From a virus, in IMG/VR virus record IMGVR_UViG_3300025141_000498, positions 1 through 30,409 of that record: a stretch of DNA of 30,409 nt. One strand, written 5' to 3'. The position numbers were made by a program, and so were the translations under genes. The notes under the pieces are model-generated. The model was not told the DNA's origin. It did not search any database and saw only the letters and a program-made list of their open reading frames with translations. Below are positions 1 to 30,409 of this stretch, piece after piece (the first letter of the stretch is position 1; each line of letters begins with the position of its first letter).

Positions 1-526
1 TCATGAACGGATTAATTGGTTGGTCTTTATATTGTTCATCAACTCCTTGAAGATATTTTTCGTCTTCTGGTGATAGAAAAGTTAGTTTTACTTTTTTCTT
101 AGATTGTTCTAGGACAAAATCAAATTCATTATTTTCATCAAGTTCTACATTTATATCTCTGGTTTTTAAAACCGATAAGTCAATAGTTGTGGTAAAATCT
201 TGGTTGGTTTTTGGGTCGGCCATTTTAACCTCATATTGTGACCCAAAAGCTGTATTTCTTAAAAATACCAATATAGCTTCTTTATCACAGTCAGCCATAT
301 TTTCCACAGTTATATCTTTATCTAACATTTTTTTAGAGATGAGTATATCTATTAAATTCCCTTTTCGTGTTGCTTGGGAAGCTAATAAATTTTCGTCAGA
401 GGCATTTAAATATGTCACCTTTACTGAGTTTTTATTGTTAGGATAAAAAATTCCTTGTGAAGGTAATTGTACCACGTCATATGGTAAAATTGATTCTGTT
501 TGTTGGTCGTTTGTGTTTTGCATCAT
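1..526 (-). CDS. gp26-like baseplate hub protein (3' end cut by window)
   Basis: Read on the minus strand from an ATG at 526 (a second ATG is at 523), the frame is open through all 175 codons to the window edge, so the C-terminus is missing. The start MMQNTNDQQTESILPYDVV leads into LPSQGIFYPNNK and a helical region with LIDILISKKMLDKDI and CDKEAILVFLRNTAFG. This pattern (a Pro-Ser-x-Gly-x-x-Tyr turn followed by a helix reading out assembly contacts) resembles the T4 gp26 baseplate family, PF12322. In T4, gp26 belongs to the baseplate hub assembly pathway. It lies downstream of the tail tube gene on the same strand but beyond a strong terminator, so it needs its own promoter. A weak TATATTTAC sequence lies upstream, around 568-577. 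The family call is by recognition only. Confidence 0.66.
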   Translation of the reverse strand, partial: MMQNTNDQQTESILPYDVVQLPSQGIFYPNNKNSVKVTYLNASDENLLASQATRKGNLIDILISKKMLDKDITVENMADCDKEAILVFLRNTAFGSQYEVKMADPKTNQDFTTTIDLSVLKTRDINVELDENNEFDFVLEQSKKKVKLTFLSPEDEKYLQGVDEQYKDQPINPFM

Positions 527-639
527 TTAATAATTTAATACTTATATTATAATTGTAAATATATAGCTTTATATTTTTTGTATAATTAAGCATTATTATT
601 TATAGCATTAAAGTAAAGAGTTTATATTACCTATATATC

Positions 640-668
640 AAAAAAAATCCTACTAAGAAGTAGGATTT
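640..668 (-). terminator. Rho-independent terminator after the tail tube gene
   Basis: A perfect 9-bp inverted repeat, AAATCCTAC (645-653) and GTAGGATTT (660-668), encloses a 6-nt loop. On the minus strand the stem is followed directly by a run of eight T (complement of 640-647). It lies 21 nt past the stop of the tail tube gene and should end that transcript. Confidence 0.88.
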
Positions 669-689
669 AATATAATATTTAAATTGACT

Positions 690-1178
690 TTAATAAACTA
701 AAATACATCTGTCTGGACGAAGAGTTGCTGAGATTGTTGCTAAACCATCATCACTATACCCTAAACTATCAAAATTAACATCAGATAAGAATGTTCCTTG
801 TAAAATCCATTTCTCTACTACAACCCCTGTTGGGTCTAACATTTCTAAATCTATATTCTTTTTGTATCCAGCTGCATAACCCATTCTACCTGTTACGGAT
901 TCTGAATGTAGTCTCACCCACTCCATTAATGCTTGTGCTGCTGAAGGACCGATTGGGTCTCTGAACGTCACACTTATAGTCCCCCAAGTAAATCTACCAG
1001 CTACATAAGTAGATGTATTTAAAAATGGAACCTCTACTGAATTTATTGTTATTTGTGGTCTAGATGTACTTTCTACATACCATTCATTGATACCTAGAGA
1101 AGAATCGAATCTTAAGATAAACCTATTCTTTCTTTTCGGTTCATACGGTATCGGCATTTTCATTAATAAATCGGCCAT
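690..1178 (-). CDS. gp19: Tail tube protein, T4 gp19 family
   Basis: The 162-residue product matches the T4 gp19 tail tube family (PF06841) in length and pattern. The N-terminal part has KNRFILRFDSSLGINEWYV and the SRPQITINSVEVPFLNTSTY segment. The middle has FTWGTISVTFRDPIGPSA followed by helix ALMEWVRLHSES, and the end has LQGTFLSDVNFDSLGYSDDG before a terminal beta strand. Such subunits stack as hexameric rings to form the inner tube within the contractile sheath. A TATTTATA element lies 36 nt upstream of the start, the same spacing as at the sheath gene, so the tube and sheath are probably expressed together late. A terminator follows. In T4, genes 18 and 19 are adjacent; here they are separated by about 3 kb containing other genes. 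Confidence 0.93.
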   Translation of the reverse strand: MADLLMKMPIPYEPKRKNRFILRFDSSLGINEWYVESTSRPQITINSVEVPFLNTSTYVAGRFTWGTISVTFRDPIGPSAAQALMEWVRLHSESVTGRMGYAAGYKKNIDLEMLDPTGVVVEKWILQGTFLSDVNFDSLGYSDDGLATISATLRPDRCILVY

Positions 1179-1214
1179 ATCTTTTAATTTTTGTTTTTAC
1201 TTTTTTATTATATC

Positions 1215-1222
1215 TATAAATA
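1215..1222 (-). promoter_or_regulatory. Late-type TATTTATA element, tail tube
   Basis: On the minus strand this reads ATATTTATA, 36 nt before the tail tube ATG. It is one of ten copies placed in the same orientation upstream of genes. Promoter function is inferred from position and repetition. Confidence 0.55.
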
Positions 1223-1244
1223 TATCGGTAATGAAAAAAATATT

Positions 1245-2111
1245 TTAATTTAGTTGTTTTAGTACTATTTTATTCATCCCCCCTTCAGAAGTGTCGTATA
1301 CCACAAAATTAACATTAGGAAATTCATGTTGTAAAACGTGTTCTATGAAGTCTTTTATTGCGTTAATATTACCTAAATCATCATCACTAAACCCTATAGA
1401 GAGCTTATTAAGGTCTGAATCCACTATTTGTTTTGCCCCTGTAACAATCTTGGTTACGTAGTCCCTTAACGCGATTTTCTTATTTTCTTCGGGATTTAAA
1501 ACTGATGAGTCGTCCCCTAAACCAAACTTATCAGTAAAAAATTCTGAAGTTACTGGGTGATAATCGTGACTATCTAAATAAGTTTTTAAAATTGTATCTA
1601 CCTCTTCCCCATCTAATTCGGGTAAATTTTGTTGTATGTTGTCTATCATTTTTGCTAATTCTTCTTCACTAAAGGTGTATGAAATAACTAAATCCATACC
1701 TTTTCGTAGTACTGCTGGGTTATGTCCACGCGCTGTTATTATAGAGATTGGGTTCGCGTAAATTAAAGCTTCTTTAAATTTATTGAAGGATGGAGCGAAA
1801 GAATTATTTTGTAGTGCTTCCTCTAAGTCTGTTAAAAAAGATTCTTCGTTTATGAAATTATCGAATGCACCCTCATCTAATTTATAATTTTCATCACCTC
1901 TAAGTAGAGCAAATTCTTTAGTACTAACATTAATTTTTTCCCACCCCGAATCAGTTTTCCTTAACATTTTTATTTTAGTAGGCATATTAATGATATTATC
2001 GTCCCAATCAAAAGAATAAGCTCTAATAGGAGGTGTACTAGAATATTCCTCTTGGATTAAAGAACTTACACTTTTAAGTTGTTTGGATGTTATGAGTATA
2101 TTATTTGACAT
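1245..2111 (-). CDS. HAD-superfamily phosphatase-like protein
   Basis: The frame is open from an ATG at 2126, but the first five codons overlap the TATTTATA element. The start is therefore placed at the ATG at 2111 (MSNNILITSK), giving 288 residues. HAD motifs are visible. Motif I is FDWDDN with the two Asp at residues 35 and 37. Motif II is the Thr of ITARGHNP at about 126. The late acidic motif is GFSDDDLGNINAI, near residue 243. HAD enzymes use the first Asp as nucleophile on phosphate esters. The substrate cannot be told; a nucleotide or polynucleotide 3'- or 5'-phosphatase is possible. About 75 residues between motifs I and II form a cap-like insertion. The first 22 residues carry a short helical motif also found in four other proteins here. 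Late expression beside virion genes suggests it may be packaged or act in assembly, but that is inference. Confidence 0.72.
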   Translation of the reverse strand: MSNNILITSKQLKSVSSLIQEEYSSTPPIRAYSFDWDDNIINMPTKIKMLRKTDSGWEKINVSTKEFALLRGDENYKLDEGAFDNFINEESFLTDLEEALQNNSFAPSFNKFKEALIYANPISIITARGHNPAVLRKGMDLVISYTFSEEELAKMIDNIQQNLPELDGEEVDTILKTYLDSHDYHPVTSEFFTDKFGLGDDSSVLNPEENKKIALRDYVTKIVTGAKQIVDSDLNKLSIGFSDDDLGNINAIKDFIEHVLQHEFPNVNFVVYDTSEGGMNKIVLKQLN

Positions 2112-2115
2112 ATAA

Positions 2116-2123
2116 TATAAATA
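2116..2123 (-). promoter_or_regulatory. Late-type TATTTATA element, HAD gene
   Basis: The minus strand reads GTATTTATA and then four bases before the ATG at 2111. This spacing decides the start codon and would give a leaderless or nearly leaderless mRNA if the element acts as a -10 box. Confidence 0.5.
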
Positions 2124-2132
2124 CAAATTAAT

Positions 2133-2163
2133 TTGGATTATTCATTTATTTTACTTATCTTTG
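2133..2163 (+). promoter_or_regulatory. Bacteroidota-type promoter (TTG-N20-TATCTTTG)
   Basis: TTG at 2133-2135, exactly 20 nt, then TATCTTTG at 2156-2163, a full match to the Bacteroidota -7 consensus TAnnTTTG. The box ends four bases before the ATG at 2168, so the transcript probably starts at or beside the start codon. The DNA polymerase gene has the identical -7 box and spacing. Confidence 0.72.
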
Positions 2164-2167
2164 TAGT

Positions 2168-2743
2168 ATGAAAAAATTATTATATCTCTTATTGGTATTC
2201 CTGTGTTGTTCTTGTGAAAAGAACTACCCACTAATAGATTGTAATGTAGAGTATCCTACTACCCAAGATACTACATCTATTATAGAAATTGAATTTTTAG
2301 ATGGTGATTGGTTATTAATGAGTGGTAAAATGGTTATGGAAAATTTAGACTTGAATACTTCTTCAACTCAATTTCACTTTAGTAGTGGTCCTACCAGTAG
2401 TTTAAGATATGGGTCTCCTATGTATGATTTTGAATCTATTATTAGGTATGAAACAATTTGGACTTTTGATTTTCCTAGTAGTATTCCGGGTGTTGGAGAG
2501 TTTACTTTAGGCTACGACACTTTGGTTCCTTATGGTTTAAATGTAAGTGAGTCCTATTTAACGGTTATTGAACCTATTGTCGGCCCACAATTACTTCTAG
2601 GTGGTTCGTCTAGACCTATAACCATAAAACACATTGATTATGATAATAAAATAATTAACCTGATTGTTCAGGAAGCTTATCAACAAATTAACGATTATGA
2701 TTATCGTTACTATTCTATATTAACTTTTAAAAAAATAAATTAA
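2168..2743 (+). CDS. Predicted lipoprotein, envelope-directed
   Basis: The 191-residue product starts with a classical lipoprotein signal: MKK, a hydrophobic stretch LLYLLLVFLC, then the lipobox CCSC with the acylated Cys at residue 16. The mature part (CEKNYPLIDC and onward) is rich in Ser, Thr, Tyr and beta-type sequence, with a FLDGDWLLMSGKM segment that faintly recalls lipocalin-like Bacteroidota lipoproteins. No enzyme motif was recognised. It should be anchored in a host envelope membrane. It is first in a three-gene plus-strand cassette set between minus-strand structural genes, with its own host-type promoter. Phage lipoproteins of this kind often block superinfection (T5 Llp, TP-J34 Ltp), and that role is plausible here but unproven. 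Confidence 0.8.
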   Translation: MKKLLYLLLVFLCCSCEKNYPLIDCNVEYPTTQDTTSIIEIEFLDGDWLLMSGKMVMENLDLNTSSTQFHFSSGPTSSLRYGSPMYDFESIIRYETIWTFDFPSSIPGVGEFTLGYDTLVPYGLNVSESYLTVIEPIVGPQLLLGGSSRPITIKHIDYDNKIINLIVQEAYQQINDYDYRYYSILTFKKIN

Positions 2744-2744
2744 C

Positions 2745-3170
2745 ATGAAAAATTTTATCTTGTTATTATTATTAATACCTTTATTTGTTAGTTCTCAGAC
2801 TTTCACACTTAAAGACACAACTTATAACATGACACTCCATATAGATAATTTCACTGACGAATTTAAAGTGGCTTTGATGAAAGATATGGTGGTTAACAGT
2901 ATCTCCAACTCTTCTAATACTGTGACTGTAGATACCTTAGAAAATACCGTAGAAGTAAATAGAATGTCCCCTGAGGGTTCAATGACTCTGGGTTTAGAAA
3001 TAACAACTATAAAAGAAGATAGTTTATATGGTACCACTTATAATTTATATGATTATTATAACGGGAATTATGGTTTCTTATTTATAAAAAAAGATGGTAC
3101 TATAATATTTAGCCTACAAGATATGACGTTTATCGACGAATACTACGGTTTTGTTGGTTTTATTAATTAA
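2745..3170 (+). CDS. Predicted secreted small protein
   Basis: This 141-residue protein begins one base after the lipoprotein stop codon, so the two are almost certainly co-transcribed. The N-terminus, MKN followed by FILLLLLIPLFVSSQ, is a typical Sec signal peptide with probable cleavage near Ser-Ser-Gln at 17-18, a context common in Bacteroidota. The mature part is about 120 residues and beta-rich, with an acidic and aromatic C-terminal half (YNLYDYYNGNYGFLF and then IDEYYGFVGFIN). No Cys and no known catalytic motif were seen. The distribution of Tyr, Phe and Gly suggests a small beta-sheet domain. It probably works with the neighbouring lipoprotein in the periplasm or at the surface. The family is not recognised. 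Confidence 0.75.
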   Translation: MKNFILLLLLIPLFVSSQTFTLKDTTYNMTLHIDNFTDEFKVALMKDMVVNSISNSSNTVTVDTLENTVEVNRMSPEGSMTLGLEITTIKEDSLYGTTYNLYDYYNGNYGFLFIKKDGTIIFSLQDMTFIDEYYGFVGFIN

Positions 3171-3239
3171 TTTTGTAACTATAATGAATTAAAATCGTAT
3201 ATATTAATATAGAAGTTTAACCAAAAAAAAATAAAAATT

Positions 3240-3482
3240 ATGACACAAACTATTATCACATATCTAATTATCTCACTAATATTAATGGGCGGATTTTTAA
3301 TTATTAATGAAAAAGAAATACGTAAGTCTTATGTTAAGTTCGAGAATAAACGTAATGAATCTCCTACTAATGGGTGGTATACCTTTTATATTTTAACTCA
3401 CGTGCTTAAAGCACCTATTCTAGCTCCTTCTATAGCTCTATTAGTTTTACTTAATGGTGGAAAATTACTACCTGAAGACTAA
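3240..3482 (+). CDS. Small membrane protein, two predicted TM segments
   Basis: This 80-residue protein has a hydrophobic segment at about residues 5-22 (IITYLIISLILMGGFLII). A charged stretch of about 25 residues (NEKEIRKSYVKFENKRNES) follows, and then a second hydrophobic segment at about 50-72 (YILTHVLKAPILAPSIALLVL). It is therefore a likely hairpin-type inner membrane protein. The start ATG at 3240 follows an A-rich tract and AATT, as at other starts here. It is third in the envelope cassette, 69 nt after the secreted protein, and ends 8 nt before the convergent stop at 3491. No family is recognised; a holin is conceivable from size and topology but nothing else supports it. Confidence 0.7.
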   Translation: MTQTIITYLIISLILMGGFLIINEKEIRKSYVKFENKRNESPTNGWYTFYILTHVLKAPILAPSIALLVLLNGGKLLPED

Positions 3483-3490
3483 AAATTTAC

Positions 3491-4246
3491 CTATACTATT
3501 CTAGATATTGGGTTAATCACTTCTTTCATTTTTTCAATATCCTCCTTTATAAGATTTTCTTTTTCTTTTTCGGAATCATGAATGTGGTCATAATGCATAT
3601 CATCTTCTAAATCATCTATGTGGTATTCACTCCCACCATCATGTTTTAAATCATAAAGTTCTTTGTCGTCATGACCTTCGTCTCTACCATAATTCATAGC
3701 CTCATCATGACCAGAATCTTCTTTAACTTCACCTTCTTCTAATTCTGGATAAGGAAGTGGGTCTCTTAATGAATCCGTTGGTCTTGGGGCTCTTTGGTCT
3801 CTACCCGCTCCTATTGCATCTGCTGTGATTGTCATAAAATTACCTAATTTAGTGATAGAGTTAGCGATTTTCTTTCTAGTATCACTATCTTTAATCATCT
3901 CATATGCTTTATGAATAGAATTTATAATGTTTTCTATTCCTGAAGCAGCAGAAACTCCTGGGTTATGCCCTCTCCACTCATCTTGGGATTCAGAGATTAT
4001 ATTATTAGTGTAGTTCTGAATACTTAAATCTAACTTTTCATTAATAATAGCGTGACGAATAATTTTAAATGTTTCAGTTATTATATTAGTTATGTCTTTT
4101 TCAGTAGACTCATGTATTCTAAAAAGCAATCTATCTAATTGTTCTTCACTAACAATGATATTTTGTTTTTTACCTTCTGTGAATACTTTTTTCCCTGAAG
4201 ATGGTTGACTTAAACTTTCCGTTAATATTTTTTTATTAAATTTCAT
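3491..4246 (-). CDS. Unknown late protein with His/Asp-rich acidic tail
   Basis: This 251-residue protein has no recognised family. The N-terminal 50 residues are basic and contain the shared short helical motif (IIVSEEQLDRLLFRIHE, about 30-46). The centre (about 50-145) is predicted helical, with repeated Ile, Asn and Glu. The C-terminal third, about 165-235, is strongly acidic and His-rich (GHDEAMNYGRDEGHDDKE, then DDMHYDHIHDSEKEKE), so metal binding or disorder is possible. It begins just after the tail sheath stop, with a TATTTATA element in the gap, so it is probably expressed late with the tail genes. A virion or assembly role is inferred from position only. Confidence 0.72.
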   Translation of the reverse strand: MKFNKKILTESLSQPSSGKKVFTEGKKQNIIVSEEQLDRLLFRIHESTEKDITNIITETFKIIRHAIINEKLDLSIQNYTNNIISESQDEWRGHNPGVSAASGIENIINSIHKAYEMIKDSDTRKKIANSITKLGNFMTITADAIGAGRDQRAPRPTDSLRDPLPYPELEEGEVKEDSGHDEAMNYGRDEGHDDKELYDLKHDGGSEYHIDDLEDDMHYDHIHDSEKEKENLIKEDIEKMKEVINPISRIV

Positions 4247-4259
4247 ATTACTTTATTGT

Positions 4260-4267
4260 TATAAATA
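4260..4267 (-). promoter_or_regulatory. Late-type TATTTATA element at 4260
   Basis: On the minus strand this reads GTATTTATA, directly abutting the sheath stop codon (4268-4270) and 13 nt before the ATG at 4246. It would let the downstream gene be transcribed separately from the sheath. Confidence 0.52.
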
Positions 4268-7200
4268 CTATATGTCTTCAAAAGAAGCTCCAGTAGGTGT
4301 TATTAAGAATTCAACAAAGATGTATTCTAATGCTCTGGTAGGTTTAATGTAGATTTTACCATTCATTTCATTTCTGTCTATTTCTTCTGGGTCATTAGAA
4401 AGTACCACTCTAAAGTCTGTTAGCCCTCTATCTCTTCTAATAGAATCTAATATAGGGTTTACCAGGTCTAAGAATTGTTGTCTTACTATTTCATCATTTT
4501 GTTCGAAAATTAATCTAACCGCGACAGCAGAAATTAACTTTCTAGTTTGCAATAATAATCTTCTAACATTAATTCTATCCAAAGCTGATTCTCTAACTTG
4601 TAATGTTTTATTACCCCAAATAATCGGTCCTGTATCACTGAATGTAGCGATTGGATTTAATCTTCCAACATATAGTGTGTCTCTTTCATCTAAAGTAAGT
4701 TTCTTTCTTGCTTTTGTAGCATCGACTAGTCCTCTTGTGTAACCAGCGGAAGCAAACCAAGGGAAGGAGATGTTATCAGTTAACGCGATATTTCTCATTA
4801 CTTCTGATGTTGGTGGGATGTATATTTGTTTATTATTAGCCGTATCTCTCACCTGTATCCAAGGATAGTAGGTAGCTGTATAATTAGAATCTATTAAAGA
4901 GTCTTCTACATTATCCACAGCTTCTTCTGGTGAAATTTGATTAGCTGTGTCTGTAGTATCCGCTACGAACATATTATAATCTGGTGTGGTTGTAATATAT
5001 AGTGAATCTGCTCTATCAGTTTCAACCATATCTATTGCTTCATTTACTAATCCCAAATTATCTACATAATCTATACCTGGAGTTGCAAATACATTAATAT
5101 CTATAGCTTCTGGGTTAGAGAATTCGTTTATACCTCTTAAATAAGCGAAATAATCAGTATTTGCTTCATTAGTATTTAATTTTTTGAATGTTCCACTTCC
5201 TGTAGCATTTGCGAATTCTGTGCTAACACATGCTCCGTTTAGGAACCCAGTTAATCCCATTCTATAATCATCAGTATTACTTCTAGTTTTTCTGTAAATG
5301 TCCCAACCGTCAAATCCTCCATGTGGTGCCAATGTAAATTTACGTGCTCTTAATTTCTTATATGGGTCAGTACTTAGTGTTGGTTCTGTTCTAAATGAGG
5401 TTACACCACATTCAAATACTGATTTACCAGCAAGTGTTGTTCCTGACCAACTTACATAAGTACCAGAACCACCAACTACTACTGTTGCTCCTGAATCCAT
5501 GTGGAATCCTTGTGTAATTACACTCCATTCTCCACCTGCAGTTGCTGTACATACGTTTGATGGTACTACGTACCCTTTATGGTCAAAGAATGATGGGTCG
5601 TATCCTGCACCCATAGTATCAGAAATACCTAGATAAACTTTACTTATTTTATCACCACCACTAACAGTAGCGTTATTAACAGTACCCGTACCAAATGGTG
5701 GGTCATACACAACTTCACCCGGTGTATAATATTTAGTTTTATATACTAAACGTGGATTTATAGGACAATTTCCGTAACTTCTAAATCTATATCCTTCAAA
5801 CCCACAAGGTAATGAAGTAGCAAATGTCCCGTCAAGAACACCTTCACCTAAAAATAACATAGTATATTTAGATTTTAATTCAAATTCACCTGTTGATGTA
5901 CCTATTTTTCTACCTATAAAAGACACTTTAGTTGGGTCTAGACTACATCTAGTGTATTTTTCTAGAACTACTGGGTTTGCGTCAGTATCATAAAAATCTC
6001 TCACTATCACATCAAATTCAGCTCTTTCAAAAGATAAGTTTATTAATGATACTTTATATTCTCTATTAGCTGTAGTTCCATCAGAAATGGAGACAAACTT
6101 AAATAGTCTAAATACGTCGGAACCTTGTAGTTCGGATACCACATATGGTGTTTCCGGTGTTAACCACTCATGCATATTCCAAGCGATTGTACCTGTGTTT
6201 GTTGTTGCTCTCGCTGATGGCAAATAAGTTAAACAACATTGTAGTCCTCTAACTTTACCTTTTCTCCAACTATCTTTTAATAAAGTAGGGTAAGATTCTT
6301 CAACAAATAACGGAACATCTATTGCCTTCTTATCAAAAGGTGTTACACCGAATACACTAGACGCGTAATCTGTAGATGTTACACTCATTGATGTTTTGAA
6401 GGTGTAGTCTTTTCCTTCTGCCGTTCTCGCGTTAATTCCAAATGACGCGAAAGGGTCTTCTAATACTTTATAGTATGTTCCTCCTGAACAATCAAAAGTA
6501 ACAGTATTTGCTGTTATTTCGTAAACTGGTCCTCCACTCGCTTTAGTACTTAATCCTCTAGACCTAAATGTTAATACTACCATACCATCATAATCTGTAT
6601 ATGGTTGTACACCACCCCAATCTACATAATCTACAGCACAATATCCTGAGAATACAGTAAATGCTGTACCACCAATAGTTGTACTACCAGTAGATATCAT
6701 CTGACATGCCCCTGTATTTGCTGTAGTCGCGTATAACTGATATGACACTCCACTATATGTGGTTCCACTACAACATGTAGTGTCACCAGTGTAGTCGAAT
6801 AACCCGTAATACCATGCATCATTTTCATAATCAAGAGGTCCTTCTAATGCTGTATTACTATCTACTCCTAATCTATTATAAATCGTGGTTGAACTTGTCG
6901 CGGATAGTGAATTGGTAGTTGTTGCTGTAGCTAAATTAGTATAGTCAGTAGGAATAACCCCGTATTGATAGATTGCTCCCCCGTAAAATGGCGTAGTAGC
7001 GGAAACTAAGTAATCTGGGTTTGACCCTGAACAACTTGAGTATGGAGCAGATGCTGCGTCACCAACATCAGCGTCACCTAAATCACTCGCTATACCATAA
7101 ATTGCTTTAGCCCATGCAAGTAGGTCGGCTTTTAATGTTGTTGAAGTCCCGTTAGTTAAATAAATTGTTTCTTCCCAGTCTTGTAAAGGATTTGTTGCGT

Positions 7201-7732
7201 TACCATTTCCGAAATGAGCTTTTATAGAACTTGGTAAAGTACTAATAAAATCAGTACTTAAAGCTGCATTTGAGAACATCTCACTACCAATTGTTACATT
7301 TGACCCAGTTAAAGGAATGTAAAATGGTAAAGACGTAGCACCCGATGTATACGCGGTAGTAGCCGCACTAAACGAAGATGGGTCAAGACTACCTATAGTT
7401 TGTACAGACCATGACGGTCCTGCATCATAACCACTTAATCCTAATACTCTTGTAACAAACAATTGGTTAGATTGACTAAGATATGATTTTGCGATATATC
7501 CTAACTCATATTTTGGTATTTGTGAGTCTACATATTTTATTGGTGATGTTCCACCGAATCTAGTTGTGAAATCATCATATGATTGTATAAATATTGGTTC
7601 GAAAGCTGGACCTTTTAAGGTCTCTCCAACTAAACCTAGTGTGGTAACACCAACGCTCTGTGCTACAAATGTTAAATCTTTCTCGGATGTGTATACACCT
7701 GGAGAAACAAATACTTTATTACCGTCTGCCAT
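4268..7732 (-). CDS. gp18: Tail sheath protein, T4 gp18 family, greatly enlarged
   Basis: The N-terminus (VFVSPGVYTSEKD, VGVTTLGLVGETLKGPAFEP, then FGG) is the standard opening of contractile tail sheath proteins. The last 138 residues, from about 1017 (RDTLYVGRLNPIATF, WGNKTLQ, then NVRRLLLQTRKLIS), match the conserved sheath C-terminal domain that interlocks neighbouring subunits. The protein contracts around the tail tube during DNA injection. At 1154 residues it is about 500 longer than T4 gp18 (659). The extra sequence lies in the central part, roughly 110-900, is rich in Thr, Ser, Gly and Tyr, and has many Cys (for example CCSGTTYSG and QCCLTYLP). These are probably surface-exposed domains on the outside of the tail. 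A TATTTATA element lies 36 nt upstream. A full-length open frame argues against a sequencing artefact. Confidence 0.95.
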   Translation of the reverse strand: MADGNKVFVSPGVYTSEKDLTFVAQSVGVTTLGLVGETLKGPAFEPIFIQSYDDFTTRFGGTSPIKYVDSQIPKYELGYIAKSYLSQSNQLFVTRVLGLSGYDAGPSWSVQTIGSLDPSSFSAATTAYTSGATSLPFYIPLTGSNVTIGSEMFSNAALSTDFISTLPSSIKAHFGNGNATNPLQDWEETIYLTNGTSTTLKADLLAWAKAIYGIASDLGDADVGDAASAPYSSCSGSNPDYLVSATTPFYGGAIYQYGVIPTDYTNLATATTTNSLSATSSTTIYNRLGVDSNTALEGPLDYENDAWYYGLFDYTGDTTCCSGTTYSGVSYQLYATTANTGACQMISTGSTTIGGTAFTVFSGYCAVDYVDWGGVQPYTDYDGMVVLTFRSRGLSTKASGGPVYEITANTVTFDCSGGTYYKVLEDPFASFGINARTAEGKDYTFKTSMSVTSTDYASSVFGVTPFDKKAIDVPLFVEESYPTLLKDSWRKGKVRGLQCCLTYLPSARATTNTGTIAWNMHEWLTPETPYVVSELQGSDVFRLFKFVSISDGTTANREYKVSLINLSFERAEFDVIVRDFYDTDANPVVLEKYTRCSLDPTKVSFIGRKIGTSTGEFELKSKYTMLFLGEGVLDGTFATSLPCGFEGYRFRSYGNCPINPRLVYKTKYYTPGEVVYDPPFGTGTVNNATVSGGDKISKVYLGISDTMGAGYDPSFFDHKGYVVPSNVCTATAGGEWSVITQGFHMDSGATVVVGGSGTYVSWSGTTLAGKSVFECGVTSFRTEPTLSTDPYKKLRARKFTLAPHGGFDGWDIYRKTRSNTDDYRMGLTGFLNGACVSTEFANATGSGTFKKLNTNEANTDYFAYLRGINEFSNPEAIDINVFATPGIDYVDNLGLVNEAIDMVETDRADSLYITTTPDYNMFVADTTDTANQISPEEAVDNVEDSLIDSNYTATYYPWIQVRDTANNKQIYIPPTSEVMRNIALTDNISFPWFASAGYTRGLVDATKARKKLTLDERDTLYVGRLNPIATFSDTGPIIWGNKTLQVRESALDRINVRRLLLQTRKLISAVAVRLIFEQNDEIVRQQFLDLVNPILDSIRRDRGLTDFRVVLSNDPEEIDRNEMNGKIYIKPTRALEYIFVEFLITPTGASFEDI

Positions 7733-7768
7733 GTTTTATAATTTTTAAAATGTTTTATTTACTTTTAT

Positions 7769-7776
7769 TATAAATA
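7769..7776 (-). promoter_or_regulatory. Late-type TATTTATA element, tail sheath
   Basis: The minus strand reads ATATTTATAATAAAAG, 36 nt before the sheath ATG. The longer match ATAATAAAAG after the octamer is shared with the element upstream of 9645. Confidence 0.6.
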
Positions 7777-7834
7777 TAATCCCTAATATCAAAAGTTATG
7801 GTATAAAACACTATATTTGGTGTTGTGTAGGTAA

Positions 7835-7856
7835 TTTTTCATACTTTTTTCATACT
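7835..7856. repeat. Tandem 11-bp direct repeat, possible operator
   Basis: TTTTTCATACT occurs twice back to back, at 7835-7845 and 7846-7856. The 11-bp period puts both copies on nearly the same face of the helix. It lies 33 nt before the ribbon-helix-helix gene, a regulator type that often binds tandem sites in its own promoter. Confidence 0.5.
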
Positions 7857-7888
7857 ATATAATAATTATATTAAAAATACCCCATCTA

Positions 7889-8056
7889 ATGCCACCACAA
7901 GACAAAAAACAAAAAAGCAAAAACTTAAAAATAAGTACGGAAACCCACTTATTACTTAAAAAATATTGCAATAAGAAAGGCCTGAAGATGTTTGCCTTTG
8001 TTGAACTCCTTATAAAAGAAAAGTGTAAGGCTGTTAAAGATATCTATGGGGAATAA
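7889..8056 (+). CDS. Ribbon-helix-helix (Arc/MetJ-type) DNA-binding protein
   Basis: A 55-residue frame starts at ATG 7889 and stops with TAA at 8054-8056, abutting the convergent stop at 8057. The product opens with a basic Lys/Gln-rich tail (MPPQDKKQKSK). A short beta-type strand (NLKISTETH) follows, then helix LLLKKYCNKKG, a turn, and helix MFAFVELLIKEKC. This is the ribbon-helix-helix layout, in which two subunits pair their strands and insert them in the DNA major groove. It should be a dimeric repressor. The tandem 11-bp repeat just upstream is a candidate operator. A poorly matching host-type promoter is possible (TTG 7817-7819, N22, TACTTTTT 7842-7849). It sits in the opposite strand gap between the sheath gene and the tail-completion gene, so it could also affect the sheath promoter. 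Confidence 0.78.
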   Translation: MPPQDKKQKSKNLKISTETHLLLKKYCNKKGLKMFAFVELLIKEKCKAVKDIYGE

Positions 8057-9130
8057 CTACCTTACTAGTACTTCAGTTAATGTTAACGTTGATGGTTTGC
8101 CTGCCGCGGGCTTAGTTATAGTTATAACCAAAATATCCCCGGGATTAACTAATATTGGTTCTTTAAGTGTTATTCCGTCTATTTGAAATGTTGTGTTTCC
8201 AATATTCTTGGTTCTTGTTATAGTTATATTAGTTTTATATTTATATGTCACATTCAAAGTTAATTGTGTAGCCCCAAACTCTAATCTATTACTAACTTTA
8301 TCTATAACTTCCTTACCTAAGGTTCTAGGTTCCTTCTCTCTATTCTTATTATCAAACCCAAACATCACTAAACTTCTAGATATTGCTGGCTTAACTTCAA
8401 ATTCTTCTTCGTCTAGTAAAAATCCCTGCATCTGAAACTGATAGTCTTGTTGGTAGTATCTCCTGTCTTCGGTATCTATTTGACTTTCGTCCCCAATAGA
8501 ATCCATAACTATAGGTATATAATGTCCTTTAACAAATGTATAAGCTTGTCTAGAGGTAAATTTCTGAAGTACCACCCTATTAAATTGATTTAACTCTCTC
8601 ATTCTATTGCACACAATTTTAACATTATAGGTGATATCTACAGGTACTGGTTGTGGTATTGTATATACATCATATCCTTTTCTGTTGCCGTCCCATGTTG
8701 GTACTTTTGCATAATGAAATTGTTTTCTATCGGGTATATTATATTTTAAAGCGGGATTACTACCATATTGTACGTCTGGTTTTCTTACAACAACTATAAA
8801 AGGTAACTCAACATTTTTATCTTGATTTGCAAACTTCCAGGTTTGAGAAAATTCTGCCCATCTTTGTAAGGTTAATATCTTATCTATTAAATTTATTTTT
8901 TTACCACTTACTGTTGTCTGTAATTGGTCTCCGACAAATTCTAACATTCCTTTATCTAAATCAGCGTGTAAAATAGATTTAGGTAAATAAGTCCCATCTT
9001 CATTTATTAAATCGGCTAACTCCCTTCTTCTATTAGGGGTAGTTATTCCATTGTACCCATCAGGATAGTGTTCTTGGATAGGGCCAGGATTTATATTTAA
9101 ATTTTTTTTTATTTTTTTAGGTAATGCCAT
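8057..9130 (-). CDS. Probable tail-completion or sheath-stabiliser protein (gp15-like?)
   Basis: This 357-residue protein begins at the last base of the preceding stop region (overlap at 9130), so it is translated with the neck-like gene upstream. The N-terminal third is basic and Asn-rich (MALPKKIKKNLNINPGPI). The middle has TLQRWAEFSQTWKFAN and PFIVVVRKPDVQYG. It also has VPVDITYNVKIVCNRMRELN followed by VVLQKFTSRQAYTF, a strand-then-helix pattern reminiscent of T4 gp15-type sheath terminators. The C-terminal 60 residues (TITRTKNIGNTTF, GDILVITITKPA) look like an added beta-sandwich. Its place between a neck-like gene and the sheath gene matches T4 order 14-15-18. The gp15 call is inference; a different neck protein is the alternative. 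Confidence 0.55.
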   Translation of the reverse strand: MALPKKIKKNLNINPGPIQEHYPDGYNGITTPNRRRELADLINEDGTYLPKSILHADLDKGMLEFVGDQLQTTVSGKKINLIDKILTLQRWAEFSQTWKFANQDKNVELPFIVVVRKPDVQYGSNPALKYNIPDRKQFHYAKVPTWDGNRKGYDVYTIPQPVPVDITYNVKIVCNRMRELNQFNRVVLQKFTSRQAYTFVKGHYIPIVMDSIGDESQIDTEDRRYYQQDYQFQMQGFLLDEEEFEVKPAISRSLVMFGFDNKNREKEPRTLGKEVIDKVSNRLEFGATQLTLNVTYKYKTNITITRTKNIGNTTFQIDGITLKEPILVNPGDILVITITKPAAGKPSTLTLTEVLVR

Positions 9131-9645
9131 TATATTCCTTTAAATTCATTTTCACTAACCCAAGAACATATTATAGTTCTATAGAAAGCTTTATACCCAC
9201 CTATAGTATGTTTCATGTCCGACGTAACCCTACCATCATTACTAACCGAATAATACCTCATCCTATCTTCTTTTTCTGGATAACCAATATAATCACCATA
9301 ATTTATATCTATATCTAATTCTTCTAAATGTTTAATATAAACTCCTAGTGTCATATTACCTGGCTCCATCTGATTTACGAGACCACTACCATAACTTTTA
9401 TTACTGGGTGTGTCTATTCTTACGTAAGCATTAAACTCTACTGGTGGTTTATATCTTATTTCTTCAGGGCCAGATTCACCGTATACATCATCAACATCTG
9501 ATAATCTTTGGTCTACTCTAAATAATACAAGTGTGAAATGCATATCACCATGTAACCACTCCATTCCTATATCCTGTTCTAGTTGGAAGTCTTCTGAACC
9601 AAAAAATTTAGATATTCGTGTAATAGGTATTTTTTTATTTGCCAT
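9130..9645 (-). CDS. Probable neck / head-closure protein (gp14-like?)
   Basis: This 171-residue protein has no motif recognised with certainty. Visible pattern: helix ISKFFGSEDFQLEQDIGMEWL, then MHFTLVLFRVDQRLSDVDDVYGES, then the strand region YKPPVEFNAYVRIDTPSN. It ends with YGDYIGYPEKEDRMRYYSV and GGYKAFYRTIICSWV. The VDDVYGES segment followed by a conserved PPVEF-type strand recalls phage neck proteins such as gp14. It is upstream of and overlaps the probable gp15-like gene by one base, and the sheath follows, which fits T4 synteny 14-15-18. A TATTTATA element 17 nt before the ATG supports late expression. The specific gp14 assignment is tentative. Confidence 0.55.
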   Translation of the reverse strand: MANKKIPITRISKFFGSEDFQLEQDIGMEWLHGDMHFTLVLFRVDQRLSDVDDVYGESGPEEIRYKPPVEFNAYVRIDTPSNKSYGSGLVNQMEPGNMTLGVYIKHLEELDIDINYGDYIGYPEKEDRMRYYSVSNDGRVTSDMKHTIGGYKAFYRTIICSWVSENEFKGI

Positions 9646-9662
9646 ATTGGTTTCCCTTTTAT

Positions 9663-9670
9663 TATAAATA
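9663..9670 (-). promoter_or_regulatory. Late-type TATTTATA element, neck operon
   Basis: The minus strand reads GTATTTATAATAAAAGGG, 17 nt before the ATG at 9645. It lies in a 63-nt divergent gap shared with the helicase promoter, whose -33 element starts at 9675, five bases away. Confidence 0.6.
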
Positions 9671-9674
9671 CAAT

Positions 9675-9705
9675 TTGTCTTTCTTTTCTCTTTTTATTAT
9701 ATTTT
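9675..9705 (+). promoter_or_regulatory. Bacteroidota-type promoter, helicase (TTG-N20-TATATTTT)
   Basis: TTG at 9675-9677, exactly 20 nt, and TATATTTT at 9698-9705, differing from TAnnTTTG only in the last base. The box ends three bases before the helicase ATG, implying a leaderless mRNA. Confidence 0.6.
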
Positions 9706-9708
9706 AAT

Positions 9709-11442
9709 ATGGAAAATTTTCCTCCAGAGATTAAAGCTAAAAATTCATTAGCTAATTATGATGGGGCCAATAACTATATTATAGGTCTCAAAAATAATAT
9801 GCTTAATAGTAAAACTTTTGTATTAACAAGGTCTCAGTCCGATTATATCAATAAAAATTATAGTAATAAACCTAAAGTTGTAAGGTTGTGGATGGAAATA
9901 GATGATTACCTTTCTAAAGAACTTATGTCCACCAAATTTCTACAATCACCACCTAAATCTATATGGATAGAAAAACTTTTAGCGGAAACGGATAAAGCTT
10001 ATCATGTGTGGGGTAAAATCATAGAAACTCAAAAACTTCATTCTTTTTGGGTACCTAAAAATCAAATTGTTCCTAGAGAATCTCCAGACCTTGATGTCGA
10101 TTTTACAGTTTTTTCCCACAGACCTCCTTTTGAACACCAAAAAAAAGCTATAATAAAATTAGTGTCTAATACAAAATATATCTTAGCGGATGATATGGGG
10201 TTGGGTAAAACTAGTTCTGCTATTATGGCTGCTATCAATCTTAATCTTCAAAAGGTATTAATTATATGTCCTGCTTCTTTAAAAGTTAATTGGAGAAGAG
10301 AAATAGAAAATTATACTAAGGATACTGTGGGTATTGTGGAGGGTAAGAACTGGGAAGACGGAAAATATATTATTATAAACTACGATATTCTGAAAAACTT
10401 TCATTCCTTACCGAAAGACTCTGACAAAAAAACAACTATATTAGATTCTAAATTTGATTTGGTTATAATAGATGAAGCTCATTATGTGTCAAATGGTAAA
10501 GCTCAAAGAACTAAATTGGTTAACAATCTTACTACTAAAATAGATAGATTATGGTTGTTGTCTGGTACCCCTATGACTTCTAGGCCTATGAATTATTATA
10601 ATTTATTAAAATTGGTTGGTTCTAGAGTGGCTAATAATTGGATTAATTATGTTAGGCGTTACTGTGATGGTAAACAAATTTTTAGGGGGTATCGTAAAAT
10701 TTGGTTGACTTTCGGTGCAACTAATCTGGAAGAGTTAAGGGATAAAACCAATGATAAGGTTTTGCGTAGGTTAAAGGAGGATGTTTTAGATTTACCGGAT
10801 AAGATTATAACCCCGATACATATGGAATTAAAATCAAAAGTTTATGAAAGTGAAATGGGTGAATATCTGGACTGGAGAAGACAGAATAGGAACAGGGGTT
10901 TATCTATCCAACTCTCAAAATTAATGAAGGTTAGACAAATTATCGCGTTAGAGAAGGTTAAGGAGACTATACAACTTATTGAGCAGTGTTTACAACAAGA
11001 TAAAAAAGTTATTGTATTTACTAATTTTACCGAACCTTTAATGACTTTACATGAGAAATATAAAAAAGAATCTGTTATTCTTAATGGTACCATGAAAAAG
11101 GAGTCTAGACAAGAAAGTGTGGACCGATTCCAAAATGACGATAAAGTAAAAGTTTTTATAGGTAATGTTAAAGCTGCTGGGGTTGGAATTACGTTAACTG
11201 CAGCTGAGGTGGTTATATTCAATGATTTATCTTTTGTACCTTCAGATATGTCTCAGTGTGAGGACCGTGCATTTAGAATAGGTCAAGATAAAAAAGTGTC
11301 TTGTATATACCCTATTTATGACAATACTATAGAAAGAACAATTTATGAAATAGTTAATAAAAAGAAATCCATTATAGATACTGTGATGGGTGATAATATT
11401 AATGAAGAAGATATTTTAGGAGAAATCCTAAACGGTTTGTAA
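9709..11442 (+). CDS. SNF2-family (SMARCAL1/UvsW-type) DNA helicase or translocase
   Basis: The 577-residue protein has a complete superfamily 2 SNF2 ATPase core. The region before residue 140 is a small N-terminal domain. Motif Q/I follows, with HRPPFEHQKKAI and the Walker A DDMGLGKTS at 161-169. Motif II is DEAH at 255-258 and motif III is SGTP at 285-288. The second RecA lobe has IVFTNF at about 435 and GNVKAAGVGITLTAA at about 485-499. Motif VI is QCEDRAFRIGQ at 516-526. The RIGQ ending and gene size are typical of SNF2 proteins related to SMARCAL1, which anneal or remodel forked DNA. T4 UvsW does comparable work in replication and recombination. It has a host-type promoter and diverges from the neck operon, so it is probably an early or middle gene. 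Confidence 0.92.
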   Translation: MENFPPEIKAKNSLANYDGANNYIIGLKNNMLNSKTFVLTRSQSDYINKNYSNKPKVVRLWMEIDDYLSKELMSTKFLQSPPKSIWIEKLLAETDKAYHVWGKIIETQKLHSFWVPKNQIVPRESPDLDVDFTVFSHRPPFEHQKKAIIKLVSNTKYILADDMGLGKTSSAIMAAINLNLQKVLIICPASLKVNWRREIENYTKDTVGIVEGKNWEDGKYIIINYDILKNFHSLPKDSDKKTTILDSKFDLVIIDEAHYVSNGKAQRTKLVNNLTTKIDRLWLLSGTPMTSRPMNYYNLLKLVGSRVANNWINYVRRYCDGKQIFRGYRKIWLTFGATNLEELRDKTNDKVLRRLKEDVLDLPDKIITPIHMELKSKVYESEMGEYLDWRRQNRNRGLSIQLSKLMKVRQIIALEKVKETIQLIEQCLQQDKKVIVFTNFTEPLMTLHEKYKKESVILNGTMKKESRQESVDRFQNDDKVKVFIGNVKAAGVGITLTAAEVVIFNDLSFVPSDMSQCEDRAFRIGQDKKVSCIYPIYDNTIERTIYEIVNKKKSIIDTVMGDNINEEDILGEILNGL

Positions 11443-11459
11443 AAACGGACTTTCCCTTA

Positions 11460-11467
11460 TATTTATA
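11460..11467 (+). promoter_or_regulatory. Late-type TATTTATA element, gene 11482
   Basis: ATATTTATAATAAAAC lies 14 nt before the ATG at 11482 and 17 nt after the helicase stop. It would separate late expression of the next two genes from the helicase. Confidence 0.55.
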
Positions 11468-11481
11468 ATAAAACACTTATC

Positions 11482-12225
11482 ATGAGTAAAAAAGAATTTA
11501 CAAAAAAACAACTTAAAAAACAGTTGACGATATTAACTGAAGCTAAAGGAGATATTAAGTCTGAATTAAAAAAAGCCTATAAAGCTTTGAAAAACCTTAA
11601 GTCTTTATTGGTTGGTCATAAATCTGGAGAACAGACATTATCTTTTAGTGATATAAAAACAATTAAAACTGCAGCGAGAAAAATAGAGGATATATACGAG
11701 GATATGGTGGATACTGAAATGACTGAAAAAGAAAAAGAAAACGAAGTGGAGGTAGAGAGGAAAAACGAGAAATCAGAAGGTCATGGTAAAATGTACAATG
11801 CCTTAAAAGGTGTTAATGAAAATAAAACTATTAATCTAAATCAGTCTACTTTGAGGAGAATTGTTGAAAGAGTTGTTAATGAACAAGACCGTCGAGAACA
11901 GTGGGGACCAAAATCACCTACATATGAACAAACTCAAGATTTAAAACAAATAAAAGCATGTGTAAACACTATACAAGGATATGAATATACTCAAGAAGGT
12001 CGTTCTCCTTATATAGGGGGTAATTTCATGACTGAATTTATGTGGCATCTTAAACAGAGTTTTGATAAGGATGCAGAAAATGCAAAAGAGATTGAATATA
12101 AAATTAAAAAATGTTTTAGAAATACGGTACTTTGGGATGAGTACGGAAAAGCATTAAGATTCCTTGGAGATGACAGGAGATTCAGGAGAATAATGAAGGA
12201 CATAGAAAAAGGCTCTATTGAGTAA
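11482..12225 (+). CDS. Unknown late protein, helical and highly charged
   Basis: This 247-residue protein is not recognised. Residues 1-75 are Lys-rich and predicted helical, probably coiled coil (KKQLKKQLTILTEAKGDIKS and onward). Residues 80-105 are almost entirely Glu, Lys and Asn (TEKEKENEVEVERKNEKSEG) and likely disordered. The shared short motif INLNQSTLRRIVERVVNE lies at 117-134. The C-terminal 110 residues look folded, with aromatic and basic residues (CVNTIQGYEY, YIGGNFMTEFMWHLKQSF) and two Cys (CVNTI and KKCFRNT). It sits between the helicase and another unknown protein that also carries the motif, with its own late-type element. A virion-internal or assembly role is inferred. Confidence 0.72.
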   Translation: MSKKEFTKKQLKKQLTILTEAKGDIKSELKKAYKALKNLKSLLVGHKSGEQTLSFSDIKTIKTAARKIEDIYEDMVDTEMTEKEKENEVEVERKNEKSEGHGKMYNALKGVNENKTINLNQSTLRRIVERVVNEQDRREQWGPKSPTYEQTQDLKQIKACVNTIQGYEYTQEGRSPYIGGNFMTEFMWHLKQSFDKDAENAKEIEYKIKKCFRNTVLWDEYGKALRFLGDDRRFRRIMKDIEKGSIE

Positions 12226-12246
12226 ATAAATAAATAAATAAATAAA
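12223..12246. repeat. (TAAA)6 microsatellite
   Basis: Six perfect TAAA units begin inside the stop codon of the upstream gene and run into the leader of the next. It lies between genes, so a change in copy number would alter spacing, not frame. Confidence 0.9.
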
Positions 12247-12267
12247 AGAATAAAAAAATAAATTATT

Positions 12268-12726
12268 ATGAGAAATAGATTTAACTTAAGTGAGTCGGAA
12301 AAAAATTATATTAGAGGCTTACACGGAATTAATGTTATCACTGAACAAGAAGAAGAGGACTTAGCTGTTGTAGATGTTGAGGATGCTCCAGGTGCTGATG
12401 AGGGAGTTGAAGAGATAGTAGACGACGAAATAACAAATGAAGAAATAGTTGATGTACCAGAGGATGAAGATTCTTGGTTAGAAGAAAGATGGGAAGACCT
12501 AACAGATGGAGTTAGAAATATATTCACGAGAAGTAAGCATTTCGCTGGCTGTTCAGGAATGGGTAGCTGTCCTGCTTTTAATAAGGTGAACAGAAGACGT
12601 AAAAAAAGAATATTACGTGGTATAAGTTTGTCTTGGCCTAGACTAAGATGGCCTAAATTTATTATACGTTGGCCTAAAATACGTTTTAGAAAAAATCCTT
12701 TTAAGGGAGCTGGAAAACATCACTAA
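12268..12726 (+). CDS. Unknown late protein, acidic N-half and basic Trp-Pro C-half
   Basis: This 152-residue protein is strongly bipolar. After a short helical motif (FNLSESEKNYIRGLHG, 5-20) comes an acidic stretch at about 26-75, nearly all Glu, Asp and Val. A linker with two Cys (HFAGCSGMGSCPAF) is followed by a very basic C-terminus with near-repeats: SWPRLR, RWPKFI, RWPKIR, then FRKNPFKG. The charge split suggests a protein that binds DNA or a basic partner, or one that is cleaved during head maturation. Nothing identifies the family. The start ATG at 12268 follows AAATTATT, the A-rich start context of this genome. It is the last gene before a strong terminator. Confidence 0.72.
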   Translation: MRNRFNLSESEKNYIRGLHGINVITEQEEEDLAVVDVEDAPGADEGVEEIVDDEITNEEIVDVPEDEDSWLEERWEDLTDGVRNIFTRSKHFAGCSGMGSCPAFNKVNRRRKKRILRGISLSWPRLRWPKFIIRWPKIRFRKNPFKGAGKHH

Positions 12727-12754
12727 ATTCTACCTGTTAAAAAGAAGATAAATT

Positions 12755-12779
12755 AAAAGGTCCGGAAGGACCTTTTTTT
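12755..12779 (+). terminator. Rho-independent terminator with GGAA tetraloop
   Basis: A perfect 9-bp stem, AAAAGGTCC (12755-12763) and GGACCTTTT (12768-12776), is capped by GGAA and followed by more T to 12779. It ends the transcript of the two unknown genes upstream. The neck gene then has its own late-type element 17 nt later. Confidence 0.93.
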
Positions 12780-12795
12780 AATGCCAACTTCCAAG

Positions 12796-12803
12796 TATTT
12801 ATA
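12796..12803 (+). promoter_or_regulatory. Late-type TATTTATA element, neck protein
   Basis: GTATTTATA lies just after the terminator and 15 nt before the ATG at 12819. Between them is AAAGGATATAAT, whose AAAGGA is the closest thing to a Shine-Dalgarno sequence seen near the annotated starts. Confidence 0.58.
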
Positions 12804-12818
12804 TAGAAAGGATATAAT

Positions 12819-13955
12819 ATGCCAACAACTATAGACCCAGCAAAAAGAACAAAATTATTTACACAAGTAAGACATCTCCTTGGTGCTCCCTTAAGAGGAG
12901 TCGAGTTAGAGGATGAAATGTTAGATACTGCTTTAGAAATCGCTATACTTGATTATGGTCAGTATGTACAAGATTGGTTGATAGAAAATCAATGGTCTTC
13001 ACTTTATGGTCAAGATATGGATGTGATATCTTTGACCAACGCCTTCCTCACAAGAGATTTAGATTTTGAAACCTCATTTACTTATGCATATTCCAAAATT
13101 GTGGGACTACAAGCTGGTGGTCCTTATGAACTTAAACAAGATTATGTAAATCTGAGTGCTGGAACTCAAATATACCAAATACCCGCTGGTAGAGAAATTA
13201 ATGAGATTATGTGGTATTCTAGAGCGGAATTAAACGAATCTTTTATTGACCCATTTCTAGGAGCGTTCGGTGGAATGGGGGGTGGATTCGGTATGGGTGG
13301 TGGTGCTGGAATGGCACAGATAGGTATTCAGGGTTCCTATTTTTTAATGCCCGCGTTTGATGTTCTATTAAGAATGCAAGATAGAAATATAAAGAATAGA
13401 ATGATTGGTGGTGATTTAACTTATAGAATTACTGCTGGTGCGGGAGGAATTCATGGTCCAAAATACCTCCATTTATATAATGTACCTGGTGGTAGATTTG
13501 ATTTTGGTAATATAATGGCCAATCAACAAAGAGTTTGGTATTGGTATTATGATTCTGGTCCTACGAATAGAGATGATTGTTTAGATAAAAATAAAGATAT
13601 TATTCTATTACCTAGTGATGTTGATTTAGAGGAAATGACCTTTACAGAGTTAAATCCCCCGGCACAATCATGGGTGAGAAGATACTTTTTTGCTAAAGCT
13701 AAAGAAATGTTGGGTCGAGTTAGAGGTAAATTTCAAGGAAACCTTAAAACACCAGATTCTGAATTAACTATGGAATATTCCGACTTACTTACAGAATCAA
13801 AAGATGAGGTGTCTAAATTAATAGAAGAATTGATGGCTAGGTTGGAGAGATTAAGAAATGATAAAATGTTAGAGAGAAAAGCTCTAGAGGCTGAGAATCT
13901 AAATAAGTCATTAGGGTATAGACCAATAAATCCAGGCTCAATATTTGTTATATAG
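12819..13955 (+). CDS. gp13: Neck protein, T4 gp13-like
   Basis: The 378-residue protein begins with helical adaptor-like sequence (KRTKLFTQVRHLLGAPL, then DEMLDTALEIAILDYGQYV). A Gly/Met-rich loop follows at about 147-168 (FGGMGGGFGMGGGAGMA). The C-terminal third has the conserved segment NPPAQSWVRRYFFAKAKEML and GRVRGKFQGNLKTPDSELTM. The run ends with a long charged helix, VSKLIEELMARLERL. This C-terminal pattern is that of T4 gp13-type neck proteins, which close the packaged head and provide the site for tail attachment. It is larger than T4 gp13 (309 residues), partly from the Gly-rich loop. A late-type element and a preceding terminator indicate an independent late transcript. The appendage gene follows two bases later. 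Confidence 0.78.
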   Translation: MPTTIDPAKRTKLFTQVRHLLGAPLRGVELEDEMLDTALEIAILDYGQYVQDWLIENQWSSLYGQDMDVISLTNAFLTRDLDFETSFTYAYSKIVGLQAGGPYELKQDYVNLSAGTQIYQIPAGREINEIMWYSRAELNESFIDPFLGAFGGMGGGFGMGGGAGMAQIGIQGSYFLMPAFDVLLRMQDRNIKNRMIGGDLTYRITAGAGGIHGPKYLHLYNVPGGRFDFGNIMANQQRVWYWYYDSGPTNRDDCLDKNKDIILLPSDVDLEEMTFTELNPPAQSWVRRYFFAKAKEMLGRVRGKFQGNLKTPDSELTMEYSDLLTESKDEVSKLIEELMARLERLRNDKMLERKALEAENLNKSLGYRPINPGSIFVI

Positions 13956-13957
13956 AT

Positions 13958-15010
13958 ATGGGATTTTTTACAAAAGTAGATTATGGTAGACAATTAAGAC
14001 AGTATTCAGCTAATACCGTATTATTTTCGGGTTCTACAGATATGGCTCAATACCTTACTGTGGGGTCTGCCCTTACCGTTGGTCAAAGTATTAGTGGAGC
14101 TGGTGAATTTTACTCCTATATCGACATTAATTCTTCATGGCAAGCGGCCGATGGGTGTGTAACCTGTAGTGCGTGTTCAACGGGAAATACCTTTGTTGTC
14201 GGTCCGTATTCCGCTACATCCGCAAATTGTAATGTAACTATATCAACATTTTCAGGCGTAACCGGCATGACTCCTGTGTTATCTATTGGTAAGGTTCCGA
14301 CACCACCTTTGAGTGGTGGGACTACAGCACCCGGTTTAAGTGCTAGTACACTGCAAATTAATAAATTAGGGTTATTACCTGTGGCTGCTGTACCAATGGA
14401 TTTAGGGTTAGATAATGATGGTAATGTAGTTAGAGGACCTTCATCCTCTAAAAGGTATAAAACTAACTTAAGCTCTGTACAGCGGAATAGATATCACAAA
14501 TTACTAACTTTAAATACATATTTCTTTAACTACAAAGAAACTGGTATCCCTGGTTTTGGTATGATTGCTGAAGATTTAAATGAATTGGGGTATAGAGAAT
14601 TAGTTATATATGACAGTCAAGGTAGGCCTGACAATATAGATTATAAATTGCTCTCGGTTGCGTTATTAAATTTAATACAAGGAATATATAAATCCGGGGA
14701 AGGAGTATACGAAGAATCTACTTCGTCTGAACAAGATTCTATTACTAAAGTAGTTTCTAATGATTATACTACTAACGGAGAATATCTAATTGTGGTTACT
14801 CAGTCATCTAAAATAACTTTAAACTCAGTAAAAGATACCAAAATAAAAATTAAATCTTTGTCAAAAATAGAAATTATCCCGGACACTGGATTGATTGACG
14901 GTAAATGGGAGTCTATTAGTTTGGATGGTGATAGTTGTATTGAGTTGGTTTTTGTTAAAGAGCTATCTTACTGGGTAATTGTTAGTTCAGACGGTGTCAA
15001 GGATTCCTAG
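13958..15010 (+). CDS. Appendage or fibre protein with S74 intramolecular chaperone domain
   Basis: The first 150 residues are low-complexity, rich in Ser, Thr and Gly, with a Cys cluster (CVTCSAC, 67-73). At 161-240 is the endosialidase-type chaperone domain (Peptidase S74). It has SSKRYKTN with the likely catalytic Ser163 and Lys168, corresponding to the usual SDxRxK, then FGMIAEDLNELGYRELV and IDYKLLSVALLNLIQ. In this family the domain drives trimerisation of fibres or spikes and then cuts itself off. Unusually, about 100 further beta-type residues follow it (251-350). The gene starts 2 nt after the neck gene, so it is co-transcribed, and its last 24 nt overlap the convergent polymerase gene. 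A head or neck fibre is plausible. Confidence 0.85.
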   Translation: MGFFTKVDYGRQLRQYSANTVLFSGSTDMAQYLTVGSALTVGQSISGAGEFYSYIDINSSWQAADGCVTCSACSTGNTFVVGPYSATSANCNVTISTFSGVTGMTPVLSIGKVPTPPLSGGTTAPGLSASTLQINKLGLLPVAAVPMDLGLDNDGNVVRGPSSSKRYKTNLSSVQRNRYHKLLTLNTYFFNYKETGIPGFGMIAEDLNELGYRELVIYDSQGRPDNIDYKLLSVALLNLIQGIYKSGEGVYEESTSSEQDSITKVVSNDYTTNGEYLIVVTQSSKITLNSVKDTKIKIKSLSKIEIIPDTGLIDGKWESISLDGDSCIELVFVKELSYWVIVSSDGVKDS

Positions 15011-17716
15011 TTCTTTCATAAAGTAATTTTCACTTAAATTCATTTTTAACCAGTACTCTTTTTCTTCTGGTGATATAGTTAGTATCTCTTCTAATAAATC
15101 TTGGTCGGATTCTTTTCTTGGTACCCCATTTATTAACTCACATTGTGTGTTAGTGTAGTACTCTCTATCTTCCGGTATCTTCTTAAGAAGTGTATCTCTA
15201 ACTTCTGGTTTAAAACAAACTAGTAATGGCTCTACTCTTTTATTAAATGTGGATATGTACCTTGGTACATTATATTCACCTGTCATTCCACTCTCTAAAT
15301 CATTTTCAGATATTAAATAAGAGTTTAAAACAATTTCTTCTGAACCATCTTTTTTCTTTTTTCTTTGTACGTCACCATGAGACATAGCGGTCCCATTATT
15401 AACATAATAAATTGTATCACCTAAAGATACTGGAATATTTTCTTTAATGATTAATTCCATGTGTGCTTGACGTGCCATTAAATGCCCAGCTTTAGTTCTT
15501 TGTTTACATCTTTTTTTGTAGGACTCTATTGTTTGTTTAACTCTAGATTTGTTCGCGATTTTTGCTAAAAGAATTTCTTTATTGTAAATAATAGTTAGAT
15601 ATTCGTAATAATACTCTATAAATTCAGTTCCTTTTCCTTCTAATAATAATCTTAGTCCTTTGTCTATAAATTCTTCTAGGTATCCTTGTATCTTTTTAGA
15701 TTTAATAGAATTTCCTGTTAGTTTGACAATTCCGTTTTTCATTAATAATGCATAGTTTTTTCTTGCAACATTAATACAAGCTGGCCATTGTCCATCAGTG
15801 TCTAACCCCATTTCACCTCTCATAAATAAATCATTATATTCTGCAACGTCTGCTTCACTACCTAAATATGCTTTATATTTTTCCACCAATTCATTATTAC
15901 CCACTCCTATATATTCTCTACCTTCTACATTAGTGGGGCAAGAAAAATTCACACCGTCTGTATCCATAACTAATGGGTCATATCCTTTATCCCTAAAAAA
16001 TTTAACCATATGTCTTAAATATTGTCTTGCAGTACAGGTGACTTTTTCACCCATATCCATATCACCCCACGGAAATACATGAGGAGCGGATAAAGAACCA
16101 AACATGGAGTTGATGAAAATTTTAATAGGTAATTGTTTTCTACCAAAACTTTCTGATTTTTTAGTGTCTTTAGTGTAATACTCAGAAGCTAAATTTTTAT
16201 ATTTAATTCTAGTATCTCTGAAATATTTTAACATACCTTTCATCGCGTCTGTTATATCACATTCTGGGAAAACATTATGGACTAGTTGAATTGATGGATA
16301 TAGGGAGCTAAAGTCTAACTTTAATACGTTAGTCGAGTATCCAGTCTTTACGAGACGAGATAGTCCTCCGATAAATGGGCGTTTGTGTGCTTTTTCCGGG
16401 ATTGCCAGTCCTTTATGGTATGACCACGCTAACATCAACATTTTCCATAAAGTAGCTGTACCCATTGTAGAGACTCTTTCGTAAGAAGTGGGTACCATAC
16501 TAGCTAGTAAAAACGACGCTTGGTTAAATTGGTCATCTACTTCCATGGTTTCCCACAAATCATCCATTAAATATCTTTCAACAATTTCAGCTCCACCAAC
16601 CTTTTGGTAAACTTCCGGAAATTTTTTATCTATATTGTATAACCCCTCACCCCCAACAGGTTTATATTTTCCGTTTTCTATGTTTAAATAAAACTCTTTA
16701 TTTTCTCTGTAGGTTGAGGCTATTTTATCACCTTTAACATATACCCGATTTGGTTTTTCTGAATTAGTGAACTTTGTGATATATTTTAATCCCCAGCTTT
16801 TTATCTCTGAATTAATGGTTTGAGCTCTTCTTACCGCGTGTGCAATATCTAAAGAATTACAACCCCATATCTTTATTTGTTTATAATCCTCTATTTCAGC
16901 TCCTAATTTTAAAACACCGTCATTAATTTTATATCCTTGGCTTGGGTTTAAGGTTTTAAATCTAGTTGTATCCATTTGTAAAATTTCAGCTCTTTTGAAT
17001 ATCCAGTTCCAATCAAAATTAGATGAGTTGTACCCACCTATAATAGTTGGTTTAAGATTATATATTGTCTCAAAAAACTCATATATAGCTTCGGATTCTT
17101 CCACTTCACTTTCTCCTATCTCAATAACTTTTTCAAACCCTCTATTATCTTTCATCCCTACCATAAAAATCCTGCCGTCTTCCGGATTTAAAGCTGTTGT
17201 CTCTAAATCAAATACAAATCTATGGACATTATCGTATTCTTCAAACCCTTTAAATAGTCTTTTCTTTTTTTGAATGAGGTACTGTTCTATGGGTGTTAAA
17301 ATTAATATTGAGTCTCTGTTTTCTGTTTCCCATGGATTTAATCCTCCTTGTCTAAAAAATGTAACTAAGTCTCTGTATGTTTTTGTAGTTTTTATTAAGT
17401 AAGTTAAACCGTTGTCTAACCTTTCGTTGTTCCCAGTTTCTAATTTTTCTATTAAAATGCCGTGTTTAGATATAGCTTGTTTCTGAGCGTGTTTATCACC
17501 ATTATAAAAATTCTTTTTACTTAAATCACCAACCCAACAAAAAGGTATAAATGTGTCAGACTCAATTACCTTACCTTTGTCTGGGTATTCCTTTATTTTA
17601 TAAATTTTTCCATTTCTCCAACCATATTCAAGAGCTACAATATATTCTTCTGGGTCATTACCCAGTAAAAATTCTTGTATTTCTTCTTGTGTAGCTTTGT
17701 CTATTGTATTATCCAT
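14987..17716 (-). CDS. gp43: Family B DNA polymerase, T4 gp43-type
   Basis: The 909-residue protein is close to the length of T4 gp43 (898). The 3'-5' exonuclease motifs are intact. Exo I is FDLETT with D170 and E172, Exo II is NSSNFDWNW with D235, and Exo III is YLMDD with Y382 and D386. Polymerase motif A is LDFSSLYPSI with D468. Motif B is KIFINSMFG with K532, N536 and G540. Motif C is MDTDG with D585 and D587. Motif C usually reads DTDS; Gly replaces Ser here. It is the replicative, proofreading polymerase. The gene is isolated among structural genes on the minus strand, with a host-type promoter and a 23-nt leader, which suggests early or middle expression. Its 3' end overlaps the appendage gene by 24 nt. 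Confidence 0.97.
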   Translation of the reverse strand: MDNTIDKATQEEIQEFLLGNDPEEYIVALEYGWRNGKIYKIKEYPDKGKVIESDTFIPFCWVGDLSKKNFYNGDKHAQKQAISKHGILIEKLETGNNERLDNGLTYLIKTTKTYRDLVTFFRQGGLNPWETENRDSILILTPIEQYLIQKKKRLFKGFEEYDNVHRFVFDLETTALNPEDGRIFMVGMKDNRGFEKVIEIGESEVEESEAIYEFFETIYNLKPTIIGGYNSSNFDWNWIFKRAEILQMDTTRFKTLNPSQGYKINDGVLKLGAEIEDYKQIKIWGCNSLDIAHAVRRAQTINSEIKSWGLKYITKFTNSEKPNRVYVKGDKIASTYRENKEFYLNIENGKYKPVGGEGLYNIDKKFPEVYQKVGGAEIVERYLMDDLWETMEVDDQFNQASFLLASMVPTSYERVSTMGTATLWKMLMLAWSYHKGLAIPEKAHKRPFIGGLSRLVKTGYSTNVLKLDFSSLYPSIQLVHNVFPECDITDAMKGMLKYFRDTRIKYKNLASEYYTKDTKKSESFGRKQLPIKIFINSMFGSLSAPHVFPWGDMDMGEKVTCTARQYLRHMVKFFRDKGYDPLVMDTDGVNFSCPTNVEGREYIGVGNNELVEKYKAYLGSEADVAEYNDLFMRGEMGLDTDGQWPACINVARKNYALLMKNGIVKLTGNSIKSKKIQGYLEEFIDKGLRLLLEGKGTEFIEYYYEYLTIIYNKEILLAKIANKSRVKQTIESYKKRCKQRTKAGHLMARQAHMELIIKENIPVSLGDTIYYVNNGTAMSHGDVQRKKKKDGSEEIVLNSYLISENDLESGMTGEYNVPRYISTFNKRVEPLLVCFKPEVRDTLLKKIPEDREYYTNTQCELINGVPRKESDQDLLEEILTISPEEKEYWLKMNLSENYFMKELGILDTV

Positions 17717-17739
17717 AATTTAGTATATATGCTGATATA

Positions 17740-17770
17740 CAAAGATAAGTAAAGAATTTAAGTTAATCAA
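17740..17770 (-). promoter_or_regulatory. Bacteroidota-type promoter, DNA polymerase (TTG-N20-TATCTTTG)
   Basis: On the minus strand, TTG (complement of 17768-17770), exactly 20 nt, then TATCTTTG (complement of 17740-17747). The box and spacing are identical to those before the lipoprotein gene, with 23 nt to the ATG. Confidence 0.74.
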
Positions 17771-17773
17771 TTA

Positions 17774-18157
17774 TTATGAACAAGGGGATTTGACAAAAGA
17801 TTCAGAAATATTAATATAAAGATTTTCACGTATGGGGACTATCAATTCTGTATTATCATCATGAAAATATATTATAAATTGCCCTTCAAATCTACCGCTT
17901 TTTCTAACATCACGTCTTTGCCATGGATAATAAATGTAATATTCAATGTCTGAATTAGGAGATGTTGGTGTTTTACTTACAATTCCTGCTGTTTGGTTTA
18001 CAACTTTAGGTATTCCCGTTGTGGTGTCTTTCATGGAAAAATATATACTAGAATTAGCTAGTTTTTCGTGAAAATTACGAAAATCATTTCTACCATCTTG
18101 CACTAATTGCATTTTAAGTATTGGTTCTATTGAGTCTTTTCTAATAAAAAATTCCAT
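17774..18157 (-). CDS. Small late structural-type protein, BppU-like fold possible
   Basis: This 127-residue protein opens MEFFIRKDSIEPILKMQLVQ and continues SSIYFSMKDTTTGIPKVVNQ and FEGQFIIYFHDDNTELIVPI. The order (strand with Ser-Met, a linker strand, a Gly-Arg-Phe-x-Gly-x-Phe strand, a terminal Pro-Ile strand) recalls the N-terminal domain of baseplate upper proteins (BppU, PF10651), an Ig-like fold. In that family the domain attaches receptor-binding parts to the baseplate. The similarity is by eye and weak. A TATTTATA element is 15 nt upstream. It follows the larger Cys-rich protein on the same strand, so a shared structural role is likely. Confidence 0.55.
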   Translation of the reverse strand: MEFFIRKDSIEPILKMQLVQDGRNDFRNFHEKLANSSIYFSMKDTTTGIPKVVNQTAGIVSKTPTSPNSDIEYYIYYPWQRRDVRKSGRFEGQFIIYFHDDNTELIVPIRENLYINISESFVKSPCS

Positions 18158-18172
18158 TCTTTCTCTTTTTAA

Positions 18173-18180
18173 TATAAATA
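18173..18180 (-). promoter_or_regulatory. Late-type TATTTATA element at 18173
   Basis: The minus strand reads ATATTTATATTAAAAAG, 15 nt before the ATG at 18157. Confidence 0.53.
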
Positions 18181-18202
18181 TCTAACCATTGTGTATTTAT
18201 CC

Positions 18203-20212
18203 CTACTCCGCATATGGTAAGTCACAGTCTACACATCCACTATCACAATTTTTACATTCTTCACAATCAATTAAAGAATATCTACTCTTATTAATTAAAA
18301 AATTATGATATATTTCATCTGGTGTTAACGGTTTTATATAGTACATCATTTGAGAAATTCCACCTATAAATGTACCGCCAAACCAATTTCTTATAAGTGT
18401 TTGGTCTGAGTTAGGTACGAAAGATGTCCAATTAGTAGTATCACATGACATAGAGAACATAGCTGAGGATAAACCTAACGCTCCACCACCCCAAGACATA
18501 TTGTAAGCTACACCCATTTGTGTTTGTTTATTGGTGTTTAGTTGTCTAGGTATGATTTCCTCATAATTTTCAACTGTGTGGACTCTTCTACCATTAACAT
18601 AAAATGTTAAGGTACCTAATCTATATTCTCTTTCCGCAAACCATTTCTGTACATATGCTCCATGACAATTAAAATCAAAATATGCGTCTTCAATAAATCT
18701 AGGGTACTGGTCTTTACAAGGATTAATTTCTGGTGTTACACCTACTGGATTACATCCAAATGGGGCAATGCCCCCATCTTTATGGGTTCCGTATCTTTGA
18801 AATTTGTCTGTCCTTACTCTTACCAAATCATTTATTCCACCATTATTAAAAATTTCACAATCTTCTAATTCTAAATTTCTTTTAAATACTATATCTACTT
18901 GTATCCATGTATCCACACAATTACCACTTTGGGTTATGAATGCACATATAGGGTCTGAGTAACTTTCTTCTATTTCGGAGTCACAATAAAAAGTCTTTCC
19001 GGTATTACACTCCTCACTGGTTCCTGTAGTAATACAATATCCACTATATCTTAATGTCCTATATCCAATTTTCATGTCATCAGTTAATCTAAATCCAAGT
19101 GCGTTGCTATAAACATCATATCTAGCGTTAGGAGACTGGTTTTGATATCGTACTTTTACTGGGTCTTCTTCAGTCATACAACACCCACTAATACCTGATA
19201 ATGTAGTACATGCAGATAATTCTGCGAAGTTATCAATATTGCTTCCTGTAAAACCCCATTTATCTTCTGCTCTTATTCCTTTATAGAAAAAGAATCCTCC
19301 TGTGTTAGATGGGGTAGATGGTGGATTATAATTTAGTAGTGTTTGTGGTGGGTTTGGTCCAAAAGCTGTCATTATCGGTGGTATACATAATGTTGCTGCA
19401 CTAGAAGTTACACTTATAGTTACCCCACTTTCCCAATTAATAAATCTATTCCATCCACTAGTATTATAACAATTTCCATATAGTCCTTGTTGTCCTGTAT
19501 AGGGAGCTGGGCCATCTGGGCCTATTATTGTATTACCCACACTATTAATTTTTAAATAAGTCTCAAAAGACCATCCTCTATTTGGCCGTGTTGGTAGGAC
19601 TTCATATGGATAACCATATAATTTATAAAATCCTTGATAAAAACCACCTCTTAGGTCTTGGTAGTACCCCGACCCATCAAATGCACTAAGTATAGAAGTA
19701 TCTATTGTTGAGTTTAATGTTCCTGCTGGTGTTAGTGCCTTAACTTGTATCATCTTAAATCTTTTGTCGTACGCAAAACTATTAAATTGTTGGGGGGCTG
19801 GTAGTGTATCATATAAATTAATACAGGAAGTACTACCGGGGGTAAGTAGTCCATTGTCTGTGCCAGTCCATATAATATCGCAAAGACTAATTGGTGTCAC
19901 ACCAGTATAGGGGCACTCACAAGTAGATTTGGCTTGAGGCCAGTATAATTTACTTAGTACAACAAAGGGTGTGGTACTAGCAGTTTGAATCCCACAATTA
20001 GTAACTGGTTGTGTTCCAGAATTAGGACTAGCTAAATCAATCCATACAGGTAAACTACTTCCAGAGGTAGCATCAATAATTGAAGTAGAGTACACTACTT
20101 GTTGATTAAAATCTTTTTCATCAGAAGCTAAAAATATATCATAGTAAGAACTATAATTTATTTTAGCGTCTAATCTATTGAAATAATAGTTATTTAAATT
20201 TTGTGTTCCCAT
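18203..20212 (-). CDS. Cys-rich late protein with LamG/lectin-like features
   Basis: This 669-residue protein looks like a virion appendage. A segment from about 211, RPNRGWSFETYLKI, and a C-terminal part with LGTLTFYVNGRRVHTVENYE (532-551) and GGISQMMYYIKPLTPDEIYH (about 617-636) match the strand and ending patterns of LamG or concanavalin-like jelly-roll domains. Such domains often bind sugars. It contains many Cys, including CECPYTG, SGCCMTEED and a terminal cluster at Cys650, 653, 656, 660 and 663, before the end DLPYAE. Such spacing might bind metal or form disulfides. A host-receptor or surface-sugar contact is inferred. A late-type element ends four bases before the ATG, so the mRNA may be leaderless. 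Confidence 0.62.
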   Translation of the reverse strand: MGTQNLNNYYFNRLDAKINYSSYYDIFLASDEKDFNQQVVYSTSIIDATSGSSLPVWIDLASPNSGTQPVTNCGIQTASTTPFVVLSKLYWPQAKSTCECPYTGVTPISLCDIIWTGTDNGLLTPGSTSCINLYDTLPAPQQFNSFAYDKRFKMIQVKALTPAGTLNSTIDTSILSAFDGSGYYQDLRGGFYQGFYKLYGYPYEVLPTRPNRGWSFETYLKINSVGNTIIGPDGPAPYTGQQGLYGNCYNTSGWNRFINWESGVTISVTSSAATLCIPPIMTAFGPNPPQTLLNYNPPSTPSNTGGFFFYKGIRAEDKWGFTGSNIDNFAELSACTTLSGISGCCMTEEDPVKVRYQNQSPNARYDVYSNALGFRLTDDMKIGYRTLRYSGYCITTGTSEECNTGKTFYCDSEIEESYSDPICAFITQSGNCVDTWIQVDIVFKRNLELEDCEIFNNGGINDLVRVRTDKFQRYGTHKDGGIAPFGCNPVGVTPEINPCKDQYPRFIEDAYFDFNCHGAYVQKWFAEREYRLGTLTFYVNGRRVHTVENYEEIIPRQLNTNKQTQMGVAYNMSWGGGALGLSSAMFSMSCDTTNWTSFVPNSDQTLIRNWFGGTFIGGISQMMYYIKPLTPDEIYHNFLINKSRYSLIDCEECKNCDSGCVDCDLPYAE

Positions 20213-20216
20213 TAAT

Positions 20217-20224
20217 TATAAATA
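20217..20224 (-). promoter_or_regulatory. Late-type TATTTATA element at 20217
   Basis: The minus strand reads GTATTTATAATTA and then ATG at 20212. It is one of a divergent pair with the plus-strand copy at 20243-20250. Confidence 0.55.
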
Positions 20225-20242
20225 CTATTTGATTGGTTTAGA

Positions 20243-20250
20243 TATTTATA
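20243..20250 (+). promoter_or_regulatory. Late-type TATTTATA element, gene 20264 operon
   Basis: GATATTTATAAATAAAAG lies 13 nt before the ATG at 20264. It is the probable start of transcription for the five-gene run ending at 22970. Confidence 0.58.
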
Positions 20251-20263
20251 AATAAAAGTATAT

Positions 20264-21139
20264 ATGAAAAGAATTGACGCAATAGAGGTAGTTACCCAAA
20301 AACTTAGGGGATTAAAGTCATTATTAAATGAAGGTAAGTCAGTATCTCCTGTTGAATTTTTTACTTTATCGGAAGTTTTTAAATTTCAAATAGAGCCTAA
20401 ATCTCATCGATTTACAGCTATATGTTTAGATGAGGCTTCTAAAACAGACGACGTTAAGAAACATTTAGAGATAGTTGAGTCTATAGTTGGTGAATCTTCT
20501 AGTGGTTCCACAACTGGAAAAACTAGTGGTGAAACTGCAGAAGTTAATGAGTTGTTAGATTACGATGGTTCTATACAGAGTAGTAAAGTACCTCCAGGTG
20601 TAGAGAACGTAAAAAGTATTAGTTCTAGAAAAACTACAGATGATGTTGAGAAAGCTACCAGACAAGGTGGTACTTGGACTGGGGCTGGTAACTGGTTTAA
20701 ACAATATTATGGTGAGTCTGTAGAAGAAATAGGTGAAATTGATAAGTCTGGGGTGTTAGGTGTAGATGAGACCGACCAATTAGATTTTGATGGGGCGGTA
20801 GACTATTATGAAAAAGAACTAGAGATGCCTAAAGATGAAGCTGTGGAACGTGTGGAGAAAGAACGAGGGCCTGAAACATTAGAAAAAAGTAAACAAGATG
20901 GTTCTTTTACTAGACATAGATTAACTGAAAAAGAAACCTATAAAAAATTAGCAGAAGATAAGGCTCGTAATATGATTGAGGTCATTTTATCTAATAATTC
21001 TGAGTCTGGTGAATTAACTGAAAAAGATATCAACTTGACTACTAAAAAAATAAAAGGGTTAGTTAGATTTGCGAAAGCAAACGGTATTGAGGATGTTCAA
21101 GAGTTATTAGACATGGTAAAATCTAAGTGGGATGAATAG
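20264..21139 (+). CDS. Unknown late protein, first of a five-gene run
   Basis: This 291-residue protein is not recognised. The N-terminal 75 residues appear folded (IDAIEVVTQKLRGLKSLLNE, FFTLSEVFKFQIEPKS, FTAICLDEASK). Residues about 78-95 are a low-complexity linker (SSSGSTTGKTSGETAE). The rest is acidic and Lys-rich, with helices KDEAVERVEKERGPETLEK and a C-terminal helix pair, VRFAKANGIEDVQELLDMV. The whole is largely helical with a flexible middle, as in scaffold or internal head proteins, but nothing proves that. It has the late-type element and overlaps the next gene by 8 nt, so translation is probably coupled. Confidence 0.7.
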   Translation: MKRIDAIEVVTQKLRGLKSLLNEGKSVSPVEFFTLSEVFKFQIEPKSHRFTAICLDEASKTDDVKKHLEIVESIVGESSSGSTTGKTSGETAEVNELLDYDGSIQSSKVPPGVENVKSISSRKTTDDVEKATRQGGTWTGAGNWFKQYYGESVEEIGEIDKSGVLGVDETDQLDFDGAVDYYEKELEMPKDEAVERVEKERGPETLEKSKQDGSFTRHRLTEKETYKKLAEDKARNMIEVILSNNSESGELTEKDINLTTKKIKGLVRFAKANGIEDVQELLDMVKSKWDE

Positions 21140-21587
21140 TGATTTAAAAAATGATATTTATTCTTTGCCGGATAACTTAATAGATAGATTAAATTTATCC
21201 TTAAAAAATTTAAGTCCTGGTGATAGTGGGTATGATAGGTGTAAAAAAATTGTATCCGACGGTAGTGTTGGGTATTCTCAAGCTAAAAAGATGAAGCATG
21301 AATTAGAGAATGACTTAGATGGTGAAGATTACGAGGTGGTTGGTGGTGACGATATGTTGGATTTTATAAACACGTCATTGGGTGGAAGAAGAGATAGTAC
21401 GTATAAATCAAAAAAAGTTAGACAGAATAGTGGGGAGGAAAATGTATTTAAGAAGTCCCACACAAAAGATAGGTCTAAGAACCCAACTAAAGTTAGAAAA
21501 ATTAAAGTGGCAACAAAAAGTGACGATATAAATAATAATAGAGCTGTCTATGAAGAAATAGATAGAATAAAACAATTAATAAATTAA
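21132..21587 (+). CDS. Unknown protein with basic C-terminal half
   Basis: The ATG at 21132 lies inside the end of the previous gene (8-nt overlap). The 151-residue product starts with a helical acidic part (MNSDLKNDIYSLPDNLIDRL, YSQAKKMKHELENDLDGED). From about 95 it becomes a strongly basic, probably disordered tail (KSKKVRQNSGEENVFKKSH, then DRSKNPTKVRKIKVATKS). The last 20 residues form another helix (YEEIDRIKQLIN). A nucleic-acid-binding or protein-binding tail is suggested by composition only. It belongs to the late five-gene run. Confidence 0.68.
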   Translation: MNSDLKNDIYSLPDNLIDRLNLSLKNLSPGDSGYDRCKKIVSDGSVGYSQAKKMKHELENDLDGEDYEVVGGDDMLDFINTSLGGRRDSTYKSKKVRQNSGEENVFKKSHTKDRSKNPTKVRKIKVATKSDDINNNRAVYEEIDRIKQLIN

Positions 21588-21593
21588 AAAATT

Positions 21594-21935
21594 ATGGCAG
21601 ATTTTAATCAAAAAAAACCAGGTGAAGCATTAACTAATATGAGTGAAAAATTTAGAAAACAAAATTTAGTTAAAAATACATATCCAGTGTCGGACTCTGA
21701 AGGATATAGTCCTAACCACCCAAATGCAATGGCAGATGGTGATGATAAGGGTAGGGGGAGTGCTATTTATCTCGATGTCTTTGGTGAAGATATAGGTACT
21801 CGTACTGATATTCATGGTAATGGGGAAGCTAACACTGGAAGAGTTAATAACTTAAAGACTAACCTTTATGGAAAAAGTAACGAATATAGTTCGGGTAATA
21901 TTGATTCTGATGGGGGTTATGAACCTCAAATGTAA
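21594..21935 (+). CDS. Unknown small Asn/Gly/Asp-rich protein
   Basis: This 113-residue protein begins 6 nt after the previous stop, preceded by AAAAAATT. It is very hydrophilic and Gly-, Asn- and Asp-rich (PNHPNAMADGDDKGRGSA, GTRTDIHGNGEANTGRVN, SNEYSSGNIDSDGGYEPQ) and is probably disordered or folded only on a partner. There is no Cys, Trp or membrane segment. It fits a minor virion or assembly factor encoded in the late run, but no family was recognised. Confidence 0.65.
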   Translation: MADFNQKKPGEALTNMSEKFRKQNLVKNTYPVSDSEGYSPNHPNAMADGDDKGRGSAIYLDVFGEDIGTRTDIHGNGEANTGRVNNLKTNLYGKSNEYSSGNIDSDGGYEPQM

Positions 21936-21937
21936 AA

Positions 21938-22339
21938 ATGAATTTACTAGATTCTTTAGTGTCGATATTGGTGGAACAAGTATCTAATAGTGTGGTTAAA
22001 GACGCTATTACTAATAAACATACTTGTGAAATAAGGTATCTGGATGATGAAAAATTACCTAGCGGGGGAAATGTTAGGGTTGTTCAACCAGTAGCTTATG
22101 GTTATTCCAAAAAAGATAATCCAGTTATTAGAGCTTATCAAACTTCTGGGCCCTCTTTAAAAGTAGATGAAAAAGGTATACCTTTACCGGATTGGAGGTT
22201 ATTTAGGGTAGATAGAATAAAAACTATGAAGCCGAAGAAGGGTGATGATAGTTTATTCTTGACTTTTGAGGAACCTCCATTATATAATCCTATGGGGGAT
22301 AACTCCATGACTAGAGTTTTATACAATTCAAAATTTTAA
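21938..22339 (+). CDS. WYL-domain-like small protein
   Basis: This 133-residue protein starts 2 nt after the previous stop codon. Residues 21-98 have the WYL-domain layout. A helix (VVKDAITNKH) is followed by a strand with EIRYLDDE, then RVVQPVAYGYSKKDNP, IRAYQTSGPS and the typical closing motif RLFRVDRIKTM at 87-97. In bacterial regulators and defence proteins, WYL domains bind nucleic acid or small ligands and pass on a signal through a linked DNA-binding domain. Here the domain stands alone with no HTH and lies in a late structural-type operon, so regulation is not obvious. The call is by pattern; an unrelated SH3-like barrel is the alternative. Confidence 0.6.
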   Translation: MNLLDSLVSILVEQVSNSVVKDAITNKHTCEIRYLDDEKLPSGGNVRVVQPVAYGYSKKDNPVIRAYQTSGPSLKVDEKGIPLPDWRLFRVDRIKTMKPKKGDDSLFLTFEEPPLYNPMGDNSMTRVLYNSKF

Positions 22340-22343
22340 AATT

Positions 22344-22970
22344 ATGACAGACATGACAACATTACAACAATCATTAATAAACGCTAAAAGAGTTATGAGT
22401 AAAGTGGATGGTGGAGATTTTACTAAAAGTGGTATATCATTACCTTCTTCTACTTCTAATTCTACACCTAATGTTAATATGGGTAGTGTACAACAACATA
22501 TGCCTCCACAATCTACCATTAACGAATCTATACCTACACAGCCCGCTAATCTTAAACCAAAGGCTAATATGAGTGAAGAAAAGATTAAAAGTTCTAACCT
22601 ACCTCAAGCTATTAAAGAAGCTATGATAAATACACCCATACCAGATATTCCATTCAACGGAGGTGGAGTTGGTTTAAGTGAAGAATTTTTAAATGGAGTA
22701 AAAACTGAAATGAGTAAACAGGGAATGGAGACATCACCTGCTTATGTTGACGAACCACAGGATACACTAAGTGTTCCCCCAATACAAAGGTCAATATCCC
22801 ATACTAAAAAAATAACATCAAAAAATCTTAAATCAATAATTAAAGAGTCCGTAAAAGAGCTTATAGATGAAACTATAGGTTTAAAAACAGATAATGAAGA
22901 AAATTTTCAATTCCGTGTGGGGAATAAAATTTTTTATGGTAAGATAACTTCTAGTAAAAACATAAAATAA
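22344..22970 (+). CDS. Unknown late protein, Pro/Ser/Gln-rich linker and C-terminal helical motif
   Basis: This 208-residue protein has a Ser/Pro/Gln-rich, probably disordered part at about 30-75. The segment SSNLPQAIKEAMINTPIPDI at 83-102, followed by GVGLSEEFLN, looks like a docking helix. Near the C-terminus is ITSKNLKSIIKESVKELIDE (157-176), the short helical motif shared with four other proteins. It ends FQFRVGNKIFYGKITSSK. The gene is the last of the late five-gene run, with its ATG 4 nt after the WYL-like gene. No recognised family; a linker or tether in the particle would fit the layout. Confidence 0.68.
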   Translation: MTDMTTLQQSLINAKRVMSKVDGGDFTKSGISLPSSTSNSTPNVNMGSVQQHMPPQSTINESIPTQPANLKPKANMSEEKIKSSNLPQAIKEAMINTPIPDIPFNGGGVGLSEEFLNGVKTEMSKQGMETSPAYVDEPQDTLSVPPIQRSISHTKKITSKNLKSIIKESVKELIDETIGLKTDNEENFQFRVGNKIFYGKITSSKNIK

Positions 22971-22983
22971 CCACAATACTCCT

Positions 22984-23014
22984 TTGACATATTAATATTT
23001 TTACTTTATTATTA
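22984..23014 (+). promoter_or_regulatory. Host-type promoter candidate, glycosyltransferase block
   Basis: TTG at 22984-22986 is followed after 20 nt by TATTATTA at 23007-23014, a poorer match to TAnnTTTG. Spacing equals that of four other elements in this window. The box ends four bases before the ATG at 23019. Confidence 0.45.
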
Positions 23015-23018
23015 GTTC

Positions 23019-24257
23019 ATGAAAAGTAAAAAATATAAAATCCTCGTCCTCCCTAGTGATAGAACTGGGGTATCAAAATTTCGTTCTGTAGACCCACATA
23101 CTTATCTACAAAAAATGTACCCTGATGAATTCTGGGTAGATATTAAATATGACCCACCATATACTGATGATGAATGGTGGAAGCAATATGATTTAATCCA
23201 TTACCATAGAAGTATTGGTCCTGATTATGACGCTTCAAAAGCCGTCGCAAAAAAACTTAAGCGGTGGGGCATACCACAAATTATGGACTTAGATGATTAC
23301 TGGTTACCCACTACTGACCATCCCGCTCATATGATGATAAAAAACGCTAAAGTAGATATAAAAATCAAAGATATGTTAAGGATAAGTCAATATGTGACTA
23401 CAACAACCACAGAATTTGCTTCTGAAATATCTAAATTAAACAAAAACGTATACATTTACCCTAATGCTATTAACCACGAAGAAAAACAATATATACCAAA
23501 CCCAATCTCTTCTAATAAGGTAAGGGTTGGGTGGTTAGGGGGTTCTTCCCACATTAAAGATATGGAAATTTTAAATGGGGTGGTTCATAGATTACATAAC
23601 GATAGAAAAGGTAAATTTCAAACTGTTTTATGTGGGTATGATTTACGTGGTAGTATGACTATTTTTGATGAGAAGACTGGAAAACAAACTCAAAGACCTA
23701 TAACCCCTAAAGAATCGGTATGGTATAAATATGAACAAATAATGACTGACAATTATAGGATAATTAGTGATGATTCTTATAAAGATGAATTGTTATCTTT
23801 TCAAAAAAAGAGTATTGCGGGAGATACTGATTCTGACTATAGGAGGGTATGGACTAAACCTATCACTACCTACGCTTCAAATTATAACCATTTTGATATT
23901 TCTTTGGCTCCGTTAAAAGAACACGTTTTTAATAGGGTGAAATCTCAATTAAAGGTTATAGAAGCTGGGTTTCATAAAAAGGCTTTAATTGTTCAAGACT
24001 ATGGTCCATATACAATAGATTGTATAAATGCGTTTAATAAGGGTGGTGGATTTAATAATAAGGGTAATGCGTTAATGGTACCTAAAACTAAAAATCATAA
24101 GTTATGGTTTCAATATATAAAAAAGTGTATTGATAACCCTAACTTTGTACAGGATTTAGGTGAGAGGTTACATGAAACGGTTTTCCCACAATATACCTTA
24201 GAGACGGTAACTAGGAAAAGAGCTGAATTTTATAGAGAAATAATAAGAAAATCGTAA
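23019..24257 (+). CDS. Glycosyltransferase, GT-B fold (GT4-like)
   Basis: The 412-residue protein has a GT-B layout. The N-terminal lobe has YKILVLPSDRTGVSKFRSVD and YDLIHYHRSIG, a GT4 pattern in which the acceptor lobe opens with a Gly-x-x-x-x-Arg segment. IMDLDDYWLP and VTTTTTEFASEISK follow. The C-terminal nucleotide-sugar lobe starts at VRVGWLGGSSHIKDMEIL, with the Gly-Gly-Ser loop, and continues to FDISLAPLKEHVFNRVKSQL and IEAGFHKKALIV. The second lobe ends with the VPKTKNHKLW region and a helix. It probably transfers a sugar from a nucleotide-activated donor. The acceptor (phage protein, DNA or host surface) cannot be told. It opens the glycosyltransferase block and has its own host-type promoter. 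Confidence 0.82.
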   Translation: MKSKKYKILVLPSDRTGVSKFRSVDPHTYLQKMYPDEFWVDIKYDPPYTDDEWWKQYDLIHYHRSIGPDYDASKAVAKKLKRWGIPQIMDLDDYWLPTTDHPAHMMIKNAKVDIKIKDMLRISQYVTTTTTEFASEISKLNKNVYIYPNAINHEEKQYIPNPISSNKVRVGWLGGSSHIKDMEILNGVVHRLHNDRKGKFQTVLCGYDLRGSMTIFDEKTGKQTQRPITPKESVWYKYEQIMTDNYRIISDDSYKDELLSFQKKSIAGDTDSDYRRVWTKPITTYASNYNHFDISLAPLKEHVFNRVKSQLKVIEAGFHKKALIVQDYGPYTIDCINAFNKGGGFNNKGNALMVPKTKNHKLWFQYIKKCIDNPNFVQDLGERLHETVFPQYTLETVTRKRAEFYREIIRKS

Positions 24258-24259
24258 AA

Positions 24260-24514
24260 ATGTCAGATAGTAAGCTACCAACTTGGTTCGATGGAGAACG
24301 ATACGAAAAAGGAGATGAAGTTACAAACCGATTCTCTGGAGAGAAATATACCCTAACCTCAGAAGAATTATCGATGTATGACTTTATAATGGGAGCGCAG
24401 ATAGTTTTGGAGATGGGAATAATGAATAACCCTAAAATGGTGGAAGACCTGAGAAAAGGTTTAGATTGGTTTAGGAAAAATAATAATGAGGCTTATATGG
24501 TCTTACTAGATTAA
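24260..24514 (+). CDS. Conserved phage protein of unknown function
   Basis: This 84-residue protein begins 2 nt after the glycosyltransferase. It has PTWFDGERYEKGDEVTN, FSGEKYTLTSEELSMYDFI and then a helical end (MGAQIVLEMG, KGLDWFRKNNNEAYMVLLD). From memory, the pattern (a Trp-Phe-Asp-Gly opening, then FSGE and LSMYDFIMGAQ) resembles small hypothetical proteins of large marine phages. No function is known to me. It is probably co-transcribed with the glycosyltransferase genes. Confidence 0.7.
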   Translation: MSDSKLPTWFDGERYEKGDEVTNRFSGEKYTLTSEELSMYDFIMGAQIVLEMGIMNNPKMVEDLRKGLDWFRKNNNEAYMVLLD

Positions 24515-24532
24515 AAATTAAAAATTAAAAAA

Positions 24533-24712
24533 ATGGCAGTAGAAATTAATATAATTGACAATGGACCTATATTGGTCAAAGGAAACACTACCGTAACAAA
24601 AGGTGGTGAAAAAGTAACAGTAAGTGAAAATTATGCGTTGTGTAGATGTGGGCAATCCAAAAATCAACCAATGTGTGATGGAGCACATAAATCATGTAAT
24701 TTTAAAGGATAA
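24533..24712 (+). CDS. CDGSH-type [2Fe-2S] iron-sulfur protein
   Basis: A 59-residue frame runs from ATG 24533 to TAA 24710-24712. The C-terminal half contains the complete CDGSH signature: Cys37-x-Cys39-x2-Ser42-x3-Pro46-x-Cys48-Asp-Gly-Ala-His52. Cys37, Cys39, Cys48 and His52 would hold the [2Fe-2S] cluster, as in mitoNEET-like proteins. The N-terminal half, IDNGPILVKGNTTVTKGGEK, forms the usual preceding beta region. This is a minimal single-domain form, soluble since no membrane segment is present. Such proteins act in redox or iron-sulfur handling. In a phage it might feed a redox-dependent enzyme of the nucleotide pathway, which is inference. It lies between two small conserved genes upstream of dUTPase. 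Confidence 0.9.
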   Translation: MAVEINIIDNGPILVKGNTTVTKGGEKVTVSENYALCRCGQSKNQPMCDGAHKSCNFKG

Positions 24713-24717
24713 AAAAT

Positions 24718-24948
24718 ATGTACTATCAAGCAATTGTAGCGTTTGAGACGGGAGTGTTGGACGCTAATGGAAACCCTAAAGTTAAAAAGTTTAAATACAT
24801 TGTAGAATCAGAGTCAGTGTTTGAAGCTAATAAGAGACTATCTCATTATTTATCGGAGGACGCACGAGATTCAGAAGTTATATCTGTTGTAAAAGCCCCT
24901 TATGAGGACATTTTACACCCAGAATTAACCCCAAAGTATTATGAGTAA
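24718..24948 (+). CDS. DUF4494-like small protein
   Basis: This 76-residue protein has MYYQAIVAFETGVLDANGNP, VKKFKYIVESESVFEANKRL and SEVISVVKAPYEDIL. The order (a substrate-like strand, a Val-Glu-x-x-Ser turn, a helix, then a strand ending in Lys-Ala-x-Tyr) resembles the DUF4494 family common in Bacteroidota genomes. Function is unknown. It starts 5 nt after the CDGSH gene and overlaps the dUTPase gene by 8 nt, so it is in the same transcript. If the family call holds, it supports a Bacteroidota host. Confidence 0.55.
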   Translation: MYYQAIVAFETGVLDANGNPKVKKFKYIVESESVFEANKRLSHYLSEDARDSEVISVVKAPYEDILHPELTPKYYE

Positions 24949-25555
24949 AAAAAGTGTAGCTTTTAGAAGAATAAAAGATTTAAATAAACCTAATAAATCT
25001 AATAATGAGGATAAATTAGATGGTGAGATTTTACATCATCTAGGTCTAGACAAGTCTTTAATGGAGGATTTGGAAAGGCAAAGCTATGAGGCTGCAAAAG
25101 AAGAAGTTAAAATACCTGTTAGTTATCAAAATAACTCCAGTAATCCTGATTTAAGTTATAAATATATAGATGACAGTGGGATGGATATACGAGCTAACAT
25201 TTCTTCACCAATAACCTTGTCTCCCCTTAAACGTACTTTAATCCCTACAGGTATTCACTTTGAACTTCCTGAGAGTTTTGAAGTTCAGATTAGACCTAGA
25301 AGTGGTTTAGCTATACGAAATGGCATAACAGTATTGAATACCCCTGGCACTGTGGACCGTGGATATACTGGGGAAATAAAAATAATATTAATAAATCTAG
25401 GTGAAGAAGATTTCATAATTAACCATGGAGATAGAATTGCTCAAGCTGTGGTTTCTCCTGTTATAACAGGAAGGTGGGCAAAATTAAAAAAAGTAGATAA
25501 TTTAATTACTACTGAAAGAAGTTCTGGTGGATTTGGTTCCACCGGTATAAAATAA
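24941..25555 (+). CDS. dut: dUTPase (deoxyuridine triphosphatase)
   Basis: All five conserved motifs of the trimeric dUTPase family are present. I is DSGMDIRA at 78-85. II is RPRSGLA at 118-124. III is NTPGTVDRGYTGEIK at 133-147, containing the catalytic Asp139 and Tyr142. IV is GDRIAQAVV at 163-171. V is RSSGGFGSTG at 193-202. The enzyme hydrolyses dUTP to dUMP and diphosphate, keeping uracil out of phage DNA and supplying dUMP for thymidylate. The protein is 204 residues, compared with about 150 for bacterial Dut, because of an N-terminal extension of about 70 charged residues (SKKSVAFRRIKDLNKPNKSN and helices to about 55) of unknown purpose. It overlaps the upstream gene by 8 nt. Confidence 0.96.
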   Translation: MSKKSVAFRRIKDLNKPNKSNNEDKLDGEILHHLGLDKSLMEDLERQSYEAAKEEVKIPVSYQNNSSNPDLSYKYIDDSGMDIRANISSPITLSPLKRTLIPTGIHFELPESFEVQIRPRSGLAIRNGITVLNTPGTVDRGYTGEIKIILINLGEEDFIINHGDRIAQAVVSPVITGRWAKLKKVDNLITTERSSGGFGSTGIK

Positions 25556-25563
25556 AATAAATT

Positions 25564-27204
25564 ATGTCATTATCAGTAATATTTAGTACTAAAAAAATAG
25601 CCCCAGAATTTATTAATACAATTAAAAAAAGTTCTGGGATACACAACATAGAGGTTATACCTTACGAAAACCCAGGAAAATATTCTTTAACCGAACTATA
25701 CAATAAGGGATTAAAAGAATCAAAAAATAATATTGTGGTGTTCTGTCATGACGATATAAAATTTGACACTAAAAACTGGGGAAGAAAAATTCTAAATCAT
25801 TTTAAGAGGGATAAAGAAATTGGTATACTTGGTGTGGCTGGAAGTAGGTATATGCCGTCTAGTGGTAAGTGGTGGGAGGACTTTAATAAAATGCATGGTG
25901 CTGTTTATCACGAACATGAAGGTAAGCGGTGGTTATCCCGTTACTCCAATGATATTGGTAATAGAATAGATGACGTGGTTTTAGTTGACGGACTATTTTT
26001 TAGTGTTAATAAAACAAATATAAAACTTAATTTTAATGAAGATGTCAAGGGTTTTCATTTTTATGATGTCGATTTTTCTTTTTCTAATTATTTAGCTGGA
26101 ACTAAAGTGGGCGTATGTACGGATATAAAGATAACTCACTTGTCTATCGGAATGACTAATTCTGAGTGGGAAGAAAACAGAGTTATTTTTGCTGAAAAAT
26201 ATAAGGACTCATTACCGGTAAAAATAAATCGAGTTTTAAGAAAAAAAGAAAAACTTAATATCTTAATAGGGTGTTTAAATTTTAATGATTATACTGGTTC
26301 TGAATTACATGTATATGAATTAGCTAAAGGATTGCGACAACTTGGTCATAATGTAAGTATTTGTTCTAATGTAGGTGGTCCAATGGAACGTAAAGCGGCT
26401 TTATTAGGGATAAATACATATCAATTAAATGAACCCCCAGGATTTAAACTTGGCGATGGTAAATCTACTATAGTCACACCAAATGGTAACCAAATTGCGA
26501 AAGAAGGACAATTATATAAGATTCAGGAAATAAAATTTGATGTTATGCATTTACATCATAAACCTATTACTGAACACCTACTTAAGATGTATCCTAGTAT
26601 ACCATCTATTTGTACTATACATTCAGAAGTCATAGAATTAGAACACCCGGTACTAGACGAAAAAATATCTAAATATATATGTATTAGGCCGGAAATCCAG
26701 GAATATATAACTGAAGTTTTCGAAATTAATAAAGATAGAACGACGGTTATTTATAATCCTTTCGACACTCAAAGATTTAAAATGTTTCCTTTGCCTAATA
26801 AAAAAAATAAAGTCGTATTGTTTGTTGGTACTATAGATTATATTAGACAATATACAATAGAAGACTTGATAATCGAAACTAAGAAATCCGGTAAAGAGTT
26901 ATGGATTTTGGGTAAAAAAAGAGCTGATTATCTAGATGACTTAAATGAACCTCACGTAACTTATATAGAACCTACTTGGCAGGTAGAGAGTTATATTAAA
27001 CAGTGTGACGAAACCGCTGGTATTCTATTAGGTAGAACTACTATAGAGGGATGGTTATGTGGTAGGCCTGGTTGGATTTATGATGTTGATGACGCTGGAA
27101 ACATTTCTTCTAAGAGTCTAAATCCTGTGCCGTCAGATGTAGAAAAATTTAAATCGGAAAATGTTATAAATAAAATAATCGATGAATATATAAACATAAT
27201 ATAA
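25564..27204 (+). CDS. Two-domain glycosyltransferase, GT-A (GT2-like) plus GT-B (GT4-like)
   Basis: The 546-residue protein joins two folds. The N-terminal part, about 1-215, is GT2-like. It has IEVIPYENPGKYSLTELYNK and a metal-binding CHDDI at 61-65 (Asp63-Asp64). VDGLFFSVNK follows at 141-150, and then GFHFYDVDFSF at 163-173 with the catalytic-base acid. From about 230 begins a GT-B domain, LNILIGCLNFNDYTGSELHV. It continues with DVMHLHHKPITEH, STICTIH-like segments, YNPFDTQRF, then the donor loop VLFVGTIDYIRQY and ILLGRTTIEGWLCGRPGWI. Two catalytic units in one chain suggest two sequential sugar additions to the same chain. Its stop overlaps the next start by one base. Confidence 0.85.
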   Translation: MSLSVIFSTKKIAPEFINTIKKSSGIHNIEVIPYENPGKYSLTELYNKGLKESKNNIVVFCHDDIKFDTKNWGRKILNHFKRDKEIGILGVAGSRYMPSSGKWWEDFNKMHGAVYHEHEGKRWLSRYSNDIGNRIDDVVLVDGLFFSVNKTNIKLNFNEDVKGFHFYDVDFSFSNYLAGTKVGVCTDIKITHLSIGMTNSEWEENRVIFAEKYKDSLPVKINRVLRKKEKLNILIGCLNFNDYTGSELHVYELAKGLRQLGHNVSICSNVGGPMERKAALLGINTYQLNEPPGFKLGDGKSTIVTPNGNQIAKEGQLYKIQEIKFDVMHLHHKPITEHLLKMYPSIPSICTIHSEVIELEHPVLDEKISKYICIRPEIQEYITEVFEINKDRTTVIYNPFDTQRFKMFPLPNKKNKVVLFVGTIDYIRQYTIEDLIIETKKSGKELWILGKKRADYLDDLNEPHVTYIEPTWQVESYIKQCDETAGILLGRTTIEGWLCGRPGWIYDVDDAGNISSKSLNPVPSDVEKFKSENVINKIIDEYINII

Positions 27205-27863
27205 TGAATTTAGTGATTAAATTCCCTACTAGAGTAAGGGCTAGAAAATTTTTAAAAGTGTTAAACACATATGTACGATTTTTAGATGATAAGACTACTC
27301 GTATAATAGTTTCTTGTGATGAGGATGATGTTTCTATGAAAGAAGACTTCGTTACACAGGTAATTAATCAGTATGATAATGTTGAGGTTCAGTTTAATAA
27401 TAATTCTAATAAAATAGAAGCTATTAATCATAATATGGAAAACTTAGACTTTGATATTGTTTTATTAGCTTCTGATGATATGGTGCCTCGTATTAAGGGT
27501 TTCGATACCACCATAAAAGAAAAAATGTTATCTCACTATCCAGACACTGACGGTGTATTGTGGTTTAACGATGGGTATAAAGGTAATCAACTTAATACAT
27601 TATGTATTTTAGGTAAAAAATATTATGACCGCTTTGGTTATATCTACAATCCAGAGTATAAATCTGTATGGTGTGATAATGAATTTATGGATGTATCAAA
27701 AATACTAGATAAAGTGACTTATTTTGACGATGTAATTATTAGGCATGAACACCCCGACTGGGGATTTGGTTCTAATGATTCTATACATATGAGTAATATT
27801 AAACACGAAAGTGGGGATAGAATTACTTATGAAAGAAGGAAAAAAGAAAATTTTGGGCTATGA
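27204..27863 (+). CDS. GT-A fold glycosyltransferase-like protein
   Basis: This 219-residue protein has a GT-A-like layout without a clear family. The N-terminal Rossmann part is LVIKFPTRVRARKFLKVL, then TRIIVSCDEDD and QYDNVEVQF. The candidate metal-binding pair, in LLASDDMVP, is Asp91-Asp92. It goes on with VLWFNDGYKGNQLNTLCILG and YGDDV-like acidic segments, ending DWGFGSNDSIHM. The size is small for a full GT and resembles a bare catalytic domain. Its start overlaps the preceding stop (TAATG) and its stop overlaps the next start (ATGA), so it is translationally coupled to both neighbours. Confidence 0.68.
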   Translation: MNLVIKFPTRVRARKFLKVLNTYVRFLDDKTTRIIVSCDEDDVSMKEDFVTQVINQYDNVEVQFNNNSNKIEAINHNMENLDFDIVLLASDDMVPRIKGFDTTIKEKMLSHYPDTDGVLWFNDGYKGNQLNTLCILGKKYYDRFGYIYNPEYKSVWCDNEFMDVSKILDKVTYFDDVIIRHEHPDWGFGSNDSIHMSNIKHESGDRITYERRKKENFGL

Positions 27864-28717
27864 AGAATTTGTGTACAGTATCCGATATAAATTATTTATT
27901 GCAGGGATTAACACTTTATGAGTCCTTAAAAAACACCACTAGTGATTTTATTCTTCATTACCTCTGTATAGATGACAAGTCTTACGACATACTTAAACCA
28001 CTAGAAAATAACATGTTAAAAGTATATAGTGTTAATACTTTTGTTTCTAATGACCCCTTGTTGTTAAATTTAAAAAACACAGAATATAAATATTTCTGTT
28101 GGTCTCTAGCTTCATACTTTTCAAATAAATTGTTAAAAAAAGTAGATTTTATAACTTATATAGATAGTGACATTTATTTTCATGAGAATATTGATGTCGT
28201 ATTGGAAGAAATAGGTTCTAGGGATGTGGGTATCTTTAGGCATCGTCAATTTCCATTAAATACATATAGACCGGAAGGGTTATACAACGTTGGTGTTGTG
28301 TTTTTTAGAAACTCTGAGTTAGGTGTGTCTGTTTCTGACTGGTGGACTGACGCGGTATTAAATAAAAAATACAGAGAATACGCAACATGTGGAGACCAAA
28401 AATATTTAGATAATTTTCCTAATTTATGTCCACCAGAATCTATATACTTAGATGAAAATATTGGTCATGGTGCGCCATGGTTATGGCAACTTTATGAGTT
28501 TATAGATACTCATAAGATTAAGTGGGAAAATAAAGAGCAGGACTTAATTTTTACGCACTTTTCACAATTTCAATTTAATGGTGATAGTTATATACCCTCA
28601 CTAATGCATCACATATACACCCCTTTAGACGAATATAAAAATAATATAAATCTTAAGGTAATTTATGACGAGTACTTTACAAATCTTAAACTTACCCAAT
28701 CTTTATATAAATTATAA
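27860..28717 (+). CDS. Glycosyltransferase, GT8-like
   Basis: The 285-residue protein has the features of the GT8 or nucleotide-diphospho-sugar transferase group. The N-terminus is MKNLCTVSDINYLLQGLTLY. The key metal motif is TYIDSDIYFHE with DSD at 102-104. Later elements are YNVGVVFFRNSELGVSVSDWW, CGDQKYLDNF (the family's GDQ loop) and HGAPWLWQLYEF. This group are retaining enzymes that build glycans on acceptors such as LPS or glycoprotein. The gene overlaps the one before by ATGA and is 12 nt before the next, in an unbroken plus-strand block. The donor sugar cannot be told from sequence. Confidence 0.83.
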   Translation: MKNLCTVSDINYLLQGLTLYESLKNTTSDFILHYLCIDDKSYDILKPLENNMLKVYSVNTFVSNDPLLLNLKNTEYKYFCWSLASYFSNKLLKKVDFITYIDSDIYFHENIDVVLEEIGSRDVGIFRHRQFPLNTYRPEGLYNVGVVFFRNSELGVSVSDWWTDAVLNKKYREYATCGDQKYLDNFPNLCPPESIYLDENIGHGAPWLWQLYEFIDTHKIKWENKEQDLIFTHFSQFQFNGDSYIPSLMHHIYTPLDEYKNNINLKVIYDEYFTNLKLTQSLYKL

Positions 28718-28729
28718 AATAAAAAATTT

Positions 28730-29605
28730 ATGAAAATAGCTTTTGGAATGATTGTATTTGAGGGTGACTATGTCCTAAAACAGTGTTTAGAACAGGTATA
28801 TCCTTTCGCGTCTCAAATATTAATTGCTGAAGGTCCTGTATCTTATTGGCAAAGACAGGGAAGAACCACATCCTTAGACGACACTAATAAAATTTTAGAT
28901 GAGTTTCCGGACCCAGAAAATAAAATTAAAATAGTACATGGCCAATTTAATGAAAAAGATGACCAATGTAGAGCATATATGCAACATATAAATGATGATA
29001 TAGATTATATTTGGAATTTAGATTCTGATGAGATTTATACTACTGGTGATTTAGAAAAAATTATATCTTTTTTAGAATCTGAAAAACCTACTAGTGTTGG
29101 TGTACGAAGTTGTTCTTTTTATGGTGGTTTTGATAATTACCTAACTGGTTTTGAATTAAATAGAGATAATTTTTTACGTATTTTTAGATACACCAAAGGG
29201 TCTACTTGGTTAACTCATAGACCACCTACCATCCAATACCCTATAAATTCTAATATAACTAAAAAACATATAGATAGTGACACTTTATTTAATTCGTTGG
29301 GTGTACAAATGTATCATTACTCGTACACTTTTCCAGACCAGGTTTATAAAAAAGTAAATTACTATAAGGATAGTGTTAGTAGACAAAATTGTATTGATGA
29401 TTATTTTAATAGGGTTTATTTACCTTGGGTTGATGGTCAAAACAAATTAATAGAAAAAGAATTTCTGGGAGTTCATGAATTTAAACCACATGTGAGGGGA
29501 GAATGTTATACTGAAAAATTTATAGGTGAACACCCGGAATCTATACTTAGAGATTTAGAAGAACTAAAAATTCAATTTAGAAAACAACTCGAACACTATC
29601 GTTGA
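28730..29605 (+). CDS. Glycosyltransferase, GT2/GT17-like
   Basis: This 291-residue protein has a single GT-A domain. It opens with MKIAFGMIVFEGDYVLKQCL and VYPFASQILIAEGPVSYW. The metal site is IWNLDSDEIYT with DSDE at 98-101. Further features are a helix with RSCSFYGGFDNYLT, then FLRIFRYTKGSTWLTHRPPT (acceptor region) and MYHYSYTFPDQVYKKVNYY. The CAEG-like opening and DSDE core are seen in inverting enzymes that act on polysaccharide or glycoprotein acceptors. The exact family is unsure. Its stop codon contains the TTG-derived bases of the promoter candidate for the next gene. Confidence 0.8.
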   Translation: MKIAFGMIVFEGDYVLKQCLEQVYPFASQILIAEGPVSYWQRQGRTTSLDDTNKILDEFPDPENKIKIVHGQFNEKDDQCRAYMQHINDDIDYIWNLDSDEIYTTGDLEKIISFLESEKPTSVGVRSCSFYGGFDNYLTGFELNRDNFLRIFRYTKGSTWLTHRPPTIQYPINSNITKKHIDSDTLFNSLGVQMYHYSYTFPDQVYKKVNYYKDSVSRQNCIDDYFNRVYLPWVDGQNKLIEKEFLGVHEFKPHVRGECYTEKFIGEHPESILRDLEELKIQFRKQLEHYR

Positions 29606-29632
29606 TTAATATAATTTTTATTCATATATTTT
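29602..29632 (+). promoter_or_regulatory. Host-type promoter candidate, GT-D gene (TTG-N20-TATATTTT)
   Basis: TTG at 29602-29604 overlaps the upstream stop codon, then exactly 20 nt, then TATATTTT at 29625-29632, the same box as before the helicase. 18 nt separate it from the ATG at 29651. Confidence 0.52.
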
Positions 29633-29650
29633 CAATATAAATTAATAAAT

Positions 29651-30409
29651 ATGAATAATGTACTCTCTGGTGATGAAGGTAATATTTTACTTCACGAAAA
29701 CCTTAAAAATAATAAGCCTTTTTCTTTATCTAGAATTGGTATCGGTGAAATTAGACTAGTATATAATAAACTTAATAATGTTTTATCTGATTATGATTAC
29801 TATAGTATCGCAGCGGGTGGTGTTAGAGAGGATTCACGTGAATTTTTCTTTGACGAATATATTAAGGGTATAAGTGAAGCTGATATAAATGCTTACTGGG
29901 TGGGAATAGAATCCCCTCATAGGGAAGCTCAAGATAGTATTTTAAACTCACTTTCACCTCAGTCTATTAAGATTATGCATAGAACGGTAGAACCGTTTTA
30001 CTTTGGGAACCCGTGGTCAAAATCATTAGTTGGTAAAAAAGTATTAATTATTAGTCCTTTTGCCGAATCCATTACGGAACAACACCCTAAGTTATCAAAA
30101 ATATGGGGTGATAAAAAATTAATGCCTGAATTTGAATTGTTGACACTTAAATCAAAATTTTTATTTAGTCCTGATTCTCCTTCATGGAAGGATACATTAA
30201 ATAATATGAAAGCAGAAATATCTAATATGGATTTTGATATAGCTTTGTTAGGTTGTAGTCTTTATGGGTTACCGTTGGTGGCGCATATTAAAGAGTTAAA
30301 TAAAAGTGCAATTTATATAGGTGGTTCACTACAACTTTTATTTGGTATTAAAGGAAAGAGGTGGGATATTCGTGAAGATATAAATAAACTATATAATACG
30401 CATTGGGTT
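29651..30409 (+). CDS. GT-D fold glycosyltransferase-like protein (3' end cut by window)
   Basis: Open from ATG 29651 for 253 codons to the window edge, so the C-terminus is missing. The N-terminal segment KPFSLSRIGIGEIRLVY matches the GT-D (DUF1792, SP_1767-type) opening, where a Gly-x-Gly-Glu motif binds the nucleotide-sugar and metal. The rest has WVGIESPHREAQ, PFYFGNPWSKSLVGKKVLII and SPFAESI. It then has DFDIALLGCSLYGLPLVAHI and IYIGGSLQLLFGIKGKRW, the conserved C-terminal pattern of this group in bacterial glycan clusters. The family completes glycan chains on serine-rich glycoproteins in some Gram-positives. It brings the glycosyltransferase genes in this block to six. Confidence 0.75.
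   Translation, partial: MNNVLSGDEGNILLHENLKNNKPFSLSRIGIGEIRLVYNKLNNVLSDYDYYSIAAGGVREDSREFFFDEYIKGISEADINAYWVGIESPHREAQDSILNSLSPQSIKIMHRTVEPFYFGNPWSKSLVGKKVLIISPFAESITEQHPKLSKIWGDKKLMPEFELLTLKSKFLFSPDSPSWKDTLNNMKAEISNMDFDIALLGCSLYGLPLVAHIKELNKSAIYIGGSLQLLFGIKGKRWDIREDINKLYNTHWV

Follow-up and report, generated by a model that had tools for sequence, protein, structure and literature searches.

A hypervariable glycosyltransferase island at a fixed site in uncultured T4-like jumbo-type phages and its putative role in coating the virion

Cyanophage 'LPS' clusters have been published as gene sets for host-surface modification (PMC7824862). These 'LPS biosynthesis' clusters (P-SSM2, S-SCSM1, ACG-2014f) resemble the island described here in being encoded on one strand of large T4-like phages, in being polymorphic among relatives, and in combining glycosyltransferases (GTs) of several families with GDP-mannose dehydratase (GMD), fucose synthase, aminotransferase and methyltransferase genes. 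By contrast, the island lies at one fixed site, flanked by dUTPase and PhoH, has conserved GTs near both borders, and opens in a domain-swapped border gene. The island GMD is 75% identical to a GMD of Saprospiraceae but 51% identical to that of cyanophages, suggesting that this gene was probably acquired separately. When a phage collection was searched with the fusion, 291-aa and GT-D-like GTs described below there was no match, and the 219-aa GT had matches only in Streptomyces phages. Common descent of the island with the cyanophage clusters is not indicated by these sequence comparisons.

Moraphages are aquatic jumbo phages of 200-307 kb with PolB and MCP as markers, Bacteroidota as predicted hosts, and four core GT orthogroups (PMC12619734). 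Going by this published description, the lineage studied here is alike in being large and aquatic, in its predicted Bacteroidota hosts and in its core GTs; the text of PMC12619734 is silent on epimerases, on polysaccharide genes and on any hypervariable region. The fibril glycosylation clusters of Megavirinae consist of 6-33 genes, are clade-specific, and comprise nucleotide-sugar genes and GTs (PMC10117803). They belong to unrelated giant viruses of eukaryotes in which the virion acceptor and the sugars were measured, whereas here they are predicted from genes. Mycobacteriophages provide a precedent for virion glycosylation, as cited in PMC12619734. Bacterial O-antigen and capsule loci share with the island conserved borders, a variable centre, low GC content, and GTs accompanied by nucleotide-sugar synthesis, but of the features of such loci, the PF02397 transferase and Wzx flippase were not found in ten relatives, nor polytopic proteins in the islands. 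Judged by gene content, the closest known kinds are the cyanophage 'LPS' clusters and the giant-virus glycosylation clusters.

The window, the 30,409 nt stretch of viral DNA that was analysed, was compared with 16 related, uncultured contigs. The lineage consists of T4-like, jumbo-type phages, and its host is probably a member of the Bacteroidota. None of the relatives is known to have a complete genome, and genes missing from the contigs could be located elsewhere. All six GT genes originally predicted in the window are present as same-strand ORFs, five of them intact and the sixth truncated where the contig stops. The relevant features are:

20213..20263, no strand assigned: promoter-like divergent element lying between w17 and w18; most relatives retain about 38 nt of it, and TATAAATA stands at 20217 and 20247
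23019..24257, + strand: 412-aa GT-B glycosyltransferase (w23), a conserved core gene outside the variable island
24260..24514, + strand: 84-aa ORF, not a GT
24534..24713, + strand: 59-aa ORF, not a GT, with a CDGSH-type iron-sulphur motif (RCGQSKNQPMCDGAH) read from the sequence
24718..24948, + strand: DUF4494-like 76-aa ORF (Pfam E 2e-4, below cut-off), kept in most relatives
24941..25555, + strand: dUTPase (PF00692, E 3e-25), conserved left border of the island
25564..26238, + strand: N-terminal GT-A module of the 546-aa fusion (PF13712, E 8e-34), the final conserved segment before the variable region
26239..27204, + strand: C-terminal GT-B module of the fusion (PF13439, E 9e-15), swappable, opening the hypervariable island
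27204..27863, + strand: 219-aa GT-A-type GT (phrog_14945 GT, E 7e-16)
27860..28717, + strand: 285-aa GT8-like GT with a DSD motif, weak family call
28730..29605, + strand: 291-aa GT2-type GT (PF00535, E 2e-8)
29651..30409, + strand: GT-D-like gene of at least 253 aa, cut by the contig end (PF22882, E 3e-8)

The profile matches listed above bear out the earlier assignments of the GT-A plus GT-B fusion and of the 219-aa, 291-aa and GT-D-like proteins. The 412-aa protein had no match in Pfam; its assignment to GT-B is upheld by a match to the phrog_7162 GT (E 3e-38) and by a structural model (pLDDT 80) for which Foldseek returned solved GT4-type GT-B enzymes, the best being GlgM (E 8e-13), with MshA and BshA also found. 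This gene is present in 16 of 16 records covering the site, at 51-87% identity to the window copy, and a genome scan with it did not find a bacterial relative. The 219-aa GT, about 26% identical to annotated GTs of Streptomyces phages, occurs among the relatives only in G001, G002, G005 and L045, and the GT-D-like gene has counterparts at L003:5632-6456 and L007:14760-15572. For the 285-aa protein the proposed GT8 likeness is plausible but not firm. On its own it falls below the cut-off for PF01501 (E 0.057; 13.4 bits against 24.3), but 4 of the 5 members of its family match that profile (best E 8e-4), and D102-S-D104, a DxD metal-binding motif, is invariant in all five sequences. An AlphaFold model of this protein built with the five sequences reached a pLDDT of 42 and was discarded. 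Profile searches against solved structures with A2 and A3 returned no GT. The six genes represent three folds (GT-A, GT-B and GT-D-like) rather than the four or more first counted, since the GT8-like and GT2-like proteins are both GT-A. From 27204 onward intergenic gaps are -4 to 45 nt, but the six genes do not form a single unbroken block, as four non-GT ORFs at 24260-25555 lie between the first GT and the other five.

The hypervariable island begins 3' of the dUTPase gene, inside the 546-aa fusion gene, with the unit starting at about 25564. In the relatives compared, the fusion is conserved up to residue 225 or so, and in 8 of them conservation then drops sharply; across the lineage the N-terminal GT is retained and the C-terminus is one of three alternative modules. 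The right border is a conserved PhoH gene, and the dUTPase-PhoH site is fixed across the 16 relatives. The window stops within the island, and the islands of relatives run well past the equivalent point; where the block ends, a matter for which extending the sequence had been proposed, can be read from these relatives, in which it continues to PhoH and measures 11.8-22.3 kb in total, with 13-25 genes, nearly all on one strand. All 17 records have lower GC content in the island than in the left flank. Conserved GTs stand on both sides: the 412-aa GT and the N-terminal GT-A module of the fusion on the left, and c16 and c17 on the right. The hypervariability, the borders and the domain swap are visible only by comparison with relatives, and go beyond what the original prediction contained.

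Between relatives, about 85% of flanking genes are held in common, compared with 22% of island genes, and the 270 island genes fall into 55 clusters and 57 singletons. Nucleotide-sugar genes, which had been suggested as a feature to look for, are present in the islands of relatives. They include GMD (1e-120), GDP-fucose synthase and dTDP-glucose dehydratase, together with DegT sugar aminotransferases, FdtA, KdsA-like and cytidylyltransferase-like genes, and methyltransferases. Fifteen relatives have island genes past the fusion, and 13 of them carry NAD-dependent epimerase/dehydratase genes, at 1-4 copies each; the other two are truncated contigs, and the window stops without reaching one. The proposal that the gene set suffices for a multi-sugar glycan is strengthened by this synthetic capacity; the ordered mode of building that was also proposed is hypothetical. 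Based on the relative-specific island genes, each phage probably has its own sugar coating. Every record covering the site has the conserved GTs, whereas the island genes turn over, and the two might instead act on different targets and make no single glycan; moraphages do have four core orthogroups already annotated as GTs (PMC12619734). We regard such a division of labour as improbable, since the conserved GTs closely flank the island and one is fused to a variable GT module, which argues for a common product.

Some island genes may have moved between lineages. In its core genes the window is closer to G006-G015 (PolB 83-88% identical) than to G005 (73%), but for its island genes the matches are G005 and G001. 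The 291-aa GT is 83-90% identical in G001, G002 and G005. The L045 copy is 80% identical, as against only about 50% for the dUTPase and PhoH of L045. Grouping G002 and G005 with the window carries a penalty of 28 log-likelihood units (AU p 0.06-0.10). These comparisons are suggestive of island exchange between lineages, which is not proven. A DNA-level search of named phages gave no match, and the two best-matching cultured phages, Flavobacterium immuto and Microcystis Mel-JY01, have no annotated GT block near PhoH within the 45 kb covered in each.

The element at 20213..20263 is the probable start of the same-strand run leading into the island. Its motif, TATAAATA, is late-promoter-like and enriched upstream of genes overall. 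There is no enrichment at island genes, where 8 of 270 have it (background level). Late expression of the island is thus unsupported, a point against the explanation that we prefer, which is set out below.

Virion proteins, modified DNA bases and the host surface were the acceptors originally considered. None of the 270 island proteins has three or more hydrophobic segments or looks polytopic. Profiles for the PF02397 initiating transferase and the PF01943 (Wzx) flippase had no match in the contigs of ten relatives, with working controls; of the initiating families, the search covered PF02397. Because the island enzymes are apparently soluble and an export system was not found, a virion protein is the most likely acceptor. 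It is the best candidate left after the other two and is still unproven: we give an even chance to a lineage-specific glycan island that most likely coats virion proteins in the cytoplasm. The conserved GTs would start or cap a common core glycan, and the variable GTs would lengthen it with sugars made by the dehydratases, epimerases and aminotransferases of the island. The acceptor would be a capsid, sheath or fibre protein, glycosylated in the cytoplasm before lysis. Swapping of island genes would then alter the sugar coat and probably change surface properties of the virion such as recognition and stability.

In bacteria, O-antigen units are also built on lipid carriers by soluble cytoplasmic GTs. 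Initiating and flipping enzymes of the host could therefore be borrowed, which speaks against a virion acceptor. The island might in that case alter the O-antigen, capsule or exopolysaccharide of the infected cell via the lipid carrier and export machinery of the host, and so prevent superinfection or keep progeny from adsorbing to debris. Cytoplasmic GTs fit lipid-linked assembly, and host-surface remodelling is how cyanophage clusters of the same composition, which are likewise polymorphic between related viruses, have been interpreted in print (PMC7824862, PMC9602691). However, the lack of polytopic island proteins and the failure to find either PF02397 or PF01943 in the ten relatives make autonomous export less likely, and the surface glycan already in place is abundant, so that a lytic phage would need to outpace it. 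We consider remodelling of the host surface possible but doubtful.

The lineage is T4-like and has several conserved GTs, which could also sugar modified phage bases as protection against restriction, as in T4-like phages; some other phage GTs act on DNA (Pyle 2024, as cited in PMC12619734). No nucleotide hydroxymethylase had been noticed in the window, and that family (PF00303, thymidylate synthase/hydroxymethylase) likewise had no match, with a positive control, in ten relatives, whose contigs may be incomplete; nor was there a match to C5-methylase (PF00145) in the same ten, where the control also worked. A TET/JBP search gave no match, but its control was also silent. Deoxysugar and aminosugar pathways and lineage-specific turnover fit base modification poorly, and we regard DNA as a very improbable acceptor.

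With virion glycosylation as the preferred explanation, we tentatively read the island, at somewhat less than even confidence, as a phage 'serotype' locus, in which a recombining cassette at a fixed site and a domain-swapped border gene would give each lineage of Bacteroidota jumbo phages a chemically distinct virion glycan coat. If so, it would be to prokaryotic viruses what O-serotype loci are to bacteria and fibril glycosylation clusters to giant viruses. The finding also points to a specific function that the known core GTs of moraphages may have, and the fixed borders make islands easy to catalogue from metagenomes, as a source of matched nucleotide-sugar and GT gene sets. A coated virion could affect phage recognition, adsorption and grazing in water. 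If the acceptor is indeed the virion, gene swapping at a fixed site as a way to change the sugar coat would be common to these phages, giant viruses and bacterial O-serotypes.

The six glycosyltransferase (GT) ORFs of the original prediction are all present in this virus fragment of 30,409 bases, which is the entire record; they lie on one strand and are intact save the last, which is truncated at the contig end. In profile searches the 412-aa protein matched phrog_7162 (E 3e-38), the 546-aa fusion PF13712 (8e-34) and PF13439 (9e-15), the 219-aa protein phrog_14945 (7e-16), the 291-aa protein PF00535 (2e-8), and the last, cut ORF (253+ aa) PF22882 (3e-8). The GT8 match of the 285-aa protein is weak (0.057); four of the five members of its family match GT8 (best 8e-4), and D102-S-D104 is invariant among them. 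The 412-aa protein is predicted to be a GT-B enzyme similar to GT4 structures. At least four fold types had been claimed, but the actual number is three. Nor do the genes form a single block, as the first GT is parted from the others by four non-GT ORFs, including a dUTPase (PF00692, 3e-25) and a small ORF with a CDGSH motif.

24534-24713, + strand: ORF of 59 aa carrying a CDGSH-type iron-sulphur motif, unusual for a phage; it lies downstream of the 412-aa GT and upstream of a DUF4494-like gene
25564-27204, + strand: 546-aa fusion of an N-terminal GT-A and a C-terminal GT-B module

IMG/VR scans with the 546-aa and 412-aa proteins as queries gave 16 related contigs, the largest of 232 kb. Wherever these cover the site, the order of genes w18-w22, the 412-aa GT and dUTPase is kept, and the block to the right of dUTPase varies. 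In relatives this island extends to PhoH, the first of a border series continued by NT5C, c16 (GT-B-like, weak), c17 (GT2) and c18 (late-sigma-like, weak; L028:7512-8213, phrog_234, E 8e-4). In the 11 relatives with both borders the island spans 11.8-22.3 kb and 13-25 genes, almost all on one strand. The window covers five island genes, fusion included; up to PhoH, relatives G001 and G005 have 19 and 12 further genes.

The mean shared fraction per pair is 85% for flanking genes and 22% for island genes; where core identity is 65-70%, most pairs have 6-25% of the island genes in common. The 270 island genes fall into 55 clusters and 57 singletons, and in all 17 records the island has a lower GC than the left flank. 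The fusion straddles the border: residues 1-225 are conserved in the compared relatives (G015 is cut at 162), and past residue 225 the C-terminal module in eight relatives is of one of two other types. Exchange of cassettes between lineages is suggested by L045, a distant member (dUTPase and PhoH ~50% identical) with homologues of the island genes w28, w29 and w30 at 62, 56 and 80%, although a formal tree test was not significant (AU p 0.06-0.10).

Among 146 non-redundant island proteins, family matches (overlapping counts) were to Epimerase (18), GDP_Man_Dehyd (16), RmlD (13), GT2 (12), DegT (8), GT11 (5), FkbM (5), FdtA (3), GT25 (3), GT10 (3) and cupin (3); a PHROGs search added phosphoheptose isomerase and UDP-glucose dehydrogenase. 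Nucleotide-sugar genes are present in relatives' islands, the NCBIfam models matched including dTDP-glucose 4,6-dehydratase, GDP-fucose synthase and GMD. Relatives sharing the window's island genes also carry methyltransferases, a second GT8-like GT, DegT, GMD (3e-118), a KdsA-like synthase, PhyH and an unusual fusion of an HMGL-like aldolase domain to a CMP-sugar-type cytidylyltransferase (L028:2384-3991, in the G005 island). The IMG/VR contigs L047 and L019 overlap across w29-w30-DegT at 100% protein identity, beyond which L047 runs on with an epimerase and more sugar genes. One gene, GMD, points to Bacteroidota as donor or host, since its identity is 75% to a Saprospiraceae contig gene that lacks phage-like neighbours, versus 51% to cyanophage GMD; this agrees with the missing Shine-Dalgarno-like leaders of the window genes. 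Neither the fusion nor the window DNA matched named phages. Relatives encode a gp23-type MCP, portal and terminase downstream, and by capsid and sheath the nearest named phages are Flavobacterium phage immuto (MCP 37%) and Microcystis phage Mel-JY01 (MCP 44%, sheath 33%).

A hydropathy scan found no island protein with three or more hydrophobic segments. Across ten relatives, whose contigs may fall short of full genomes, searches with working controls detected no PF02397 initiating transferase, PF01943 flippase, thymidylate-synthase/hydroxymethylase or C5-methylase; a TET search was negative, its control likewise silent. This pattern argues against self-sufficient surface-polysaccharide export and against DNA glycosylation, leaving virion proteins, glycosylated in the cytoplasm, as the best reading of the island's target from sequence. 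A serious rival is that island products borrow the host's lipid carrier and export, as cyanophage clusters of the same composition, likewise polymorphic (PMC7824862; PMC9602691; the ACG-2014f cluster was inspected directly), have been interpreted as modifying the host surface (PMC7824862). For virion proteins as the target, the functional precedent of virus-encoded virion glycans is the giant-virus fibril clusters of 6-33 genes (PMC10117803). Possible acceptors and neighbouring features are:

4268-7732, - strand: 1154-aa sheath protein, a possible glycan acceptor; the main sheath profile is best at residues 859-1151, so most of the protein is extra sequence
18203-20212, - strand: w17, a candidate virion appendage of 669 aa (560 to 1049 aa in relatives), with no PHROG match and a C-terminus LamG-like by eye only
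20213-20263: the gap between the divergently oriented w17 and w18 holds a ~38-nt element (AATAAATACTATTTGATTGGTTTAGATATTTAT...), a likely bidirectional promoter that most relatives keep though w18 protein identity is only ~50%
2168-3170, + strand: two small neighbouring ORFs with signal-peptide-like N-termini, opposite in strand to the adjacent tail genes; the first has a lipoprotein-like CC motif (LLLVFLCCSCEK)

Upstream regions of genes in the lineage are enriched for TATAAATA.

Four core orthogroups carry GT annotations in the moraphages, a lineage from 2025 whose hosts are predicted to be Bacteroidota (PMC12619734), and these orthogroups may be counterparts of the conserved 412-aa GT, the fusion N-terminus, c16 and c17. 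In our view, the novelty relative to known clusters lies in borders that are fixed and hold conserved GTs, a border gene with a swapped domain, and the degree of turnover.
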